Positions 1-64,000 of a stretch of 64,000 bases of DNA are shown here, piece after piece. Under the pieces are notes generated by a model that was not told the origin of the DNA, made no database searches, and saw only the letters and a program-made list of their open reading frames with translations. Position numbers and translations under genes: made by a program. Numbering within the stretch: position 1 is the first letter of the stretch; each line of letters starts with the position of its first letter. Source of the stretch: Microlunatus sagamiharensis (GTDB lineage Bacteria; Actinomycetota; Actinomycetes; Propionibacteriales; Propionibacteriaceae); assembly GCF_900105785.1 (NCBI RefSeq), contig NZ_LT629799.1, positions 3,844,001 through 3,908,000 on the forward strand. The letters are read 5' to 3'.

Positions 1-303
1 GTCGGCGAGCCCGACGGCGCGGACGCGGTCCTCGGGCTCGCCGAGGACGGGGGCTGGTGGCTCCTCGCGCTGAGGCGTCCGGCCGACGCGTCGCTGCTGC
101 GGGACGTGCCGATGTCCACGGTGCGGACCGGCGAGCTCACCCGGGCCGCGCTCGAGGCGGGCGGGCTGCGCGTGGAGGAGGCGCCCCCGCTCTCCGACGT
201 GGACGAGCCCGACGACGTCCTCGCCGTGGCGCGGCTGTGCCCGCAGACGCGCTTCGCCGCGCTGGCCGGCGTCCTCGGCGGGCGGACGGCGGTGCCCGCG
301 TGA
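1..303 (+). CDS. DUF2064 glycosyltransferase-like protein, C-terminal part (cut by window edge)
   Basis: The last 100 codons of a protein whose start lies outside the window. The segment DGGWWLLAL is the usual 'DGGYWLIGL' core of the DUF2064/TIGR04282 family, which has a GT-A nucleotidyltransferase-like fold, and it is followed by SDVDEPDDV, matching the family's late Asp motif. Members act on nucleotide-sugar-like substrates, but this actinobacterial branch has no defined substrate. Its stop overlaps the GTG of the next gene, so it is translationally coupled to a methyltransferase and an epimerase. The operon looks like a small glycoconjugate or secondary-metabolite tailoring set; the upstream part cannot be seen. 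Confidence 0.8.
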   Translation, partial: VGEPDGADAVLGLAEDGGWWLLALRRPADASLLRDVPMSTVRTGELTRAALEAGGLRVEEAPPLSDVDEPDDVLAVARLCPQTRFAALAGVLGGRTAVPA

Positions 304-968
304 CGCAGCCCGAGGCGTTCTTCGAACCCGGCTTCGCCGAGGGCGGCGGCCAGCTCCACACCCGTGAGGGCGAGGTCTGGGACCTGCCCGTGCAGACCTG
401 GGACGCCGACGCCGGCCCCGGGGACGAGCGCCTGCTGGCCCGCTGCGCCGGCTCGACCCTCGACGTCGGCTGCGGGCCCGGCCGGATGGCCGCCGCGCTG
501 GGCGCCCGCGGCGTGCGGGCGCTCGGGGTCGACGTGTCCCCGTCGGCGATCGCCATGGCGCGCTCGCGGGGCGCGATCGCGCTCAACCGCGACGTCTTCT
601 CGCTGGGCCGCAGCGCCCAGCGCTGGCGCCACGTCCTGCTGGTCGACGGCAACGTCGGCATCGGCGGGGACCCCGTCCGGCTGCTGTGGCTCTGCCGCGA
701 GCTCCTCAGCCCCGGGGGCACCGTCCTCGTCGACGTGGCCCCGCCCGGCCACGGGTTGCAGGTGACCACCGCACAGCTCGTCGGCTCCCGTGGTCCGGGA
801 GCCTGGTTCGCCTGGGCCGTGCTGGGGCTGGACGCGCTCGAGGTCGTCGCCGCGGCGGCCGGCCTGGACGTCGCCGAGGCCTGGCTCGTCGAGGACGAGC
901 AGCGCTGGCAGGCCGAGCTCGTGCCGGCGACGCGGTGGCCCGCCCCGGGCGGAGAGGTGCGGTCATGA
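300..968 (+). CDS. Class I SAM-dependent methyltransferase
   Basis: A 222-residue protein starting at a GTG that overlaps the upstream TGA (GTGA). The SAM-binding glycine loop LDVGCGPGRMA lies near residue 55, followed by the acidic strand end LGVDVSPSAI (motif II) and SPGGTVLVDV, so the Rossmann methyltransferase fold is clear. The acceptor is unknown. It sits between a DUF2064 protein and an NAD-dependent epimerase with overlaps on both sides, so the three are made together and probably modify the same sugar- or lipid-linked product. No membrane segment is evident; it should be cytosolic. Confidence 0.88.
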   Translation: MTQPEAFFEPGFAEGGGQLHTREGEVWDLPVQTWDADAGPGDERLLARCAGSTLDVGCGPGRMAAALGARGVRALGVDVSPSAIAMARSRGAIALNRDVFSLGRSAQRWRHVLLVDGNVGIGGDPVRLLWLCRELLSPGGTVLVDVAPPGHGLQVTTAQLVGSRGPGAWFAWAVLGLDALEVVAAAAGLDVAEAWLVEDEQRWQAELVPATRWPAPGGEVRS

Positions 969-1945
969 GGGTCCTGGTCACCGGCGGGGCCGGGTTCATC
1001 GGGCGTCGCGTCGTCCTGCGGCTGGCCGAGGTCGGCCACGCACCCGTGGTCTTCGACCGCGCGCTCGACCCCGCCGACGACGTCACCGACCTCGCGCGCG
1101 TGCGCCAGGCCCTGGCCGGCTGCGACACCGTCGTGCACCTCGCGGCCAAGGTCGGGCTCGGGCTCGACATCGACGACATCGACGACTACGTGACGCAGAA
1201 CGACGTCGGCACCGCGGTCGTGCTGCGGGCCGCCGCGAACGCGGGGACGGCGCGGGTCGCGTACGCGTCGTCGATGGTGGTCTACGGCGAGGGCGCCTAC
1301 ACCTGCCCGGTGCACGGGCCGACCAGCCCGCCGCCGCGCCGGGTCGCCGACCTCGAGGCCGGCCGCTTCGACCCGCTCTGCCCGCGCTGCGGCTCCGACC
1401 TCGTGCCCGGGCTCGTGCCCGAGGGCGCGCCGCTCGACCCGCGCAACGTCTACGCCGCGACCAAGGCGCAGGGCGAGTACCTGGCCGCGGCCTGGTGCCG
1501 GGAGACGGAGGGTTCGGTGGCGGCGCTGCGCTTCCACAACGTCTACGGCCCCGGCATGCCGCGCAACACCCCGTACGCGGGCGTGGCGTCGCTGTTCGCG
1601 AGCGCGATCGCCCGGGGCGAGGCCCCGCGCGTCTTCGAGGACGGCGGCCAGCGGCGCAACTTCGTCCACGTCGACGACGTCGCGGCCGCGGTGGTCGCCT
1701 CGCTCGAGGCCGACCTGGCGCCCGGCGTCACCCCGCTGAACATCGGCTCGCCCGACGTCACGACGGTGGGCCGGATGGCCGAGGTGCTGAGCGAGGAGCT
1801 CGACGGGCCCGCGCCGGTCGTGACCGGTCAGTTCCGTCTCGGGGACGTCCGCCACATCACCGCCGACTGCACGGCGGCCGAGCGGGTGCTCGGCTGGCGG
1901 GCCGAGCGGCCGCTGTCGAGCATCGCCGAGCTCGCCGGGTCCTGA
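965..1945 (+). CDS. NAD-dependent epimerase/dehydratase with a zinc-ribbon-like insertion
   Basis: A 326-aa extended SDR. The N-terminus has the NAD loop VTGGAGFIG (residues 5-13) and the catalytic YxxxK pair is Y163/K167 (NVYAATK), with the upstream Ser in ASSMVVYG. It probably epimerises or dehydrates an NDP-sugar. Unusual is a loop between the Ser and Tyr with C114-x2-H117 and C139-x2-C142, spaced like a zinc knuckle and inserted close to the active site. The ATG overlaps the previous stop (ATGA). Fold assignment is firm; the substrate is unknown, and the zinc site is inferred from spacing only. Confidence 0.87.
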   Translation: MRVLVTGGAGFIGRRVVLRLAEVGHAPVVFDRALDPADDVTDLARVRQALAGCDTVVHLAAKVGLGLDIDDIDDYVTQNDVGTAVVLRAAANAGTARVAYASSMVVYGEGAYTCPVHGPTSPPPRRVADLEAGRFDPLCPRCGSDLVPGLVPEGAPLDPRNVYAATKAQGEYLAAAWCRETEGSVAALRFHNVYGPGMPRNTPYAGVASLFASAIARGEAPRVFEDGGQRRNFVHVDDVAAAVVASLEADLAPGVTPLNIGSPDVTTVGRMAEVLSEELDGPAPVVTGQFRLGDVRHITADCTAAERVLGWRAERPLSSIAELAGS

Positions 1946-1975
1946 GGCGGCCGGGGGTCCGGCCGCCGACGGGCC

Positions 1976-3034
1976 TCAGTGCAGGTGCGGCAGCTCCTTG
2001 CGGAGGGTTCGCTTGCTGGTCGTCAGCAGCTCGTGCACGGCCCTCTCGATCTTGCCGTGGGTGGTCCCGCCGGCGAGGTCGCGCTTGCCGACGGCCAGCG
2101 CGGGGTCGATCGTGATGCCGTCGTTGAACAGGTCGATCAGGCGCGGGTCGACGTAGGACTTGCGCGCCACCGTGGGCGTGTTGCCGAGGTAGGTCGACAC
2201 GTCCTTCATGGCCGCGCTGACCGCCCGCTTGCGCTTGGAGTCCGTGGTCGCCCCCTCGAGCCGTTCGGCGAGCTCCACGGCGGCGATGACGGTCCCGTGC
2301 CAGGTGCGGAAGTCCTTGGCCGACACCTCGCCGCCGACGATCTCCTTCACGTAGCCGTTGATCTCGGTCGAGGTGACGTCGTGCCAGCCGTCCTCGGTCT
2401 CGTACGCGAGCAGCTCGGGGTTGTCGTCGTCGCGCTCGACCAGCGCGCGCACGGCGGCCATCACGTCCTTGTCGACCAGGCCGATGTAGCGCTCCTTCCC
2501 GGACTTGGCGATGTAGTCGAAGACGACCTGGCCGTCCTCGAAGGACACGTGCTCACGCCGGATGGTCGCGAGGCCGTAGCTGTGGTTCTCCTCGGCGTAG
2601 GCCTCCCCGCCGATGCGGAAGAACCCGAGGTCGAGCAGCCGGAACGCCGCCCCCATCGCCCGCTCGTAGGGCATGCCCTGCCGGCGCAGGTCCTTGCCGG
2701 CCCGGCGCCGCGCCCGGGGCAGGTTCTCGGCGACCTCGAGCACGCGCTCGTGCTTGGCCGCGTCCCGCTTGACCCGCCAGGCCTCGTGGTAGCGGTACTG
2801 GCGCCGGCCGGCCTCGTCGGTGCCGACCGCCTGGATGTGGCCGTTGGGCAGGGAGCAGATCCAGACCTCCTCCCACGCCGGCGGGATGACGAGCGCGATG
2901 CAGCGCTCCAGCTCCTCGCCCTCCAGCTCGAGACCCTCGAGGTCGAGGTAGACGAAGTCCTTGGTCGGATCGGGCTCGACCCGGCGCCGGCCGTAGCCGG
3001 GCTGGGACGGGGAGACGGTGCGCAGACGGACCAC
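1976..3034 (-). CDS. DNA topoisomerase IB (eukaryote-like)
   Basis: A 352-residue type IB topoisomerase that relaxes supercoils through a 3'-phosphotyrosyl intermediate. The N-terminal DNA-binding part contains CIALVIPPAWEEVWI and GRRQYRYHEAWR. The catalytic domain carries KDFRTWHGT (Arg and His of the active site) and the nucleophile in ARKSYVDP near the C-terminus. Length matches bacterial (Deinococcus-type) TopIB. The GTG at 3034 was chosen because family homology begins right after it and a TAACGA box lies 7 nt upstream, suggesting a leaderless transcript. The gene stands alone and is convergent with the epimerase gene. Confidence 0.93.
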   Translation of the reverse strand: MVRLRTVSPSQPGYGRRRVEPDPTKDFVYLDLEGLELEGEELERCIALVIPPAWEEVWICSLPNGHIQAVGTDEAGRRQYRYHEAWRVKRDAAKHERVLEVAENLPRARRRAGKDLRRQGMPYERAMGAAFRLLDLGFFRIGGEAYAEENHSYGLATIRREHVSFEDGQVVFDYIAKSGKERYIGLVDKDVMAAVRALVERDDDNPELLAYETEDGWHDVTSTEINGYVKEIVGGEVSAKDFRTWHGTVIAAVELAERLEGATTDSKRKRAVSAAMKDVSTYLGNTPTVARKSYVDPRLIDLFNDGITIDPALAVGKRDLAGGTTHGKIERAVHELLTTSKRTLRKELPHLH

Positions 3035-3142
3035 GAGCCCATCGTTACCCCGGAGCCGGTCCTCGTACGCCGTGGCGCACGTGGCGGACCGCGTCGGGGC
3101 GCACCCCGCCGCCCTCGCACCGGAACTGTCGGAGGGGCCACC

Positions 3143-3148
3143 TAGGTT
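3143..3148 (+). promoter_or_regulatory. -10 box (TAGGTT) of a probable leaderless transcript
   Basis: TAGGTT ends 6 nt before the ATG at 3155, placing the expected transcription start on the start codon itself. The nearest purine-rich stretch (3131-3137) is 17 nt from the ATG, too far for a ribosome-binding site. Confidence 0.5.
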
Positions 3149-3154
3149 GTGCCC

Positions 3155-3496
3155 ATGACCGAGCAGACGCACAGCAGCCAGCAGGACTCCACCGCACCCG
3201 AGGGCGAGTTCACCTCCGAGACCAGCCAGGCCGCCGCCGAGGAGACCAACGACGTCCAGGCCTCCCCGGAGCACAACGGGGAGGTGCTCGGCGCCTCCGG
3301 CAGCGGCAGCAGCGACCCCTCCCTGGAGAAGGACCCGAGCGAGTGGGTCACCGGCGGCGACCCGATCACCTCCGCGCAGAAGAGCTACCTCGACACCCTG
3401 GCCCGCCAGGCCGGCGAGGAGATCCCCGCCGACATCACCAAGGGCGAGGCCTCGGAGGAGATCGAGCGCCTGCGCAAGGAGACCGGCAAGGACTGA
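3155..3496 (+). CDS. DUF3072 domain protein
   Basis: A 113-aa acidic, soluble protein. The first 65 residues are Ser/Thr/Gln/Glu-rich and look disordered; the C-terminal third (DPITSAQKSYLDTLARQAGE followed by a Lys/Glu helix) is the DUF3072 domain, a short helical domain common in Actinobacteria with no known activity. An in-frame GTG at 3149 is possible, but the ATG at 3155 fits the leaderless -10 box better. It is transcribed divergently from topoisomerase IB and followed by a strong hairpin. Function is unknown. Confidence 0.75.
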   Translation: MTEQTHSSQQDSTAPEGEFTSETSQAAAEETNDVQASPEHNGEVLGASGSGSSDPSLEKDPSEWVTGGDPITSAQKSYLDTLARQAGEEIPADITKGEASEEIERLRKETGKD

Positions 3497-3517
3497 GGTC
3501 CGCACCGGTCTGCCCGG

Positions 3518-3543
3518 CCGGGGTCCCGTGCGGGGGACCCCGG
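3518..3543 (+). terminator. Hairpin after DUF3072 gene
   Basis: A perfect 10-bp GC-rich stem (CCGGGGTCCC at 3518-3527 with its complement at 3534-3543) and a 6-nt loop, 21 bp after the stop. There is no T-run, as is common in high-GC Actinobacteria, so this is a probable rather than a certain terminator. Confidence 0.55.
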
Positions 3544-3568
3544 CGTGAGCGGGCGGCGCCTGCCGGGG

Positions 3569-3574
3569 TAAAGA
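3569..3574 (+). promoter_or_regulatory. -10 box (TAAAGA), probable leaderless start
   Basis: TAAAGA lies 6 nt before the ATG at 3581, the same geometry as at other starts in this window; the AAGAAG overlapping it is too weak and badly placed to decide the start. Confidence 0.4.
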
Positions 3575-3580
3575 AGTGCC

Positions 3581-4576
3581 ATGGTGCGATTCGGCTACAC
3601 CCTCATGACCGAGCAGAGCGGGCCCAAGCAGATCGTCGAGTACGGCGCTCGGGCCGAGCAGGTCGGCTTCGACTTCGAGGTCTCGAGCGACCACTACTCC
3701 CCGTGGCTGACCTCCCAGGGCCACGCCGGCTACGCGTGGACCATGCTCGGCGCCGTCGCGGCGCTGACCTCCAGCGTCGAGCTGATGACGTACGTGACCT
3801 GCCCGACGATCCGCTACCACCCGGCCGTGGTGGCGCAGAAGGCCGCGACGCTGCAGATCATCAGCGACGGCCGCTTCATCCTCGGCCTCGGGTCGGGGGA
3901 GAACCTCAACGAGCACATCACCGGCGAGGGGTGGCCTCCGGTCGCCCAGCGCCAGGACATGCTCGAGGAGGCGGCGATCATCATCCGCCAGCTGCACACC
4001 GGCGAGCTGACGACCTGGGAGGGCAGCTACTTCCGCGTCGACTCCGCGCGCGTCTGGGACGTGCCGGACGGCGGCGTGCCGATCGGCATGGCGGTGTCCG
4101 GGGAGAAGTCGATCGAGCGCTTCGCCCCGCTCGGTGACCACCTCATCGCCGTCGAGCCGGACGCCGACGCGGTCAAGAAGTGGGACAAGGAGAAGGGCGG
4201 CCTCCTCTCCAGCGGCAAGGGCTCCCGCAAGATCGGGCAGATCCCGATCTGCTGGGGCACCGACAAGGACGCGGCGATCGCCAAGGCGCACGACCAGTTC
4301 CGCTGGTTCGGCGGCGGCTGGGCCGTGAACGCCGATCTCCCCACGCCGCACGGCTTCGCCGGCGCGACGCAGTTCGTGCGCCCCGAGGACGTCGCCGAGG
4401 CGATCCCCTGCGGTCCCGACGTCGACGCGATCGTCCAGGCCGTCAGCGCGTACTGGGAGGCGGGGTTCACCGACATCGCCCTCGTCCAGGTCGGCGACGA
4501 GGGCCAGCGCGAGTTCCTCGACACCGCCGCGGAGCCCATCCTCGCCGCCCTCCGGGACGCCGCTCCCAAGAGCTGA
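3581..4576 (+). CDS. F420-dependent LLM-class oxidoreductase (TIGR03557-like)
   Basis: A 331-aa luciferase-like TIM-barrel enzyme. MVRFGYTLMTEQ, VSSDHYSPW, YVTCPTIRYHPAVVAQKAAT and ILGLGSGENLNEH are typical of the F420-dependent glucose-6-phosphate dehydrogenase/TIGR03557 group; the GSGENLNEHI loop lines the F420 site. These enzymes transfer hydride between coenzyme F420 and small molecules in the cytosol; the substrate here cannot be read from sequence. Length is normal for the family. F420 use is an actinobacterial trait and supports the taxonomic placement. The gene is monocistronic, followed by two palindromic repeats. Confidence 0.9.
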   Translation: MVRFGYTLMTEQSGPKQIVEYGARAEQVGFDFEVSSDHYSPWLTSQGHAGYAWTMLGAVAALTSSVELMTYVTCPTIRYHPAVVAQKAATLQIISDGRFILGLGSGENLNEHITGEGWPPVAQRQDMLEEAAIIIRQLHTGELTTWEGSYFRVDSARVWDVPDGGVPIGMAVSGEKSIERFAPLGDHLIAVEPDADAVKKWDKEKGGLLSSGKGSRKIGQIPICWGTDKDAAIAKAHDQFRWFGGGWAVNADLPTPHGFAGATQFVRPEDVAEAIPCGPDVDAIVQAVSAYWEAGFTDIALVQVGDEGQREFLDTAAEPILAALRDAAPKS

Positions 4577-4602
4577 CCCGCCCAGGCTCGGCCCAAACCC
4601 CG

Positions 4603-4661
4603 CCGAGAGGTAGGTTGCCGCGCCCTGTACGCCGGGATCCGCGCCGCAACCTACCGCTCGG
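4603..4661. repeat. Palindromic repeat, copy 1 (subtype A)
   Basis: Left arm CCGAGAGGTAGGTTGCCGCG and right arm GCCGCAACCTACCGCTCGG form an imperfect stem of about 20 bp with a loop of about 18 nt. It shares the GAGAGG and GCCGCAACC variants with copy 2. It may double as a terminator for the oxidoreductase gene. Confidence 0.85.
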
Positions 4662-4705
4662 TCTGGGCTGAGCGCCTGGCACGATCTGCGCCCGCCCCTC
4701 TCTCG

Positions 4706-4764
4706 CCGAGAGGTAGGTTGCCGCGACTTTTCTGCCGGGATTCGTGCCGCAACCTACCGCTCGG
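4706..4764. repeat. Palindromic repeat, copy 2 (subtype A)
   Basis: Nearly identical arms to copy 1, 103 bp further on, with a divergent loop. Arm conservation with loop drift indicates selection on, or recent spread of, the hairpin. Confidence 0.85.
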
Positions 4765-4796
4765 CGGAGGCTGCTGGGTCCTCGTGAAGTAGGGCT

Positions 4797-5816
4797 GTGG
4801 ATAGCGGGACCGGAGCGTTCCGGGAGCCGCACCATCGAGCGGTGACGCGCTTCGAGACCGACCTCGCCGACGCCGTACGCCCCCGTGAGGCGGCCGTCCT
4901 CGACGAGGACGGGATCGCGCCGCACGTGCTGCGCACCCGTCGCTGGGAACGGACCAGCCGCGGGCTGTACGTGCTGGCCGGTGCCCGACGGTCCGCCGCG
5001 CAGCGGATCGTGGCCGCTGCCGCTCTGCTGCCGTCCGACGGGGTCGTCGGCGGCTGGGCCGCTGCGCACGTGCACGGCGTGGACCTCCTCGACGGGCTGG
5101 ACCGCCGGGGCGAGGAGCTGCCCGTCGACGTGCTCCTCCCGCCCGGCCTGCACCGCCAGCACCTGCCGGGCGTCCGCTACCGCCGCGCCACCTTCGCCCC
5201 CGGCGACCGGGAGGAGGTCGCGGGTCTGCCCGTCACCTTCCGGGCGCGGACGGCCGCCGACCTCGCCTGCGGTGCGAGCTCGACGACGGAGGCGACCGTC
5301 CTCCTCGACCTGCTGGTCGCGGCGGGGCTGCAGCCCGAGGAGCTCGAAGCCGTACCGCTGCGCGGGCGACGAGGGGCGGTGCAGGCACGCGAGGCGATCG
5401 CGCTGACGAGGAGCGGTTCGCTGAGCCCCGGTGAGACGCGCCTGCGGCTGCTCTACCTCGAGCAGGCGCCGGACGCGAGGATCCACCTGAACCCGACCCT
5501 GACCGCCCGCGACGGCCGCTTCGTCGCGATGCCGGACCTGTTCGACGAGGACGCCGGCCTCGCGCTCGAGTACGACGGCGCGACCTGGGACGGTGAACGC
5601 TCCGCCGGCCACCGCGACCCCGAGCAGCACCGGGAGGACAACGTCCGCGAGGAGGCCATGGAGCGCCTCGGCGTGGTCGTCGTTCGGGCCGGCGCCGGCG
5701 ACCTCGGCGCCCACCGCGTCCAGACCGCGTACCGGATGCGTCGCGCTCGGCTCGACGGGCTCGGGCGGGACCGGACGCGGGACCGCTGGCTCCTCCGGCC
5801 CCGCATCGAGCGGTAG
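4797..5816 (+). CDS. DUF559-type nuclease-fold protein flanked by palindromic repeats
   Basis: A 339-aa protein of the actinobacterial group with an N-terminal winged-helix/AbiEi-like segment (ERTSRGLYVLAG) and a C-terminal Vsr/DUF559-like domain. The latter shows MPDLFDEDAGLALEYDGATW (D-x-n-E-Y-D, the restriction-endonuclease-like core) and RLGVVVVRAGAGDL. Activity is untested in the family. Start is uncertain: GTG 4797 gives the longest form, GTG 4842 (VTRFETDLADAV) is an equal candidate. Two palindromic repeats lie just upstream and a third overlaps its 3' end; the repeat arm encodes the last residues IER and the TAG stop. Confidence 0.65.
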   Translation: MDSGTGAFREPHHRAVTRFETDLADAVRPREAAVLDEDGIAPHVLRTRRWERTSRGLYVLAGARRSAAQRIVAAAALLPSDGVVGGWAAAHVHGVDLLDGLDRRGEELPVDVLLPPGLHRQHLPGVRYRRATFAPGDREEVAGLPVTFRARTAADLACGASSTTEATVLLDLLVAAGLQPEELEAVPLRGRRGAVQAREAIALTRSGSLSPGETRLRLLYLEQAPDARIHLNPTLTARDGRFVAMPDLFDEDAGLALEYDGATWDGERSAGHRDPEQHREDNVREEAMERLGVVVVRAGAGDLGAHRVQTAYRMRRARLDGLGRDRTRDRWLLRPRIER

Positions 5817-5864
5817 CTTGCCGCGGCTGAACCGGCGTGTCGGGCGCGGCAACCTACCGCTCGG
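5807..5864. repeat. Palindromic repeat, copy 3 (subtype B), supplies the stop codon of the DUF559 gene
   Basis: Left arm CGAGCGGTAGCTTGCCGCGG overlaps the last codons and TAG stop of the upstream gene (stop at 5814-5816); right arm is GCGGCAACCTACCGCTCGG. Subtype B carries GAGCGG and GCGGCAACC instead of the subtype A variants. Confidence 0.85.
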
Positions 5865-5873
5865 CGGAAGGGG

Positions 5874-6536
5874 TCAGCGGTCGGGGCGGAGGCCGACCTC
5901 GAAGGCGAGCAGGACCAGGCCCACGCGGTCGCGGACGCCGAGCTTGGAGAGCAGCCGGCCGACGTGGGTCTTGACCGTGCCCTCGGCCATGTAGAGGCGG
6001 GCGCCGATCTCGGTGTTCGTCGCCCCGGCCGCGATCTCGCGGAGCACCTCGAGCTCGCGGGCGGTGAGGTCGTCGAGGCGGGTGTCGTCGCGGCTCGGCG
6101 GCTCGCCGGGCAGCGTGGGGACGACGTGGTCGAGGAGCCGTCGGGTCGCGCTCGGCGCCATCACCGCGTCGCCCGCCGCGATGTCGCGGATGGCCGAGAG
6201 CAGCTCGTCGGGCCGCGCGTCCTTGAGCAGGAAGCCGCTCGCACCGGCCTTCAGCGCGGCGAAGACGTACTCGTCGAGGTCGAAGGTCGTCAGCACGAGC
6301 ACGCGGGCCGGGTTGCCGTCCGCGAGCAGCCGCCGGGTCGTCTCGACGCCGTCGAGCACCGGCATGCGGACGTCCATCAGGACGACGTCGGCGGTGACTG
6401 TGCGGAGGCGGTTCAGCGCCTCCTGCCCGTCGCTGGCCTCGCCCACGACCTCGAGGTCGTCCTCGGCCTCGATGAGCATCCGGAACCCGCCCCGCACCAG
6501 CGCCTGGTCGTCGACCAGGAAGACGCGGGTCACCAT
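5874..6536 (-). CDS. NarL/LuxR-family response regulator
   Basis: A 220-aa regulator. The receiver domain (residues about 4-120) has the acidic pair VDD, the phosphoacceptor Asp in DVVLMDVRMP and the Lys in FLLKDARP. The C-terminal LuxR-type HTH (about 150-215) contains LTARELEVLREIAAGATNTE and EGTVKTHVGRLLSKLG. It overlaps the kinase gene by 7 bp and is surely its partner, phosphorylated to control promoters that cannot be identified here. No transporter gene of the usual DesKR/LiaRS target type is adjacent; the nearest candidate is the ABC-2-like membrane protein at 8047-8844. Confidence 0.93.
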   Translation of the reverse strand: MVTRVFLVDDQALVRGGFRMLIEAEDDLEVVGEASDGQEALNRLRTVTADVVLMDVRMPVLDGVETTRRLLADGNPARVLVLTTFDLDEYVFAALKAGASGFLLKDARPDELLSAIRDIAAGDAVMAPSATRRLLDHVVPTLPGEPPSRDDTRLDDLTARELEVLREIAAGATNTEIGARLYMAEGTVKTHVGRLLSKLGVRDRVGLVLLAFEVGLRPDR

Positions 6537-7750
6537 GCGGCCACCCGCGGCAGGTCGGGCTGGGTCTCGGCCGCCCGCTCGTACGGGATCCACGCCCTCA
6601 CGACGAACCCTCCGTTCGGTCCTGGTCCGGCCGAGAGCTCGCCCTCGTGCAGGTTGACGCGCTCGGCCATGCCCCGCAGCCCGTGGCCCTGGCCGTCCGA
6701 CACCGGGGCGGTCTCGCCGCCGCCGTCGTCGGCGACCTCGATCTCGACCGCGTCCGGCGTGCACGCCACCACGACGCGCGCCCGGGCCTCGGGACCGGCG
6801 TGCTTGAGCACGTTGGTCAGCGACTCCTGGACCACGCGGTACGCGGTCAGCCCGACCGCGGGCGACAGCGGCGGCGGCGTCCCGAACGTCGCCAGCTCGG
6901 CCCGGTCGCTGGTGCGCCGCACGAGGTCGGCGATGTCGGCCAGCCCGGGCTGGGGACCGTACGCGGTGCTCGCCTCGCCCCGCCCGTCGCGCAGCACCCC
7001 GAGGATGCGGCGGGTCTCGGTGAGGGCCTCGCGCCCGGTCTCGGCGATGGTCCCGAGGACCTCTCCAGCGCGCTCGGGGTGCCGGGCGGCCAGCGCGCGG
7101 CCGCCCTCGGCCTGCACCACGATGACCGACAGGGAGTGGGCGACGATGTCGTGCAGCTCGCGGGCGATGCGGTTGCGCTCGTCGACGGTCGCCGCGCGGT
7201 CGCGCTGCTCCTGCTCCGACTCCAGCAGCCGACGGCGCTCGGCCTCCGAGCGCTGCTGGCGCCCGGCGCTGTCCTCGGACTCGCGCAGCTTGCGCCCGAC
7301 GACGTAGGTGCCGGAGACGACGGCGAGGCAGGCGACGACGCTGACCATGAAGACGGTGACGTCGGTCAGGCCCCGCCCCGCGAACGCCCAGCGCGCCGGC
7401 CCGAGGAACGACCCGACGACGCCGACGGCCCAGCCGAGGCGGGCGAGGGTGCGTGGGCTCCAGCGGGCGAGCGTGTAGATCATGATCGGCACCGAGACGA
7501 TGCCGGCGGCCGAGGGCATCTCGCTGACCGCGAGCGCGAAGAGGCACCCGGCCGTCATCATCACGAAGGCCGCGGCGGGGAAGGCCCGCCGCACGAGCAG
7601 CGGCAGCGTGATCACCAGGGACGCGAGCCCGAGGGCCCGCTCGCCGACGGCGAGGGAGTAGCCGGTCGTCACGAGGGTGACGAGGGCGCACAGGCAGAGG
7701 TCGAAGACCAGCTGGCGGTCGCGCACGAGGCGTTCGGCGGCGGAGGGCAT
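6530..7750 (-). CDS. Sensor histidine kinase (HisKA_3 family)
   Basis: A 406-aa membrane kinase. About five or six hydrophobic segments fill residues 15-155, followed by a coiled linker rich in Glu/Arg/Gln. The HisKA_3 phosphoacceptor box is ERNRIARELHDIVAHSLSV (His in ELHD), and the ATPase domain has the N-box region VVQESLTNVLKHAG and the G-box DGQGHGLRGMAERV. There is no extracytoplasmic sensor loop, so it belongs to the intramembrane-sensing, DesK-like class that often reports envelope stress. A TAGGGT box lies 9 nt upstream of the ATG. Signal unknown. Confidence 0.92.
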   Translation of the reverse strand: MPSAAERLVRDRQLVFDLCLCALVTLVTTGYSLAVGERALGLASLVITLPLLVRRAFPAAAFVMMTAGCLFALAVSEMPSAAGIVSVPIMIYTLARWSPRTLARLGWAVGVVGSFLGPARWAFAGRGLTDVTVFMVSVVACLAVVSGTYVVGRKLRESEDSAGRQQRSEAERRRLLESEQEQRDRAATVDERNRIARELHDIVAHSLSVIVVQAEGGRALAARHPERAGEVLGTIAETGREALTETRRILGVLRDGRGEASTAYGPQPGLADIADLVRRTSDRAELATFGTPPPLSPAVGLTAYRVVQESLTNVLKHAGPEARARVVVACTPDAVEIEVADDGGGETAPVSDGQGHGLRGMAERVNLHEGELSAGPGPNGGFVVRAWIPYERAAETQPDLPRVAAW

Positions 7751-7846
7751 GGCGGGACGACCCTACGAGGCGTACGCCGCCCGCGCATCCGACCACGGTC
7801 GTGCGCAGTGCCCCGCCGCCTCGGACCGGGGGACCGGGCGGCGTCC

Positions 7847-7852
7847 TAGGCT
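7847..7852 (+). promoter_or_regulatory. -10 box (TAGGCT) for the 45-aa ORF
   Basis: TAGGCT followed by 6 nt and then ATG at 7859: the clearest leaderless start signal in the window and the main argument that this short ORF is real. Confidence 0.5.
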
Positions 7853-7858
7853 GGGCCC

Positions 7859-7996
7859 ATGAAGTGGACGGTGGCAGCCCTCGTCGGCGCCTGCGCGGGC
7901 ACGGTGGTCTGGGCCGTGAGCCGGCGGACGCGCCGTCCGGCCGAGCCGAGCGGCTGGGCCGCGGCGACCGACCACGTGGCGCCCGCGTCCGTCTGA
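7859..7996 (+). CDS. Small putative membrane protein, 45 aa
   Basis: A short ORF starting MKWTVAALVGACAGTVVWAV: one hydrophobic segment (residues 4-20) followed by a basic stretch SRRTRRP, giving an N-out/C-in single-pass topology, then a short Ala-rich tail. It resembles the many small single-pass proteins of Actinobacteria with no known role. Support is a leaderless -10 box at the right distance and strong third-position GC; no homologue can be named. It is divergent from the histidine kinase gene, sharing the 108-bp intergenic region. Confidence 0.5.
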   Translation: MKWTVAALVGACAGTVVWAVSRRTRRPAEPSGWAAATDHVAPASV

Positions 7997-8046
7997 TACC
8001 GGCTCCTCCGGCCCGCGCCCGAGCGGGCCGACCGGCGCCGGCTCGC

Positions 8047-8844
8047 TCAGCGCAGGTCGTCGAGCCCGAGGCCGCGCAGGTGCGCGAGGCGGACGGCGGT
8101 GCTGCTGAGCACGCCGTAGAGCACGAGCGCCAGCGCCAGGACCTCCGCGCCCCGCAGCCCGGGACCGGGCGGCAGGTGCAGCGCCTCGCTCAGCAGGCGG
8201 GGCAGCCGCGACATCGGGTCGACGGCAACGCACAGCACGTACGGCAGCCCGAGGCAGGTGAGCCAGCGCAGCGTGCTGCGCCAGACGCGGCGCTGGCTCC
8301 ACCGGGTCCGCAGGGACAGCGGGCGGTAGGGCAGCAGCACCGACACGAGGTTGCCGACGCCGAGCCACAGCAGGGTGGGGTAGAGCACCCCGGGCAGCGT
8401 GAGCGTCAGGCGGTAGTCCGGCTCGTCGACGATCGTGATCCAGGCCGTCGCCACGAGGGTGGGCAGCCCGACGATGACGAGCAGGGCGAGGTTCTTGACG
8501 AGCAGGATCTTGGCCAGGGGAACCCCGCGCAGCAGGCGCAGGCGGGTGCGGTCGGCGTCGACGCCCAGCACGTTGGTGCTCGTGACGTCGGCCAGGATGA
8601 AGACCGCGAAGTAGGTCCCCACGAGGATCGCCCAGTCCCGGTGCGACCCGTCACGCAGCGGCACGACGACGAGGTAGGCCAGCGACAGCACCAGGTTGAC
8701 CGCGATCCCGATCAGCCAGCCGAACGGCCGGCGGAACGCCCAGCGCAGGTCCTCGCCGACCATCCGGAGCAGGCCCGAGCGCGCGTACGGCACGCCCGCC
8801 GCGCTCGTCGGGGACCCCACCACCGCGGGGTCGGCTGTCGTCAC
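8047..8844 (-). CDS. Polytopic membrane protein, ABC-2 permease-like
   Basis: A 265-aa protein with about six hydrophobic segments (near residues 42-60, 70-92, 112-135, 145-168, 195-215, 235-255). The N-terminal motif EDLRWAFRRPFGWLIG before the first segment and the regular pairing of helices resemble ABC-2 type permease subunits, but no ATPase gene lies next to it. The segment DADRTRLRLLRGVPLAKILLVK, between helices 2 and 3, is a conserved feature of ABC-2 permeases (cytoplasmic 'coupling' loop). GTG start chosen at 8844. Function is not established; it might be the target of the neighbouring two-component system. Confidence 0.6.
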   Translation of the reverse strand: MTTADPAVVGSPTSAAGVPYARSGLLRMVGEDLRWAFRRPFGWLIGIAVNLVLSLAYLVVVPLRDGSHRDWAILVGTYFAVFILADVTSTNVLGVDADRTRLRLLRGVPLAKILLVKNLALLVIVGLPTLVATAWITIVDEPDYRLTLTLPGVLYPTLLWLGVGNLVSVLLPYRPLSLRTRWSQRRVWRSTLRWLTCLGLPYVLCVAVDPMSRLPRLLSEALHLPPGPGLRGAEVLALALVLYGVLSSTAVRLAHLRGLGLDDLR

Positions 8845-8946
8845 GGACCAAGCGTGCCAGGCCCGCCCGTGCGTTGGTCGCCGATCTCCTGGCCGGCTCC
8901 TGTGGAATCGCCGGACGCCCAGCCGGACGCCCGGGAGGAGGAGCGC

Positions 8947-9576
8947 TCAGCCCTCGCCCGCCGGCGCCGCGCGGCGGCGGTGGTCGCGGACCCGCCTGAC
9001 CACGACGACCGCGACCGCGACGACGGCCAGGACCACGACGACCTCCTGGAACCGGCCCACCCAGGTCTCGACGACCGACCACTGCGAGCCGAGGAGGTAG
9101 CCGGCGCTGATCAGCAGGGTGTTCCACACCAGGCTGCCGAGGCTGCTGAGGAGGGCGAAGCGGGCCACCGGCATGCGCGCGACGCCGGCGGGGATGGAGA
9201 TGAGGCTGCGGACCCCGGGCACCATGCGGCCGAAGAAGACGGCCTTGCCGCCGTGGCGCTCGAACCACCCGTCCACGGTGTCGATGTCCGACTCGCGCAC
9301 GAGCGGCATCCGCCGGGCGACCGCGCGCAGCCGCTCCTCGCCGACCTTGGCGCCCAGCGCGTAGAGCACCAGGGCCCCGACCAGCGAACCCACGGTGGTC
9401 CAGACGACCGCGGCGACGACGTTCAGGGTGCCCTGGCTCGCGGTGAAGCCCGCGAGCGGCAGGATCAGCTCGCTGGGGATCGGCGGGAAGATGCTCTCGA
9501 GCGCGACCAGGAGACCGGCGCCCGGGCTCCCGAGCGCGTTCATCAGGGAGACGATCCAGTCGGTCACCCCGTCCAT
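8947..9576 (-). CDS. DedA/VTT-family membrane protein
   Basis: A 209-aa DedA protein. Typical family motifs are visible: LESIFPPIPSELILPLAGF (first re-entrant region), GSLVGALVLYALGAKVGEERL, and the FFGRMVPGVRSLISIPAGVARM box with the essential Arg and the Gly/Pro-rich loop. DedA proteins help flip undecaprenyl phosphate or phospholipids across the membrane and affect envelope stability. The start ATG at 9576 places MDGVTDWIV at the N-terminus, as in homologues. The C-terminus ends in a hydrophobic helix and a basic tail. It is divergent from sppA. Confidence 0.92.
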   Translation of the reverse strand: MDGVTDWIVSLMNALGSPGAGLLVALESIFPPIPSELILPLAGFTASQGTLNVVAAVVWTTVGSLVGALVLYALGAKVGEERLRAVARRMPLVRESDIDTVDGWFERHGGKAVFFGRMVPGVRSLISIPAGVARMPVARFALLSSLGSLVWNTLLISAGYLLGSQWSVVETWVGRFQEVVVVLAVVAVAVVVVRRVRDHRRRAAPAGEG

Positions 9577-9648
9577 TCTCCGTGACCCGTCCGTGGACCC
9601 CGACGCGTACGCCGCCTTGTCGCGACCGGTGCCGTCCGCACGCCGACC

Positions 9649-9654
9649 TACCGT
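9649..9654 (+). promoter_or_regulatory. -10 box (TACCGT) before sppA
   Basis: TACCGT ends 7 nt before the GTG at 9662; supports that start and a leaderless mRNA. Confidence 0.4.
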
Positions 9655-9661
9655 GGGTGGG

Positions 9662-11401
9662 GTGGCTTCTTCGACAGGCTCAGGACGGGCTCTGCCCGGC
9701 ACCGCCCCGCTGCTGCTCGAGATCGACCTGACGTCGGCCCCGGCCGACCCCGCCCCGGGCGACCCGCTGGCCCGGCTCGCCGCGCGCGGCCGGCCCCAGC
9801 GCGGGCCGCTGCTGCGGGCCCTGCACGAGGCGGGTTCCGACCGCCGCGTCGTCGGGCTGGTCGCCAAGGTCGGCGGCACCCTGCCCTGGGCGCTGGCCCA
9901 GGAGCTGCGCGCCGGGGTCGCGGCGTTCGCGGCCAGCGGCAAGCCGACCGTGGCGTGGGCCGAGAGCTTCGCCGCCGGCGGGAGCGACCTGCCCGCGTAC
10001 GCGCTGGCCAGCGCCTTCGACGAGGTGTGGCTGCAGCCGACGGGCGAGGTGGCCCTCCTCGGCGTCGCGGTCGAGACCACCTTCCTGCGCGGGGCGCTGG
10101 ACAAGCTCGGCGTCGAGCCCGAGCTCCAGGGCCGCTACGAGTACAAGAACGCCGTGGACCGCATCAGCCGCTCCGAGCTGACCCCCGCCCACCGCGAGTC
10201 GCTCGAGCGGCTGAGCGGGTCCCTCCTCGAGGGGGCGGTCGCGGACGTGGGCGCCGGGCGCGGGCTGCCCGTCGAGGAGGTGCGCCGCCTGGTCGACACG
10301 GGTCCGCGCACCGCCGACGAGGCGCGACGGGCCGGGCTGGTCGACCGGCTCGGCTACCGCGACGAGGTCTACGCCTCCGTCCGCGCGCGGGTGGGGGAGG
10401 ACGCCACGCTGCTCTTCGCCGACCGCTGGCGCCCGCGGCGGCGCCCGGCGCTGCCGTCGCTGCCCGGCCGCTCCCGCGGCCACGTGGCGGTGGTCGAGGT
10501 GCGCGGCGGGATCGTCAGCGGGCCCAGCCGCCGGGGCGCGTCCGGCCCGTCGGTCGGCAGCGACACCGTGACCGCCGACCTGCGGGCCGTGCTCGACGAC
10601 GACTCCGCGCGCGCCGTGGTGCTGCACGTCGACTCGCCCGGTGGCTCGGCCGTGGCGTCGGACACGATCTGGCGCGACGTCTGCCGCGTGCGCGACTCCG
10701 GCCGGCCGGTCGTGGTGTCGATGGGGTCCGTCGCGGCGTCGGGCGGCTACTACGTGGCCTGCCCGGCCGACGTCGTCGTCGCCCTGCCCGCCACGCTCAC
10801 CGGCTCGATCGGGGTCTTCGGGGGCAAGTTCGTCGTGACCGACCTGCTCGAGCGGGTGGGGCTGACGACCGGGGTGGTGGAGCAGGGCGCCCGGGCGCGG
10901 ATGTTCTCCGCGCGCCGGTCCTTCACCGACGAGGAGCGCGAGCGCCTCGACGCCTCCCTCGACGCGGTCTACCAGGACTTCACCTCCCGCGTGGCCGAGG
11001 GTCGCGGCCTGAGCCGCGAGGCCGTCGAGGGCGTCGCCCGCGGACGGGTCTGGACGGGGGCCGACGCCCGGACGGTGGGCCTGGTCGACGAGCTCGGCGG
11101 CCTCCACGACGCGGTGCGCATCGCCCGGGAGCGCGCCGACCTGCCCGACCGCGCTCCCGTACGTCCCGCCCGTCACGTCGGGCCGCTGGCCCGGGTCGGC
11201 CGACCGCGCAACAGCGAGGACCCGCGCGCCACCGCCTCGCCCGGCGCGAGTGCGCTGGGCGCCCTGGCCGGGCTCGCGGGGCTCACCGGCTCCGCCGGGA
11301 TCGCCGGTCCCGACGCGGCGGCCGGCCTGGACGGGCTGGCGAGGTTCCTCGGGCTGCCGGCCGGGTCCGAGCTGCGGATGCCGCCGGTCGCGCTGCGCTA
11401 G
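9662..11401 (+). CDS. sppA: Signal peptide peptidase SppA, long (67K) type
   Basis: A 579-aa serine protease of family S49 with two tandem peptidase domains, as in E. coli SppA. The general-base Lys is K162 (RYEYKNA, in the N-terminal repeat) and the nucleophile is S360 (GSVAASGGYY, C-terminal repeat), the split dyad known for this enzyme. It digests cleaved signal peptides at the membrane. No clear N-terminal transmembrane anchor is visible with the GTG at 9662. The N-terminal residues ASSTGSGR are encoded by a copy of the 19-bp dispersed repeat (9669-9685), and the C-terminal 70 residues are low-complexity Gly/Ala. Confidence 0.92.
   Translation: MASSTGSGRALPGTAPLLLEIDLTSAPADPAPGDPLARLAARGRPQRGPLLRALHEAGSDRRVVGLVAKVGGTLPWALAQELRAGVAAFAASGKPTVAWAESFAAGGSDLPAYALASAFDEVWLQPTGEVALLGVAVETTFLRGALDKLGVEPELQGRYEYKNAVDRISRSELTPAHRESLERLSGSLLEGAVADVGAGRGLPVEEVRRLVDTGPRTADEARRAGLVDRLGYRDEVYASVRARVGEDATLLFADRWRPRRRPALPSLPGRSRGHVAVVEVRGGIVSGPSRRGASGPSVGSDTVTADLRAVLDDDSARAVVLHVDSPGGSAVASDTIWRDVCRVRDSGRPVVVSMGSVAASGGYYVACPADVVVALPATLTGSIGVFGGKFVVTDLLERVGLTTGVVEQGARARMFSARRSFTDEERERLDASLDAVYQDFTSRVAEGRGLSREAVEGVARGRVWTGADARTVGLVDELGGLHDAVRIARERADLPDRAPVRPARHVGPLARVGRPRNSEDPRATASPGASALGALAGLAGLTGSAGIAGPDAAAGLDGLARFLGLPAGSELRMPPVALR
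9669..9685. repeat. 19-bp dispersed repeat, degenerate copy inside sppA 5' end
   Basis: CTTCGACAGGCTCAGGA, 16 of 17 bases matching the common element CCCTTCGACAGGCTCAGGG from its third base. It encodes STGSG just after the start codon. Confidence 0.75.
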
Positions 11402-11424
11402 GCCTGGCCTGATCCTTCCGACCG

Positions 11425-11483
11425 CCGAGCGGTAGATTGCCGCGCTGGCAAGGGCTTGTACGGCGCGGCAACCTACCGCTCGG
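11425..11483. repeat. Palindromic repeat, copy 4 (subtype B)
   Basis: Arms CCGAGCGGTAGATTGCCGCG and CGCGGCAACCTACCGCTCGG around a loop of about 20 nt. It lies between the convergent sppA gene and the gene at 11494, where it could act as a bidirectional terminator. Confidence 0.85.
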
Positions 11484-11493
11484 GAGGAACGGG

Positions 11494-12261
11494 TCAGCGC
11501 GCGCTCCTCCCGAGGAGCGCGGCCGTCTCCTTCGAGGCGCGCTTGATCCCGCCCCGCTCGTCGAGGAACCCGGCCGGCAGACCCACGACGGGGAGCTTGC
11601 CCAGGGCGCGGAACACCCGGCTGCCGCGCGGTCGCTCGTCGAGGACCGACTGCAGCTCCCAGAACTGGCGCGCCAGCCGCCACACCGTGCCGGCCGCCCG
11701 CCGCGCGCCGGGGCCGAGCCCGCCGCTCTCCTCGGGAGCCGGGATGCTGCCCGCGAGGTCGGCCTCGGCGGCGCCGACGTCCTGCGTCTCCGCGACGGGC
11801 ACGTCGTCCGGGGCGAGGTCGCGGTCCAGCAGGACCTTGGCGAGCAGGGGCACCCAGCGCTCCGCCTCGACGACCCCGTGCTCACGCGCTGTCGCGCACA
11901 CCGCGAGCCCGGCCGCGGACGCGCCGAGGGCCGCCTGCAGCGGGACCCGGTCGGCCAGCGCGCCGGCGACCCGGGGCGCGGCGGCTGCGAGCCCGGCGCT
12001 GACACCGATGCGGCGCACCCACCACTCGACGCGGTCGTGCAGCGGCCGCTCGTCCCACCGGGGCGACGCGGGGGTGACCTCGCCGAAGGCGCGGTCACGG
12101 AGGGCGTCGAGCGCCCTGGCCGGGAAGCGGGCGCTGGGCGGCGGGTCGTCGTCGAGGCCGAGCCAGCGGACCGGGTCGGCGATCACCAGGTGGGCCAGCC
12201 GGGCGTAGAGCCCGAGCACCTGCGCCACGCGCTGGTCGGGGATGGCTGGGTCGTCGGCCAC
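11494..12261 (-). CDS. Conserved hypothetical protein, possibly EcsC-like
   Basis: A 255-aa protein, mostly helical, with no signal peptide. A central Ala/Gly-rich hydrophobic segment (IGVSAGLAAAAPRVAGALA, residues about 85-105) and a C-terminal motif RALGKLPVVGLPAGFLDERG resemble the 'lPvvGaiiGg' end of EcsC-family proteins, which are membrane-associated and of unclear role in exoprotease and ABC exporter function. The match is weak and the name is tentative. It is convergent with sppA across a palindromic repeat; upstream lies the broken GAF-ANTAR gene, 54 bp away and in the same direction. Confidence 0.45.
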   Translation of the reverse strand: MADDPAIPDQRVAQVLGLYARLAHLVIADPVRWLGLDDDPPPSARFPARALDALRDRAFGEVTPASPRWDERPLHDRVEWWVRRIGVSAGLAAAAPRVAGALADRVPLQAALGASAAGLAVCATAREHGVVEAERWVPLLAKVLLDRDLAPDDVPVAETQDVGAAEADLAGSIPAPEESGGLGPGARRAAGTVWRLARQFWELQSVLDERPRGSRVFRALGKLPVVGLPAGFLDERGGIKRASKETAALLGRSAR

Positions 12262-12315
12262 GCTGGGCTCCTCGTGCTCGTCGGTCGGAAGGCGATCGTG
12301 CCAGAGCCCGCCCGC

Positions 12316-13026
12316 CTAGGAGGTGCCGAGGACCTCGCCGGTGCCCAGCGCACCGTCGACCAGGCGCGCGGCGACGGTGTCCAGCAGGGTCCCGGTGCGG
12401 AACGCCTACGCCCGCAGCACGGCGAGCGCGTCGAGCTCCTCGAGGTCGCCCGCCTGCATGACCATGCCCAGCGCCACGTAGACCGCGTGCCGCTCCTGCA
12501 GCACGCGTCCGTCCCCGGAGCCGAGGGCGTCGCCGGGCTCGGGGAGGCCGGCGAGCAGGAGGCCCCCGACGAGCTCCATCACCTCGGACTCGATCACCTC
12601 GAGCGGCCACTCGAGCGGCGGCTCGGGATCGGTGCTGTAGCCGCCGAGCGCCCCGAACACCACGCCGCTGCGGGCGAGCGGGAAGGACAGCGTGCTGCGG
12701 AACGGCGTGTGGGCGATCAGCGCGCGCCCGTAGACCGGCCAGCCCAGGACCAGCGCGTCCCGGGAGGAGGCCATCGCGCGACCGTGGGCGGCCGAGCTGA
12801 GGCAGGGCCCCTCGCCGAGGGTGACCTGGAGCTGCTCGGCCAGGGGCACGTGCTCCCCCGACGAGCCGACCGGCAGCCGCACGAGGCGGTGGAGCATCAC
12901 GATCCCGGCGCCGGGCAGGCCCAGGACCCGGCGGACGGCGTCGGACACGCGGTCCGGCGAGAGGTCGTGGTAGCGGCCGCCGCTGAGGGTGCGGAGCTCG
13001 GCGACGAACCGCGAGCGGAGCTCCAC
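12316..13026 (-). pseudogene. GAF-ANTAR regulator interrupted by an in-frame TAG
   Basis: The intact reading frame (206 codons, 12406-13026) holds a GAF domain (about residues 20-150; SFPLARSGVVFGALGGYS) and the first half of an ANTAR RNA-binding domain (HAVYVALGMVMQAG...ALAVLRA). It stops at TAG 12406-12408. Reading through in the same frame gives AFRTGTLLDTVAARLVDGAL and then a natural TAG at 12316-12318, which is exactly the missing C-terminal half of ANTAR. Family members have an aromatic or His residue at the stop (LRAYAF), so a TAC/TAT to TAG change is the simplest explanation. ANTAR proteins antiterminate by binding paired hairpins; the truncated form should not. Confidence 0.75.
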
Positions 13027-13148
13027 GAGGCATTCCCGTCCGGTGCGTGCGGGTCGGGCCGTCCTGCACGGCCCGACGGCGTCCGCGGACCCCGTGGTGC
13101 GAGATGTTACGGGGGTCGTCCGATCAGAGGCACCGGGGGCTCGTGGGC

Positions 13149-15040
13149 TCAGCGGGGGCGCACCACCTCGGCGTCACCCCCGCCCCGGCGGACCGGCTCG
13201 GCCACGGCGAGCACGCGTCCGCCGCGGCGGAACTCCAGCGCCGCGACGGCGCCGATCTGGGCGTTCAGCGTGAAGGAGTCGCCGGTCGGGACCAGCGTGT
13301 AGCCGAGGGCCTCCAGATCGTCCCCGTACGCGGCGACGAACTCCGGCTCGGCGCTCACCGAGGCGAGGTTGCGCGCACTGGCGCGGGGCGCCGCGACCGC
13401 CTCGGGCAGCGTCATGCCGAGGTCGACGCGGTTGACCAGCGTCTGCAGCACCGTGGTGATGATCGTGGCGCCGCCGGGGGAGCCGATGGCGTAGCGGGGC
13501 TTGCCGTCCTGCAGCACGATCGTGGGGGCCATCGAGCTGCGCGGGCGCTTGCCGCCCTCGAGCCGGTTGGGGTCGGAGGCGTAGCCGGCTGCGCTCGGGT
13601 CGTAGCTGAAGTCGGTCAGCTCGTTGTTGAGCAGGAAGCCGCGACCGGGCACGACGATGCCGGAGCCGCCGGTCTGCTCGATCGTGAGCGTGTAGGACAC
13701 GACGTTGCCCCACCGGTCGGAGGTGACGAGGTGGGAGGTCGAGGTGCCGACCTCGTTGCGACCGACCGGTGCGGCGGACGAGCAGCCGTCGGCGTCGAGG
13801 GCCCCGGGCGCGGTCGGCGTCGGGAGGGCCCGGTCGCCGATCAGGCAGGCCCGCGAGCGGGCGAAGCGCTTCGAGAGCAGCGTGTCCAGCGGCACGTCGA
13901 CGAAGGCGGGGTCGCCCACGTAGGCGTTGCGGTCGGCGAAGGCCAGGGACGAGGCGTCGAGGTAGTCGTGCAGGGCCGTGGTGCGCGGCAGCCGCGACAG
14001 CTTCGTGGTCTGCAGGATGTTCAGGGCCTCGCCGACGGTCGAGCCGCCGCTCGAGGACGGCGCGATGCTGTAGACGTCGAGCCCGCGGTAGCGCACCTTG
14101 GTCGGCGCGGGTCGCTTGACCCGGTACGCCTTCAGGTCGGACTTCTCGAGGTAGCCCTTCGGGAAGGGGAGCGTGGCGTCCGCGGTCGTGGGCGGGTCCT
14201 GCACCGTCCGGACGATGTCCTCGCCGACCCGACCGCCGTAGATCACCTTCGTGCCCTCGCGCCCGAGCGCCCGGTAGGTGGCGGCGAGGTCGCGGTTGCG
14301 GAAGACGGAACCGACCTTCGGCGCGTCGCCGCCCGGCAGGTAGAGGTCGGCGGTGGTGCTGACCTGGGCGAAGCGGTCCTTGTTCTGCAGGGTCTGCTCG
14401 CGGAAGGTGTCGTCCACGACGAACCCGCGGTCGGCGATCTTCTCGGCCGGCCGCAACGCCTGGCCGAGGCTGAGCGTCCCCCAGCGGTCGAGCGCCTTCT
14501 CCCAGGTGAGCGGCGTACCCGGCACCCCCACGCTGGCTCCGCTCGTCACCAGGTCGGGGGTGAACGGGTACGGCTTGCCGGTCGCCTTGTCGACGAAGGC
14601 GTCGCCCGGGATCGACGCCGGCGCGGTCTCGCGCCCGTCGATCGTCGAGACCTTGCCGCTGCGCGCGTCGTAGTAGACGAGGTAGCCGCCGCCCCCGATG
14701 CCGGTGGAGTACGGCTCGGTGACCCCGAGCGCGGCCGCGGTGGCGATCGCCGCGTCCACGGCGTTGCCGCCCTTGCGCAGCACCTCGATCCCGGCGCGGG
14801 TGGCCTCGGGGTCGACGCTGGAGACCGCGCCGCCCGTGCCGAGCGCGGTCGCGTTCTTCTGGGTCACCCGGCCCCCTTGGCCGCCGGGTCGGCCGCCCGG
14901 CCCGCGGGTGCGGCGGTGTCGGCGGCGGGCTGCGTACGGGGCGCCGGGCTGGCGGCGGGCGCCAGCGAGGTCACGAGCGCGAGGCCGCAGGCGCTCGCGA
15001 GCAGGGTGCGACGCAGCCGGGGCGTCTTCGGAGCGGGCAT
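13149..15040 (-). pseudogene. ggt: Gamma-glutamyltransferase with a frameshift after the signal peptide
   Basis: The enzyme body (from VTQKNATALGTGG to the stop at 13149) is a complete Bacillus-like gamma-glutamyltransferase: GIGGGGYLVYYD near the N-terminus, the autoprocessing Thr in GTSTSHLVTSDRWGN, and IEQTGGSGIVVP with NNELTDFSY and SPGGATIITTVLQ. It cleaves glutathione and other gamma-glutamyl peptides outside the cell. A Sec signal peptide (MPAPKTPRLRRTLLASACGL, ATG at 15040) is encoded just upstream but one frame off, ending at a TGA (14864-14866). Adding one G to the G5 run (C5 at 14872-14876 on the plus strand) joins the two perfectly. Either a recent mutation or a homopolymer sequencing error. 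Confidence 0.8.
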
Positions 15041-15290
15041 GAGCGGCCTCTCGTTCGGGTGAGGCCACTCAAGCGCACGGCACCGACGAAAGTCGAGGGC
15101 CCGGGGCCACGGGTCGACGCCGACCGCGCGCCGCTCGGCGGACACGCCGCGGCGAGGTGGACGGTTGCCCCGCGCGTCCGCCGGCCGTGCGACAGACTGG
15201 GGCCGAGAGAAGGCCGGGGACCGCCGGACCGGCACCGGGCGCCGTGGCCCGGGTCGGTCCGCCACCACGGCCGCAGACCGAAGGAGAACC

Positions 15291-15770
15291 ATGGCCGCCC
15301 TCGCCCCGGACCCCCGCCGGGCCAAGCGCTCGCAGATCCAGCTCGGCGCGGCCGGCTTCGGGGTCGTCTTCCTGCTCGTCGGCGTGGCCGGCTTCATCCC
15401 GGGCATCACGAGCCACTCGATGCACCTCGGCATGGCTGGTCGGGAGTCGACCGCCCGGCTCCTCGGCATCTTCCAGGTCTCGGTGCTCCACAACGCCGTG
15501 CACCTGGCCTTCGGCGTCGCCGGCCTGCTCTTCTCGACGACCGCGATGCGCGCCCGCAACTACCTGCTCTACGGCGCCCTCGTCTACGCCGTCGTCTTCT
15601 TCTACGGGATCTTGATCCCCTACCAGGGCGGCGCGAACTTCCTGCCGCTGAACGCCGCCGACGACGCGCTGCACTTCGCGCTGGCCGGGGCGATGTTCGC
15701 CGCCTCGCTCGTCCTGGACCGGGGTCCCGCCTGGACCGAGGTCCTCCAGAAGGGCAAGGCCGACCTCTGA
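15291..15770 (+). CDS. DUF4383 membrane protein
   Basis: A 159-aa protein with four predicted transmembrane helices (about residues 20-38, 62-85, 92-112, 122-142) and the family motif FQVSVLHNAVHLAFGVAGL, followed by YGALVYAVVFFYG. DUF4383 proteins are widespread in Actinobacteria and have no assigned function. The ATG at 15291 has a good ribosome-binding site, AAGGAG, 4 nt upstream. Its stop overlaps the likely start of the following EAL gene, suggesting co-expression. Confidence 0.85.
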   Translation: MAALAPDPRRAKRSQIQLGAAGFGVVFLLVGVAGFIPGITSHSMHLGMAGRESTARLLGIFQVSVLHNAVHLAFGVAGLLFSTTAMRARNYLLYGALVYAVVFFYGILIPYQGGANFLPLNAADDALHFALAGAMFAASLVLDRGPAWTEVLQKGKADL

Positions 15771-16951
15771 TCCCGGTCTCGCACCCGGGCGGTCCCGCCG
15801 GGAACACCTCCACGGCAGCCGACCTCCCCGAGGTCGTCGCCGTCGCCGAGCGGCTGGGCCGGATCGCCGCCTCGGTGGTCGGCTTCGACCACGCCACCGT
15901 GCTGCTGCCCTCGGGGCGCACCCTCCCCGCGGTCGCCGACCGGCCGTCCGCGGCTGCCCGCCTCGACGCGCGGGTGCTCGGGTCCGGGGAGGCCCTGGTC
16001 GTCGAGCAGGCCGAGCCCGACGACGCACCGCTGGGGGCCTACGTCGGCATCCCCGTGAGCGTCGCGGAGCACGTCGTGGCGGTGCTCAGCATCTGCGACG
16101 GGCTCCCCCGCAGGGTCTCGCGACGCGACCTGTCGGTGCTGCTCGAGCTGGGTGAGCTGTTCTCGATGGAGCTCCGGCGCCACGGTGACGCCCCGGCCGA
16201 CGACCCGCTGGCCGTCGACCTTGCGCGGGGGCTCAAGCGCGGCGAGGTCGTGCCGTGGTACCAGCCGGTCGTGGACCTGCTCACCGACCGCGTGGTCGGT
16301 GTGGAGGCCCTGGCGCGCTGGCGGCGCGCGCCGGGCGTGGTCGAGCCCCCCAGCGTCTTCATCCCCGTCGCGGAGCAGACCGACCTGATCCTCGACGTGG
16401 ACCTGGCGGTGCTGCGCGGGGCCCTGCGCGACCTGCGCGGCTGGCAGGCGCAGCGTCCCGACTTCTGGACGACCGTGAACCTCTCCACGCGTCACCTCGA
16501 GCGCCCGGGCTGGCTGGACGAGCTCCGAGGAGAGGCCGAGGCGGCCGGCGTCGACCCGGCGTCGGTCATCATCGAGGTCACCGAGACCTCGGCCCCGGTC
16601 GACGAGGTCACCAGCCGCGCCGCCGTCGACGGGATGCGCGCGCTCGGCTTCCACGTGTGGTTCGACGACTTCGGCTCCGGCTGGTCGGCCATGTCCGACC
16701 TCAGCCGCTTCCCCGTGGACGGCATCAAGATCGACCGCTCGTACGCCGAGCAGCTCGGCACCCGGACCGGCGAGGTCGTGATCGCGGCACTCGTCTCCGC
16801 CGCCACCGAGCTCGGGCTCAGCGTGACGATCGAGGGCATCGAGAACGCCGCGCAGCACGACCGTGCGCGCAACCTCGGCTGCCACTTCGGGCAGGGCTTC
16901 CTCTGGTCGCGACCGGTCCCGCCTGCCGCCGTGGTCCGCTGGCTCTCCTGA
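15767..16951 (+). CDS. Cyclic-di-GMP phosphodiesterase, GAF-like + EAL
   Basis: An N-terminal GAF-like sensor region (about residues 15-140) is followed by a full EAL domain. Catalytic residues are all present: EALARW, the Asn in TTVNLS, the Glu in IIEVTET, DDFGSG, the Lys in GIKIDRS and the Glu in TIEGIE. It should hydrolyse c-di-GMP to pGpG. The start is uncertain: no ATG/GTG/TTG is near the domain start; a CTG at 15767 overlaps the upstream stop (CTGA) and preserves the GAF domain, while the first GTG is at 15875 and would clip its first helix. It is convergent with the GGDEF gene, 34 bp away. Confidence 0.85.
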   Translation: MIPVSHPGGPAGNTSTAADLPEVVAVAERLGRIAASVVGFDHATVLLPSGRTLPAVADRPSAAARLDARVLGSGEALVVEQAEPDDAPLGAYVGIPVSVAEHVVAVLSICDGLPRRVSRRDLSVLLELGELFSMELRRHGDAPADDPLAVDLARGLKRGEVVPWYQPVVDLLTDRVVGVEALARWRRAPGVVEPPSVFIPVAEQTDLILDVDLAVLRGALRDLRGWQAQRPDFWTTVNLSTRHLERPGWLDELRGEAEAAGVDPASVIIEVTETSAPVDEVTSRAAVDGMRALGFHVWFDDFGSGWSAMSDLSRFPVDGIKIDRSYAEQLGTRTGEVVIAALVSAATELGLSVTIEGIENAAQHDRARNLGCHFGQGFLWSRPVPPAAVVRWLS

Positions 16952-16985
16952 GCCCAGGTCTGCCCGACGGCGGGGTCCGAGGTCC

Positions 16986-19250
16986 TCAGCCCACGGCTGA
17001 GAGTGCCGCGATCGTGCGGCGCGGCATGGGCCCCTGGGCGTAGCGGCACCCGACCCCGGTGAGTGCCTCGAGCTGGTGGCGGTCGGTCACCCCGTCCGCG
17101 ACGACATCCCACCCGAAGGTGTGGGCGGTCTCGATCGTCAGCCGCAGCAGGGTCGAGCCGGACCACGGTCCGGCGCTGAGCCTCGCCGGGTCGATGCGCA
17201 CGAGGTCGACGGGCAGCTGCGACCAGCGGTCCGTCGGGCCCTCCCGGGTGCCGAACCCGTCGATGCAGACCCTCACGCCGAGGGCGCGCAGCTCGTCGAG
17301 GTGGGCGAGCAGGCGGGGGTCGTCGTCGAGCTCGGACTCGTCCAGCACGACCACGAGGTGCGAGGCCGGGAGGTCGGCGTCGGCGAGCGCCCCGGCCACG
17401 TCCTGCAGCACCCGGGCGCGCTGCAGGTGACGGCCTGACATCGGCACCGACAGCACGGTCGGTCGCGACGACAGGGGCACGTTGGTCACCTGCCGGGCCG
17501 CCTCGCGCAGGACCCAGGTGTCGAGGTCGCACACCAGCTCGGAGCGCTCGGCGACCGGGAGCAGGTCGGCTCGGGACAGCTCGTCCTCACCCGGGCGCGG
17601 CCACACCACGTCCACCTCGTAGCCGGCCACCGTCTGCGAGGCGAGGTCGACCACGGGCTCGTGGCGCAGCTGCAGGTCGCCGTGGGCGATGGCGCGGGCC
17701 AGGCCCTGCTGCAGCTGGTCGCGGCGCTCGAGCTCCTCGCGGAGCCGGCGGTCGAAGACCTCGACGCGGTCCCGCCCGCCGACCTTGGCGCTGTAGACGG
17801 CGACGTCGGCCTCGTGCAGCAGCCGGTCGGGGTCGACCACTCCGTCCTGCGCGATCGCGACGCCGACGCTCGCACCGATCACCACTTCGCGCCCGGTGTC
17901 GAGCGTGATCGGCTGCCGGAGCGCGGTGACCACCCGGTCGGCGACCGCGACGGCCGAGGTCTCCTCGTCGACCGGCTCGAGCAGCACGACGAACTCGTCA
18001 CCGCCGAGCCGGGCCACCACGTCGCCCGTGCGCACGCACGCCTGCATGCGGCGCCCGCTCGTCACGAGGACCTCGTCCCCCGCGGCGTGGCCGAGGGTGT
18101 CGTTGACCTGCTTGAAGCCGTCGAGGTCCACGAAGAGCAGCCCGATCACCGCTCCGCTGCGCTGGGCGCGGCTGAGCGCGCCACGCATCATCGTCATGGC
18201 CTGGGCGCGGTTCGGCAGACCGGTCAGGCTGTCGTGGGCCGCCTGGTGGGCCAGGGCCATGCGGGCCGCCTCCCGGTCGGCGTTGGCCGCCTGGATCTGG
18301 TCGAAGGAAACCTTGATGCGGAGCACGGCGAGCGTGACGACGAGGACGGAGCCGACGACGATCGCCCACACGTCGACGGTCAGCCCGAGCGCGGTCCAGA
18401 CCGCCAGGACGGCGGGAGGGACGAGCACGGCCGCCCCGATGGCGGCCATCCGCCAGCGGGAGAACGTCACCGGCTCGACCCGTGGCGGTTCCGTCAGCGA
18501 GACCATCGAGGGGTGGAGCGCGGACGCACCCCAGACGGCGTACGAGGACAGCCAGAGGGCCTCGAGGAGGGCCGTCGACGCCGGGCCCTCCGTGCTCAGG
18601 GCGGCGTCGGCGACGTCGGCCGTGACCATCATGAGGACGGCCACCACGAGCAGCCGGAACGACCGGCTCCGTCCGCCGGGGGTGGTCAGGAGGCGGGCCA
18701 GCCCGCCGACGAGCACCAGGTCGACCGCGGGGTAGAGCGCGGCGACGAGGTCGGCCGACCCCCAGACCTTGTTGCCGAGGGTGCCTGGCGCGACCAGCAG
18801 GACCCAGGCGAGGAGCGCGAGCGCGGCGGTGACGATGGCGCTGTCCAGGTTGCCGGCCGGGTCGCGGCGGGGGCGGCGGCCCCGGACGAGGACCAGCAGC
18901 GAGGCCGTCATCGGCAGGTAGCCGAGGAGGTAGAAGGGGTCGGCCGGTGACGGTGCCGGGTCGAGCCCGACGACGTCGGTGATCACGGAGTCGATCGAGT
19001 CGCCCACCGTCCACAGGCCGAGGCCCGTCGCCATCAGGTACCAGGGCAGGGCCTGCGCCGGACGGTGCACCCGGACCCCGACGAGCACGGCGACGACCGT
19101 GGCCGAGCCGAGGAGGAGGTACAGGGCGTCGTGGACCAGGCCCGTGGTGAGGGTGATCGGTACCAGGGCGACCGCGGCCGCGACGAGCAGCCCGAGCCAG
19201 GCGCGGGCAGGTCGGGCGGGGAAGCGGGTGGTGAGGCCGGGCGAGGTCAT
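16986..19250 (-). CDS. Membrane diguanylate cyclase, GGDEF + degenerate EAL
   Basis: A 754-aa protein. Residues 15-320 contain about nine or ten transmembrane helices, then a short linker, a GGDEF domain (GGDEF at 416-420, with an RxxD inhibitory site RTGD five residues upstream) and an EAL-type domain. The EAL part has lost key residues: EVD instead of EAL, VCIDGFGT instead of DDFGTG, and DGVTD where EGVE is expected. The prediction is an active, feedback-inhibited c-di-GMP synthase with a non-catalytic EAL that may bind nucleotide or partners. It lies 29 bp downstream of a PilZ-containing glycosyltransferase gene, in the same direction. Confidence 0.9.
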   Translation of the reverse strand: MTSPGLTTRFPARPARAWLGLLVAAAVALVPITLTTGLVHDALYLLLGSATVVAVLVGVRVHRPAQALPWYLMATGLGLWTVGDSIDSVITDVVGLDPAPSPADPFYLLGYLPMTASLLVLVRGRRPRRDPAGNLDSAIVTAALALLAWVLLVAPGTLGNKVWGSADLVAALYPAVDLVLVGGLARLLTTPGGRSRSFRLLVVAVLMMVTADVADAALSTEGPASTALLEALWLSSYAVWGASALHPSMVSLTEPPRVEPVTFSRWRMAAIGAAVLVPPAVLAVWTALGLTVDVWAIVVGSVLVVTLAVLRIKVSFDQIQAANADREAARMALAHQAAHDSLTGLPNRAQAMTMMRGALSRAQRSGAVIGLLFVDLDGFKQVNDTLGHAAGDEVLVTSGRRMQACVRTGDVVARLGGDEFVVLLEPVDEETSAVAVADRVVTALRQPITLDTGREVVIGASVGVAIAQDGVVDPDRLLHEADVAVYSAKVGGRDRVEVFDRRLREELERRDQLQQGLARAIAHGDLQLRHEPVVDLASQTVAGYEVDVVWPRPGEDELSRADLLPVAERSELVCDLDTWVLREAARQVTNVPLSSRPTVLSVPMSGRHLQRARVLQDVAGALADADLPASHLVVVLDESELDDDPRLLAHLDELRALGVRVCIDGFGTREGPTDRWSQLPVDLVRIDPARLSAGPWSGSTLLRLTIETAHTFGWDVVADGVTDRHQLEALTGVGCRYAQGPMPRRTIAALSAVG

Positions 19251-19279
19251 GTCACGGGCTCCTGGGGGACGGCCGGGCG

Positions 19280-21373
19280 TCAGTCGAACTGGCGCGCGAG
19301 GACGGGGGCGTGGGGGTGGCGCTCGGCGCGCCTCGTCGCGACCGCGGGCACCCCGTCGGGCAGGCCGTCGACGACGCCGGCGGGGGTGTGGAAGAGCCAC
19401 AGCGCCACCGTGCGGTAGGCGGCCCAGTCGGAGGTCGGCACGCGCAGGGAGACGACCTCGCTGCTCCCGCCCGGCTCGTCCGCCACGCGGACCGTCTCCA
19501 TCCGCACCGGCTCCGTCCCGGGGAGGGCGAGGTCGACGTGGGTCCCGCCGCGCAGGGTGCCGCGGGGGAAGCGGACGGCCGCGCCGCCCAGCGAGAGGTC
19601 GACGAGCTCGCCCTCCGTCCCGTCGAGGGTCACCGGCGCCCGCAGCGCGACGCGGTGCGCGTTGCGCCGCGAGGTCGCGTACTCCGCCGCCTGGATGCGT
19701 CGGATGCTCATGACCAGCACGGTGCCCGCCAGGGCCAGCCAGAGCCCCGAGGCCGCCGTGCTCGAGGGGTCCGAGTGCCACGGCACGTAGCCCGACAGCC
19801 CGAGCAGGGCGTAGACGGCCACGGCCACGAGCGTCCACAGCAGGCCCCAGACCACGGCGGGCACCCGGCCGCGGAGCCGCTGGTCGGCCCCGGACTTCGG
19901 GGTCACCTGGAAGGTCAGCTCGCGCCGGGTGACCAGCCACCACAGGCACGCCAGGCCGACGGGGATGCGCAGGACGCGCAGCGCGAACGCCGTCGGCCAG
20001 TGCTGGTGCCCGCGGAAGAGCAGCCGGACCCCCCACAGCCGGACGGCGAACATGACGGCGAAGACGATCGTGAAGACCAGGGGGTCCGCGGTCGAGACCC
20101 GGGCGCCGCTGACGAGGACCACGGCAGGAACCAGGAAGGCGAGGACCGTCCCGACGCCTTCGAGCCACCAGGTCGGCCCGCTCAGGTACTCGTAGAAGTT
20201 CCGCCAGGACAGCCAGCGCCGGGCCGCCCAGAGTCGCTCGGTGACGAGGACCTGCATGCAGCCCATCCCCCACCGCCGCCGCTGCAGCAGGTACTGCTCG
20301 GGCGTGTCCGGGGCGAGGCCGAGGGCCAGCACCTGGTGGTGGTAGACGGTCTTCCAGCCCTTGCGGATGAGCAGGAGGGTGGTGTGCATGTCCTCGACGA
20401 TGGTGTCGGTCGAGATCCCGCCGACCTCGCGCAGGGCGGAGAGCCGGATGAGCGAGGTCGAGCCGCACCAGAACGGTCCGGCGCCGTCGTGGTTGCGCCC
20501 GGGGAGCAGGACGTGGAAGAAGACGCCCTGCTCGCCGGAGCTGCCGTCGTCGTCGAAGGCCCCGGAGTTGTAGTAGGTCTGCGGCGCCTGCACCAGGGCG
20601 ACGTCCGGGTCGTCGAAGTGACCGAGCGTCGCGGTGAGGAAGGTCGGCAGCGGGACGTGGTCGCAGTCGAGCACGGCGACGACGTCGACCGGCTCGGCTC
20701 CTTCGGCCACCTCGGCGGCCAGCAGGTCGAGGGCGTGGTTCATGTTCCCCGCCTTGGCGTGCGTGTGCTCCAGGCGGGTCACGTGCCGTGCGCCGAGGGC
20801 GGCGCACAGCTCGGCCACCCAGGGGCGGCTGCCGTCGTCGAGGACCCAGGTCTGGTGCGCCGGCTCGAGCTCGAGCGCCGCGGCGATGGTGGGGGCGATG
20901 ACCTCGACCGGCTCGTTGTAGGTCGGGATCATCACCACGCAGCGCTGGCCGGGTCGCGCGTCGGAGACGGGGACCGGCGCCCGGGTGTCGATGTCCCACA
21001 GCGTCACCGCCCGGATCACCAGGCCTGCGACGGGGAGGATCTCGAAGGCGACCAGCACCCAGGCGGCGACCAGGTCCCACCCGCCCAGGGGCAGGGTGAA
21101 GAGGATCCGCCAGGTGACGTAGACGACCAGCGCGGTGATGGCGGTCAGGATGCCGAGCCGTGCGCCGAGGCGGGAGCGACGCGACTCGGTGACCATCGGC
21201 GACAGACCGTAGGCCCAGCCGGCGAGCCGGTTCCCCGAGGCGACGGTCGCCCGTCGCATGTCGACCCGGGAGAGCACGGGGGGTGCGACGCCGGTGCGGG
21301 GACTGCTCCCCGGGGCGACGGCCGCCCGGACGGCGGGACCGGCCTCGGGGTCGGCGAGATCATGAGGGCGCAC
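19280..21373 (-). CDS. GT2 polysaccharide synthase with C-terminal PilZ domain (BcsA-like)
   Basis: A 697-aa membrane glycosyltransferase resembling cellulose synthase. After two N-terminal helices come the GT2 motifs in order: IPTYNEP, the DDG in LDDGSRPW, DCDHVP, TIVEDMHTT and the product-binding QRRRW. About five further helices follow, then a PilZ domain (about 569-660) with RRNAHR and DLSLGG, the c-di-GMP-binding signature. It therefore makes an exopolysaccharide under c-di-GMP control, fed by the adjacent GGDEF gene. No BcsB or secretion partner is seen in the window. GTG start at 21373 has AGGAG 5 nt upstream; internal ATGs are possible alternatives. Confidence 0.9.
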   Translation of the reverse strand: MRPHDLADPEAGPAVRAAVAPGSSPRTGVAPPVLSRVDMRRATVASGNRLAGWAYGLSPMVTESRRSRLGARLGILTAITALVVYVTWRILFTLPLGGWDLVAAWVLVAFEILPVAGLVIRAVTLWDIDTRAPVPVSDARPGQRCVVMIPTYNEPVEVIAPTIAAALELEPAHQTWVLDDGSRPWVAELCAALGARHVTRLEHTHAKAGNMNHALDLLAAEVAEGAEPVDVVAVLDCDHVPLPTFLTATLGHFDDPDVALVQAPQTYYNSGAFDDDGSSGEQGVFFHVLLPGRNHDGAGPFWCGSTSLIRLSALREVGGISTDTIVEDMHTTLLLIRKGWKTVYHHQVLALGLAPDTPEQYLLQRRRWGMGCMQVLVTERLWAARRWLSWRNFYEYLSGPTWWLEGVGTVLAFLVPAVVLVSGARVSTADPLVFTIVFAVMFAVRLWGVRLLFRGHQHWPTAFALRVLRIPVGLACLWWLVTRRELTFQVTPKSGADQRLRGRVPAVVWGLLWTLVAVAVYALLGLSGYVPWHSDPSSTAASGLWLALAGTVLVMSIRRIQAAEYATSRRNAHRVALRAPVTLDGTEGELVDLSLGGAAVRFPRGTLRGGTHVDLALPGTEPVRMETVRVADEPGGSSEVVSLRVPTSDWAAYRTVALWLFHTPAGVVDGLPDGVPAVATRRAERHPHAPVLARQFD

Positions 21374-21512
21374 GGGAGCTCCTGGCCTTGCGGGTCCCCG
21401 AGCACGACGATGGTAGCCGTGGTGAGCCGGGTCGGCGAGTGCGTGACACTGTCCTGGCCCGGTCCGGCCGGCTTGGCCGGTTCAGCCGGTGCAGCGGGCG
21501 AGGAGGAGCGGG

Positions 21513-22340
21513 ATGGTGCTGGCGGTCACGGGGTCCACGGGTCGGGTCGGAGGGCTGGTCGCGGAACGGCTCGCGCCGGCCGTCGACCGGCTCGTCGTCC
21601 GGGACGCCTCGCGCGCCCCACGGCTGCCGGGCGACCCGGAGGTCGTCGAGGCGACGTACGGCGACGCCGAGGCGTCCGAGCGCGCGCTGCGCGGGGTCGA
21701 CGTGCTGTTCATGGTGTCGGGGGCGGAGTCGGAGGTGCGCCGCCAGCAGCACCGGACGTTCATCGAGGCGGCGGCGCGGGCCGGGGTGGGCCACATCGTC
21801 TACACGAGCTTCGCCGGGGCTGCCGCGGACGCGATCTTCACCCTCGGGCGCGACCACCACGACGCGGAGGAGACCATCCGGCGCAGCGGGATGGCCTGGA
21901 CGCTGCTGCGTGACAACTTCTACTCCGACTTCTTCCCGCTCTTCGCCGGCGATGACGGTGTGGTCCGGGGGCCCGCCGGCGAGGGCCGCGTGTCGGCGGT
22001 GGCGCGGGCGGACGTGGGCGAGGCCGCGGTCGCCGTCCTCCAGGCCCCCGCGAGCCACGCCGGGCGGACCTACACGCTGACCGGTCCCGAGGCCTTCTCG
22101 GTGCGCGAGGCCTGCGCGCGGATGACCGCGGCGCTCGGACGGCCCTTCACCTACGTCGAGGAGTCGGTCGAGGAGGCGTACGAGTCCCGACGCGTCTGGA
22201 CCCAGGAGCAGTGGCAGCTCGACGCCTGGGTGAGCACCTACCTCGCCATCGGCTCCGGTCTGCTGGCCGACGTCAGCGGCGACGTCGAGCGGCTGACCGG
22301 GCACCGCGCGCGCACGCTGGAGGAGTCGCTCGGCGGCTGA
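21513..22340 (+). CDS. NmrA-like NAD(P)-binding protein (SDR superfamily)
   Basis: A 275-aa atypical SDR. The dinucleotide loop is VTGSTGRVGGLVAERL at the N-terminus; HIVYTSFAGAA replaces the usual YxxxK catalytic site, as in NmrA/QOR2-type proteins. FTYVEESVEEAYESR near residue 215 is the usual C-terminal signature of this branch. Such proteins reduce quinones or sense the NADP redox state. The ATG at 21513 has AGGAGGAG 4 nt upstream, which decides it over the GTG at 21489. Transcribed divergently from the PilZ glycosyltransferase gene. Confidence 0.85.
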   Translation: MVLAVTGSTGRVGGLVAERLAPAVDRLVVRDASRAPRLPGDPEVVEATYGDAEASERALRGVDVLFMVSGAESEVRRQQHRTFIEAAARAGVGHIVYTSFAGAAADAIFTLGRDHHDAEETIRRSGMAWTLLRDNFYSDFFPLFAGDDGVVRGPAGEGRVSAVARADVGEAAVAVLQAPASHAGRTYTLTGPEAFSVREACARMTAALGRPFTYVEESVEEAYESRRVWTQEQWQLDAWVSTYLAIGSGLLADVSGDVERLTGHRARTLEESLGG

Positions 22341-22374
22341 GACCAGCCTGAGCACAGACACATAACGTTCACCC

Positions 22375-22393
22375 GCACGTCGGCGGGACGTGC
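22375..22393. promoter_or_regulatory. Short inverted repeat upstream of the GDPD gene
   Basis: GCACGTC, 5-nt spacer, GACGTGC: a perfect 7-bp inverted repeat 46 bp before the ATG, placed where a repressor or activator could act. An alternative GTG start at 22394 would begin right after it. Confidence 0.3.
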
Positions 22394-22438
22394 GTGTCGG
22401 AACACCGCCCCGTCGCCGGGCGGGAGTGCCATGGACGC

Positions 22439-23485
22439 ATGCTCTCTCCCGCCCCAGCGGCCGTGACGAGTGACCCTCAGCAGCTGGTCGTGGCCCACCG
22501 CGGCGCCAGCGGCTACCTCCCCGAGCACACCCGTGCGTCGTACGAGCTCGCGATCCTCCAGGGCGCCGACGTCGTCGAGCCCGACCTCGTGCTCACCGCC
22601 GACGGCGTGCTCGTCGTGCGGCACGAGAACGAGATCGGCGAGACGACCGACGTCGCCGACCGGCCCCGCTTCGCCGACCGGCGCACCTCCAAGGTCGTCG
22701 ACGGCGTCGTGCGGACGGGCTGGTTCGCCGAGGACTTCACCCTCGACGAGCTCCGGACGCTGCGCGCGGTCGAACGGCTCCCGCACCTGCGGCCCGGCAG
22801 CCGCACCTTCGACGGCGCCTTCGCGCTGATGACCTTCGACGAGGTGCTCGACCTCGCCGCGCGCTCCACCACGCCCGACGGGCGCCGGGTCGGGGTGCTC
22901 GCCGAGATCAAGCACGCGACGTACTTCTCCGGCCTCGGGCTCGACCCCGTGCCGCGGCTGCTCGCCGCGCTCGACACCCGCGGCTGGACCACCGACGACG
23001 CACCGGTCATGGTGCAGAGCTTCGAGACGGCGTGCCTGCGGCAGGTCGCCGACGGCTCGGGTGTGCGGATCGGCCAGCTCGTCGAGGCGGGCGAGGTTCC
23101 GTACGACCTCGTGGTCGCCCGCGACCCGCGCAGCCCCGCCGACCTGGTGAGCGCCGCCGGCCTCGCGGCGGCCAGCCGCTACGCCGACGCGGTCGGGCTC
23201 GAGAAGGGCCTGATCATCCCGCGCGACCCGACCGGGCGGCTGCTCGACGTGACGCCGGTGCCGCGCCAGGCGCACGACGTGGGCCTGGAGGTCTTCGGCT
23301 GGACGTTCCGGCGCGAGAACCGCTTCCTCCCGCTCGACTTCCGCGTCGGCACCGACCCGGCCGCGCCCGGGGACCTCGCCGGCGAGATCGCGGTGCACCT
23401 CGCGGCCGGGATGGACTCGGTCATCACCGACCACCCGGACCTGGCGCGGGTGCCGCACCCGGCGGCGGTGCCCGCCCTGGCCTGA
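22439..23485 (+). CDS. Glycerophosphodiester phosphodiesterase
   Basis: A 348-aa GDPD TIM-barrel enzyme that hydrolyses glycerophosphodiesters to glycerol-3-phosphate and an alcohol. Catalytic features are AHRGASGYLPEHTRASY (first His and metal Glu), VVEPDLVLT and VVRHENE (second His), with AEIKH as the later metal Glu. Extended loops and length resemble E. coli GlpQ rather than the short UgpQ type. No convincing signal peptide is present with the ATG at 22439; a GTG at 22394 would add 15 residues without creating one. The location (periplasmic or cytosolic) is thus unclear. Confidence 0.9.
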   Translation: MLSPAPAAVTSDPQQLVVAHRGASGYLPEHTRASYELAILQGADVVEPDLVLTADGVLVVRHENEIGETTDVADRPRFADRRTSKVVDGVVRTGWFAEDFTLDELRTLRAVERLPHLRPGSRTFDGAFALMTFDEVLDLAARSTTPDGRRVGVLAEIKHATYFSGLGLDPVPRLLAALDTRGWTTDDAPVMVQSFETACLRQVADGSGVRIGQLVEAGEVPYDLVVARDPRSPADLVSAAGLAAASRYADAVGLEKGLIIPRDPTGRLLDVTPVPRQAHDVGLEVFGWTFRRENRFLPLDFRVGTDPAAPGDLAGEIAVHLAAGMDSVITDHPDLARVPHPAAVPALA

Positions 23486-23518
23486 GCCCTCGTCCGGAGG
23501 CGCGGGCCTCGCGGGCGC

Positions 23519-24379
23519 TCAGCGCGCGGCCGCGCCCTCCGGCTCGGCGCAATGGTGCCGGCCGACGGGGACGACGGTCGGGGTGTGCGACACCGGGTCG
23601 TCCACCACGACCGACGTGATGCCGAAGACCCGCTCCACCAGCTCGGGCGTCACGACCGACCGGGGCGGGCCCTGGGCCGTCACGGCACCGTCGGCCATCG
23701 CGATCAGGTGGTCGGCGTAGCGGCAGGCGAGGTTCAGGTCGTGCATGACGACGACGATCGTGGTGCCGCGCTGCCGGTTCAGGTCCGTCAGCAGGTCGAG
23801 GACGTCGATCTGGTGGGCGAGGTCGAGGTAGGTCGTCGGCTCGTCGAGCAGGAGCAGGTCGGTCTCCTGCGCCAGGGCCATGGCGATCCAGACCCGCTGG
23901 CGCTGCCCGCCGCTCATGTCCTCGATCCGCCGGTCGGCGAGCTCGGTCGTCCCGGTCGCCGCGAGCGCGTGGGCCACCGCCTCGTCGTCGGCGGCGGTCC
24001 AGTGCCGGAACCAGCCCTGGTGCGGGTAGCGGCCGCGCCCGACCAGGTCGGTCACCGTGATGCCCTCCGGTGCGACGGGCGCCTGCGGCAGCAGGCCGAG
24101 CACGCGCGCGACCTCCTTGCTCGGCGTGTGGTGCACGCTCTTGCCGTCCAGCAGCACCGCACCGCGGACGGGGGTCACCAGCCGGGCCATGCCGCGCAGC
24201 AGGGTCGACTTGCCGCAGCCGTTGGCGCCGACGACGACGGTGATGCGGCCGTCGGGGACCCTTACCGACAGGTCGTCGACGACGGTGCGGTCCCCGTACG
24301 CGAGGACGAGCCCCTGCGTCTCGAGGCGGTGGCTGCTCGCGTCGTCGGTGGTGGAGGCGACGGGTGCGGGTTCGGTCAT
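23519..24379 (-). CDS. Iron-siderophore ABC transporter ATP-binding protein (FepC-like)
   Basis: A 286-aa ATPase with Walker A GANGCGKST, Q-loop LGLLPQAP, signature MSGGQRQR, Walker B LLLLDEPTT, D-loop and switch His in VVVMHD. The LVGRGRYPHQGWF segment is typical of FepC/FhuC-type siderophore importers. It is the last gene of a three-gene leftward operon; its ATG overlaps the upstream permease stop (ATGA). Powers uptake of a ferric siderophore; which siderophore cannot be read. Confidence 0.94.
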   Translation of the reverse strand: MTEPAPVASTTDDASSHRLETQGLVLAYGDRTVVDDLSVRVPDGRITVVVGANGCGKSTLLRGMARLVTPVRGAVLLDGKSVHHTPSKEVARVLGLLPQAPVAPEGITVTDLVGRGRYPHQGWFRHWTAADDEAVAHALAATGTTELADRRIEDMSGGQRQRVWIAMALAQETDLLLLDEPTTYLDLAHQIDVLDLLTDLNRQRGTTIVVVMHDLNLACRYADHLIAMADGAVTAQGPPRSVVTPELVERVFGITSVVVDDPVSHTPTVVPVGRHHCAEPEGAAAR

Positions 24380-25464
24380 CCGCCGACTCCTGCGCGGTTG
24401 GAGCGGACGAGGAGGTAGAGCAGGTACGGCGCGCCGACGGCCGCGGTGACGACGCCGACCGGCAGCACGAAGGGCAGCAGGTGCTGCCCGGCCACGTCGG
24501 AGACGACCACGACGAGCGCACCGACGAGCGCGGCGGGGACGAGCGAGGGTCCGCTGCCCTGCGTGAGCCGCTTGGCGATCGGTCCGGCGACGAAGGCCAC
24601 GAAGCCGACGGGGCCGGCCGCCGCGGTGGCCACGGCGGCCAGCATGACGGCGAGCACGATGGCGACCAGCCGCGCGGCCTCGACCCGCAGCCCGACCGAG
24701 GCGGCGACGTCGTCGCCGAGCTGGAGCACGAGCAGCGCCCGTCCGGTCAGCAGGACCAGCGGGACGAGCACCGCGCAGGCCAGGGCGAGGGGGCGCAGCT
24801 GGTCGGCCGACGCGCCGTTCAGGCTGCCGGTCAGCCAGACCAGCGCGGTCTGGGCCTCGAAGACGTCGGCCCGGGTCATCAGGAAGTCGACGACGGCCAG
24901 CATCAGCGCCGAGACCCCGACGCCGACCAGCACGAAGCGGTAGCCGGACAGCCCGCCGCGGTAGGCGACGGCGTAGATCACGGCCGCCGACACCAGCGCC
25001 CCGGTGAGAGCGGCGCCCGAGACGAGCATGCCCGTCCAGCCGAGCAGCAGGATGGCGAGCACGCCGCCCGCGCTCGCGCCGTAGCTGATCCCGATGATGT
25101 CCGGGCTCGCGAGCGGGTTGCGCAGCAGGTTCTGGAACGTCGTGCCCGAGAGGCCGAAGCAGGCGCCCACGAGCAGGCCGGTCAGCACCCGGGGCAGGCG
25201 CAGGTCGAGCACGATGAAGTTCGAGGCGGTCGTGCCCTGCCCGACGAGGGTCGCGACGAGCTGATCGAGCGGCAGCGGGTAGTCACCGAGGCTGAGGGCC
25301 GTCCCGACGGCGACCAGCAGGGCGACGACCAGGCCGAGGCAGACGGCCATGGTCCGGGTCAGGGCGTGCCGGCGGACCCGGCGCACCGAACCGGTGCCGG
25401 CCCGGACGGCGGCCCCGTGCGCGGCGGCCGACGCCGTCGGCACCGCCGAGGACAGGGCGGTCAC
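24376..25464 (-). CDS. FecCD-family siderophore permease (second subunit)
   Basis: A 362-aa inner-membrane permease with about nine or ten helices. Family motifs include LRLPRVLTGLLVGACFGLSG, QNLLRNPLASPDIIG and AGPVGFVAFVAGPIAKRL, the cytoplasmic loop contacting the ATPase. It pairs with the upstream permease as a heterodimer. Start GTG at 25464 overlaps the preceding stop (GTGA); it is preceded by about 40 basic, disordered residues, so the true N-terminus could be shorter. Expression should be iron-regulated through the box at 26517-26535. Confidence 0.93.
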   Translation of the reverse strand: MTALSSAVPTASAAAHGAAVRAGTGSVRRVRRHALTRTMAVCLGLVVALLVAVGTALSLGDYPLPLDQLVATLVGQGTTASNFIVLDLRLPRVLTGLLVGACFGLSGTTFQNLLRNPLASPDIIGISYGASAGGVLAILLLGWTGMLVSGAALTGALVSAAVIYAVAYRGGLSGYRFVLVGVGVSALMLAVVDFLMTRADVFEAQTALVWLTGSLNGASADQLRPLALACAVLVPLVLLTGRALLVLQLGDDVAASVGLRVEAARLVAIVLAVMLAAVATAAAGPVGFVAFVAGPIAKRLTQGSGPSLVPAALVGALVVVVSDVAGQHLLPFVLPVGVVTAAVGAPYLLYLLVRSNRAGVGG

Positions 25465-26516
25465 AGCCCGGACAGCCGGTGGCGGCGGACGATGGCGACG
25501 AACACGGGCGCTCCCAGCACGGCGGTGACGATGGCGACCTGGACCTCTCCGGGGCGGGCGACGACGCGGCCCACGACGTCGGCGGTGAGCAGCAGGATCG
25601 GCGCGAGCAGCATCGAGGTGGGCAGGATGCGGCGGTAGTCGCTCCCGACCAGGGCGCGGGCGGCGTGGGGGATGGTGAGTCCCACGAAACCCACCGGTCC
25701 GGCCGCCGCGGTGGCCGCCCCGCACAGCAGCACGACGGCGGCCGCGCTCAGCACGCGGATCAGGCCCACCCGCGCACCCAGGCCGCGGGCGACGTCGTCG
25801 CCCATGGCGAGGCTGTTCAGCCCCCGGCCGAGGGCGAGGGCCAGGACCCCGCCGACCAGCAGGAAGGGCAGGACGCGGACGGTGACGCCGAGGTCGCGGC
25901 CGTTGAGGCTGCCGACCTGCCAGAAACGGAACTGGTCGAAGGTCTGCTGGTCGGCCAGCAGCAGGGCGGTGGTGAAGGCGCCGAAGAAGGCCGTCACCGC
26001 GGCGCCGGCCAGGGCCAGCTTGACCGGGGTCGCGCCCTCGCGGCCGAGCGCGGCGACGGAGTAGACGAGGACCGAGGCGCCCGCCGCGCCGGCGAAGGCG
26101 AACCACACGTAGCCCGACACGCTCCCGACGCCGAAGACGCCGATGCCGACCACGATGGCCAGGGCCGCCCCGCCGTTGACGCCCAGGATCCCGGGGTCGG
26201 CGAGGGGGTTGCGCGTGACGCCCTGCATCACCGCACCGGCGAGACCGAGTGCCGCCCCGACCAGCAGGCCGAGGACCGTGCGCGGGAGCCGCGAGGTGAC
26301 GACCACGAGCTGGTCGGTGTCGTCGGGGTCGTAGCGGGTGAGCGCGTCGAGGACCGTGCCGGCCGGGATGCTGCGCGCACCGATGGCCAGGCTGGCCAGG
26401 ACGAGCAGGACCAGGACGCCGCCGGCCAGCAGCAGGACCGGGGCGCTCCGCCGCCGGGCGGGTCCGCGGTCGGGCACGCGGCGCGTTGCGCCAGGGCGTG
26501 CTGCCGTCAGGGCCAT
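25461..26516 (-). CDS. FecCD-family siderophore permease (first subunit)
   Basis: A 351-aa permease and first gene of the operon. It shows SRLPRTVLGLLVGAALGLAG, QGVTRNPLADPGILG and AAGPVGFVGLTIPHAARAL, the canonical FecCD boxes, and about ten helices. It forms the channel with the next gene product. The ATG at 26516 directly abuts an IdeR/DtxR box, so a leader of only a few nucleotides, or none, is expected and metal-bound repressor would block initiation. Confidence 0.94.
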   Translation of the reverse strand: MALTAARPGATRRVPDRGPARRRSAPVLLLAGGVLVLLVLASLAIGARSIPAGTVLDALTRYDPDDTDQLVVVTSRLPRTVLGLLVGAALGLAGAVMQGVTRNPLADPGILGVNGGAALAIVVGIGVFGVGSVSGYVWFAFAGAAGASVLVYSVAALGREGATPVKLALAGAAVTAFFGAFTTALLLADQQTFDQFRFWQVGSLNGRDLGVTVRVLPFLLVGGVLALALGRGLNSLAMGDDVARGLGARVGLIRVLSAAAVVLLCGAATAAAGPVGFVGLTIPHAARALVGSDYRRILPTSMLLAPILLLTADVVGRVVARPGEVQVAIVTAVLGAPVFVAIVRRHRLSGL

Positions 26517-26535
26517 GGAGGCGAGGCTAACCTAA
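26517..26535 (-). promoter_or_regulatory. IdeR/DtxR iron box (permease operon side)
   Basis: 15 of 19 positions match TTAGGTTAGGCTAACCTAA; the right half AGGCTAACCTAA is perfect and the outer left end is weak. It touches the start codon of the leftward permease operon. Fe(II)-loaded IdeR/DtxR is expected to repress here. Confidence 0.8.
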
Positions 26536-26587
26536 CTTTCTGTCCCAGTGTCCGGGCTGTGGCGAGCATCTCGACAGGAACGACCCC

Positions 26588-26606
26588 TAAGGTGAGGCTT
26601 GCCTAA
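26588..26606 (+). promoter_or_regulatory. IdeR/DtxR iron box (binding-protein side)
   Basis: TAAGGTGAGGCTTGCCTAA, 15 of 19 matches to the consensus and strongly palindromic, 16 bp before the ATG at 26623. Together with 26517-26535 it gives each divergent unit its own iron operator. Confidence 0.82.
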
Positions 26607-26622
26607 CCTCGAGGAGACGATC

Positions 26623-27624
26623 ATGACGAGCACCACCCGGCTGAGTCGCCGTTCGCTGCTGGCCGCCCTGGCCGCCACCCCTGTCCTCGCCGCCTGCGGC
26701 ACCTTCTCGAGCAGCGGCGGCGCCGCTGCCGGCGGAGCGAGCACGAGCGCTGCGGCCTCGTCCTTCACCTACACCGACGCCCGCGGCAAGGCCATCGACA
26801 TCAGCCCGGTCCCGACGAACGTGGTCGCGCAGAGCTCGGCCGCCGCGGCCCTCTGGGACGCCGGGATCAAGGTGAAGGGCGCGTACGGCGAGCTCAGGAC
26901 GACCGACGGCAAGCTCGACTACCAGGCGGGCAACCTCGACCTCAGCCAGGTGGAGGTGATCGGCTCGTCCTACGGCGAGTTCAGCGTGGAGAAGCTGGCG
27001 ACGGTCGCGCCGCAGCTGCTCGTCGACATGTCCTTCGACGACAAGACGCTCTGGTACGTCGACGCGAAGGTCGAGGCGCAGGTCACCGCGCTCTGCCCGA
27101 CGCTCGGCGTGCACATGCTCGACCTCGACCTCGTCGGGGTGATCGAGGAGTTCACCGACCTCGCGGTCAAGCTCGGGGCGGACCCGTCGATCTCGGCGTC
27201 GGCCAAGTCGGGGTTCGACGCGGCCTCGGCGACGCTGAAGGACGCCATCGCCAAGGCCGGGGACGTGAAGATCGCCGCGTACAGCTTCGACGCCGACAAC
27301 GCTTACATCGGCCTGCCGTCGCAGAGCCCGGACCTCAAGTACTTCCAGTCCCTCGGGGCGAAGTTCGTGCCGGCGGAGGCCGCGCCCACCGACTACTTCG
27401 CGACGATCAGCCTCGAGAAGCTGCCCGACTACTCCGGCGACTTCATCATCGTCGACGCCCGGAACACCTACACCGGCTACAAGGACACCGCGATCTGGAA
27501 GTCCCTGCCCGCCGTCAAGGCCGGCCGCGTCTTCGAGTGGAAGCCCGCCGCGCCCTACTCCTACCTCTCCAGCACGCCGGTGCTCACGGGTCTCACGGAG
27601 GCATACGCCTCGCTGGGCTCGTGA
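26623..27624 (+). CDS. Iron-siderophore-binding lipoprotein
   Basis: A 333-aa periplasmic-binding-protein-like lipoprotein of the FepB/FhuD class (two lobes joined by a long helix). The N-terminus has a twin-arginine-like SRRSLLAAL and the lipobox LAAC, with C25 as the lipidated residue, followed by a Gly/Ser/Ala linker. It delivers a ferric siderophore to the divergently encoded FecCD permease. GAGGAG 6 nt upstream supports the ATG at 26623. It is controlled by the iron box at 26588-26606. Confidence 0.92.
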   Translation: MTSTTRLSRRSLLAALAATPVLAACGTFSSSGGAAAGGASTSAAASSFTYTDARGKAIDISPVPTNVVAQSSAAAALWDAGIKVKGAYGELRTTDGKLDYQAGNLDLSQVEVIGSSYGEFSVEKLATVAPQLLVDMSFDDKTLWYVDAKVEAQVTALCPTLGVHMLDLDLVGVIEEFTDLAVKLGADPSISASAKSGFDAASATLKDAIAKAGDVKIAAYSFDADNAYIGLPSQSPDLKYFQSLGAKFVPAEAAPTDYFATISLEKLPDYSGDFIIVDARNTYTGYKDTAIWKSLPAVKAGRVFEWKPAAPYSYLSSTPVLTGLTEAYASLGS

Positions 27625-27689
27625 CGCTCGCCGTTTGACGGTTTTCTGCGGTTCGTCGGTGCTAGAGCCCTCGAAGGGAGCTGTCGCGC

Positions 27690-28580
27690 TCAACGAACCT
27701 CAGAGAACCGTCTTCCGTGGTCGGCGAGAGCACGGCGGATCGTCTCCACCACCACCGCAGGGTGCTCCTGGAGCATGGCCCAGGTGAAGCGCACGACCAG
27801 CCACCCGTCGAGTGCGAGCGCGTTCTGACGCCAGCGGTCGTTCTCGAACACGTCGGGGTCGTCCTCGTGCAGGCGCCCGTCGACCTCCACCGCGACGCGC
27901 AGCGCGGGGAACGCGACGTCGATGAAGTACGTGCGGCCCCCGAGCTCGACCGGGTGGTTGGCCCGCCAGCCGATCAGGCGCGCGCTCCGGAGCAGCCGGT
28001 GGCAGAGCCGCTCGGCCGCGGACCAGGGCTCGTCGCGCGAGTCCAGGAGCAGCGCCCGGCGGTCGCGGTTGCCGCGTCGGTGCCCGGAGAGCTCGAGCGC
28101 CGTCCGCAGCCCGGTCAGGGTCGCTACACGCACCCGCAGCGCCCGGTCGATCCCGTCCCCGCCGACCTCCTCACAGAGGTCGAGGGCCGTGAGGGCGGGC
28201 ACGGTCATCCGCAGGGGACCTCGGCACTGGACCAGCTCGGGTGCTACCACGCGCTCCACGAAGCGGAACCCGGGTCGGGCCGGTCGACCCCGGCGCACGG
28301 CGCAGACGACGACGTCGCCTCCGAGCCCGGGCCAGTAGGACAGCTGGGCGGCCGTACGGCCCACGAAGACGGCATCGGGCTCGCGCATCGCGGCCGCGAG
28401 CACCCTGGTCACGCGCGTCTGAGCCGCGGCACGGGCGGCGTACGTGCCGGGGAGCACGGTCTGGAGCTCGCCCGTCTTGAGCATCGCGTCGAGGGCGCCG
28501 CGGAGCTCGAGGTGGTCGCGACGGAGGATGACTCCCTCCCGGGCCACGATCTCGCGGACCTCGTCCTGCAGCCGACGCAC
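27690..28580 (-). CDS. DUF559 domain protein (second copy in the window)
   Basis: A 296-aa protein. The N-terminal half is an AbiEi-like winged-helix region (LQTVLPGTYAA); the C-terminal half is a DUF559/Vsr-like domain with YFIDVAFPALRVAVEVDG and ENDRWRQNALALDGWLVVRF, the usual E-x-D, N-D-R and W/V-R-F core of this nuclease-fold family. No activity is established. Related in architecture to the protein at 4797-5816, but this copy has no palindromic repeats around it. Start GTG 28580; it is convergent with the siderophore lipoprotein gene. Confidence 0.7.
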   Translation of the reverse strand: MRRLQDEVREIVAREGVILRRDHLELRGALDAMLKTGELQTVLPGTYAARAAAQTRVTRVLAAAMREPDAVFVGRTAAQLSYWPGLGGDVVVCAVRRGRPARPGFRFVERVVAPELVQCRGPLRMTVPALTALDLCEEVGGDGIDRALRVRVATLTGLRTALELSGHRRGNRDRRALLLDSRDEPWSAAERLCHRLLRSARLIGWRANHPVELGGRTYFIDVAFPALRVAVEVDGRLHEDDPDVFENDRWRQNALALDGWLVVRFTWAMLQEHPAVVVETIRRALADHGRRFSEVR

Positions 28581-28639
28581 TCAACCATCAGGCCAGAGGG
28601 GTGTTGGCCGAGGTGTGGTCCGAGATCGCGGGGGTGGTG

Positions 28640-29251
28640 TCAGTCCGCGAAGAACGCCGCCCGACGGAACCTCTCCACGTCGCCACGCAGGACCTCGCGC
28701 TCCAGCGAACCCCGACCCCGCCGCGAGAACAGCCCCCGCCACAGCCCGTACGCGGTCGCGACGTGCCAGGTCGTGCTGCCCGGGTCCGGGCCGTCCTCCT
28801 GAACCGACACCGTGACGCCCGCACGCCGCTCGAGGAAGCCGAGGGCGGCGCCCAGCACCTCGCCCCAGCCCTCCTCTCGAGGACCGGGCGGGAGGCCGAG
28901 CGCCTCGCGCAGGTCGTCGAGGTGGACGGTCACGTCCCACGCCGGGTTGGGCGTGGGGCGCTCGCAGGTTGCGGCGACCGTCTCGATGTTCGCCGACCAC
29001 TCGGCGAGCAGCGCGTCGGTCGGGGTGCGCCGGCGCTCGGCGACCTGCCGGGCGGTCCACGGCGGCGTCGCGGCGCCTTCGGTCTCGCCGCGGACCACGT
29101 CGGTGCTCGACCCAGCGAGGTGGGCGAGCAGGTCGTGGACCGACCACCCCGGGCAGGCGGGCACCGGCGTCACGACCGCCGCGTCGTCGAGGCCGCGCAC
29201 GACGTCGGCGAACCTCGACGCCCCGGCCCGGTAGACCTCGCCCATGCCCAC
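28640..29251 (-). CDS. DinB/MDMPI-like mycothiol-dependent enzyme family protein
   Basis: A 203-aa four-helix-bundle protein of the maleylpyruvate isomerase N-terminal (MDMPI/TIGR03083) family. CPGWSVHDLLAHLAGSS contains the first metal-ligand His and the family's start signature; the later NPAWDVTVHLDDLREALG provides the other His. Relatives use mycothiol, the actinobacterial thiol, for isomerisation or thiol transfer. The substrate is unknown. It lies 19 bp downstream of the secreted protein gene of the GH130 operon and may be its last member. GTG 29251 (GAGGG 7 nt upstream) is used; ATG 29245 is an alternative. Confidence 0.8.
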   Translation of the reverse strand: MGMGEVYRAGASRFADVVRGLDDAAVVTPVPACPGWSVHDLLAHLAGSSTDVVRGETEGAATPPWTARQVAERRRTPTDALLAEWSANIETVAATCERPTPNPAWDVTVHLDDLREALGLPPGPREEGWGEVLGAALGFLERRAGVTVSVQEDGPDPGSTTWHVATAYGLWRGLFSRRGRGSLEREVLRGDVERFRRAAFFAD

Positions 29252-29270
29252 CGGGCCACCCTCGCACCGC

Positions 29271-31325
29271 CTACCGGTCGGTCACCACCGCGGCCCCGTA
29301 CGCCGGCAGGCGCACCTCGCGCGTCGCGGTGATCGTGCGGCTCTCGACCAGCCGACCGCGGGCGTCGTACACGCGCAGCGTCGCCCGGCCACCGTCACCC
29401 GAGGGTGCGACCTGCGCCGTCTCGCGGGAGCCGGAGGCGGAGTGCACGAGCGTCGTGCCGCTCTCGCCGCCAAGTACGAGCCGGGACACCAGCGGGCGGA
29501 CCAGCACCGCGTCGAGGCGGACCGTCCCACGCTGGGCCTCGACCGTCACCGGTCCGTCGGCCGGGCTCACGGTCTTCTGGAGCCGCTGCGGGAGGAGCGC
29601 GCCGGGGACGGCGGTGATGCCCTGGTCGCCCACGCGGTGGCGCAGGGTCCCGAGCGTGCGGCCGTCCTGCCCCCAGCGGCTGCGGGCGCGCCCGTCCTCC
29701 TCCTGGAACGCGACCGGCTCGAGGCTGACCCTGGCGTTGTCGTCGCCGAGGTTCAGCCGGGCGGTCTGACCCTTCTTCAGCGACAGGTAGCTCCCGCTCC
29801 ACGCCGACTCACCGGTCCACGACGCCTCCGGCGTCACGACCGCACCCGTCGTGCTCAGCGCCGACTCCGCCTCGACCACCCGGAGCCCGTCGCGGCTCAC
29901 CAGGTCGGTCGTCGCCGTCGCCCGCGCCCGCACCAGCGGGTGCGCGTCGAGCGCGAGCATCGTCAGGAGGCCGTGGATCGTGCTCTCCGCGCCGCTGTTG
30001 CGGTTGATCCGGCCGTCGACCTCCAGCCCGTCGAAGGTCACGCCCGTCGCGGGGTCGTACATCGGCTCGCCCGCCCGGTTGGCGCCGAAGAACCACGACG
30101 CCTCCATCCCGGCGAGGTCGAGCCCGAGGTCGCTGCCGCCCTCGTCGGCGACCGCGAGCAGCGACTGCACGCGGGAGTCGACGCCGTACGCGATCTGCAC
30201 GCGGTCGGTGGGGGAAGGCTGCCAGCCGTTGTCCGCACCGTCGCTGGTGAGCAGCGTCGTGTCGAAGCGCACCGTCTCCGTCGTCGCGGCCCGCAGCAGC
30301 GAACCGTCACCCAGCACCGCGGAGCTGCGCGCCAGCGCCGCCGACTGCTGCGAGCTCCACGCGTGCCACTGCGAGCTCGACTGCGTCCAGGGCAGCACGG
30401 CGCCGTACGGCCAGGCGTCCGGCTTCGACGCCAGCTCCTCGATGCCGCGCGCGAGCTTGCGCAGTGCGTCGCGGGCGAGCGAGCCGCCCCGGGCGTCGAC
30501 GTACGCGCTCAGCCCGAGGACCGCTTCGGCGCTCGCGTCCGCGCCGTCGACGATCAACCAGGCCGGCACCTTCACGCCGTCGGCGGTGTCGTGCTTCCCG
30601 TAGCGCTCGAGCACGTCGCGGTTCAGGGCTCCGACCGACAGCCGGATCCGGTCGCGCAGGAAGGCGGCGAACTCCGGGTCCTCCCGCTCGAAGGCCGCGT
30701 AGCCCTCGCCGAACGCCCACAACGTCCGCGCCTGCCAGTAGCTGTCGCCGGAGTCCGACGGGTCGGGCAGCTCGACGGGCTCGGCGCTCGGGTTGAGCTC
30801 GCCGTCCGACTGCATCCACAGCACCGAGCGGCCGCGGTTGGCGCCCGTGGTCGTCTGCAGGTACGCGGTCGCCCGTAGCAGCTCGTACGCCTTCTCGCGG
30901 CTGTCCGCGCTGCCGGTCTGGCGCCAGTCGCGCACGTAGACCACGGCCGCGCGGGCGATGTCGTCGGTGTTGTAGGCGCCCTGGGTGTAGTCGCCGGTCG
31001 CGGGGTCGAGCGTCCCGCCGCCGACCCGGCGGTAGGTGCCGTCGTCGTTGCGGTCGGCGTAGGTCCACGGGACCTGCAGCTCGGGCTCCTCGGCCAGCCG
31101 GTAGGTCGTGTGCCCCTCGACCGCCTTCGGGCTGACGTCGTCGAGCAGGAAGTCGAGGTGCGCCAGGTTGGTGACCGGACCGGTCGTGCTGGAAGCACCG
31201 GGCGCCGCGGCCGCGGGCAGCGGTCGGGCCGTGGGGCCGGCCACGAGGGATGCGGCGCCGAGCACGAGGGCGAGGCCGGCGGCCAGGAGCGGTCGAGCGA
31301 CGTTGCTCGACGAGGGACGGTTCAC
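29271..31325 (-). CDS. Secreted protein of unknown family in a GH130 operon
   Basis: A 684-aa exported protein: a Sec signal peptide (basic start, hydrophobic residues 11-29, Ala-rich cleavage region), then a long helical domain with repeating motifs such as YNTDDIARAAVVYVRDW, LLRATAYLQTTTG and YWQARTLWAFGEGYAAF, which look like the outer and inner helices of an (alpha/alpha)n toroid as in many glycoside hydrolases and lyases. The last 150 residues are beta-rich (LRVYDARGRLVESRTI). No named family is recognised. Its GTG overlaps the GH130 stop, so it is co-translated and probably acts outside the cell on the mannose-containing glycan handled by the operon. Confidence 0.75.
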   Translation of the reverse strand: MNRPSSSNVARPLLAAGLALVLGAASLVAGPTARPLPAAAAPGASSTTGPVTNLAHLDFLLDDVSPKAVEGHTTYRLAEEPELQVPWTYADRNDDGTYRRVGGGTLDPATGDYTQGAYNTDDIARAAVVYVRDWRQTGSADSREKAYELLRATAYLQTTTGANRGRSVLWMQSDGELNPSAEPVELPDPSDSGDSYWQARTLWAFGEGYAAFEREDPEFAAFLRDRIRLSVGALNRDVLERYGKHDTADGVKVPAWLIVDGADASAEAVLGLSAYVDARGGSLARDALRKLARGIEELASKPDAWPYGAVLPWTQSSSQWHAWSSQQSAALARSSAVLGDGSLLRAATTETVRFDTTLLTSDGADNGWQPSPTDRVQIAYGVDSRVQSLLAVADEGGSDLGLDLAGMEASWFFGANRAGEPMYDPATGVTFDGLEVDGRINRNSGAESTIHGLLTMLALDAHPLVRARATATTDLVSRDGLRVVEAESALSTTGAVVTPEASWTGESAWSGSYLSLKKGQTARLNLGDDNARVSLEPVAFQEEDGRARSRWGQDGRTLGTLRHRVGDQGITAVPGALLPQRLQKTVSPADGPVTVEAQRGTVRLDAVLVRPLVSRLVLGGESGTTLVHSASGSRETAQVAPSGDGGRATLRVYDARGRLVESRTITATREVRLPAYGAAVVTDR

Positions 31326-32401
31326 GGGTTCCTCCGGGTGAGTCGGGCGACCCCGATGGCGGAGTCGGCCATGCCGTAGAAGACGAAGCGTTCGCCGTCG
31401 ATCTCCTCGACGGCGGTGGGGAAGACCACGTTCGGGACGATGCCCGTCGTCTCGGCCTCCGTGGACGGTTCGAGCAGCGGCTCGACCGAGCGGTCCACGA
31501 CCCGCCAGGGCTCGTCGGCGTCGAGGATGATCCCGCCGGCGACGTAGCGCACCTGCTGCTGCTGGGCGCGGGACTCGTCGATCACGCCGGTGACGCCGTG
31601 GTGCAGCAGCAGCCAGCCCTCATCGACGCGCAGCGGCGGCGGGCCGCCGCCGATCTTGAGCTCCTCCCAGGGCTGCTCCGGACCGACGAGCCAGTGGTGG
31701 CCCTGCCAGACGGTGAGCGCGGCCGGGTCGGCCAGTGCCGCGTCGAGCGGCACGAAGCTGATCCAGATGCTCTGGCGCTCCTCCGCCGGCCCGGGTGGCG
31801 TCGCCCGGACGTGGTCGTCGCCGCGGAACGGCCGCAGCATGCCCATCGGGCGGTGCAGCACAGCGAGGCTCTGGGTGCCGTCCGGCGCGGTGACCGGCTC
31901 GGGGAAGAAGACCGTGTCCTTGTTGTGGAACAGGTTGAGGTCGGCCTCCGCCGCCTCGTCCCAGCGGTAGACCACCGGGCCGTGGCGGGTCCACGACCGC
32001 AGGTCGGTCGACGTGGCGATCGCCGTACGCGGTCCCAGCGGCCCGAACGCGACGTACGTCATGATGTGCAGCCCTAGCGCCTCGACCCACGTCACGCGCG
32101 GGTCCTCGACGCCGGCGTTGGTGTCGGCGGTCTCCCAGCTGGTCTCCGGCTCGAGGACGACGCCCTCGCGCTCGACGCCGGTCGGGACGCCGTCGGTCAC
32201 GACGACCCTGGCCAGCCCGACGCGCGACACGTTGCCCGTCGCCACGATGCGCGGCAGCAGGTAGAGGGTGCCGTCGGGGCCTCGGCCCGACGCGGGGTTG
32301 AGGACCCCCTCCGCCTCGTTCGGGTCACCCTCGGCCGGTGTCATGACCGTCCCGATGCGCTCGAGCGCGTACGGGAACTCCTTCGTGCTGATGGCACTCA
32401 C
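31322..32401 (-). CDS. GH130-family beta-mannoside phosphorylase/hydrolase
   Basis: A 359-aa five-bladed propeller enzyme. FPYALERIGTVMTP, EGVLNPASGRGPDG, NAGVEDPRVTW (catalytic Asp region) and LFHNKDTVFFPEP are standard GH130 motifs. GH130 enzymes phosphorolyse beta-mannosidic bonds (for example mannosyl-glucose, beta-1,2-mannobiose), releasing mannose-1-phosphate in the cytosol. The GTG at 32401 overlaps the permease stop (GTGA) and gives the family's usual N-terminus. Together with the sugar ABC importer it points to uptake and phosphorolysis of beta-manno-oligosaccharides; the exact linkage is not predictable. Confidence 0.88.
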   Translation of the reverse strand: MSAISTKEFPYALERIGTVMTPAEGDPNEAEGVLNPASGRGPDGTLYLLPRIVATGNVSRVGLARVVVTDGVPTGVEREGVVLEPETSWETADTNAGVEDPRVTWVEALGLHIMTYVAFGPLGPRTAIATSTDLRSWTRHGPVVYRWDEAAEADLNLFHNKDTVFFPEPVTAPDGTQSLAVLHRPMGMLRPFRGDDHVRATPPGPAEERQSIWISFVPLDAALADPAALTVWQGHHWLVGPEQPWEELKIGGGPPPLRVDEGWLLLHHGVTGVIDESRAQQQQVRYVAGGIILDADEPWRVVDRSVEPLLEPSTEAETTGIVPNVVFPTAVEEIDGERFVFYGMADSAIGVARLTRRNP

Positions 32402-33318
32402 TCCTTCACCCCGCTGCTGAGGTCGGCATTGACGAACTGGCGCTGGAAGATCACGAAGAGCACGACGACCGGGACGACGAGCACGACCGCCCCGGCGAGC
32501 AGCGCGCCGAAGGGGTTGGCCGTCGAGTTGGCGACGTTCGTGAGGTAGTTGGCGAGCGAGACCGCGAGCGGCTGCAGCTCCGCGCGCTTGGTGATCAGGA
32601 ACGGCCACAGGAACTCGTTCCACGGGCCGATGAAGGTCAGCAGGACGACGGTCACCAGCGCCGGGCGGATCAGCGGCAGCGCGATCTTGGTGAGCAGCTG
32701 CAGCTCGCTCGCGCCGTCGATGCGGGCCGCCTCGAACATCGCCTGCGGCAGCTGCAGGAAGTACTGCCGGAAGATGATCACCGCGGTCGAGTTGATCGCG
32801 AACGGCAGGATCATGCCGAGGTAGTTGTCGGCCAGGCCGTAGCTGCGGGCGATCAGCACGTACAGCGGGATGATCAGCAGCTGGAAGGGCACCACCTGCA
32901 CGAGCAGCGCCAGCGCGAACACCCCGCCGCGACCGCGCCACTGCAGCAGCGCGAGGGCGTAGCCGACGAGCGCGCCGAAGACCACCGTGCAGATGATCAC
33001 GCCGGCCGCGAAGATCCCTGAGTTGAGCACCGAGCGCACCAGGTCGAGCCGGGCATCGATGGTCACGTAGTTGCTGAACGTCAGGTTGCTGGGGTGCGGG
33101 AACGCCCCGGCGATGCTCTGGTCGGGCTCGCGCTGCAGCGAGCCGATCACCATGTAGTAGAAGGGGAAGAGGAAGGCGAGCGCCCCGATCCCCAGGACCA
33201 GCCCGCCCACCAGCGCGGGGACGAGCGCCCGCCGGGATGCACGGCGTCGCGGACCGTTGACGCTCCCTGAGCCAGTCGAAGGGCTCGGTTGGGTGGTCCT
33301 CGCTTCGGTCTGGCTCAC
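32398..33318 (-). CDS. Carbohydrate ABC transporter permease (MalG-type)
   Basis: A 306-aa permease with six helices and the EAA loop EAARIDGASELQLLTKIALP, FIGPWNEFLWPFL and the C-terminal RQFVNADLSSGVKE, as in MalG-type CUT1 subunits. It forms the channel with the gene upstream (GTGA overlap). A 19-bp dispersed repeat near the 5' end encodes PSTGSGS in the cytoplasmic N-terminal tail, before the first helix. No ATPase is encoded in the operon, so a shared MsiK-like ATPase elsewhere is expected, as is usual in Actinobacteria. Confidence 0.93.
   Translation of the reverse strand: MSQTEARTTQPSPSTGSGSVNGPRRRASRRALVPALVGGLVLGIGALAFLFPFYYMVIGSLQREPDQSIAGAFPHPSNLTFSNYVTIDARLDLVRSVLNSGIFAAGVIICTVVFGALVGYALALLQWRGRGGVFALALLVQVVPFQLLIIPLYVLIARSYGLADNYLGMILPFAINSTAVIIFRQYFLQLPQAMFEAARIDGASELQLLTKIALPLIRPALVTVVLLTFIGPWNEFLWPFLITKRAELQPLAVSLANYLTNVANSTANPFGALLAGAVVLVVPVVVLFVIFQRQFVNADLSSGVKE
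33265..33283. repeat. 19-bp dispersed repeat inside permease gene
   Basis: CCCTGAGCCAGTCGAAGGG, one mismatch to the common element; read on the minus strand it encodes PSTGSG. Confidence 0.85.
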
Positions 33319-34259
33319 GACTCACGACCTCCGGCGAAGCGGTTGGACAGGTAGGACAGGACGAGCGTCCCGATCACGAGCAGCACGCCGATCGCGGCCG
33401 CGTAGCCGGGCTGGCCCTGCTCGATGCCCTCCTGGTACATGACCAGGACGGGGGAGCGGGACGCGCCGTTCGGGCCGCCGCCGCCGGTGAGCAGGTAGGG
33501 CTCGGTGAAGAGGTTCGCGCCGGTGATGATCGCCAGGATCAGCACCAGCACGGTCGCCGGCCGGAGCGAGGGGACCGTCACGTTGACGAAGCTCTGCCAG
33601 CGGCTGGCCCCGTCGGTCGCGGCGGCCTCGTACAGGTCCTTGGCGACGTTCTGCAGGGCCGCGAGGTAGAGCAGGATGTAGAAGCCGAGGCCCTTCCAGG
33701 TGACGAAGAGCGCGATCGAGGGCATCGCCCAGCGCTCGTTGACCAGCCAGGACGGGTCGGGCGCCAGCGGGCCCAGGACCCGGTTGACGATGCCGCCGCC
33801 GTTGAACAGGAAGAGCCACACCCCGACCACGGCCACGCTCGAGGTCAGGTAGGGCAGGTAGAAGGACACGCGCAGGAACGCCTTCGCGTGCACGACCCGG
33901 TCGAGCAGGCTCGCGAGCACGAGCGACAGCACGACGGTGAGCGGGACGTTGATCACCAGGAAGACGGCGACGTTCACGAACGACTGCCGGACCGCGGGGT
34001 CGCTCAGCGCGGCGGTGTAGTTCTCGAGCCCGACGAAGGGCCGCGGGACCGTGACGCCGGGCGCGGTGAAGAAGTAGTCGTGGAACGACATGTACACCGC
34101 GAAGCCCAGCGGGTAGGCGAAGACGAGCGCGATGAAGACGAGGTACGGCGCGCTGAAGATCCACCCCAGCGGGTTGCTGCGGACCCCCCGCCGGGCCCGC
34201 GAGCGGGGCTCGCGGACCGACGGGGCGACCGCGGCGGGTGCCGTGGTCGAGGTGGCCAC
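33315..34259 (-). CDS. Carbohydrate ABC transporter permease (MalF-type)
   Basis: A 314-aa CUT1 permease: PLGWIFSAPYLVFIALVFAY at the first helix, six helices in total, and the EAA loop EAAATDGASRWQSFVNVTVP. It pairs with the MalG-type subunit downstream and lies 4 bp after the binding-protein gene. Its substrate is inferred from the GH130 and secreted-protein neighbours to be a manno-oligosaccharide. Confidence 0.93.
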   Translation of the reverse strand: MATSTTAPAAVAPSVREPRSRARRGVRSNPLGWIFSAPYLVFIALVFAYPLGFAVYMSFHDYFFTAPGVTVPRPFVGLENYTAALSDPAVRQSFVNVAVFLVINVPLTVVLSLVLASLLDRVVHAKAFLRVSFYLPYLTSSVAVVGVWLFLFNGGGIVNRVLGPLAPDPSWLVNERWAMPSIALFVTWKGLGFYILLYLAALQNVAKDLYEAAATDGASRWQSFVNVTVPSLRPATVLVLILAIITGANLFTEPYLLTGGGGPNGASRSPVLVMYQEGIEQGQPGYAAAIGVLLVIGTLVLSYLSNRFAGGRES

Positions 34260-34263
34260 CTGC

Positions 34264-35565
34264 TCAGCCGCGTCCGGCCAGCGAGGTGACCTTGTCGGCC
34301 GCCTCGTTGAACGTCTGCGTCAGGTCGCCCTGGCCGCTGATCACGGACTTCGTGTAGGCGTCGCGCAGCGTCTGCAGCATCTCGACGGTGTTCGGGCCGC
34401 CCGGCACCTCGACCGTCCGCGAGGCGAGCTCGCCGAACTCCTTGTAGGAGGGGTTCTTGGCGAAGTAGTCGGCGTACGTCGTCGACAGGTCCTTGCGGAT
34501 CGGCATCTGGCCGGTCTCGGTCAGCAGCGCCGAGTCCTGCTCCGAGCTCGTGGCGAACTTGAGGACGTCCCACGCGGTGCCCTGGTTCGCACACGCGCTG
34601 AAGAGGCCGATGTTCTTGGCGTCGCTGAAGGTGTGGATGTCACCGATCGGCATACCGGTCGACGTCGGCACGGGCACCGCGCCCCAGTTGACCTTGCCCT
34701 TGTAGACCGCGACGGCCCATGGGCCGACGATTGACATCGCCGCGACCTTGGAGGCGAAGGCGTCGCCCTGCACGGTCTCCTTGCCGGCCAGGCCCTCGGC
34801 GTAGATCGTCTTCCAGAAGTTCGCGACGGCCAGGCCCTGCGGGTCGTTGAAGGTCGCCTTGCCGTCGGCCACGATCTGCTTGCCGCCGGACTCGGCGGAG
34901 TAGAGCGGGATGAAGTCGAACTGGCTCTGGTAGAACTCGCTCGTCGGCGCCGGGTTGATCGCGTACTTCGCGGCCCCCGAGGACTTGATCTTGCGCGCCG
35001 CGTCGAGGAACTGGTCGTACGTCGCCAGCTGCGGGTTGTCGGGGTCGAGGCCGGCCTTCTTGAACAGGTCCTTGTTGTAGAAGATCATCACGGGGTTCGA
35101 CTTCCACGGCAGCTGGTAGTAGCCGCCGTCGCTGCTCTGGTACTGCTTGGCGACGTCGCCGCTGCGCTCGGTGATGTAGGACTCGCCGTCGGGGAAGCTC
35201 GCCAGGTTGACCAGGCCGCCCTGGCGCTGGAACTGGCCCACCGCCGACGGTGCGGTGTTGAAGACGAGGCAGGGGGCCGTGCCGGCGGTGATCGCGGCGC
35301 CGATGACCTCCTCGCTGCTCTTGCCGGCGGGGATCTCCTGGCCGGTCACCTGCTGGTCGGGGTGGGCGCTGTTCCAGGACTGGACCATCGCCTTGCCCCA
35401 CGCCACCTCCTGCTCGTTGTTGGAGTACCAGACGGTGATGGGGCCGCGGGCGGACTTGGCGGCGTCCTGCGCCTCGCTGCCGCCGCTGCCACCTCCCCCG
35501 CACGCGGTGAGCGACAGGCCGAGCACGCTGGCGACGGCGAGGATCCGGGTGATGCGACGTTGCAC
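34264..35565 (-). CDS. Sugar-binding lipoprotein of ABC importer
   Basis: A 433-aa family 1 extracellular solute-binding protein. The signal ends in lipobox LTAC with lipidated C22, then a Gly-rich linker; PITVWYSNNEQEV, AGTAPCLVFN and YYQLPWKSNPVMIFYNKDLF are typical of this fold. Aromatic residues near the hinge fit oligosaccharide stacking. GTG 35565 is preceded by AAGGAG at proper spacing. Only 36 bp separate it from the lacI stop, so it is probably read from the lacI promoter. Confidence 0.93.
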   Translation of the reverse strand: MQRRITRILAVASVLGLSLTACGGGGSGGSEAQDAAKSARGPITVWYSNNEQEVAWGKAMVQSWNSAHPDQQVTGQEIPAGKSSEEVIGAAITAGTAPCLVFNTAPSAVGQFQRQGGLVNLASFPDGESYITERSGDVAKQYQSSDGGYYQLPWKSNPVMIFYNKDLFKKAGLDPDNPQLATYDQFLDAARKIKSSGAAKYAINPAPTSEFYQSQFDFIPLYSAESGGKQIVADGKATFNDPQGLAVANFWKTIYAEGLAGKETVQGDAFASKVAAMSIVGPWAVAVYKGKVNWGAVPVPTSTGMPIGDIHTFSDAKNIGLFSACANQGTAWDVLKFATSSEQDSALLTETGQMPIRKDLSTTYADYFAKNPSYKEFGELASRTVEVPGGPNTVEMLQTLRDAYTKSVISGQGDLTQTFNEAADKVTSLAGRG

Positions 35566-35601
35566 GACTTCTCCTTGTGGGGACGGGATGGGGCGGTTCT
35601 G

Positions 35602-36666
35602 CTACGTGCCCTGAGCCTGACGAAGGGCGGGGGCGGGTCCGGTGGAACGGGCGGTGACGAGCTCGGCGGGAGCCAGCTCGACGTCGGGGGCCGAGCCGGT
35701 GCTCGTGAGGGCGAGCAGCGTGCGGGCCGCGGCGGCGCCCCACTGCTCGGGGTCGGAGCGGACCGTGGTCAGCGCGGGCCAGGTGTGGTGCGCCAGCTCG
35801 GTGCCGTCGAACCCGACCACGGAGACCTCGTCGGGCACGCGGACGCCGGCGCGCTGCAGCGCCCCGAGACCCGCGACCGCCATGGGGTCGTTGGCGTAGA
35901 GCACGGCGGTCGGGCGCAATCGGCCCTCGAGCAGGGCGGCCGTCGCCGTGGCGCCGCCGGCCATGGTGAAGTCGGTGTCGACCACCGCGGTCGGCGTGAG
36001 CCCGCGCGCGGCGACCGCCTCCTCGAACGCGCGGCGCCGTGTCCGGGCGTGCTGCAGGGCCGGGTCGCCGGCGACGTACGCGAGCTCGCGGTGCCCGAGG
36101 TCGGCGAGGTGGTGCACCGCGGCGACGACGCCGGGACGGTCGTCGAGCACGACGGCCGGCAGCCCGCCGGGGTGGTCGAGCCGGCCGATCAGCACGCCGG
36201 GCATGCCGAGCTCCGCAAGCAGGGCGACGCGGTCGTCGCCGTGGCGAAGGTCGTTGAGGAACACCCCGTCGACCCGTCGGTCCGCCGCGAGCGAGCGGTA
36301 CGCGCGCTCCTCCGCCTCGGCGTCGCCCACCACGCTCAGCACGAGGACGCGGCCCTGGGTCGACAGCACGGACTCGATCCCGGCCATGAACGCCGGGTAG
36401 AACGGGTCCGCCGCGACGATCCGTGCGTCCCGGCGCAGGACCAGCCCCAGCGCGTACGTGGTCTGCGTCGAGAGGGTGCGCGCCTGCAGGTTCGGTCGCC
36501 AGCCCAGCTGCTCGGCCGCCTCGCGCACCCGGGCCCGGGTCGCGTCGGAGACGCCAGGCCGGTCGTTCACCGCGAGCGAGACCAGCCCCTTGGACACCCC
36601 GGCGGCGCGCGCGACGTCCACGATCGTCGGCGCCCCAGGCGTCGAGCTCTTGGTCCGCGGGCTCAT
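35602..36666 (-). CDS. LacI-family transcriptional regulator of the GH130/ABC operon
   Basis: A 354-aa repressor. The HTH and hinge helix are at residues about 10-65 (TIVDVARAAGVSKGLVSLAV, then VREAAEQLGWRPN); the rest is the periplasmic-binding-like effector domain ending in the usual DPEQWGAAAARTLLAL. ATG 36666 was chosen because it places the HTH at the normal distance. It is the first gene of the operon, with a palindromic operator 41 bp upstream, indicating autoregulation. The last residues ALRQAQG are encoded by a dispersed 19-bp repeat just before the stop. Confidence 0.93.
   Translation of the reverse strand: MSPRTKSSTPGAPTIVDVARAAGVSKGLVSLAVNDRPGVSDATRARVREAAEQLGWRPNLQARTLSTQTTYALGLVLRRDARIVAADPFYPAFMAGIESVLSTQGRVLVLSVVGDAEAEERAYRSLAADRRVDGVFLNDLRHGDDRVALLAELGMPGVLIGRLDHPGGLPAVVLDDRPGVVAAVHHLADLGHRELAYVAGDPALQHARTRRRAFEEAVAARGLTPTAVVDTDFTMAGGATATAALLEGRLRPTAVLYANDPMAVAGLGALQRAGVRVPDEVSVVGFDGTELAHHTWPALTTVRSDPEQWGAAAARTLLALTSTGSAPDVELAPAELVTARSTGPAPALRQAQGT
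35609..35627. repeat. 19-bp dispersed repeat at the 3' end of lacI-type gene
   Basis: CCCTGAGCCTGACGAAGGG, one mismatch to the common element, within the last codons of the regulator gene. Confidence 0.85.
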
Positions 36667-36706
36667 GAGCGGTGACCTTCGCTGGTCAGACGGTCCGGGC
36701 ACTGCG

Positions 36707-36722
36707 CCTGAACCGGTTTAGG
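36707..36722. promoter_or_regulatory. LacI-type operator
   Basis: CCTGAACCGGTTTAGG: a 16-bp palindrome with one mismatched pair and the central CG typical of LacI-family sites, 41 bp upstream of the regulator's ATG. It is the likely site through which the regulator controls itself and the whole operon. Confidence 0.7.
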
Positions 36723-37207
36723 CGGACCGTACGCCGGTGCGTCGGGGCGGTCAAGGGTGAGGGGGCGACGACAGGTCTCGACCGCCCCCTGAGCCTGCCG
36801 AGCGGCAGGGCGGACGACGGCTGAGTGCGTCGAAGGGCCCGAGGGGACGCTCCCTGAGCCTGTCGAGGGGCCCGAGGGGACGCTCCCTGAGCCTGTCGAA
36901 GGGCCCGGAACGGGTTGGCGCACCCCTGCGCCGCGGCCCGAACCCCACCTGCGGGCTTCCCCGGGGCCGAGGACGAGCGCCTCAACGATCCAAAATCCAC
37001 CCGGGTTCGGCCGAGGGGCGAGAGCCGCGTCACGGTCCCGCCTTGTCCTCTGGGTGCGGGGATGCAATCATGGTGATCGCTGTAAGCAGTTCTTGAGCCG
37101 TGGTACGTGCTACGCCCTTTTGATCTCGCGAGGGCGGTGGCCGAGGCCGGCGCCCAACAGCATCACGAGGCCGCGAGGTGCGGCCCGAGAGCTTCAGGGA
37201 GATTTAC
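36723..37207. other. Intergenic region between lacI-type gene and cold-shock gene
   Basis: 485 bp without a convincing gene. The left part (36780-36905) is built of dispersed 19-bp repeats and a 33-bp tandem unit. The right part (about 37040-37207) should hold the promoter and long 5' leader of the cold-shock gene. Short frames across it have the codon pattern of repeat sequence, not of genes. Confidence 0.6.
36831..36903. repeat. Tandem 33-bp repeat containing the 19-bp element
   Basis: Units at 36831-36863 and 36864-36896 differ at a single base, and a third partial unit follows (36897-36908). Each carries one 19-bp element (36852-36870, 36885-36903). A more degenerate element lies upstream at 36787-36805. 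Confidence 0.85.
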
Positions 37208-37411
37208 ATGGCACAGGGAACCGTCAAGTGGTTCAACGCTGAGAAGGGCTTCGGCTTCATCGCCGTCGACGGCGGCGGGCCGGACGTGTTCGTGCACTAC
37301 AGCGCGATCCAGTCGTCGGGCTTCCGCAGCCTCGACGAGGGCCAGCGGGTCGAGTTCCAGACCACGCAGGGTCCGAAGGGCCCGCAGGCCGACGCCGTCC
37401 AGGCCATCTGA
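37208..37411 (+). CDS. CspA-family cold-shock protein
   Basis: A 67-aa OB-fold nucleic-acid chaperone. RNP-1 (KGFGFIAV) and RNP-2 (VFVHYSAI) are intact, along with the start [14 protein letters not shown]. It binds single-stranded RNA/DNA and prevents secondary structure. AGGGAG 6 nt upstream sets the ATG at 37208. The upstream leader of about 150 nt is consistent with cold-shock mRNAs, whose long 5' UTRs are regulatory. A strong intrinsic terminator follows. Confidence 0.96.
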
Positions 37412-37435
37412 GCCTGCACAGCCAGCAAGACCTCT

Positions 37436-37477
37436 GAAGGAGCGTCGACCTCACGGTCGGCGCTCCTTCGTCTTTCT
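37436..37477 (+). terminator. Intrinsic terminator of the cold-shock gene
   Basis: GAAGGAGCG + TCGACC pair with GGTCGG + CGCTCCTTC (37436-37450 with 37455-37469) around a 4-nt loop, followed by GTCTTTCT. This is the only terminator in the window with a real T-rich tail. Confidence 0.9.
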
Positions 37478-37513
37478 CCGGGCCTGGTGACGACGGCCAG
37501 GTGCAGCCACGTC

Positions 37514-37643
37514 CCCTTAGCCTGTCGAAGGGTCGACCTCGTCGCCGATCCCGGCCACGATCCCTGAGCCTGTCGAAGGGCCCGTTGGTCAGAGAGCGGC
37601 TCCGTCGCCGATCCCGACCACGATCCCTGAGCTTGTCGAAGGG
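37514..37643. repeat. Cluster of three 19-bp dispersed repeats
   Basis: Elements at 37514-37532, 37562-37580 and 37625-37643. The last two are part of a larger duplication: about 40 bp including the GTCGCCGATCCC flank recurs 63 bp later with a few changes. Confidence 0.85.
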
Positions 37644-37679
37644 CTACACGCACAACACCGGCCGAGCTGGTCGGCTAAC

Positions 37680-38144
37680 TCAGAACCAGCGCCCGCTCGG
37701 CCCGAACTCGATCATCTCCACCGCGGGCTGCGTGTTCGGCGCCACGAACGTGAACCGCGGGGCACTCACCGGTGACGGCGCAGCCGGCACCTCGAGCGCC
37801 GCCGCCGGCACCTGGCGCTCGGCCTCCCGCACGTCGACGACCAGCCGCTCGTACGCGAGCCGGTTCCCGACCTGACGAGTGCCCGACATCCACTCGTCGT
37901 CGAGCAGCAGCCGCCGTACGCGCTCGAGGTCGGCGCGCCGCCGGGCGAGCCGCTGCTGTGCCCACCGCAAGAGGGTGGCCGGGTCCGGGGTGTCGTCGAC
38001 GACCAGCTGCTGCCACACCCGTGCGCCGAGCGGACGCAGGAGCGCCTCGATGCGCACCCTGACCGGACGGCGGCTGACGACCCACACGAGCAGGGGCACG
38101 ACCATCACGACCGCGAAGCAGATCGCGTCCAGCGCGTGGTCCAT
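37680..38144 (-). CDS. Hypothetical protein with N-terminal membrane helix
   Basis: A 154-aa protein: one N-terminal transmembrane helix (about residues 7-24, ICFAVVMVVPLLVWVV), a basic stop-transfer sequence, and a largely helical cytosolic domain rich in Arg/Leu (WAQQRLARRRADLERVRRLL), possibly coiled-coil, followed by a Pro/Ala-rich tail. No family is recognised. GC content and codon use match the chromosome, unlike the helicase gene next to it. It is divergent from the helicase gene. Confidence 0.55.
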   Translation of the reverse strand: MDHALDAICFAVVMVVPLLVWVVSRRPVRVRIEALLRPLGARVWQQLVVDDTPDPATLLRWAQQRLARRRADLERVRRLLLDDEWMSGTRQVGNRLAYERLVVDVREAERQVPAAALEVPAAPSPVSAPRFTFVAPNTQPAVEMIEFGPSGRWF

Positions 38145-38306
38145 CGCTCTCCTCGCCGTCGAGGGTGGCGGTCGTACGCCTCGTCCGCCGCTTCGTCCAG
38201 CCTGAACCTGTAGCCCGCCTACGGCAAGGGTCGACCGAAGGTCCGAATGGCTGCTCAGACGGCGGCGAACGTGACAAGCTCGCACCTCCTGAGCGAGGGG
38301 ATGCGC

Positions 38307-41300
38307 ATGGAGCAGGGCCTGTACGAGCAGCTGCTGACACAGCAGCTTGAGCGCGACTTGGCGTCGGGGGAGGTCGAACTTGAGCGCGACGTCGCCGCCG
38401 TCGATCCCGGAGACCAGCCGCACGTGCTCTCGCGGCACGTCGAGTCCGTGCTGCAACGGGTCCTGGCCTCGACGTCAGATCCCCTTCACCGCCTTGACGT
38501 GGTGAATCGCGTCTTGAGTGTCTTGTCGCCGGAGGCCGACGCCGTTGTCGATCCAGCTCGTCAGCTGACCGCCCTTCGTGCGACCACGGCGCCGGGCGTG
38601 GTCACCTACGAAAGGGTTCGCCCGGCGACGCCGTTGTCTGAAGCGGCGCTCCTGACGAATACGAGAGGTGAACCGAGTCTCGGCTCCGAGCTCAAAGCAG
38701 AGCTGGACACGGCCGACGAGATCGACCTGCTGTGTGCCTTCGTCAAGTGGTACGGACTGCGACTGCTCGAGCCTGAACTTCGACGAGGTCGAGAACGCGG
38801 CGCGCCTTTCCGCGTCATCACCACTACGTACATGGGGGCAACAGACCCCGACGCACTCGACCGACTCGTGCGCGAGTTCGGTGCTCACGTCAAGATCCAG
38901 TACGACGCGCATCGAACTCGACTCCACGCGAAGGCCTGGATGTTCCGTCGGCGTACGGGCTTTGACACCGCGTATGTCGGGTCGTCGAACCTCTCGCGAG
39001 CCGCACTGCTCGACGGGGTCGAGTGGAATGTTCGCCTCTCCCGAGTGGGGACTCCTGCTCTGCTCGAGAAGTTCCGAGCCACCTTCGACACCTACTGGAA
39101 CGACCCGAGCTTCGAGTCGTACGACCCCGACCGCGACCGGGACCGCCTGGACGACGCGCTGGCTGAAGGCGCCGGCCGCACCACCCATGACCGCGTCACG
39201 TTGTCGCTCTCGGGTCTCCAGGTCAGGGCCTACCCGCACCAAGAAGCGATTCTCGAAGCACTTGAGGTGGAACGTCGGGTTCACGATCGGCATCGGAATC
39301 TGGTGGTCGCGGCGACGGGGACCGGGAAGACGGTGATCGCGGCCTTGGACTACCGCTCTTTGGCGAACGCGGCGGATGAGCGGCCTTCGCTGCTCTTTGT
39401 CGCACACCGAAGGGAGATCCTGGAGCAATCGCTCCGGACGTATCGGGAAGTGTTGAACGACAGCAGCTTTGGTGAGCTCTATGTCGGGGGCGCCCGCCCT
39501 GAGCGTTGGCGCCACGTTTTCGCCAGCGTCCAGTCGTTGACCGCGTACGGCGTGAGCCGCATCGACCGAGACGCCTACGAGGTCGTGGTGATCGACGAGT
39601 TCCACCATGCGGAAGCGAGGACCTACCGCCGCCTGCTCGAGCAACTCGAGCCGCTGGAGCTGCTCGGTCTCACCGCGACCCCAGAGCGGTCGGACGGCCT
39701 CGATGTGCGGTCGTTCTTCGAGGGGCGTACGGCGGCGGAGCTGCGGTTGTGGGATGCGCTGGGCGCGGACCTGCTGTGCCCCTTCCACTACTTCGCCGTT
39801 GCCGACGGCACTGACCTGCGCCGTGTCGCGTGGTCGCGTGGGCGATACGACGAGACGGAGCTCGCCGGGCTCTACACCGGTAATCGCGCGCGTGCCGCCA
39901 TCGTGCTTCGGCAGCTTCAAGACAAGGTCTTGGACCTCGGCGGCATGCGCGCGCTTGGTTTCTGCGTGAGCGTCTCTCACGCGCGCTTCATGGCTGACGT
40001 GTTCCGCGAGGCGGGCGTGCGCGCCATCGCCATCGACGGCTCGACCCCGGCGATAGAGCGAGCCCAGGCGCTCGCCGACCTTCGCGACAGGCGAATCAAC
40101 GCGATCTTCGTGGCGGACCTCTTCAACGAGGGCGTTGACCTGCCCGATGTGGACACCGTCCTCTTCCTGCGCCCAACCGAGAGCGCCACGCTGTTCCTGC
40201 AGCAGCTCGGGCGTGGGCTTCGTCGCACCCGCGACAAAGCTGTCCTGACGGTCTTGGACTTTGTCGGCCACCACCGCAAAGAGTTCCGCTTTGACCAACG
40301 CTTGCGCGCGTTGACCGGAGAGACCCGACGTGGTCTGGCCCGAGCCGTCGAGCGCGGCTTTCCGTTCTTGCCGTCGGGCTGCCAGATCGCGATGGATCGA
40401 CAGTCTCAGGCGATCGTCTTGGAGAACATCCGACAGCAAGTCGGCAACCGGTGGCCGAATCTTGTTGCCGAGCTGCGCGAGCACGGCGACCAGGACCTCC
40501 CGACGTTCTTGCGGGAGACCGGACTGGAGCTCTCCGACGTCCTGCGCCAAGGTCAGCGGTCCTGGACCGAGCTTCGGCGTTCCGCCGGTCTATCGACACG
40601 AGGTGGTGGCGATTACCAGCGGGAGTTGCTGAAGCGCGGGCGAGCCCTAGCCCACGTGGACGACGCGGCCCGCGCATCGGCCTACCGCAGCCTCCTTGAC
40701 GACGACGCGCCCGGCTACGACGAGCTCAGCCCCCTCGACCAGGTGATGGCGCAGATGCTGTTCTTCTCGCTCTGGCCGGGCGGAGGTGGTCACCCTTCGG
40801 TCGAAGCCGGGCTCACCGAGCTGCGGCGAGAGGCAGCGGTGCGCGACGAGCTGCAATCCGTCGTCGACTTGGCCTTCGACCGTGCGCCGCACGTGACCGT
40901 CCCTGTCCGGGGTGCGCTCCACGACGTCCCGCTTCAGGTGCACGCCACTTATCAGCGCGAGGAGGTCCTTGCGGCGTTGGGCTACGCAAGCATCGATCGC
41001 AAGCCGAACTCGTTCCGCGAAGGCGTGCTCTACGTGCCCGAGATCGATACTGATGCCTTCTTTGTCACGCTGCAGAAGTCCGAGGCCGACTACTCACCGA
41101 CAACTCTCTACCGGGACTACCCGATCAGCCCCACCCTCTTCCACTGGGAGTCGCAGTCGACGACGTCTGTCACCTCGACGACGGGCCAGCGGTATTTGCA
41201 TGGTTCGAGCACCAAGTTGCTCTTCGTCCGCCAGCACAAGTCGGATGAGTTTGGGACAAGCGCGTACTTCTTCGCGGGTCCCGTGCACTACCTGGAGCAC

Positions 41301-41390
41301 CGGGGCGAACGGCCGATCGCCATCACGTGGCGACTCGACCACAGCTTGCCAAGCGACTTCTACCAGCGCGCTTCAGTCGCGGCCGTCTGA
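38307..41390 (+). CDS. PLD nuclease-like / SF2 helicase / DUF3427 protein
   Basis: A 1027-aa multidomain protein. Residues about 110-260 form a phospholipase-D-like domain with one HxK motif (H207, K209; RLHAKAWMF) and YVGSSNLSRAAL. Then comes an SF2 helicase: Walker A ATGTGKT (about 336-342), DEFHH (430-434), LTATPERSDG and QQLGRGLRR. The C-terminus (SPTTLYRDYPISPTLFHWES and after) is DUF3427. The start MEQGLYEQLL is typical of the family and GAGGGG precedes it by 6 nt. GC is visibly lower than its neighbours and codon choice is looser, suggesting transfer. This architecture is often linked to phage defence or restriction; that role is inference. Confidence 0.88.
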   Translation: MEQGLYEQLLTQQLERDLASGEVELERDVAAVDPGDQPHVLSRHVESVLQRVLASTSDPLHRLDVVNRVLSVLSPEADAVVDPARQLTALRATTAPGVVTYERVRPATPLSEAALLTNTRGEPSLGSELKAELDTADEIDLLCAFVKWYGLRLLEPELRRGRERGAPFRVITTTYMGATDPDALDRLVREFGAHVKIQYDAHRTRLHAKAWMFRRRTGFDTAYVGSSNLSRAALLDGVEWNVRLSRVGTPALLEKFRATFDTYWNDPSFESYDPDRDRDRLDDALAEGAGRTTHDRVTLSLSGLQVRAYPHQEAILEALEVERRVHDRHRNLVVAATGTGKTVIAALDYRSLANAADERPSLLFVAHRREILEQSLRTYREVLNDSSFGELYVGGARPERWRHVFASVQSLTAYGVSRIDRDAYEVVVIDEFHHAEARTYRRLLEQLEPLELLGLTATPERSDGLDVRSFFEGRTAAELRLWDALGADLLCPFHYFAVADGTDLRRVAWSRGRYDETELAGLYTGNRARAAIVLRQLQDKVLDLGGMRALGFCVSVSHARFMADVFREAGVRAIAIDGSTPAIERAQALADLRDRRINAIFVADLFNEGVDLPDVDTVLFLRPTESATLFLQQLGRGLRRTRDKAVLTVLDFVGHHRKEFRFDQRLRALTGETRRGLARAVERGFPFLPSGCQIAMDRQSQAIVLENIRQQVGNRWPNLVAELREHGDQDLPTFLRETGLELSDVLRQGQRSWTELRRSAGLSTRGGGDYQRELLKRGRALAHVDDAARASAYRSLLDDDAPGYDELSPLDQVMAQMLFFSLWPGGGGHPSVEAGLTELRREAAVRDELQSVVDLAFDRAPHVTVPVRGALHDVPLQVHATYQREEVLAALGYASIDRKPNSFREGVLYVPEIDTDAFFVTLQKSEADYSPTTLYRDYPISPTLFHWESQSTTSVTSTTGQRYLHGSSTKLLFVRQHKSDEFGTSAYFFAGPVHYLEHRGERPIAITWRLDHSLPSDFYQRASVAAV

Positions 41391-41434
41391 GGGCTGATCG
41401 CCATTCACCGCGGCTTCCGCAGCGTCGAGGACGG

Positions 41435-41507
41435 TGGAGCCTAGGGGACTCGAACCCCTAACCCCCTGCTTGCAAAGCAGGTGCGCTACCAATTGCGCCA
41501 AGGCCCC
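41435..41507 (-). tRNA. tRNA-Ala (anticodon TGC)
   Basis: 73 nt on the minus strand. Acceptor GGGGCCT pairs with AGGCTCC, discriminator A; anticodon loop CTTTGCAAG with TGC; T-arm AGGGGTTCGAGTCCCCT. CCA is not encoded. A TACGAT box at 41531-41536 (minus strand) is a plausible promoter. The 3' end faces the helicase gene, 45 bp away. Confidence 0.97.
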
Positions 41508-41613
41508 GGGCCGGCTGGGCCGGACGGTCGATCGTACGTCGTAGAGGGCCTCGGCAGCGAGCGAGTGCGGTGTAGATGGCTCTGTGAGCGAGGTGGCTTC
41601 CGTTGGGTGCGGG

Positions 41614-41632
41614 CCCTTCGACAGGCTCAGGG
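41614..41632. repeat. 19-bp dispersed repeat between tRNA-Ala and DUF5318 gene
   Basis: Exact copy of CCCTTCGACAGGCTCAGGG. The rest of 41508-41746 holds no gene. Confidence 0.88.
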
Positions 41633-41746
41633 ATCGTGGCTGGCCTCGCGGTGAGGTGCGGCAACGTCGCCGAACCTGTACCTGAAGGTTGGAGCAAGGA
41701 CGCGCTCTGCGCCCCGTGAAACTTAGAAACCCACATCCGCACGACC

Positions 41747-41752
41747 TACCAT
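41747..41752 (+). promoter_or_regulatory. -10 box (TACCAT) of the envelope operon
   Basis: TACCAT ends 7 nt before the ATG at 41760; no ribosome-binding site is present, so a leaderless start is likely. Confidence 0.45.
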
Positions 41753-41759
41753 CGAGCCC

Positions 41760-42179
41760 ATGTGGTCGCAGCGGGAGGTCATCGACTATGCGCTGCAGCG
41801 ACGCCGCACGCTGGAGGGTCTGAAGCGGCCCGGCAAGCGGCTGGCCAAGCTCGACGCGTGCGACGCGGACCCCATGCTGCTGCGGGCGGCGAAGTACCAC
41901 GGGGAGCAGGCCAAGGTGCCGTGCCCGGTGTGCGAGTCACCCGAGATGTACAACCTCAGCTACACGTTCGGCGACCAGCTCGGCCAGTTCTCCGGCCGAA
42001 TCAAGCCGCCGGGCGAGCTCGAGGAGATGGCCCACCAGTACGGCGAGTTCAAGGTCGTCGTTGTGGAGGTGTGCCTGCGCTGCAGCTGGAACCACATGAT
42101 CGTCTCCTACCTTCTCGGCGACGGGGTGAAGCGCAAGCCCCCGCGTCGCCAGCAGACCGTCGAGGACATCTATGGCTGA
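41760..42179 (+). CDS. DUF5318 protein
   Basis: A 139-aa soluble protein found across Actinobacteria. SQREVIDYALQRRRTLEGL opens the family; two Cys pairs (CPVC and CLRC, about 45 residues apart) should bind one zinc ion. No activity is known. It overlaps the penicillin-binding protein gene by 8 bp, and the two are neighbours in many actinobacterial genomes, suggesting a link to cell-wall synthesis. Confidence 0.85.
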   Translation: MWSQREVIDYALQRRRTLEGLKRPGKRLAKLDACDADPMLLRAAKYHGEQAKVPCPVCESPEMYNLSYTFGDQLGQFSGRIKPPGELEEMAHQYGEFKVVVVEVCLRCSWNHMIVSYLLGDGVKRKPPRRQQTVEDIYG

Positions 42180-44322
42180 CCCCAACTGGGGCCCCGTCGC
42201 CAAGCAACCGGCCGGTGCCCCTAAGCGGGGCAGCGCCCGCTGGTTCAAGCGTCTTGCCGGCGCGGTGGCGATCCTGGTCGCCCTGTGCGTCGTGGCGGGC
42301 GGGGGAGCGGTCGCGTACGGCTACGCGACGACCTCGCTGCCCAACCCCAACAAGGACTTCGAGACGGCGACGACCTTCGTCTACTGGGGCGACGGCAAGA
42401 CCGAGCTCGGCAACTTCGCCATCCAGAACCGGCAGCCGCTCGACTTGGACAAGATGCCCGACTCCATCAAGGAGGCGGTCGTCGCGGCGGAGAACCGCAC
42501 CTTCTGGACCGACAAGGGCGTCTCGCTGCGCGGACTGGCCCGCTCGGCCTGGGTCATCGCGCGTGGTGGCAGCCTGCAGGGCGGCTCGACGATCACCCAG
42601 CAGTACATCAAGATCCTCTACCTCAACAGCGAGCAGACGGTCAGCCGCAAGTACCGCGAGCTGTTCCTGGCGTACAAGCTGAGCCAGCAGAAGAGCAAGC
42701 AGGACATCCTGCAGGGCTACCTGAACACCATCTACTTCGGCCACGGCGCGTACGGGATCCAGGCGGCGAGCCAGGCGTACTTCGACGTCGACGCCAAGAA
42801 GCTGACGGTGCCGCAGGCGGCGGTGCTGGCCTCGGTGATCAACAACCCGACGGCCTTCGACCCCGACGACAAGGACAACCGGCCGCGGCTGCTCGACCGC
42901 TACCGCTACGTCATCTCCTCGATGGCCGAGACCGGCGACATCACCGCCGAGCAGGCGGCGAAGTACAGCAAGGCCCTGCCCAAGTTCCCCAAGATCAAGA
43001 GCTCCGAGCGCTACGGCGGGCCGAACGGCTTCCTGCTCAAGATGGTCGAGGCCGAGCTGTCCGACGCCGGCTTCAGCTCCTCCGAGATCCAGGGCGGTGG
43101 CCTGAGGATCACGACGACCTTCGACCAGGACGACCAGAAGGCCGCGATCAAGGCCGCCCAGGACACCAGCGAGCAGGCGGCGCGGGCGTCGGGCCAGAAG
43201 GAGTCGAACCTGCACGCGGCGGTGGCCTCGGTCGACGTCGACTCGGGCAACGTCCTGGCCCTCTACGGCGGCCCGGACTTCGTCGACAACTCGCGCAACT
43301 GGGCGACGACGGCGCGACCGACGGCCTCGACGTTCAAGACGTACACGCTGGCCGCGGGGCTGGAGAACGGCTTCAGCCTGCGCTCGCAGTTCCACGGCAA
43401 CACCTGGAGGATCCCGGGCGACCCGATCCCGGTGCGCAACGAGTACGGCGAGAACTACGGCTACGGCGTCGACCTGGTCAAGGCCACGGCCCTGTCGATC
43501 AACACGGCCTTCGTCGACCTCATCCGGCAGCTGCCCGAGGGCAAGGACAAGACCCTCGAGGTCGCGGAGAAGGCCGGCGCGCCGAAGTCGCGCGGCTGGG
43601 ACGCCGCCGAGCGCAACATCCCCATCGGCACGCCGGAGGTCAGCCCGCTCAACCAGGCCAGCGCCTACGCGACGTTCGCCAACGGGGGCGTGCACGTCGC
43701 GCCGCACGTGGTGAAGGAGGTCAAGGACCTCGACGGCAAGGTGCTCTACAAGGCCGACCCCGCCAAGGAGCGCGCGGTCAGCAGCGACGTGGCCGACGAC
43801 GTCACGTACGCGCTGTCGAGCGTGGTCGAGCAGGGCACCGGCCGTGCGGCCGCCGCGCTGGGCCGACCGGTGGCGGGCAAGACCGGCACCAACGGCGTCG
43901 AGGACGGCGAGGGCCAGAACATCGTCAACTCGTCGTGGTTCGTCGGCTACACCAAGCAGGTCTCGACGGCGGTCATGTACGTGGCGGGCAAGTCGGGCAG
44001 CGCGAGCCTCGACCCCTACCGCCGGCCGGGGGACAGCACGTTCTTCGGCGCGACCTACCCGCTGCAGACGTGGTCGTCCTACATGCAGACCGCGACGAAG
44101 GGGCAGGACGTCGAGCCGTTCGACGACCCGGCGTACGTGAACTCCTACCAGCAGCCGACGTACACGCCGCCGGCCCCGCCGCAGCCGCCGACGCCGGGCA
44201 ACCCGCCGAAGCCGCCGCAGCCGCCGACCCCGGCGCAGCCGCAGCAGCCGAGCGCCACCGCACCCACGCCCTCGTCGTCCTCGCGCCCGACGCCGGGCAC
44301 CAGCGCCACCCCGCGGCGCTGA
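42172..44322 (+). CDS. Class A penicillin-binding protein (transglycosylase/transpeptidase)
   Basis: A 716-aa bifunctional peptidoglycan synthase. One transmembrane helix (about 27-51) anchors it. The GT51 domain has the catalytic Glu E107 (AAENRTFW) and GGSTITQQYIK; the transpeptidase has STFK (S386/K389), SIN (S442/N444) and KTGT (570-573). The C-terminal 55 residues are a Pro/Thr/Ser-rich low-complexity tail. It polymerises lipid II and cross-links glycan strands outside the membrane. Its ATG lies within the end of the DUF5318 gene. Confidence 0.95.
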   Translation: MADPNWGPVAKQPAGAPKRGSARWFKRLAGAVAILVALCVVAGGGAVAYGYATTSLPNPNKDFETATTFVYWGDGKTELGNFAIQNRQPLDLDKMPDSIKEAVVAAENRTFWTDKGVSLRGLARSAWVIARGGSLQGGSTITQQYIKILYLNSEQTVSRKYRELFLAYKLSQQKSKQDILQGYLNTIYFGHGAYGIQAASQAYFDVDAKKLTVPQAAVLASVINNPTAFDPDDKDNRPRLLDRYRYVISSMAETGDITAEQAAKYSKALPKFPKIKSSERYGGPNGFLLKMVEAELSDAGFSSSEIQGGGLRITTTFDQDDQKAAIKAAQDTSEQAARASGQKESNLHAAVASVDVDSGNVLALYGGPDFVDNSRNWATTARPTASTFKTYTLAAGLENGFSLRSQFHGNTWRIPGDPIPVRNEYGENYGYGVDLVKATALSINTAFVDLIRQLPEGKDKTLEVAEKAGAPKSRGWDAAERNIPIGTPEVSPLNQASAYATFANGGVHVAPHVVKEVKDLDGKVLYKADPAKERAVSSDVADDVTYALSSVVEQGTGRAAAALGRPVAGKTGTNGVEDGEGQNIVNSSWFVGYTKQVSTAVMYVAGKSGSASLDPYRRPGDSTFFGATYPLQTWSSYMQTATKGQDVEPFDDPAYVNSYQQPTYTPPAPPQPPTPGNPPKPPQPPTPAQPQQPSATAPTPSSSSRPTPGTSATPRR

Positions 44323-44326
44323 CCGG

Positions 44327-45751
44327 GTGAGCGTCCAGCCGGCGCGGGAGGACCCGTTCGTCGGGGCGATGAGCCAGCGGCTCGGCGGTCCGCTCGGGCG
44401 CTACGCGGCGCTGGTCCGCGACTTCTGGAACCCGACCCGGGTCGTCCTGGTCGTCGCGACGCTGACCTACCTGGCCGGGATGGTCTTCCGGCTGCCGTGC
44501 CGGATCACCGTCGCGGGGCAGTCGCCGGACACGTTCCGTCGGCTCTGCTACTCCGACATCGGCCTGCTCTACGCCGACCGCGGGCTGCTGCAGGGCAACA
44601 CCCCCTACCTCGACTCCGGCTCCTACCCGGTGCTCGAGTACCCGGTGCTGACCGGCTGGTTCCTCGAGCTCGAGCGTCGCATCACCGTGCTCACGGGCGC
44701 GCCGAGCGGGACCGGGCTGAGCGCCCAGCAGGCGGTCGACGCGACGCTCCGCTTCGTCGACGTCAACCAGGTGCTCCTCGGAGCGCTGTTCCTCGTGGCC
44801 GTGTGGGCGCAGGTCCGGACGGTCGTCGACCGGCCCTGGGACGCGATGATGCTCGCCGCGGCCCCGACGGTCGCGGCGGCCGCGCTCGTGAACTGGGACC
44901 TGCTCCCCGTCGCCCTCGCCGCCGCGGGGGTGCTGGCCTGGAGCCGGAAGCGCCCCGGGCTCGCCGGCGTCCTGCTCGGGCTGGGCATGGCGGCGAAGCT
45001 CTACCCGGCGCTGCTGCTCGGGCCGCTGCTGCTGCTCTGCCTGCGCTCCCGGCGCATGCGGGCCTACGGGCGGCTGCTCGTCGGGTTCGCGGTCAGCTGG
45101 CTCGTGGTCAACCTGCCCGCGCTCGTCCTGGCGCCGGACGCGTGGCTCGACTTCTGGACGTTCAACGCCGACCGCACGGGCGACTTCGGCTCGATCTGGT
45201 ACGTGTTCTCGCTCGCCGGGCACCCGGTCCCGCACCTCAACACGGTGAGCGCCGGTCTCTTCGCGCTCGGCTGCCTGCTGATCGGGCTGCTGATCGTCCT
45301 CGCGCCCCGGCGACCGCGGTTCGGGACGGTCGCGTTCCTCGTGGTCGCGGCGTTCCTGATGACCAACAAGGTCTACTCCCCTCAGTACGTGCTGTGGCTG
45401 CTGCCGTTCGTGGTGCTCGCCCGGCCGCGCTGGCGGGACTGGTGGGTCTTCACCGTCGGCGAGCTCGTCTACTTCGTGGCGATCTGGTGGCACCTCGGCG
45501 GCGACCTCAGCCCCGGCGACGGCGGCGAGGACCGCGTCTACTGGCTGGCCGTCGTGCTGCGCCTGGCCACGCAGGCCTGGGTCGTCGCGGTGGTCGTGCG
45601 GGACGTCCTGCACCCGGAGCGCGACCGCGTGCGGCGCCCTTCGACAGGCTCAGGGAGCGTGGGCGACGACCCGACCGGCGGCGTGCTCGACGGGGCGCCC
45701 GACGCGGCGTGGCGTACGCGGCTCCTCGCCCGGCCGGCGGTGCGGACGTGA
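44327..45751 (+). CDS. GT87/DUF2029 polyprenol-phosphate-mannose-dependent mannosyltransferase-like protein
   Basis: A 474-aa integral membrane protein with about ten helices. The first periplasmic loop contains YSDIGLLYADRGLLQGNTPY and YPVLEYPVLTGWF, the Asp/Tyr-rich motif of GT-C enzymes of the DUF2029 family (PimE-like). Such enzymes add mannose from polyprenyl-phosphomannose to lipid or glycan acceptors on the outer face. It starts 4 bp after the PBP stop. The cytosolic C-terminal tail contains PSTGSGSVGD, encoded by a 19-bp dispersed repeat. Acceptor unknown. Confidence 0.85.
   Translation: MSVQPAREDPFVGAMSQRLGGPLGRYAALVRDFWNPTRVVLVVATLTYLAGMVFRLPCRITVAGQSPDTFRRLCYSDIGLLYADRGLLQGNTPYLDSGSYPVLEYPVLTGWFLELERRITVLTGAPSGTGLSAQQAVDATLRFVDVNQVLLGALFLVAVWAQVRTVVDRPWDAMMLAAAPTVAAAALVNWDLLPVALAAAGVLAWSRKRPGLAGVLLGLGMAAKLYPALLLGPLLLLCLRSRRMRAYGRLLVGFAVSWLVVNLPALVLAPDAWLDFWTFNADRTGDFGSIWYVFSLAGHPVPHLNTVSAGLFALGCLLIGLLIVLAPRRPRFGTVAFLVVAAFLMTNKVYSPQYVLWLLPFVVLARPRWRDWWVFTVGELVYFVAIWWHLGGDLSPGDGGEDRVYWLAVVLRLATQAWVVAVVVRDVLHPERDRVRRPSTGSGSVGDDPTGGVLDGAPDAAWRTRLLARPAVRT
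45637..45655. repeat. 19-bp dispersed repeat inside GT87-like gene
   Basis: Exact CCCTTCGACAGGCTCAGGG; encodes PSTGSG in the C-terminal tail, in the same reading frame as the copy in the MalG-type permease. Confidence 0.88.
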
Positions 45752-46989
45752 CGGTGCGCGAGGCTCCGGAGACGCAGCCGACGGCGGCGGTCGACCGCAC
45801 CGACAGCGGCGCCCGCCTCGTCGTCCAGGCCTGGCTGGCGAGCCGGGCGCTCATCGCCCTGGTGGCGCTGGTGCTCGCCGTGACGACGGGCCGCACGGTC
45901 ACCGACATGGTGAGCAACTGGGACGTGCAGCACTTCTCGCGCCTGGCCGCGGGCGGCTACTGGGCGGACGCGGACGGGACGCTGATGGCGTTCTTCCCCG
46001 GCCTGCCGGGCCTGCTGGCGCTCGGCCTGGCCGTGGGCGTCCCGGTCGCGGTCACCGGGGTCGTGGTGTCCCTGGTCTGCTCGGCGGTCGCCGCCGGGGC
46101 CCTCTACCGCCTCGGCGGCCCGGCCGCCGCGGTCGCGTGGCTCTTCGCCCCGACGGCGGTCTTCACCGTCGTGCCGTACACCGAGTCGTTGTTCTGCGCG
46201 GCGGCCTTCTGGGCCTGGGAGCGGGCGCGCTCCGACCGGTGGGTGGCCGCCGTCCTGCTCGCCGCGGTCGCCTGCTCCGTGCGGGTGTCCGGGCTGTTCC
46301 TCATCGGCGCGCTGGTGGTGATGGTCCTGACGACGCCCAGGGTCTCCGCGGTCCCTGTCTCGGAGGGGGGACGACCCCCCACACCCCCCGCTGAGCTTCA
46401 CTCGCTGGCGCTCGCGAAGCTCCGGCTGCGCCGCCTCGCCCTGCTGCTCGTCCCGTCGGCCGTCATCGCCGTGTTCGCGACCTACCTGCACGCGATCAGC
46501 GGCAGCTGGACCGCCTGGTACCGCGCGCAGTCGACCGGCTGGGTGCGCGAGCTGACCTGGCCGTGGCAGTCCTTCGCGAACACGATCCCGGCGATCGTCC
46601 CCGGCGCGTACGCCGACCACCCCTGGTGGGCCGCGGTGTTCCGCGGGGAGATGGTCTCGATGCTCGTGGGGGTGCTCGTCGTGGTCTGGGCGCTCGTCCG
46701 CAGCGTCCGGCTGCTGCGCGCGGGCGAGCGGCCGATCCTCGGGGAGGCCGCGTGGGTCGGCGTGCAGGTGCTCGCCTTCTCGCTGTCCTACTGGTTCTTC
46801 TCGGTCAACCGCGCGACGCTGCTGTGGTTCCCGCTGTGGATCATGCTCGCCGAGTGGGCCCGGCGGCGGCCGCGTACGCCGGGAAGGGTCGTCACGCACC
46901 GCACGCTCGTCGGGTTCGCGCTCGGCCTCGAGGTCGTGCTGATGATCTGGTGGTGCTGGCTCTTCTTCACCGGCCACTGGGCGAGCTGA
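45748..46989 (+). CDS. PIG-V-like mannosyltransferase
   Basis: A 413-aa membrane protein with about nine helices. NWDVQHFSRLAAGGYW after the first helix is the WD...Y signature of PIG-V/GPI-mannosyltransferase 2-type GT-C enzymes; FFPGLPGLL and APTAVFTVVPYTESLFCAAAFW also match. It overlaps the GT87-like gene by 4 bp, so both probably act on the same mannosylated envelope component. A GC-rich hairpin element (46362-46422) interrupts the domain without breaking the frame, adding an odd PPTPPAELHSLALAKL stretch between two helices. Confidence 0.82.
   Translation: MTVREAPETQPTAAVDRTDSGARLVVQAWLASRALIALVALVLAVTTGRTVTDMVSNWDVQHFSRLAAGGYWADADGTLMAFFPGLPGLLALGLAVGVPVAVTGVVVSLVCSAVAAGALYRLGGPAAAVAWLFAPTAVFTVVPYTESLFCAAAFWAWERARSDRWVAAVLLAAVACSVRVSGLFLIGALVVMVLTTPRVSAVPVSEGGRPPTPPAELHSLALAKLRLRRLALLLVPSAVIAVFATYLHAISGSWTAWYRAQSTGWVRELTWPWQSFANTIPAIVPGAYADHPWWAAVFRGEMVSMLVGVLVVVWALVRSVRLLRAGERPILGEAAWVGVQVLAFSLSYWFFSVNRATLLWFPLWIMLAEWARRRPRTPGRVVTHRTLVGFALGLEVVLMIWWCWLFFTGHWAS
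46362..46422. repeat. Hairpin-containing insertion-like element within the PIG-V-like gene
   Basis: Two nested hairpins: G6-ACGA-C6 (46365-46380) and GAGCTTC/GAAGCTC (46393-46399 with 46416-46422), separated by ACACCCCCCGCT. Base composition and the encoded peptide are unlike the rest of the gene. It resembles a mobile mini-repeat; no second copy is in the window. Confidence 0.45.
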
Positions 46990-47113
46990 GCGTCCGAATG
47001 CTGCCCTGCGGGCACCTGGAGGATCTTCGATCCCGTCCTTAGCGCCCTGCGCGGCCGACCACTGTGCCCAGGTTCCTGGCACTCAGCCCAGGCTGCATCC
47101 TGCGCTCAGTGAG

Positions 47114-47139
47114 GGAAACCTGTGCGCGCATAGGTTTCC
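47114..47139. promoter_or_regulatory. 26-bp palindrome upstream of aldo/keto reductase
   Basis: GGAAACCT-G-TGCGCGCA-T-AGGTTTCC is self-complementary except for one pair. AT-richer than its surroundings. It lies in the 284-bp gap 46990-47273, which otherwise contains no gene, and is either a protein-binding site or a terminator-like hairpin. Confidence 0.55.
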
Positions 47140-47259
47140 GTCCCCTGAAGCGAGGGTGGGCGGCGAGGCCGCGTTCGGAGGGCCCGTACGCCGTCGCCAG
47201 GGCGTCGGCCGACAGGGGCGAGACCGGCGACCACCCGGGAGCACGGGCGCTGCCCTCGG

Positions 47260-47265
47260 TAGGTT
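47260..47265 (+). promoter_or_regulatory. -10 box (TAGGTT) of aldo/keto reductase gene
   Basis: 8 nt before the ATG at 47274; no ribosome-binding site in between. Confidence 0.4.
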
Positions 47266-47273
47266 GTCCGGTC

Positions 47274-48335
47274 ATGGACTACCGCCAGCTGGGGGCCTCC
47301 GGGCTCCGCGTCTCCACCATCACCCTGGGCACCATGGGCTTCGCCGGGACCGGCTGGGCCAAGCCCGTCGGCAACCTCGACGTCGACGGCGCCCGCCGCC
47401 AGATCACCATGGCCCGCGACGCCGGGGTCAACCTCTTCGACACCGCGGACGTCTACTCCGCCGGCCAGTCGGAGGAGATCCTCGGGGCCGCGCTCGGCTC
47501 CGACCGCGACGAGGTGCTCATCGCCACCAAGGTGCGGATGCAGGTCGGCGACGCCGACGGGCCCAACCAGCTCGGCCTGTCGCGCTTCCACATCATCAAC
47601 TCGGTGGAGGCGAGCCTGCGCCGCCTCGGCACCGACCACATCGACCTCTACCAGGTCCACGAGTGGGACGGCCAGACCCCGCTCGAGGAGACCATGGCGG
47701 CGCTCGACACGCTGGTCCGCTCGGGCAAGGTCCGCTACGTCGGCGCGTCCAACTACACCGGCTGGCAGCTGATGAAGGCGCTGTGGGCGGCCGACAAGAC
47801 CGCGACGGAGAAGTTCGTCAGCCAGCAGATCTACTACTCCCTCCAGGCGCGCGACGCGGAGTTCGAGCTCGTGCCGGTCTCGATCGACCAGGGCCTCGGC
47901 ATCCTCGTGTGGAGCCCGCTCGCCGGCGGCCTGCTGTCCGGCAAGTACCGCCGCGGCCAGGACGCCCCCGAGGGCAGCCGCCGCTTCCAGGGCTGGACCG
48001 AGCCGCCCGTCCGCGACGAGGACCAGCTCTACTCGATCATCGACACCCTCGTCGAGATCGGCGAGGGCCACGGCGTCTCCGCCGCGCAGGTCGCGCTCGC
48101 CTGGACGCTGGCCAAGCCCGCCGTCACCTCGCTGATCGTCGGCGCGCGTACCGAGGAGCAGCTGGCCGACAACCTCGCGGCCGCGAACCTGCAGCTGGGC
48201 GCCGAGGAGATCAGCCGCCTCGACGACGTCAGCCGGGTCGGCATGCCCTACCCGCACTGGCACCAGGCCAACACCGGCTCCGACCGCTGGGGCCCGAGCA
48301 CGGCCACGCTGATGACGTCGCACGACCCGGAGTGA
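47274..48335 (+). CDS. Aldo/keto reductase
   Basis: A 353-aa NADPH-dependent TIM-barrel reductase. The catalytic tetrad is D56 and Y61 (FDTADVY), K86 (IATKV) and H129 (YQVHEWD). SPLAGGLLSGKYRRG and VIVGARTEEQL-like IVGARTEEQLADNL form the NADPH site. Close to the YghZ/AKR family that reduces aldehydes and ketones. It overlaps the MFS gene by 4 bp, suggesting a shared role in detoxifying or exporting a small molecule. Confidence 0.92.
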   Translation: MDYRQLGASGLRVSTITLGTMGFAGTGWAKPVGNLDVDGARRQITMARDAGVNLFDTADVYSAGQSEEILGAALGSDRDEVLIATKVRMQVGDADGPNQLGLSRFHIINSVEASLRRLGTDHIDLYQVHEWDGQTPLEETMAALDTLVRSGKVRYVGASNYTGWQLMKALWAADKTATEKFVSQQIYYSLQARDAEFELVPVSIDQGLGILVWSPLAGGLLSGKYRRGQDAPEGSRRFQGWTEPPVRDEDQLYSIIDTLVEIGEGHGVSAAQVALAWTLAKPAVTSLIVGARTEEQLADNLAAANLQLGAEEISRLDDVSRVGMPYPHWHQANTGSDRWGPSTATLMTSHDPE

Positions 48336-49543
48336 CGTCCGGTCCCTCCACGGATGGCCCCGCCCGACCCGGCATCGGGCGGGGCCTCACCTTCCTCTTC
48401 GCCGTGGCGGCCGGCGCCGCCGTCGGCAACCTCTACTGGGCGCAGCCGCTGCTCGACGTGGTCGCGACGGACCTGCATACGTCGACGGCGTCGGCCGGCT
48501 GGCTGGTCACGACCACCCAGCTCGGCTACGCGCTCGGGATCCTGCTCGTCGTCCCGCTGGGCGACGTCACGAACCGGCGCCGCCTGGTCCCCGCGGCGCT
48601 CGTGGCCGCGGCCGTCGCGCTGGGCCTCTGCGCGGTCGCGCCGTCCTTCGGGTTCCTCGTCGCCGCGCTCTTCGTCCTCGGGCTGACCACCGTGGGCGGA
48701 CAGCTGCTGACGCCCCTGGCCGGCGACCTCGCCTCCGACGCCGACCGCGGCGCGGTGGTGGGGACCGTCGTCTCGGGCATCCTCACCGGCATCCTGCTGT
48801 CGCGGACGGTCAGCGGCGTCGTCGCCGACGCGTTCGGCTGGCGCTCGATCTACGTCGGCGCGGCGGTGCTGGACCTGGTGCTGGCCGTGCTCCTGTGGCG
48901 GGCGATCCCCGACCTCGAGCCCAAGGCGCGGGTGACGTACGGGCGCCTGATCGCGTCGGTCTTCGCCGTCGTGCGCCGCGAGCGGGTGGTGCGCTGGACG
49001 CTGCTGCTGGCGGGAATCAGCTTCGCGCTGTTCACGATGTTCTGGACCTCGCTGACCTTCCTGCTCAGCGGGCCGCCCTTCGACTTCTCGGTGTCGGTCA
49101 TCGGCCTGTTCGGGCTCGTGGGCCTCGTCGGGGCGATCGCCGCGCAGCGGGCCGGGCGGCTGCACGACCGCGGCTGGTCGGTGCCGGCCAGCGGGGTCGG
49201 CTGGGCGCTGGTCGTCGTCGCCTTCGTGATCGGCGCGCTCGGTGGCGGTTCGGTGGTCGGGGTCGTCGTCGCGATCCTGCTGCTCGACGTCGCCATCCAG
49301 GGCATCGGCATCCTCAACCAGACGCGGATGTTCGCGGTCTCGGCGGAGGAGCGGAGCCGGCTCAACACCGCCTTCGTCACCAACAACTTCCTCTGGGGCG
49401 CGGGCGGCTCGGTGCTGGCCACCGTGCTCTGGGCCGCCGGCGGCTGGTACGCGGTCACGCTCGTCGGCGCCGGCCTCGCCGCTGTCGCTCTCGTCGTCTG
49501 GGCGTTCGGCCGCCGCGGGCCGCTCGTGGTGCCGGTTCGCTGA
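48332..49543 (+). CDS. MFS transporter
   Basis: A 403-aa transporter with 12 predicted helices. NLYWAQPLLDVVATDL in helix 1, LGDVTNRRRLVPAAL (motif A in loop 2-3) and LTPLAGDLASDADRGAVVG are typical of the YgaY-like drug/metabolite exporter group. The start GTG overlaps the reductase stop (GTGA). Substrate unknown. Confidence 0.9.
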   Translation: MTSGPSTDGPARPGIGRGLTFLFAVAAGAAVGNLYWAQPLLDVVATDLHTSTASAGWLVTTTQLGYALGILLVVPLGDVTNRRRLVPAALVAAAVALGLCAVAPSFGFLVAALFVLGLTTVGGQLLTPLAGDLASDADRGAVVGTVVSGILTGILLSRTVSGVVADAFGWRSIYVGAAVLDLVLAVLLWRAIPDLEPKARVTYGRLIASVFAVVRRERVVRWTLLLAGISFALFTMFWTSLTFLLSGPPFDFSVSVIGLFGLVGLVGAIAAQRAGRLHDRGWSVPASGVGWALVVVAFVIGALGGGSVVGVVVAILLLDVAIQGIGILNQTRMFAVSAEERSRLNTAFVTNNFLWGAGGSVLATVLWAAGGWYAVTLVGAGLAAVALVVWAFGRRGPLVVPVR

Positions 49544-49576
49544 GGCCGCCCCGAACTGCCCTCGCCCCGCCCTCGG

Positions 49577-49641
49577 CCGACCACTGGTCACTTGCGGGCG
49601 TTCCGCAGGCTCTCCACCGCCCAGAACCGACCAGTGGTCAC
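49577..49641. promoter_or_regulatory. Two operator-like palindromes, 50 bp apart
   Basis: CCGACCACTGGTCAC (49577-49591) and CCGACCAGTGGTCAC (49627-49641) are direct repeats differing at one base, and each contains the odd-centred palindrome GACCA-n-TGGTC. They sit 80-144 bp upstream of the -10 box of the phosphatase gene. Confidence 0.6.
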
Positions 49642-49720
49642 CGGACCGGGACCAGCGCAGGCGGCAGCCGAGGGCCCGACCGCGGTGCTCGCAGCCGCCG
49701 AGACGGTCCGGCGGCCCACC

Positions 49721-49726
49721 TACGAT
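49721..49726 (+). promoter_or_regulatory. -10 box (TACGAT) of phosphatase gene
   Basis: Ends 6 nt before the GTG at 49733; decides that start over others. Confidence 0.45.
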
Positions 49727-49732
49727 GACCGC

Positions 49733-50557
49733 GTGCCCCGGTGGATCGACATGGACCAGCTCGTCAACCTGCGCGACGTCGGAGGGACCCCGACCACGGA
49801 CGGCGGCGAGATCGTCCCCGGCCGGCTGCTGCGCTCCGACAACCTCCAGGACCTGACGCCGGCCGATGTCGACGCCCTGCTGCAGCTCGGCGTGACCGAC
49901 GTCGTCGACCTCCGCAGCGACTACGAGGTCGAGATGGAGGGTCCCGGCCCGCTCTCGAGGACCGACGTCGTCCACCACCAGCACTCGTTCTTCCGCGAGT
50001 GGCGCGAGGGCGTCGGCGAGGACAAGACGAGCGAGAGCCCGGAGGCGGCGCAGGCCGTCGAGGAGCGCCCCGAGGCCGTGCCCGACGAGGCGCTGCCCTG
50101 GGTCGACCTGGAGCCGTCGGTCGAGGCGGAGAACAGGGTCACCAGCGTCTACCTCTCCTACCTCCACGACCGCCCCGACTCGGTCCTCGCCGGCCTGCGC
50201 GCCGTCGCCGACGCCGACGGGGCCGCGCTCGTGCACTGCGCGGCGGGCAAGGACCGTACGGGGACGCTGGTCGCCCTGGCCCTGACGCTGGCCGGTGCGG
50301 AACGCGAGGCGGTCGTCGCCGACTACGCCGCGAGCTCCGAGCGGGCCCAGCAGATCCTCGACCGGCTGCTCGCCTCCGACACCTACAACGCCAACCTGCG
50401 CGACCGCCCGCTCTCCTCGCACCTGTCACACCCGGAGACGATGCGGGCCTTCCTCGAGCACGTCGAGGACGCGTACGGGGGCGTCGAGCCGATGCTCGCG
50501 CGCATCGGCTGGACCCCGGAGGACACCGCACGGCTGCGGGCCAAGCTGCGCGGCTGA
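49733..50557 (+). CDS. Tyrosine-protein phosphatase (Y_phosphatase3 family)
   Basis: A 274-aa phosphatase like mycobacterial PtpB. NLRDVGGTPTTDG at the start and RLLRSDNLQDLTPADVDAL are family signatures; the P-loop HCAAGKDRTG has the nucleophile C169 and R175 (C-x5-R), with Lys-Asp typical of the dual Tyr/Ser and phosphoinositide-active branch. Residues about 95-130 form an acidic insertion before the helical lid. No signal peptide. It is preceded by two operator-like palindromes. Confidence 0.9.
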   Translation: MPRWIDMDQLVNLRDVGGTPTTDGGEIVPGRLLRSDNLQDLTPADVDALLQLGVTDVVDLRSDYEVEMEGPGPLSRTDVVHHQHSFFREWREGVGEDKTSESPEAAQAVEERPEAVPDEALPWVDLEPSVEAENRVTSVYLSYLHDRPDSVLAGLRAVADADGAALVHCAAGKDRTGTLVALALTLAGAEREAVVADYAASSERAQQILDRLLASDTYNANLRDRPLSSHLSHPETMRAFLEHVEDAYGGVEPMLARIGWTPEDTARLRAKLRG

Positions 50558-50725
50558 GCGACGCACGGCGCCCGGCTGCAACTGCGCCGCCGGGCCGGGT
50601 CGAACCCCCGGGTGCGAGCGGGACTGACGCCGCACCGATGATCTCCGAGGAGATCGTCAGCGAGCCGTCACTCCCGACGAGACGACCAGGCCGAGACCGC
50701 CGGCCGTACGACCACGAGGAGCCCC

Positions 50726-52264
50726 ATGCCCGACGACGCCCCCGACCTCACCGCGGGAGTCTCCCTCTCCGACTTCACGAGCGACGGCCTGCTGGCCGGC
50801 AAGGTCGGCGACGCCGACGTGCTGCTGGCCACCTGGACCGACGGGCTCGGGATCCCGCAGGTCAGCGCCCTCGACGCCGCCTGCACCCACCGCGGCGCCC
50901 CGCTGGCCAACGGCCGACGGGTCGGCGACAGCGTCGTCTGCCCCTTCCACCACGCGTGCTTCGACCTGCGCACGGGCGAGGCGACGCACGCCCCGGCCAT
51001 CGAGCCGCTCAAGAAGTGGGCCGTCACGGTCGACGGCGACCGGGTCACCGTGGCCGCCGAGCCGGCCCCCGAGCCGGGGACCCCGCTGCGCGTCGACGAC
51101 GACCGCGGCGTCTCCCGCGTCGTGGTCGTCGGGGGCGGGGCCGCGGGGTTCGCCGCGGTCGAGCGGCTGCGGCGCATCGGCTACGCCGGCGCGATCACCG
51201 TCGTCTCCGCCGAGCCCGGCCTGCCGCTCGACCGCACCGAGCTGAGCAAGAACTACCTCTCGGGCGGCAAGCAGGCCGAGGACCTCCTGATGGAGCCGGA
51301 GTCCTGGTACGCCGAGCACGACGTCCAGACCCGCCTGGGCACGAGCGTCGCGTCCCTCGACGTGGCCGAGCGGGTCGTCGCGCTGGCCGACGGCGAGGAG
51401 CTGCCGTACGACGCCCTCGTGCTGGCGACCGGCTCCGCGCCGGTGCGACCGAACCTGCCGGGCTTCGACCGCGACGACGTCTTCGTCCTGCGCGACAAGG
51501 GGGACGCCGACGCGCTCCTCGCGGCCGCCCAGGCCGCGGAGGGGGACGTCCGCGTGGTCGTGGTCGGCAACGGCTTCATCGGGCTCGAGGTGGCCCAGTC
51601 GCTGCGGCAGCGCGAGGTCGACGTCACCGTCGTCGCCCCGGGTGCGGTGCCGATGCGCAACCAGCTCGGCGAGGACCTCGGGCGGGTGCTGCGCGACCTC
51701 CACGAGGAGAACGGGACGCGGTTCGTCGAGGGCCGCGCCACCGGCTGGGACGGCTCGGCGCTGCAGCTCGAGGAGGGCGACCCGGTGCCGGGCGACCTGC
51801 TGGTCGTCGGCGTGGGCGTCGAGCCGCGTACGGGGCTGGCCGAGGCCGCCGGGCTGGAGGTCGACGACGGCGTCCTGGTCGACGCGACCTTCGAGACGGC
51901 CGTGCGCGGGGTCTTCGCGGTCGGCGACATCGCCCGCTTCCCCGACCCGGTGACCGGGAAGCCCACGCGGGTGGAGCACTGGGCCCACGCGCAGCGCTCG
52001 GGCGCCCTGGCGGCGATGAACCTGCTCGGGGCCCAGGAGCCGTTGAGCGAGCCGTCCTTCTACTGGACGATGCACTACGGGAAAAGCTTCCGGCTCAGCG
52101 GCCACGCAGAGTCGCTCGAGGACGCCCGGGCGGACGGCTCGGCGGCCGAGAAGAGCCTGCTCGTCACCTTCCGTGAGGACGGGCAGGTCGTGGCCGCCGC
52201 GGGGATCGGGCGCGACGCCGACCTGCTGCGTGTCGAGGACGAGGAGCTCCGCCAGGCCGTCTGA
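50726..52264 (+). CDS. Rieske-FAD-dependent oxidoreductase (AIFM3-like)
   Basis: A 512-aa fusion. The N-terminal Rieske [2Fe-2S] domain has C53-x-H55 (CTHRG) and C72-x2-H75 (CPFHHAC). The rest is a pyridine-nucleotide-disulfide oxidoreductase-type flavoprotein: FAD loop VVVGGGAAGFAAVERL, LDRTELSKNYLSG, NAD loop VVVGNGFIGLEVAQSL, and GVFAVGDIARFPDP. It transfers electrons from NAD(P)H to an unknown acceptor, perhaps a ferredoxin or oxygenase. Single gene, 168 bp after the phosphatase. Confidence 0.93.
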   Translation: MPDDAPDLTAGVSLSDFTSDGLLAGKVGDADVLLATWTDGLGIPQVSALDAACTHRGAPLANGRRVGDSVVCPFHHACFDLRTGEATHAPAIEPLKKWAVTVDGDRVTVAAEPAPEPGTPLRVDDDRGVSRVVVVGGGAAGFAAVERLRRIGYAGAITVVSAEPGLPLDRTELSKNYLSGGKQAEDLLMEPESWYAEHDVQTRLGTSVASLDVAERVVALADGEELPYDALVLATGSAPVRPNLPGFDRDDVFVLRDKGDADALLAAAQAAEGDVRVVVVGNGFIGLEVAQSLRQREVDVTVVAPGAVPMRNQLGEDLGRVLRDLHEENGTRFVEGRATGWDGSALQLEEGDPVPGDLLVVGVGVEPRTGLAEAAGLEVDDGVLVDATFETAVRGVFAVGDIARFPDPVTGKPTRVEHWAHAQRSGALAAMNLLGAQEPLSEPSFYWTMHYGKSFRLSGHAESLEDARADGSAAEKSLLVTFREDGQVVAAAGIGRDADLLRVEDEELRQAV

Positions 52265-52306
52265 CCCGTCCAGGGGTGCGGGCCCGGTCGTCCCCGGACG
52301 ACCGGG

Positions 52307-52588
52307 TCAGACCTCGGGGTCGAGCAGGTACTGGCGCATGGCCTCGTCGGCCCACACCGGGCACCAGCCGTCGCTGGTGGTGCTCAGCCGGCGGGTCGGG
52401 CGGAGCAGACCGAGGAGGCGGAGCGGTCCCTCGGGCTCCAGGGGCGGGACGAGGTGGCCGTGCAGCGAGCCGTCCTTGGCCCAGTGCAGGAGGTCCTCCT
52501 CCCACGGCCGTGCCTGCAGCCGGCGACGCTCCCTCAGCGCCCTGCGCAACGGCCTCGGCAGCCGCCGCTCGCTCCACCACTCCCTCAT
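52307..52588 (-). CDS. Hypothetical protein, 93 aa
   Basis: A short Arg/Leu/Trp-rich protein with two tryptophan-containing ends (MREWWSERRLPRPLRR and SDGWCPVWADEAMRQYLL). No signal peptide, no known domain. The ATG at 52588 and coding-like third-position GC support it; the long rightward frame that also crosses this region is poorer. It is convergent with the Rieske-FAD gene. Confidence 0.5.
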   Translation of the reverse strand: MREWWSERRLPRPLRRALRERRRLQARPWEEDLLHWAKDGSLHGHLVPPLEPEGPLRLLGLLRPTRRLSTTSDGWCPVWADEAMRQYLLDPEV

Positions 52589-52660
52589 GCCGCCTACATC
52601 GCTGCGGCAGCAGGAGTGTTGCGGTCCGGAGCCAAAGATCAGCAGAGTCTCACCTCAAGA

Positions 52661-53710
52661 TCAGCCTCGGGTGGGCCCCATGATCACCGCGTCCGGGGTG
52701 GCGATCGTCAGCCGCAGCTCGACGGGGACCTCGTCGCCGACCGCGGGTGGCGTGGCCCCGGCCGGGAGGAAGACCTGGCTCGACTGCATGTGCGGCGGCT
52801 CGAGGAACCAGCGCTTCCTGCCGTCCAGGGTGAAGGGGCTGAGCGCCCGCCCCGCAGCCCCCAGCGAGCCGGTGGCCAGCGCCGTCGCCCGCTGGCGCCA
52901 GGTCGAGGCCGAGGTCGGTGCCTCCAGCCCGACGCCGTGGGAGGTGCCGCCGGCGACCACGACGACCCAGCCGGCCCCGGGCACGACCCGGCCGCGGTAG
53001 CCGGCGCGTTCGCCCTTGCGCACGGGGTGGACGTCGAGGACGGTCGCGGTCACCGCGCGACCCTTCGCGTCACCGAGCCAGAGCCGGGTCCCGACGCGCG
53101 CGCGCACCGGCACCCCGAGCTCCTCGCCGAGCCGGCGGACGTGGTCGGCGGGCAGGTGGGAGAGCCAGAGCGTCCCCGGCCGGGCCCCGACGGCGGCGCG
53201 GGCCAGCCGGCCGGCCTCCTCGTCGCGGCTCTCCTGCCGCAGCGGGAGGTGGATGCTCCAGCCCTCGAACGTGACGTCGTCGAGGAGCGCGGCCGCCTGC
53301 CCCAGCTCCTCGGGCAGCAGCCCGTGGCGGCGCATGGACGTCTGCACCTCGACCAGCACCCGCGGGCGGTGGCCCTGCGCGGCGAGGCCGCGGAGGTCGT
53401 CCAGCCGGGAGACCGTGGTGAGGACGTGCGGGTCCTTCGTGAGCGTGCGGGCCAGGTTGTCGGCGGGCTCGTACGGCTGCAGGACCACGACGTCCCCGCT
53501 GAAGGGGCCGGAGACGACACCGACCTCGGAGGCCATGCCGACGGCGATCGTGTCGACCCCGATCCGGCGCGACTCGGCCGCGAGCCGGACGAGCCCGAAG
53601 CCGTACCCGTGGCCCTTGACCACCGGGACGAGCGCCGGGGTGTCGGCGAGGACCGTGGCCAGGTGCTCCTGCCACCGCGCCTCGTCGAGGTGGATGGTCA
53701 CGCCGGTCAT
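52661..53710 (-). CDS. Alanine-racemase-like PLP enzyme, divergent
   Basis: A 349-aa protein with the alanine racemase N-terminal TIM-barrel fold. The PLP lysine is K32 in PVVKGHGYGFG, where the canonical motif is VVKANAYGHG. The C-terminal beta domain is present, but the region around the second catalytic base reads GERAGYRGR rather than the usual G..VSYG. It could racemise or otherwise transform an amino acid other than alanine. It directly follows a FemX-like gene (TGATG junction), a pairing seen in Actinobacteria, suggesting a role in peptidoglycan bridge synthesis. Confidence 0.75.
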   Translation of the reverse strand: MTGVTIHLDEARWQEHLATVLADTPALVPVVKGHGYGFGLVRLAAESRRIGVDTIAVGMASEVGVVSGPFSGDVVVLQPYEPADNLARTLTKDPHVLTTVSRLDDLRGLAAQGHRPRVLVEVQTSMRRHGLLPEELGQAAALLDDVTFEGWSIHLPLRQESRDEEAGRLARAAVGARPGTLWLSHLPADHVRRLGEELGVPVRARVGTRLWLGDAKGRAVTATVLDVHPVRKGERAGYRGRVVPGAGWVVVVAGGTSHGVGLEAPTSASTWRQRATALATGSLGAAGRALSPFTLDGRKRWFLEPPHMQSSQVFLPAGATPPAVGDEVPVELRLTIATPDAVIMGPTRG

Positions 53711-54834
53711 CAGCGCCGCCTCATGTAGACGTCGAAGGCCCGGTAGAGCAGCGGGTTGAGCGGGAGGTCCCACTCGCCGAGCAGCTCGACGGCCTGCCCG
53801 CCCGTGCCGACCTTGAACTGGATCAGCCCCAGGTGCGGGTCGTCGGCCTCGAGGCCCTCGGTGATGCCGCGGAGGTCGTAGACGCTCGCGCCGGCCTCGA
53901 GCGCGTCTCGCACCATCCGCCACTGGACCGCGTTGCTGCCGCGGACGTCGCGCTTGGCCGTGCTGCTCGCCCCGTAGGAGTACCAGGCGTGCTGCCCGAC
54001 CCGCACCCACGTCGTCGCCGCGACGAGGTCGCCCTCGTGGTGGGCGAGGTAGAGCCGGATGCGGTCGTCGTCCTCGGCGCGCAGCGCGTCCCACATGGTC
54101 TCGAAGTACGCCAGCGGCCGCGGCGTGAACCGGTCGCGCTCGGCTGTCTCGACGTAGAGCGGGTGGAAGGCGGCCAGGTCGCCGCGGCCGCCCTCGGTGA
54201 CGACCACGCCGGCCTTGTCGGCCTTCTTGATGTTGCGCCGCCACAGCTGGTTCATGCCGGCCAGCAGCGACTCGGGCGTCTCGCCGTCGAGCGGCAGCTG
54301 GAACACGAAGCGCGGCTGCCCGGCCGCGAAGCCCTCGTCCTCGCTCGGCGGGTGCCAGCCGAGGTCGCGGAGCGCCTGGCGCAGGGCGCTCGCCCGGTGC
54401 TGCACCTCGTCGGGCACGGCCTCGCTCAGCCGCGTGATCCGCTCGTCGGCGATGGCCCGCTTGACCGTGTCGGCGCCCCAGCGGCGCGAGACCACGGGCG
54501 GGCCGATGCGGATGCCGAAGGCGCCTGCCTTCTTGAGGTGGCCGGCGAGCGGAACCAGCCACGAGTGGACGTTGCCGCCCAGCCAGTCGATGTTCGGGCC
54601 CTCGGGGAGGTAGGCCAGGTACTTCTTCAGCCGCGGCAGCTGGCGGTAGAGCACGAGCCCCGCGCCGACCGGCGGGCCCTCGGGGTCGAGGTCGTCGAAC
54701 CAGCCGACCGACTCGGCCTTCCACTCGCTCTTGACCTCACCCCAGGCCGGCGTCTGCAGGAAGGAGACCGAGGGCTGCGCGGCGTTGAACCGCCGGTGCT
54801 CCTCCGCCGTGATGGTCCGTACCTCCAGTGCCAC
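53710..54834 (-). CDS. FemX-like lipid II aminoacyltransferase
   Basis: A 374-aa protein with two GNAT-like domains of the FemABX family. FLQTPAWGEVKSEWKAESVG and RRNIKKADKAGVVV (the helical arm region) and VYDLRGITEG with HLGLIQFKVGTGG at the C-terminus are family hallmarks. FemX-type enzymes use aminoacyl-tRNA, often Gly-tRNA, to attach the first bridge residue to lipid II. In Propionibacteriales, peptidoglycan is LL-Dap cross-linked through glycine, so a glycyl transfer is plausible. A TAACCT box 6 nt upstream supports the GTG at 54834. Confidence 0.88.
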   Translation of the reverse strand: MALEVRTITAEEHRRFNAAQPSVSFLQTPAWGEVKSEWKAESVGWFDDLDPEGPPVGAGLVLYRQLPRLKKYLAYLPEGPNIDWLGGNVHSWLVPLAGHLKKAGAFGIRIGPPVVSRRWGADTVKRAIADERITRLSEAVPDEVQHRASALRQALRDLGWHPPSEDEGFAAGQPRFVFQLPLDGETPESLLAGMNQLWRRNIKKADKAGVVVTEGGRGDLAAFHPLYVETAERDRFTPRPLAYFETMWDALRAEDDDRIRLYLAHHEGDLVAATTWVRVGQHAWYSYGASSTAKRDVRGSNAVQWRMVRDALEAGASVYDLRGITEGLEADDPHLGLIQFKVGTGGQAVELLGEWDLPLNPLLYRAFDVYMRRR

Positions 54835-54840
54835 CCTGCG

Positions 54841-54846
54841 AGGTTA
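54841..54846 (-). promoter_or_regulatory. -10 box (TAACCT) of the FemX/racemase pair
   Basis: On the minus strand TAACCT ends 6 nt before the GTG at 54834, giving a leaderless transcript. Confidence 0.45.
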
Positions 54847-55117
54847 GTGGTTCGTCGCCTCTGTCCAGCCACGCAGCACCGGTCACCTCGGGTGCCGGTC
54901 GGGCCGCGGACCACGCCGCCGCGCAACCATCCGCACGGGCGCGTGGTTTCCTGCTCGGGCTGTACGCGGTCGCGCCCGTGCTCCCGCCAGACCCATCCAC
55001 GTTCGGCGGCGTGGTCCGCAGCCCGACCTTCGAGCTGACGGTCCTGCGCGGCAGGGGGTTGCGACGGCCCCTTTAAGGTGAGCGCACGGCTTCGGGTGAG
55101 TGACGTACGGAGGTTCG

Positions 55118-55669
55118 ATGGGCACGCAGCTGGCGGGAGTGACGGACGCGCAGCTCCGCGAGGGGTTGATCGCCTGCCTGCACGTGCGGCGCTGGGCCGA
55201 CGACGTCGTGGCGGCGGGGCCGTACGGCTCGGTCGACGCGCTCGTGGAGGCCGCGCGGGAGGCGGCGACGCCGCTGAGCGCGGCCGAGGTCGACGAGGCG
55301 ATGGCGCAGCACCCGCGGATCGGGGAGCGGCCGACCGGCACAGGCCAGTCGGCGTCGTTCTCGCGGGCGGAGCAGGCGTCGAGCGCGTCCGGCGACGAGG
55401 AGCTCGCCGCCCGGCTGGCGGCCGGCAACGCGGCGTACGAGGCGCGCTTCGGCCGGGTGTTCCTGATCCGGGCGGCGGGGCGGAGCCGCGAGGAGATCCT
55501 CGGCGAGCTCGAGCGTCGGCTGGGGCTGGACCCGGAGGAGGAGATCGGCATCGTGGGCCGCGAGCTGCGCGACATCGCGCTGCTGCGGATCCCGCAGGTC
55601 TTCACCTACCTGGATGCCGTGGCGCTGGACCACTCGGCGGGACTCGACGACGCGGACGCGGCGCGCTAG
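55118..55669 (+). CDS. uraD: OHCU decarboxylase (ureide pathway)
   Basis: A 183-aa helical enzyme that decarboxylates 2-oxo-4-hydroxy-4-carboxy-5-ureidoimidazoline to (S)-allantoin, the last step of urate oxidation. HPRIGERP (catalytic His), SASFSRAEQA, and YEARFGRVFLIRAAGRS with the ELRDIALLR end are the family core. GGAGG 5 nt upstream supports the ATG at 55118. No urate oxidase, HIU hydrolase or allantoinase gene is next to it, although they are usually clustered or fused. Followed by a hairpin. Confidence 0.88.
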   Translation: MGTQLAGVTDAQLREGLIACLHVRRWADDVVAAGPYGSVDALVEAAREAATPLSAAEVDEAMAQHPRIGERPTGTGQSASFSRAEQASSASGDEELAARLAAGNAAYEARFGRVFLIRAAGRSREEILGELERRLGLDPEEEIGIVGRELRDIALLRIPQVFTYLDAVALDHSAGLDDADAAR

Positions 55670-55706
55670 GAGGTCGACCCGACCGAGGGCTTGGGGGGCA
55701 CACCGG

Positions 55707-55730
55707 CAGGCGCGACCGAGGTCGCGCCTG
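55707..55730 (+). terminator. Hairpin after uraD
   Basis: Perfect 11-bp stem CAGGCGCGACC/GGTCGCGCCTG with a 2-nt loop, 38 bp after the stop; no T-run. Confidence 0.55.
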
Positions 55731-55773
55731 ATCACGGGGATCGCCGGGCCCCCGAGTCCAACCCGACGACGTC

Positions 55774-55877
55774 CCATCGGATGACCCGGGATAGGGGATG
55801 CGCAGGGGATGGGCCTACCCGCGCGGGGAACACGACGCAGGCCGGACGCATCGCGACCTATCCCGGGCGTCCGATGG
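55774..55877. other. Long structured inverted repeat, possible ncRNA
   Basis: Arms 55774-55795 and 55857-55877 pair over 8 bp (CCATCGGA) and 11 bp (CCCGGGATAGG) with a small internal bulge; GATGCG/CGCATC just inside extends it. The 60-nt apical region is G-rich. Just outside, a further short palindrome GGAGTGAACTCC follows (55876-55887). Orientation is unknown. Confidence 0.5.
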
Positions 55878-56206
55878 AGTGAACTCCCGCTGACAAACGT
55901 AGCCCACTCCAGGCGGGTTTGTGGGCCGTAACCGGAGAAGTTCTGCCTGCGGACGCGTGCGCTACCTCACCCCGCTGTCGGGGCGTGTCCTGCGGACCCG
56001 TGAGGCGGTCCGGATGTCCACGTTGTCATGTCGCGATGGGGTCTCGTCGGGCGGGGTCGGAGGTGCCGGTCCTCCGGCCCCAGAGGCGCTCCGGGCGCCG
56101 GTGCGGGAGCCGTGGAGCACGCCGCAAGCACCAGCACGGGCGCGAGGTGGCGGTCGCGGGGCGGCACGCGGCCAGCGTCGGCCGCGCAGGTAGCGCGGGG
56201 CGGTGC

Positions 56207-56237
56207 CGAGGGGTGGCGATGGGTCCGCCACCCCTCG
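56207..56237 (-). terminator. Hairpin terminator of the FAD oxidase gene
   Basis: Perfect 12-bp stem CGAGGGGTGGCG/CGCCACCCCTCG with a 7-nt loop, 7 bp downstream of the leftward stop codon. No T-run. Confidence 0.7.
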
Positions 56238-56244
56238 TTCACGC

Positions 56245-57918
56245 TCAGCTGCGGGTGATCTTGCCCGGGTTGAGGTGGCGCCCGGCGTCGACGGTGTCGA
56301 TGACGCCCTGGACCATCACGACGCCCTGCTCGGAGATGTCGTCGGCCAGCCAGCGGCTGTGCTCGGTGCCCACCGCGTGGTGGTGCGAGAGCGTGCCGCC
56401 CTGGTCGATGAACGTCTGCTGCAGCGCCTCCTTGACCCGGTCGTACTGCGCGATCGGGTCGACGCCGTCGTGGTTGAAGGCGAAGGTGAAGTACAGGCAG
56501 GCGCCGGAGTGCTCGGAGTGCGACAGGTGGCACATCACCCACCCCGTCACACCCAGGTCGGCGTAGACCTTGCGAACGTTCTCCATCACCGCGTTGTAGA
56601 GCGGCAGCAGCCGGGACCACGGCGCCGCGGTCTCGGACACGTCCGCCGCCCCGCCGCGGTCCAGCAGGAAGTCCCGGATGTACGGGGTGTCGAACTTCTT
56701 CTGGTCGTAGAGCACGGCCGGGCCCTTGCCCAGGCCGATGCCGCCGTGCGCCTTGACGATCGAGCCGACGATCGCCTTCTCGTGCGCGACGTGCGCGCGG
56801 CCGCCCTCGAAGCCGATGAAGCTCAGGCAGGCCTGGTCGAGGTCCCACCCGCGGCGCTCGAGCAGCTTGAACAGCCCGTTGCCGACGGCGGAGGAGACCG
56901 AGAAGCCCTTCGACTCCTTGCGGGTCGAGAGCGAGAACTGCGTCTCGAAGGAGTCGCTCACCCGCGTCACCGAGGGGTGCGCGTCGGAGGTCGAGATCTC
57001 CTGCATCGCGGCCAGGCCGGCCTCCCAGCTCGGGAAGAGGTAGGCCGTGATCAGGCGGTTCTCGGGGATCCGGTGCACCTGGACGGTGACCTCGGTGATC
57101 ACGCCGAGGCGGCCCTCGGAGCCGAGGACCATCTCGCGGGTGTTCGGGCCGGTGGAGGTGCTGGGCAGCGGGCGGACGACGAGCGTCCCGCCCGGCTGCA
57201 CGACGCGCATGCCGCGGCTGATCTTGGCGATGTCGCCGTACTTGTCCGACTGCATGCCCGAGGAGCGGGTCGCGACCCAGCCGCCGAGCGTGGAGTGGGT
57301 GAAGCTGTCGGGGTAGTGGCCCATGGTCCAGCCGCGCCGCCCGAGCTGCTCCTCGAGGTCCGGGCCGAGGATGCCGGCCTGCACGCGGGCGAGGCCGGAG
57401 TCCTCGTCGAGGTCGAGGACCTGGTTCATCCGGCCGAGGTCGAGCGAGACGACCGTACGGGTCTCGTCGGGCTCGGGGTGGAGGCTGCCGGCGATGTTGC
57501 TGCCGCCGCCGAAGGGGATCAGCACCAGGTCGGCGTCGAGCGCGAGCTCGAGCAGCGCGCGGACGTCGTCCTCGCTGCCGGGGTAGACGACGGCGTCGGG
57601 CACGCGCGGCAGGTCGGCCGCGCGCAGTCGGAGCAGGTCGCGCAGGCTCTTGCCGTAGGTGTGGACGATCCGCTCGTGGTCGTCGTAGGCGACGTTCGTC
57701 GCGCCGACCGCGTCGGTCAGGCGGCCGCGGACGTCGTCGCTCACCTGCGGGGCGGGGACGCCGAGCTGCTCGATGGACATCGGCTGCGCCGGCGGGCTCG
57801 TGACGTCGATCCCCACGGCCCGGCTGACGAAGGCGGGGAACGCCGGCTTGTCCTCCCAGTGGAAGGACACTCCCTCCACGCCCCAGCCCCACCACTTCAT
57901 GTGCTTGACCGCCGGCAT
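56245..57918 (-). CDS. FAD-binding oxidase, alkyl-DHAP-synthase-like
   Basis: A 557-aa flavoprotein of the vanillyl-alcohol-oxidase superfamily. MKWWGWGVEG at the start and LIPFGGGSNIAGSL, HYPDSFTHSTLGGWVATRSSG (FAD site) and LSFIGFEGG are characteristic of the alkyldihydroxyacetonephosphate synthase branch; the C-terminus has SHHHAVG with the substrate-binding His cluster and LNPGKI. Bacterial members make or break ether lipids or oxidise 2-hydroxy acids. An acyltransferase (PlsC-like) gene lies 117 bp upstream in the same direction, supporting a lipid role. ATG 57918 has GAGGAGG 8 nt upstream. Confidence 0.88.
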   Translation of the reverse strand: MPAVKHMKWWGWGVEGVSFHWEDKPAFPAFVSRAVGIDVTSPPAQPMSIEQLGVPAPQVSDDVRGRLTDAVGATNVAYDDHERIVHTYGKSLRDLLRLRAADLPRVPDAVVYPGSEDDVRALLELALDADLVLIPFGGGSNIAGSLHPEPDETRTVVSLDLGRMNQVLDLDEDSGLARVQAGILGPDLEEQLGRRGWTMGHYPDSFTHSTLGGWVATRSSGMQSDKYGDIAKISRGMRVVQPGGTLVVRPLPSTSTGPNTREMVLGSEGRLGVITEVTVQVHRIPENRLITAYLFPSWEAGLAAMQEISTSDAHPSVTRVSDSFETQFSLSTRKESKGFSVSSAVGNGLFKLLERRGWDLDQACLSFIGFEGGRAHVAHEKAIVGSIVKAHGGIGLGKGPAVLYDQKKFDTPYIRDFLLDRGGAADVSETAAPWSRLLPLYNAVMENVRKVYADLGVTGWVMCHLSHSEHSGACLYFTFAFNHDGVDPIAQYDRVKEALQQTFIDQGGTLSHHHAVGTEHSRWLADDISEQGVVMVQGVIDTVDAGRHLNPGKITRS

Positions 57919-58035
57919 GCTGCCTGCCTCCTCGCTGACGCTTCGACCCTGGAGGGTCCGACCGAGCCTAACGGCTGGACGAAGGGGTCACGCGGCCCGA
58001 GCGCGAAGGAGCGCGGCCGCCGTGGGTGGTGCGGC

Positions 58036-58746
58036 TCAGCCGCGCGGGAGCTCGCGCACGCCGTGGCGCTCGCGGTAGTCCTGGGCCTCGTCGTAGAGCC
58101 CGCGGACCTCCTTGGCGATCCGCTCGTTGAACCCCGCGACGGACTCGCCGTCCTCGGGACGCATCGGCTCGCCGAAGTTCACGTAGACCGGGGGCTTGCC
58201 CTTGCCGGGCCAGCTGCGTCCGGTCGGCATCGCCGCCGACGCGCCGAGCAGCGCGATCGGCAGGCAGGGCACGTCCCGGCTGATGCACAGGGCAGCGGCT
58301 CCGGGCTTGAAGTTGCCCATCTCGCCGGTGCGCGACCGGGTGCCCTCGGGGAAGAGGAGCAGCGGGACGCCGTCGTCGAGCAGGCTCGTCGCGAGGCCGC
58401 GGCGCCCGCGGAGCCCGGACCGGTCGACGGGGAAGGCGTTGAAGAACAGCGCGGTCAGGCCCTTGCGCCACCAGACGTCGAAGAAGTAGTCGGCCGCGGC
58501 GCCCGCCGCGACGTAGCGTCCGAGCTTGCCCGGCAGCGCGCCGATGATCAGCGGGGCGTCGAGGTGGCTCGAGTGGTTGGAGACCGCGACGTACGGCCCG
58601 CGCATCGCCTCGAGGCGGTCCGCGTTGAGCACGGTGACGTCGGCCTTGCGCCAGATGAACGGCTTGAGGATCCCGCGCTGCGCCACGAACCGAGCACCGG
58701 CCATGACCGGGGAGGTGTAGCGGCTGCGGCTCGACACGTCGGTCAC
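58036..58746 (-). CDS. 1-acyl-glycerol-3-phosphate acyltransferase (PlsC family)
   Basis: A 236-aa membrane-associated acyltransferase with the catalytic NHSSHLD (H-x4-D) and the phosphate-binding FPEGTRS block; PIALLGASAAMP is the third family block. It acylates lysophosphatidic acid or a related lipid. The GTG at 58746 gives the longest form; MAGARF at residue 15 is an alternative. The neighbouring alkyl-DHAP-synthase-like gene suggests that both act on glycerolipids. Confidence 0.88.
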   Translation of the reverse strand: MTDVSSRSRYTSPVMAGARFVAQRGILKPFIWRKADVTVLNADRLEAMRGPYVAVSNHSSHLDAPLIIGALPGKLGRYVAAGAAADYFFDVWWRKGLTALFFNAFPVDRSGLRGRRGLATSLLDDGVPLLLFPEGTRSRTGEMGNFKPGAAALCISRDVPCLPIALLGASAAMPTGRSWPGKGKPPVYVNFGEPMRPEDGESVAGFNERIAKEVRGLYDEAQDYRERHGVRELPRG

Positions 58747-58831
58747 CTTATCGTCAGTTGGGCGTTCACGCCCTGTTCACACCGGGCGACACGGAGGGGT
58801 TCGTGGCGGCGGGCGCTCCGGATGGCCGCGG

Positions 58832-59599
58832 TCAGTGCCGGCTCGACGACAGCCGGCGCGAGGCCGCCCGGACCGCGGAGCGCGGCGCGTGCCGGACCGC
58901 GAACATCAGCGCGCGGTAGCGCCGGCTGGGGATGGAGACGACCTTGCCGGCGTCGACGTCGGCGAGGCACTCCGCGACGAGGGCGTCGGCCTCGAGCCAG
59001 AGCGCGTCCGGGATCGAGGAGGTCGTGATGTCGGCGCGCTCGTGGAACTCCGTGCGCACCCAGCCGGGCGCCAGCGCGGTGACCGTGACGCCGGTCCCGG
59101 CGAGCTCGTTGGACAGCGACTCCGAGTAGGTCATGGCCCAGGCCTTGATCGCGGAGTACGAGCCCATGGCCAGGTAGCCGGCGGTCGAGGCGACGTTGAC
59201 GATCGCGCCGTGCCCGCGCTCGCGCATCGCCCGGCCGGCGGCGCCGCCGAGCACGAGGACAGCCTCGACCATGACCGCGATCGCCCGCTCGTGCGGCGCG
59301 GGGTCGGGGTCGGTGAGCCGGTGGTGAACGCCGAAGCCGGCGTTGTTGACGAGCACGTCGACCGGCCGGGCCTGGTCGGCGAGCCGCTCGGCGACCCGGG
59401 TGACGTCATCGCGCACGGACAGGTCGGCGGGCAGCACCTCGACCTCGACCCCGTACGCGCTGCGGAGCTCGGCGGCCGTGGACTCCAGGCGGGCGGCGTC
59501 GCGGGCGACCAGGACGAGGTCGTCGCCGCGGGCGGCGAGCCGGCGGGCGAACGCGGCGCCGATCCCGGACGTCCCGCCGGTGACGAGGGCGGTGGGCAT
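58832..59599 (-). CDS. Short-chain dehydrogenase/reductase
   Basis: A 255-aa classical SDR. Cofactor loop TGGTSGIGAAFA, NNAG, and the catalytic Ser in VASTAGY and Tyr/Lys in YSAIKAW are intact; the Arg in VARDAAR after beta-2 suggests NADP(H). MPTALVTGG starts at ATG 59599, with a TAGGGT box 7 nt upstream. The last 40 residues include a hydrophobic/basic helix (RALMFAVRHAPRS). Substrate unknown. Confidence 0.9.
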   Translation of the reverse strand: MPTALVTGGTSGIGAAFARRLAARGDDLVLVARDAARLESTAAELRSAYGVEVEVLPADLSVRDDVTRVAERLADQARPVDVLVNNAGFGVHHRLTDPDPAPHERAIAVMVEAVLVLGGAAGRAMRERGHGAIVNVASTAGYLAMGSYSAIKAWAMTYSESLSNELAGTGVTVTALAPGWVRTEFHERADITTSSIPDALWLEADALVAECLADVDAGKVVSIPSRRYRALMFAVRHAPRSAVRAASRRLSSSRH

Positions 59600-59606
59600 G
59601 CGCGCC

Positions 59607-59612
59607 ACCCTA
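59607..59612 (-). promoter_or_regulatory. -10 box (TAGGGT) overlapping the upstream stop codon
   Basis: TAGGGT (minus strand) lies 7 nt before the SDR ATG; its TAG is the stop codon of the upstream permease gene (59610-59612). Confidence 0.4.
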
Positions 59613-60887
59613 CGGGCGCGACGGCCCCCGGGGTCGCGCCTGGTCGGTCCGTCCACCCTCGCTCCCGGCGTCGTGGTGGTGGTCGCGGGCACGGTGGTCG
59701 TGGCTGTGGTGGTCCTGGGTGTCGTCGTCGGGCGCCGGGTGCCCGCCGTCGGGACCGCCGCCCATCTTCAAGAGCATCGAGGCCCCGCCGGTCGTCAGGA
59801 ACCGCACGACCAGCACGGCGGCCAGGGCGAGGAAGGCGATGTTCAGGACGGTCGTGTAGTTCCAGGTGATCGCCTCGTCGCCGGTGCTGGCCGAGCGCGG
59901 GCCCTGCGGCACGAGCCCCACCGCCGTGAAGGCGAGCTCGACGACGTAGCCCGCGACGACCGCGGCGGCGTAGAAGATGCCGACGAGCCGCACGGTGGTC
60001 CGCCAGCCGTAGTAGCGGCGGTAGATGAGCAGGATCGGCACGATCAGCAGGTCGGCGAAGAGGAACGCCACGACACCGCCGAAGCTGATGCCGCCGTTCC
60101 ACAGCACGGCGGCGAGCGGGACGTTGCCGACCGAGCAGACGAACGTCGCGACGGCGACCAGCGGTCCGACCAGGGGACCGACGACCTGGGCGACGACGGG
60201 GTCCTGCGCCGCGAAGACCGTGCGCCAGAAGGAGTCCGGGATCCAGGCGGCGGCCGCGCCGGCGAGCAGCAGGCCGATCACGAGGTCGCGCAGCACGGCC
60301 GCCCACTCCATGACGAAGATCTGCGCGACGGAGGTGAGGCCGGCGGGGGAGAGCAGGCGCCGGAGGAGGCCGCCCTCGCCCCCGACGCTCATGTCCATCG
60401 CCGCGTGGCCCTCCATCGACCCGGCCAGGCCGCGGTCGGCCTGGCGCCGGGCCTCGACGACGAGCGGGGCGGGCAGCAGGCGCAGCAGCAGGGCGACGAC
60501 CACGATCATGACCAGGCCGCCGACGAGCTCGGCGAGGGTGAACCGCCAGCCGATCAGCAGCCACAGGATGATGCCGAGCTCGACCACGAGGTTGGTCGAG
60601 GCGATCTGGAACACCATCGACGCGGTGAAGCTTGCGCCCTTGCGGAACAGGGTGCGGGCGAGGGCGGCGGCGGCGTACGAGCACGACGACGAGGCCATCC
60701 CGAAGCCGGAGGCCTTGAGCAGCGTCACCGGGCGGTCGTCGGGCAGGGCGCGGCTGATGGTGCCCTTGCCGACCACGGCCTGGATGACGGCCGCGAGGAC
60801 GAAGCCGAGGACGAGCGACCACGCAATCTGCCAGGCCATGTGGCCGGACTCCGAGAGCGCGTCGCCGAGGTGGCGCAGCAGGTCCAT
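59610..60887 (-). CDS. ArsP/COG0701-like permease with His-rich C-terminus
   Basis: A 425-aa permease with about ten helices. Family features are SSSCSYAAAALARTLFRKG (Ser/Cys box) and VCSVGNVPLAAVLWNGG (second Cys box), arranged as inverted halves, as in ArsP and related exporters. The long loop in the middle (residues about 160-195) contains Met/His. The C-terminus is a His/Asp-rich tail (DDHSHDH-like: QDHHSHDHRARDHHHDAG) suited to metal binding. It may move organoarsenicals or another metal compound; no ArsR or ArsC is adjacent. Followed closely by the SDR. Confidence 0.82.
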   Translation of the reverse strand: MDLLRHLGDALSESGHMAWQIAWSLVLGFVLAAVIQAVVGKGTISRALPDDRPVTLLKASGFGMASSSCSYAAAALARTLFRKGASFTASMVFQIASTNLVVELGIILWLLIGWRFTLAELVGGLVMIVVVALLLRLLPAPLVVEARRQADRGLAGSMEGHAAMDMSVGGEGGLLRRLLSPAGLTSVAQIFVMEWAAVLRDLVIGLLLAGAAAAWIPDSFWRTVFAAQDPVVAQVVGPLVGPLVAVATFVCSVGNVPLAAVLWNGGISFGGVVAFLFADLLIVPILLIYRRYYGWRTTVRLVGIFYAAAVVAGYVVELAFTAVGLVPQGPRSASTGDEAITWNYTTVLNIAFLALAAVLVVRFLTTGGASMLLKMGGGPDGGHPAPDDDTQDHHSHDHRARDHHHDAGSEGGRTDQARPRGPSRP

Positions 60888-60939
60888 GCGCCCTGTCTAC
60901 CGCGCGGTCAGGCCTGCCGGCCGCGGAGGCCGGGCGGGG

Positions 60940-61146
60940 TCAGTCGACGTCGCCGGCGCGGGTGCCGTGGGCGAAGACGATGACCAGCAGCAGGAGGGTG
61001 CCCATCATGGCGACCACGCCGAAGACCGTGACCGTGTTGGGGATCGGCACCAGGTGCGGGTTGGGCGTGGTGAAGAGGCCGACCAGCCCGACGACCCAGG
61101 CGGCGAGGCCCACGGCGAGCCCGAGGCCCAGAATCACCTTGCGCAC
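60940..61146 (-). CDS. Small two-helix membrane protein
   Basis: A 68-aa protein with two hydrophobic helices (about residues 4-25 and 38-60) linked by a short Pro-rich loop (TTPNPHLVPIPNT). No family name recognised. GTG 61146 has an AGGAGG ribosome-binding site 4 nt upstream. Likely co-transcribed with the ArsP-like permease, 52 bp downstream. Confidence 0.7.
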   Translation of the reverse strand: MRKVILGLGLAVGLAAWVVGLVGLFTTPNPHLVPIPNTVTVFGVVAMMGTLLLLVIVFAHGTRAGDVD

Positions 61147-61232
61147 GTGTCCTCCTCGGTCAGGGGTGCCGCGGGACCGCGACGCTCGACGAGGCTCACC
61201 GTAGCCGATCCGGGCGAGCCTGCGGGTGGGCC

Positions 61233-62405
61233 TCAGCCGCCGTGGCGCTCCAGCAGGGCGGCCGCCTGGCGGGCGATCTCGAGCTCCTCGTTGGTCGGCA
61301 CCACGGTGACCGTCACCGGCGACCCGTCGGGCGAGATCACCCGCGCCTCGCGCGAGCGGGCCTCGTTGCGCGCGGGGTCGACCGCGATGCCGAGCCGGCC
61401 GAGGTTCGCCACGACCGCGGCGCGCAGGACGGGGGAGTTCTCGCCGACCCCCGCGGTGAAGGTGAGCACGTCGAGCCCGCCCAGCACCGCCGTGTACGCG
61501 CCCACGTAGTGGCGCAGCCGGTGCACGTAGACGTCGAGCGCCAGCCGGGCGTCGGCGTCGCCGTCGTCGGCCCGGGCCAGCACCTCGCGGAAGTCGTTGG
61601 CGCCGGCCAGGCCCTTGAGGCCGGACCGCTTGTTCAGCATGGTGTCGATGTCGGCCACGCTCATCCCCGCCTGCTGGTGCAGGAAGGTGAAGACGGCCGG
61701 GTCCACGTCGCCGGACCGGGTGCCCATCACCAGGCCCTGCAGCGGCGTGAGGCCCATCGAGGTGTCGACCGCGACGCCGCCGTCTACCGCGGAGGCCGAG
61801 CAGCCGTTGCCGAGGTGCAGCACGACCTGGGTGAAGGACTCCAGCGGGCGTCCGACGAGGTCGGCCACGGCCCGGGAGACGTAGCGGTGGGAGGTCCCGT
61901 GGAAGCCGTAGCGGCGCAGCCGGTGCTCCTCGCTCACCTCCTTGGGGATCGCGTACGTCGCGGCCGCGGCCGGGAGCGAGGCGAAGAAGGCGGTGTCGAA
62001 GACCGCGACCTGCGCGACGTCGGCGAAGGCGTCGCGGGCGGCCTCGATCCCGGCGAGCGCGCCGGGGTTGTGCAGCGGGGCGAGCGGGACCAGGTCACGG
62101 ATGTCGGCGACCACGGCGTCGTCGAGCAGGACCGGGTCGGAGAAGTCCGGCCCGCCGTGCACGACGCGGTGCCCGACCGCGCGCAACCCGGTGCGGGCGA
62201 GGTCGACCCCGGCCGCGTCGAGCTGATCGGTGACCGTACGGACGGCGGCGGCGTGGTCGGCGACGCCGCTGCCGTCCTCGCCGATCCGCTCCACGGTCCC
62301 GCCGGCCAGCACCTCGGCGCTCTCCGGGACGACCACCTGGTACTTCAGCGAGGAGGAGCCCGCGTTGAGGACGAGGACCGGCGCCTGCGGCGAGGAGCCG
62401 GTCAC
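61233..62405 (-). CDS. ackA: Acetate kinase
   Basis: A 390-aa ASKHA-fold kinase that interconverts acetate + ATP and acetyl phosphate. VLVLNAGSSSLKY, GHRVVHGG, FDTAFF, YGFHGTSHRYV (catalytic His/Arg region), HLGNGCS and DTSMGLTPLQGLVMGTRSGD are all intact. The GTG at 62405 overlaps the pta stop (GTGA), so the two are translated together. Completes the Pta-AckA route of acetate overflow/assimilation and substrate-level ATP synthesis. Confidence 0.96.
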   Translation of the reverse strand: MTGSSPQAPVLVLNAGSSSLKYQVVVPESAEVLAGGTVERIGEDGSGVADHAAAVRTVTDQLDAAGVDLARTGLRAVGHRVVHGGPDFSDPVLLDDAVVADIRDLVPLAPLHNPGALAGIEAARDAFADVAQVAVFDTAFFASLPAAAATYAIPKEVSEEHRLRRYGFHGTSHRYVSRAVADLVGRPLESFTQVVLHLGNGCSASAVDGGVAVDTSMGLTPLQGLVMGTRSGDVDPAVFTFLHQQAGMSVADIDTMLNKRSGLKGLAGANDFREVLARADDGDADARLALDVYVHRLRHYVGAYTAVLGGLDVLTFTAGVGENSPVLRAAVVANLGRLGIAVDPARNEARSREARVISPDGSPVTVTVVPTNEELEIARQAAALLERHGG

Positions 62406-64000
62406 CGGCCCGCCTCCTGCGCCTGCACGGCGGTGATGGCCACGGTGTTCACGATGTCCTCCACGAGCGCTCCCCGGGACAGGTCGTTGACCGGCTTGTT
62501 GAGCCCCTGCAGCACCGGGCCGATCGCGACGGCGTGGGCGCTGCGCTGGACGGCCTTGTAGGTGTTGTTGCCCGTGTTGAGGTCGGGGAAGACGAAGACC
62601 GTCGCCCGGCCGGCCACGGTCGAGCCGGGCAGCTTGGTGCGGGCCACGTCGGGGTCGACGGCGGCGTCGTACTGGATCGGGCCCTCCAGCGCGAGGTCCG
62701 GGGCGCGCTCGGCGACCAGCGCGGTCGCCGCGCGGACCTTGTCCACGTCGGCGCCCGAGCCGGAGCTGCCGGTGGAGTAGGAGAGCATCGCCACGCGCGG
62801 GTCGATCCCGAACTGCCGCGCCGTCGCCGCCGAGGACACCGCGATGTCGGCCAGCTGCTCGGTCGTCGGCTCCGGGATGACCGCGCAGTCGCCGTAGACG
62901 AGGACGCGGTCGGCCAGGCACATGAGGAACACGCTCGACACGGTGCTGACGCCGGGGCGGGTCTTCACGAGCTCGAGGGCCGGGCGAATCGTGTGCGCGG
63001 TCGTGTTGACCGCCCCGGAGACCATCCCGTCGGCCAGGCCGAGGTGGACCATCAGCGTGCCGAAGTAGGAGATGTCGGTGACGACCTCGCGCGCCCGCTC
63101 CAGCGTCATGCCCTTGTGGGCGCGGGCCTCCGCGTAGACGGCGGCGAAGCGCTCGACGAGCCCGGGGTCGGTGGGCGACACCACCCGGGCGGCGTCGAGG
63201 TCGAGGCCGAGCGTCGACGCCCGGGCCCGGACCGCGTTCTCCTCGCCGAGGAGGGTGAGGTCGGCGACGCCGCGGCGCAGCAGCACGTCGGCCGCGGTGA
63301 GGATGCGGTCGTCGCTCGCCTCCGGCAGCACGATGTGCTTGCGGTCGGCCCGGGCCCGCTCCATCAGCTGGTAGCCGAACATCAGCGGCGTACGCACGTC
63401 GGAGGCGGACACGTCGATGGCCCGCAGCAGCGCCGCTGCGTCGACCTGCTCGGCGAAGAGCCGCCGCGCGGCCTCGATCTTGTTGGGCGAGTCCTTGCTC
63501 ATCGGGCCGCGCACCCGGAGCAGCCGCTCCGCGGTGGCGAAGGTCTCGAGGCTGGTCAGCGCGATCGGCAGCTCGGAGGAGACGCCCTCGGCGAGCCGGC
63601 GGATCGAGTCGGGCAGCGCGTAGCCGCCGGTCAGCAGGATGCCGGCGAGGGTGGGGAAGGTGCCGGACTGGTGCGCGAGCAGGAGGCCGGGCACCAGGTC
63701 GGTGCGGTCGCTCGGGGCGATCACGGCCACGTCGGGGCGGAGCCGGTCCAGCACGTTCGGCAGGCTCATGGCCGCGACGATGATGCCGAGCGCCTCGCGA
63801 CCGGTCCAGGCCTCGCTGCCGAGGACGAGGTGCGCGTCGGCGGCCTCGACCAGCGAGCCGAAGGTCGGCGCCGAGAGCAGCGGGCTCTCGGGGACCGCCG
63901 CGGTCAGCACCCCCGGGATGCGGGCGAGCGCGGCCATGGTCGGCTCGACCTCGCCCGGCTCGACCCGGTTGGCGATGACGGCCACGGTCGAGGCGTGGTT
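62402..64000 (-). CDS. pta: Phosphate acetyltransferase, long form (5' end outside the window)
   Basis: 533 codons of a Pta of the long type: part of the BioD-like/DRTGG regulatory region (DVAVIAPSDRTDL, LLTGGYALP) and the complete catalytic PTA domain (residues from LMFGYQLMERA; SSVFLMCL, SYSTGSSGSG, FPDLNTGNNTYKAVQR). It converts acetyl-CoA + phosphate to acetyl phosphate + CoA. The start, about 150 codons further, is beyond the right edge. It is upstream of ackA with a 4-bp overlap. Confidence 0.96.
   Translation of the reverse strand, partial: NHASTVAVIANRVEPGEVEPTMAALARIPGVLTAAVPESPLLSAPTFGSLVEAADAHLVLGSEAWTGREALGIIVAAMSLPNVLDRLRPDVAVIAPSDRTDLVPGLLLAHQSGTFPTLAGILLTGGYALPDSIRRLAEGVSSELPIALTSLETFATAERLLRVRGPMSKDSPNKIEAARRLFAEQVDAAALLRAIDVSASDVRTPLMFGYQLMERARADRKHIVLPEASDDRILTAADVLLRRGVADLTLLGEENAVRARASTLGLDLDAARVVSPTDPGLVERFAAVYAEARAHKGMTLERAREVVTDISYFGTLMVHLGLADGMVSGAVNTTAHTIRPALELVKTRPGVSTVSSVFLMCLADRVLVYGDCAVIPEPTTEQLADIAVSSAATARQFGIDPRVAMLSYSTGSSGSGADVDKVRAATALVAERAPDLALEGPIQYDAAVDPDVARTKLPGSTVAGRATVFVFPDLNTGNNTYKAVQRSAHAVAIGPVLQGLNKPVNDLSRGALVEDIVNTVAITAVQAQEAGR

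Follow-up and report, generated by a model that had tools for sequence, protein, structure and literature searches.

The window analysed here is the whole stretch of 64,000 nt at positions 3,844,001-3,908,000 of a single-contig Microlunatus genome of 4,405,185 bases (the source genome). One gene in it is bracketed by copies of an inverted-repeat element, and the following features were placed, in window positions.

3581-4576, plus strand: left neighbour, a luciferase-like monooxygenase gene, which adjoins the response regulator gene in M. flavus, where the intervening cassette is absent
4603-4661, no strand assigned: element copy 1, upstream of the bracketed gene, with arms of about 20 nt and a spacer of about 19 nt
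4706-4764, no strand assigned: element copy 2, with 77 nt between its end and the likely start codon
4842-5816, plus strand: bracketed gene, 324 aa, with an AbiEi-like N-terminal region and a putative C-terminal region of PD-(D/E)XK type (MTES_1575/DUF559-like) that was assigned from the homologs
5807-5863, no strand assigned: element copy 3, with the TAG of the bracketed gene (5814-5816) inside its left arm
5874-6536, minus strand: right neighbour, a response regulator gene convergent with the bracketed gene
11425-11483, no strand assigned: element copy 4, solo, between convergent genes for an S49 peptidase (plus strand) and for a protein with no Pfam match (minus strand)

The start codon is likely to be the GTG at 4842, as judged from the gene call and the alignment of homologs. 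The element is about 60 nt long and consists of two inward-facing arms near CGAGCGGTAGGTTGCCGCG, separated by a spacer of about 19 nt; all four window copies fold far more stably than shuffled sequences (z −5.5 to −8.0). An initial annotation of this DNA had described two hairpins ahead of the gene, a third over its end that supplies the stop codon and a fourth copy of the same palindrome at 11425-11483, and each of these was verified. Its division of the hairpins into subtypes A and B was abandoned, since the split is not clean: a single arm position varies (C in 131, A in 30 and G in 7 of 168 arms from the source genome and M. flavus) and the spacer is hypervariable. At the Rfam gathering threshold, the only family found in the 64-kb window was a tRNA (41435-41507, minus strand). 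The stretch 38144-41760, about 3.6 kb, is without any called gene.

The window protein was compared with profile libraries together with 19 homologs. Its N-terminal region matched the PADLOC AbiEi model (E 1.3e-8, residues 45-165 of the 339-aa reading), and an AbiEi-like N-terminal region was found in 16/19 homologs. Here this region is fused to a nuclease-type region and the associated elements are dispersed, in which the gene differs from AbiEi antitoxins of type IV toxin-antitoxin systems; the neighbours in the window, the luciferase-like monooxygenase and the response regulator, include no AbiEii toxin partner. AbiEi antitoxins bind inverted repeats. The AbiEi-like region might thus bind the elements as operators in autoregulation, with the dispersed copies serving as a regulon or as decoy sites, a reading that is weighed below and that we consider unlikely.

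For the C-terminal region, Pfam DUF559 (PF04480) gave no match in the window protein up to E 10, and the top nuclease match was MTES_1575, at 12.8 bits against a cut-off of 38.2. Among the 19 homologs, weak profile matches were obtained to MTES_1575 (13/19), DUF559 (10/19 at E up to 0.1, best 1.2e-4) and DUF2726 (7/19), which we take to be members of the PD-(D/E)XK-type clan. The homolog set gave no NCBIfam matches. The name "DUF559 gene" used initially is therefore not borne out by a Pfam match in the window protein and survives as a weak DUF559/MTES_1575 similarity across the homolog set. Eleven residues are invariant in the 19 homologs (D247, D250, E258, D260, H272, H278, D281, N282, R284, E285 and E286, numbered from the codon at 4797) and resemble what may be a nuclease centre; with the profile matches, they weakly suggest a nuclease. 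Single-sequence structure prediction of the window protein reached a pLDDT of 32, and among solved structures the best profile match had E 0.11, with no credible relative. Across the class, 112 of 295 genomes have DUF559-like proteins of the bracketed kind; to our knowledge, no substrate has been described for DUF559-like proteins. Next to a second, distant homolog in the source genome (L067, G000:C1:1706500-1718500) a palindrome of another sequence was seen, and only at the stop codon.

The element was counted across the source genome, as the initial annotation had proposed. There are 42 exact pattern pairs and at least 49 copies when up to two substitutions in total are allowed in a pair; the latter number is a lower bound, as it was taken from stretches around exact arms, and four weaker regex matches with 3 or 4 substitutions were left out of it. 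The reversed control pattern gave 0 matches. The distance from GGTAG to CTACC is 47 or 48 nt in all 49 copies. Using gene calls from a purpose-made codon-usage caller, 30 of the copies were placed between convergent, 16 between tandem and 3 between divergent genes. In 246 kb taken from other stretches, convergent regions account for 18.7% of the intergenic bases, which gives 30 of 49 a binomial p of 6e-11; this background lies outside the element-centred stretches, so that the absence of copies from it is no independent test of density. Ten of these copies extend over the end of a called gene, each by the identical 13 nt. The 36 copies examined in M. flavus were similarly placed (24 convergent, 8 tandem, 3 divergent and 1 at an edge; 6 overlap a gene end).

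Such positions, together with the very stable stems, are what would be expected if the palindromes were terminators of transcription in both directions, or some other kind of gene-end element, spreading alone and with no special tie to the gene. At first sight the element and the gene do appear unlinked, because only 3/49 copies adjoin the bracketed gene and the GGTAG family occurs in 3 of 20 genomes of the genus (42 exact copies in the source genome, 8 in G014 and 35 in M. flavus CGMCC 4.6856, G017) as against homologs of the bracketed gene (E 1e-30 or better) in 10 of the 20. Taken alone, the source genome suggests a gene-end repeat that happens to pass by the gene. A single hairpin family tied to such genes everywhere was ruled out by the 3/20 distribution, and a search confined to the GGTAG family would have seemed to break the association. 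No GGTAG-bracketed gene was found in M. flavus despite its 35 exact GGTAG-type copies, and a distant homolog there (on L140) is without bracketing.

Several other occurrences of the pattern were recorded. In the source genome, G000:C1:2265915-2266754 (L072) has two GGTAG-type copies that enclose about 745 bp, in which there is an unnamed, short reading frame. A loose GGTAG..GCAA pattern of constant 49 nt was seen on Lactobacillales contigs (L112, L121, L123, L134, L141, L147, L150, L151, L153, L155 and L156) and may be an unrelated insertion element. Phage carriage is not supported, as viral contigs scanned by pattern yielded no confirmed relative; the palindrome pattern itself had one viral match.

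The link between gene and palindrome became visible when the flanks of the homologs were compared irrespective of sequence family. These flanks carry palindromes of other sequence, and the upstream and downstream copies match each other gene by gene; the arms are, for example, CGAGAGGTAGGTCGC in G014, CTTCTGGC(A/G)GCAGAAG in M. flavus, GAGAAGGAG in G019 and GAATGTGAGC in G011. For each gene, local alignments were made of the upstream flank with its own downstream counterpart and with those of different genes (swapped pairs), and a score of at least 35 was counted as a match. The loci were the top of the match lists and hence a non-random sample: 20 for the genus (19 matches and one weaker), 25 + 39 for the order and 6 + 38 for the rest of the class. 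Duplicates (L187-L191, L217) and loci with the gene at or near a contig end (L277, L279, L289, L322) were excluded.

Matched flanks were found at 112 of the 128 homolog loci, the other 16 falling below the threshold. In the genus and order, 76 of 84 loci matched, against 2.4% of swapped pairs; the median score of the 84 was 66 (swapped pairs, 23), and the mean of 69.5 compares with at most 33.7 in 2000 permutations. In the rest of the class 36 of 44 loci matched, against 2.6% of swapped pairs. The swapped pairs include related loci, which makes this control conservative. Other source-genome genes of 240-420 aa had matched flanks in 1/152 cases, and neighbour genes in the same loci in 1/92, the latter with shorter flanks at locus ends. 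A palindrome-versus-shuffle test was passed by 96 of the 112 matched loci and failed by 16. The gene/palindrome association put forward in the initial annotation thus extends well beyond what the window could show. The alternative named there, that hairpins lie at random with respect to DUF559 genes and track gene ends only, did not hold as to randomness and did hold, as to gene ends, for the dispersed copies (30/49 convergent).

The terminator explanation leaves unexplained why lineage-specific elements are matched at 112/128 homologs and at 1/152 other genes; it also sits poorly with the conservation of the arm sequence described below and with arms that lack covariation within genomes. It is already disfavoured, and we regard it as improbable. 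In the 112 matched loci the matched length has a median of 66.5 nt, and the downstream element starts a median of +3 nt from the stop codon (quartiles −8 and 18). This position at the stop codon speaks against autoregulation, as do the dispersed copies, which lie at gene ends and in divergent regions in only 3 of 49 cases. The relative orientation of the upstream and downstream elements is not fixed (30 direct, 43 inverted and 3 ties, n = 76).

Gene and element diverge together. Over the 76 matched loci of the genus and order, the rank correlation between element similarity and protein similarity was 0.28, against a maximum of 0.12 in 999 permutations. The element was common to 4/4 locus pairs at protein identities of at least 80%, 11/20 at 60-80%, 22/129 at 50-60%, 27/565 at 40-50% and 1/2132 under 40%: gene lineages own private arm sequences, common almost only to close homologs. 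Among 54 protein pairs of at least 55% identity, which are not independent of each other, both flanks were homologous in 38. In these syntenic pairs the bracketed gene averaged 65% identity as against 86% for the proteins on its flanks, which were the more alike in 38/38; the 86% is a conditional mean, since flanks below 65% were not scored as homologous. The elements are alike within one genome and different between genomes at syntenic orthologs. The difference in identity implies that the gene and both its elements change together in place, faster than their neighbourhood, and the predominance of synteny among close pairs implies that movement of the gene is rare.

Dispersal of the element occurs in several genomes. 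In 147 genomes of the order, the occurrences of two arm patterns were counted; as both demand exact 12-nt arms, the copy numbers are lower bounds, and the reversed control patterns gave 0 matches. Pattern TAGTCCCTGACG.. occurred in G043 (16 copies), G055 (11), G064 (19), G067 (1), G121 (3), G129 (15) and G144 (4) and in none of the other 140 genomes, and pattern GAGYGTGACGTT.. in G034 (11), G095 (16), G118 (11) and G124 (18) and in none of the other 143. Both flanking copies of a homolog were among the copies counted in G043, G064, G129, G121, G034, G118 and G124. Six of these genomes (G043, G064, G129, G034, G118 and G124) thus have the flanking copies within families of 11-19 exact copies, and in G121 the flanks account for 2 of the 3 copies. 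The 16 copies of G095 include a single flank from each of two homologs, and in G055 (11 copies) and G144 (4 copies) no flanking copy was among the matches listed. Beside the part in common, the inner arm differs from genome to genome (TAAATCAAG in G064, AAAAGCACC in G129). G014 has an exact variant element at its two gene flanks only and 8 exact GGTAGGTTGC-type copies elsewhere; in the roughly 10% of the M. flavus genome examined, the element of its homolog was found at that gene only. The extragenic position of dispersed copies was checked in the source genome and M. flavus.

The arms of the element are conserved and the spacer is not. At orthologous sites of the source genome and M. flavus (19 comparisons, one source site being used twice), identity was 95.9% in the arms (532 nt), 53% in the spacer (287 nt, with at most five length-different pairs left out) and 59% in the 20 nt outside each arm (760 nt). 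The measurement covers pattern-findable copies only, decayed copies counting as absent. Because the copies had been found through their arms, positions demanded by no search pattern were checked separately at 18 sites: positions −4 to −2 agreed in 107/108 and position 12 in 36/36 comparisons, altogether 143/144, as against 167/396 at 9-19 nt outside the arms. Arm position 11 agreed in 23/36.

Pairing between the arms was examined within genomes. At position 11 the arms pair in 40 of 84 copies from the source genome and M. flavus, with 47 expected, and no covariation was found within G064, G129 or G043; a pooled four-genome set does show a pairing correlation, but it mixes subfamilies of several genomes. 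The lack of covariation within genomes fits two half-sites a set distance apart better than selection for a hairpin, and it lends no support to a folded hairpin as the substrate, stable though the folds are. Arms that behave like half-sites are in keeping with autoregulation as well as with the reading preferred below.

The spacers vary in sequence, keep their length and contain core motifs common to unrelated families. The core GACACGCC recurs between unrelated arms, in 13 of 104 loci as against 0.3 in shuffles. The 9-mer GACACGCCG had 20 matches in 15.5 kb of elements and 1 in 97.9 kb of gene bodies, and occurred in 12 of 112 loci, in lineages with unrelated arms (L031, L092, L192, L199, L202, L203, L207, L216, L218, L222, L227 and L309).

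Gain and loss of the element were assessed by comparison with M. flavus. At four sites the element is present in one species and absent from the other, in which both flanks were found; M. flavus-only copies lie on L137, L143 and L157, and a source-only copy at 3,749,492. Where flanks were available for comparison, 20 or 21 sites have the element in both species, a count biased upward, as mostly element-centred stretches were compared. No insertion boundary or target duplication was readable at the four sites, because the intergenic DNA is too diverged to align.

The cassette of the window, about 1.3 kb, is missing from M. flavus, where the gap between the monooxygenase and response regulator genes is filled by about 65 bp of other sequence that contains a different short inverted repeat. 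About 7 kb away, at 3,840,932-3,841,278 of the source genome (L047), lies an inverted 347-bp duplicate (88%) of the monooxygenase 3' end together with two elements, which stops about 12 nt past the second element. Both the cassette and the duplicate could be read as traces of an IS-like unit of element, gene and element that ends in the palindromes, the solo copies being its non-autonomous derivatives. Such a unit is hard to reconcile with the one to seven homologs (E 1e-20 or better) in most genomes of the order and with the mostly syntenic position of close pairs; nor was a defined end or target duplication readable for it, the M. flavus junction is occupied by other sequence, and the upstream and downstream elements have no fixed relative orientation. 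We consider it quite unlikely.

Among known systems, the closest in anatomy is REP/RAYT (TnpA_REP), with which the initial annotation had compared the locus: in both, a single gene stands between cognate palindromes that are also dispersed extragenically. REP/RAYT enzymes and repeats co-evolve and are largely inherited vertically, according to PMC8266576 and PMC3116915. The comparison stands as an analogy and fails as an assignment. The enzyme is unrelated and has no Y1/HuH domain; the Y1/HuH transposase (PF01797) was absent from the window protein and from all 20 genus genomes, as against 5 positives among 14 control genomes, by which membership of REP/RAYT was ruled out. The GTAG tag lies 5' of the stem in REP sequences and inside the arm here, in the window family and many TAGTCC families; in the order, arms often start with GGTAG or GATAG, and several families are without GTAG. 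The bracketing elements also differ from REP in giving no sign of selection on pairing within genomes. To AbiEi antitoxins the likeness is limited to the N-terminal profile matches, and to DUF559, MTES_1575 and DUF2726 to the weak matches of the homologs (10, 13 and 7 of 19). Titles and opening lines of abstracts on DUF559, AbiEi and actinobacterial REP/RAYT, preprints lying outside this scope, describe no cognate-repeat association, and DUF, RAYT, transposase and nuclease are absent as terms from the main text of a broad REP survey (PMC12306157).

The explanation that we favour, and consider probable, is that the gene and its palindromes are a cognate pair: the protein recognises the arms of its own element, which brackets the gene and can be copied elsewhere. 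Recognition of the element by the protein is strongly implied by the matched, co-diverging flanks and the conserved arms. The AbiEi-like/PD-(D/E)XK-type protein would recognise the two inverted arms of about 20 nt at their fixed spacing, presumably by direct binding, and could cleave DNA there as a nuclease. Further copies of the bracketing element may arise at intergenic sites elsewhere, chiefly at the 3' ends of genes, where they would be tolerated, and the enzyme might drive or maintain this dispersal, working like REP/RAYT. No known family against which the pair was tested accounts for it; the activity of the enzyme is putative. A more far-reaching reading, a close call that we place slightly on the doubtful side, is that of a genome-addressing system found across this class of actinomycetes. 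In it, a fast-evolving AbiEi/PD-(D/E)XK fusion enzyme would act on a bipartite target, the private arms being the address and the common spacer core the reaction site, and would write, move or keep uniform inverted repeats of about 60 nt at gene ends, as a functional counterpart of REP/RAYT built from an unrelated enzyme.

Under the cognate-pair explanation, each bracketed DUF559-like protein gains a named DNA target that flanks its gene on either side and can be tested, and the fast joint change of enzyme and target would provide a natural set of paired specificities. Should the enzyme spread or maintain the elements, a source would be found for a set of intergenic palindromes in actinomycetes, and partnerships of the REP/RAYT kind would have arisen at least twice, from unrelated enzymes.
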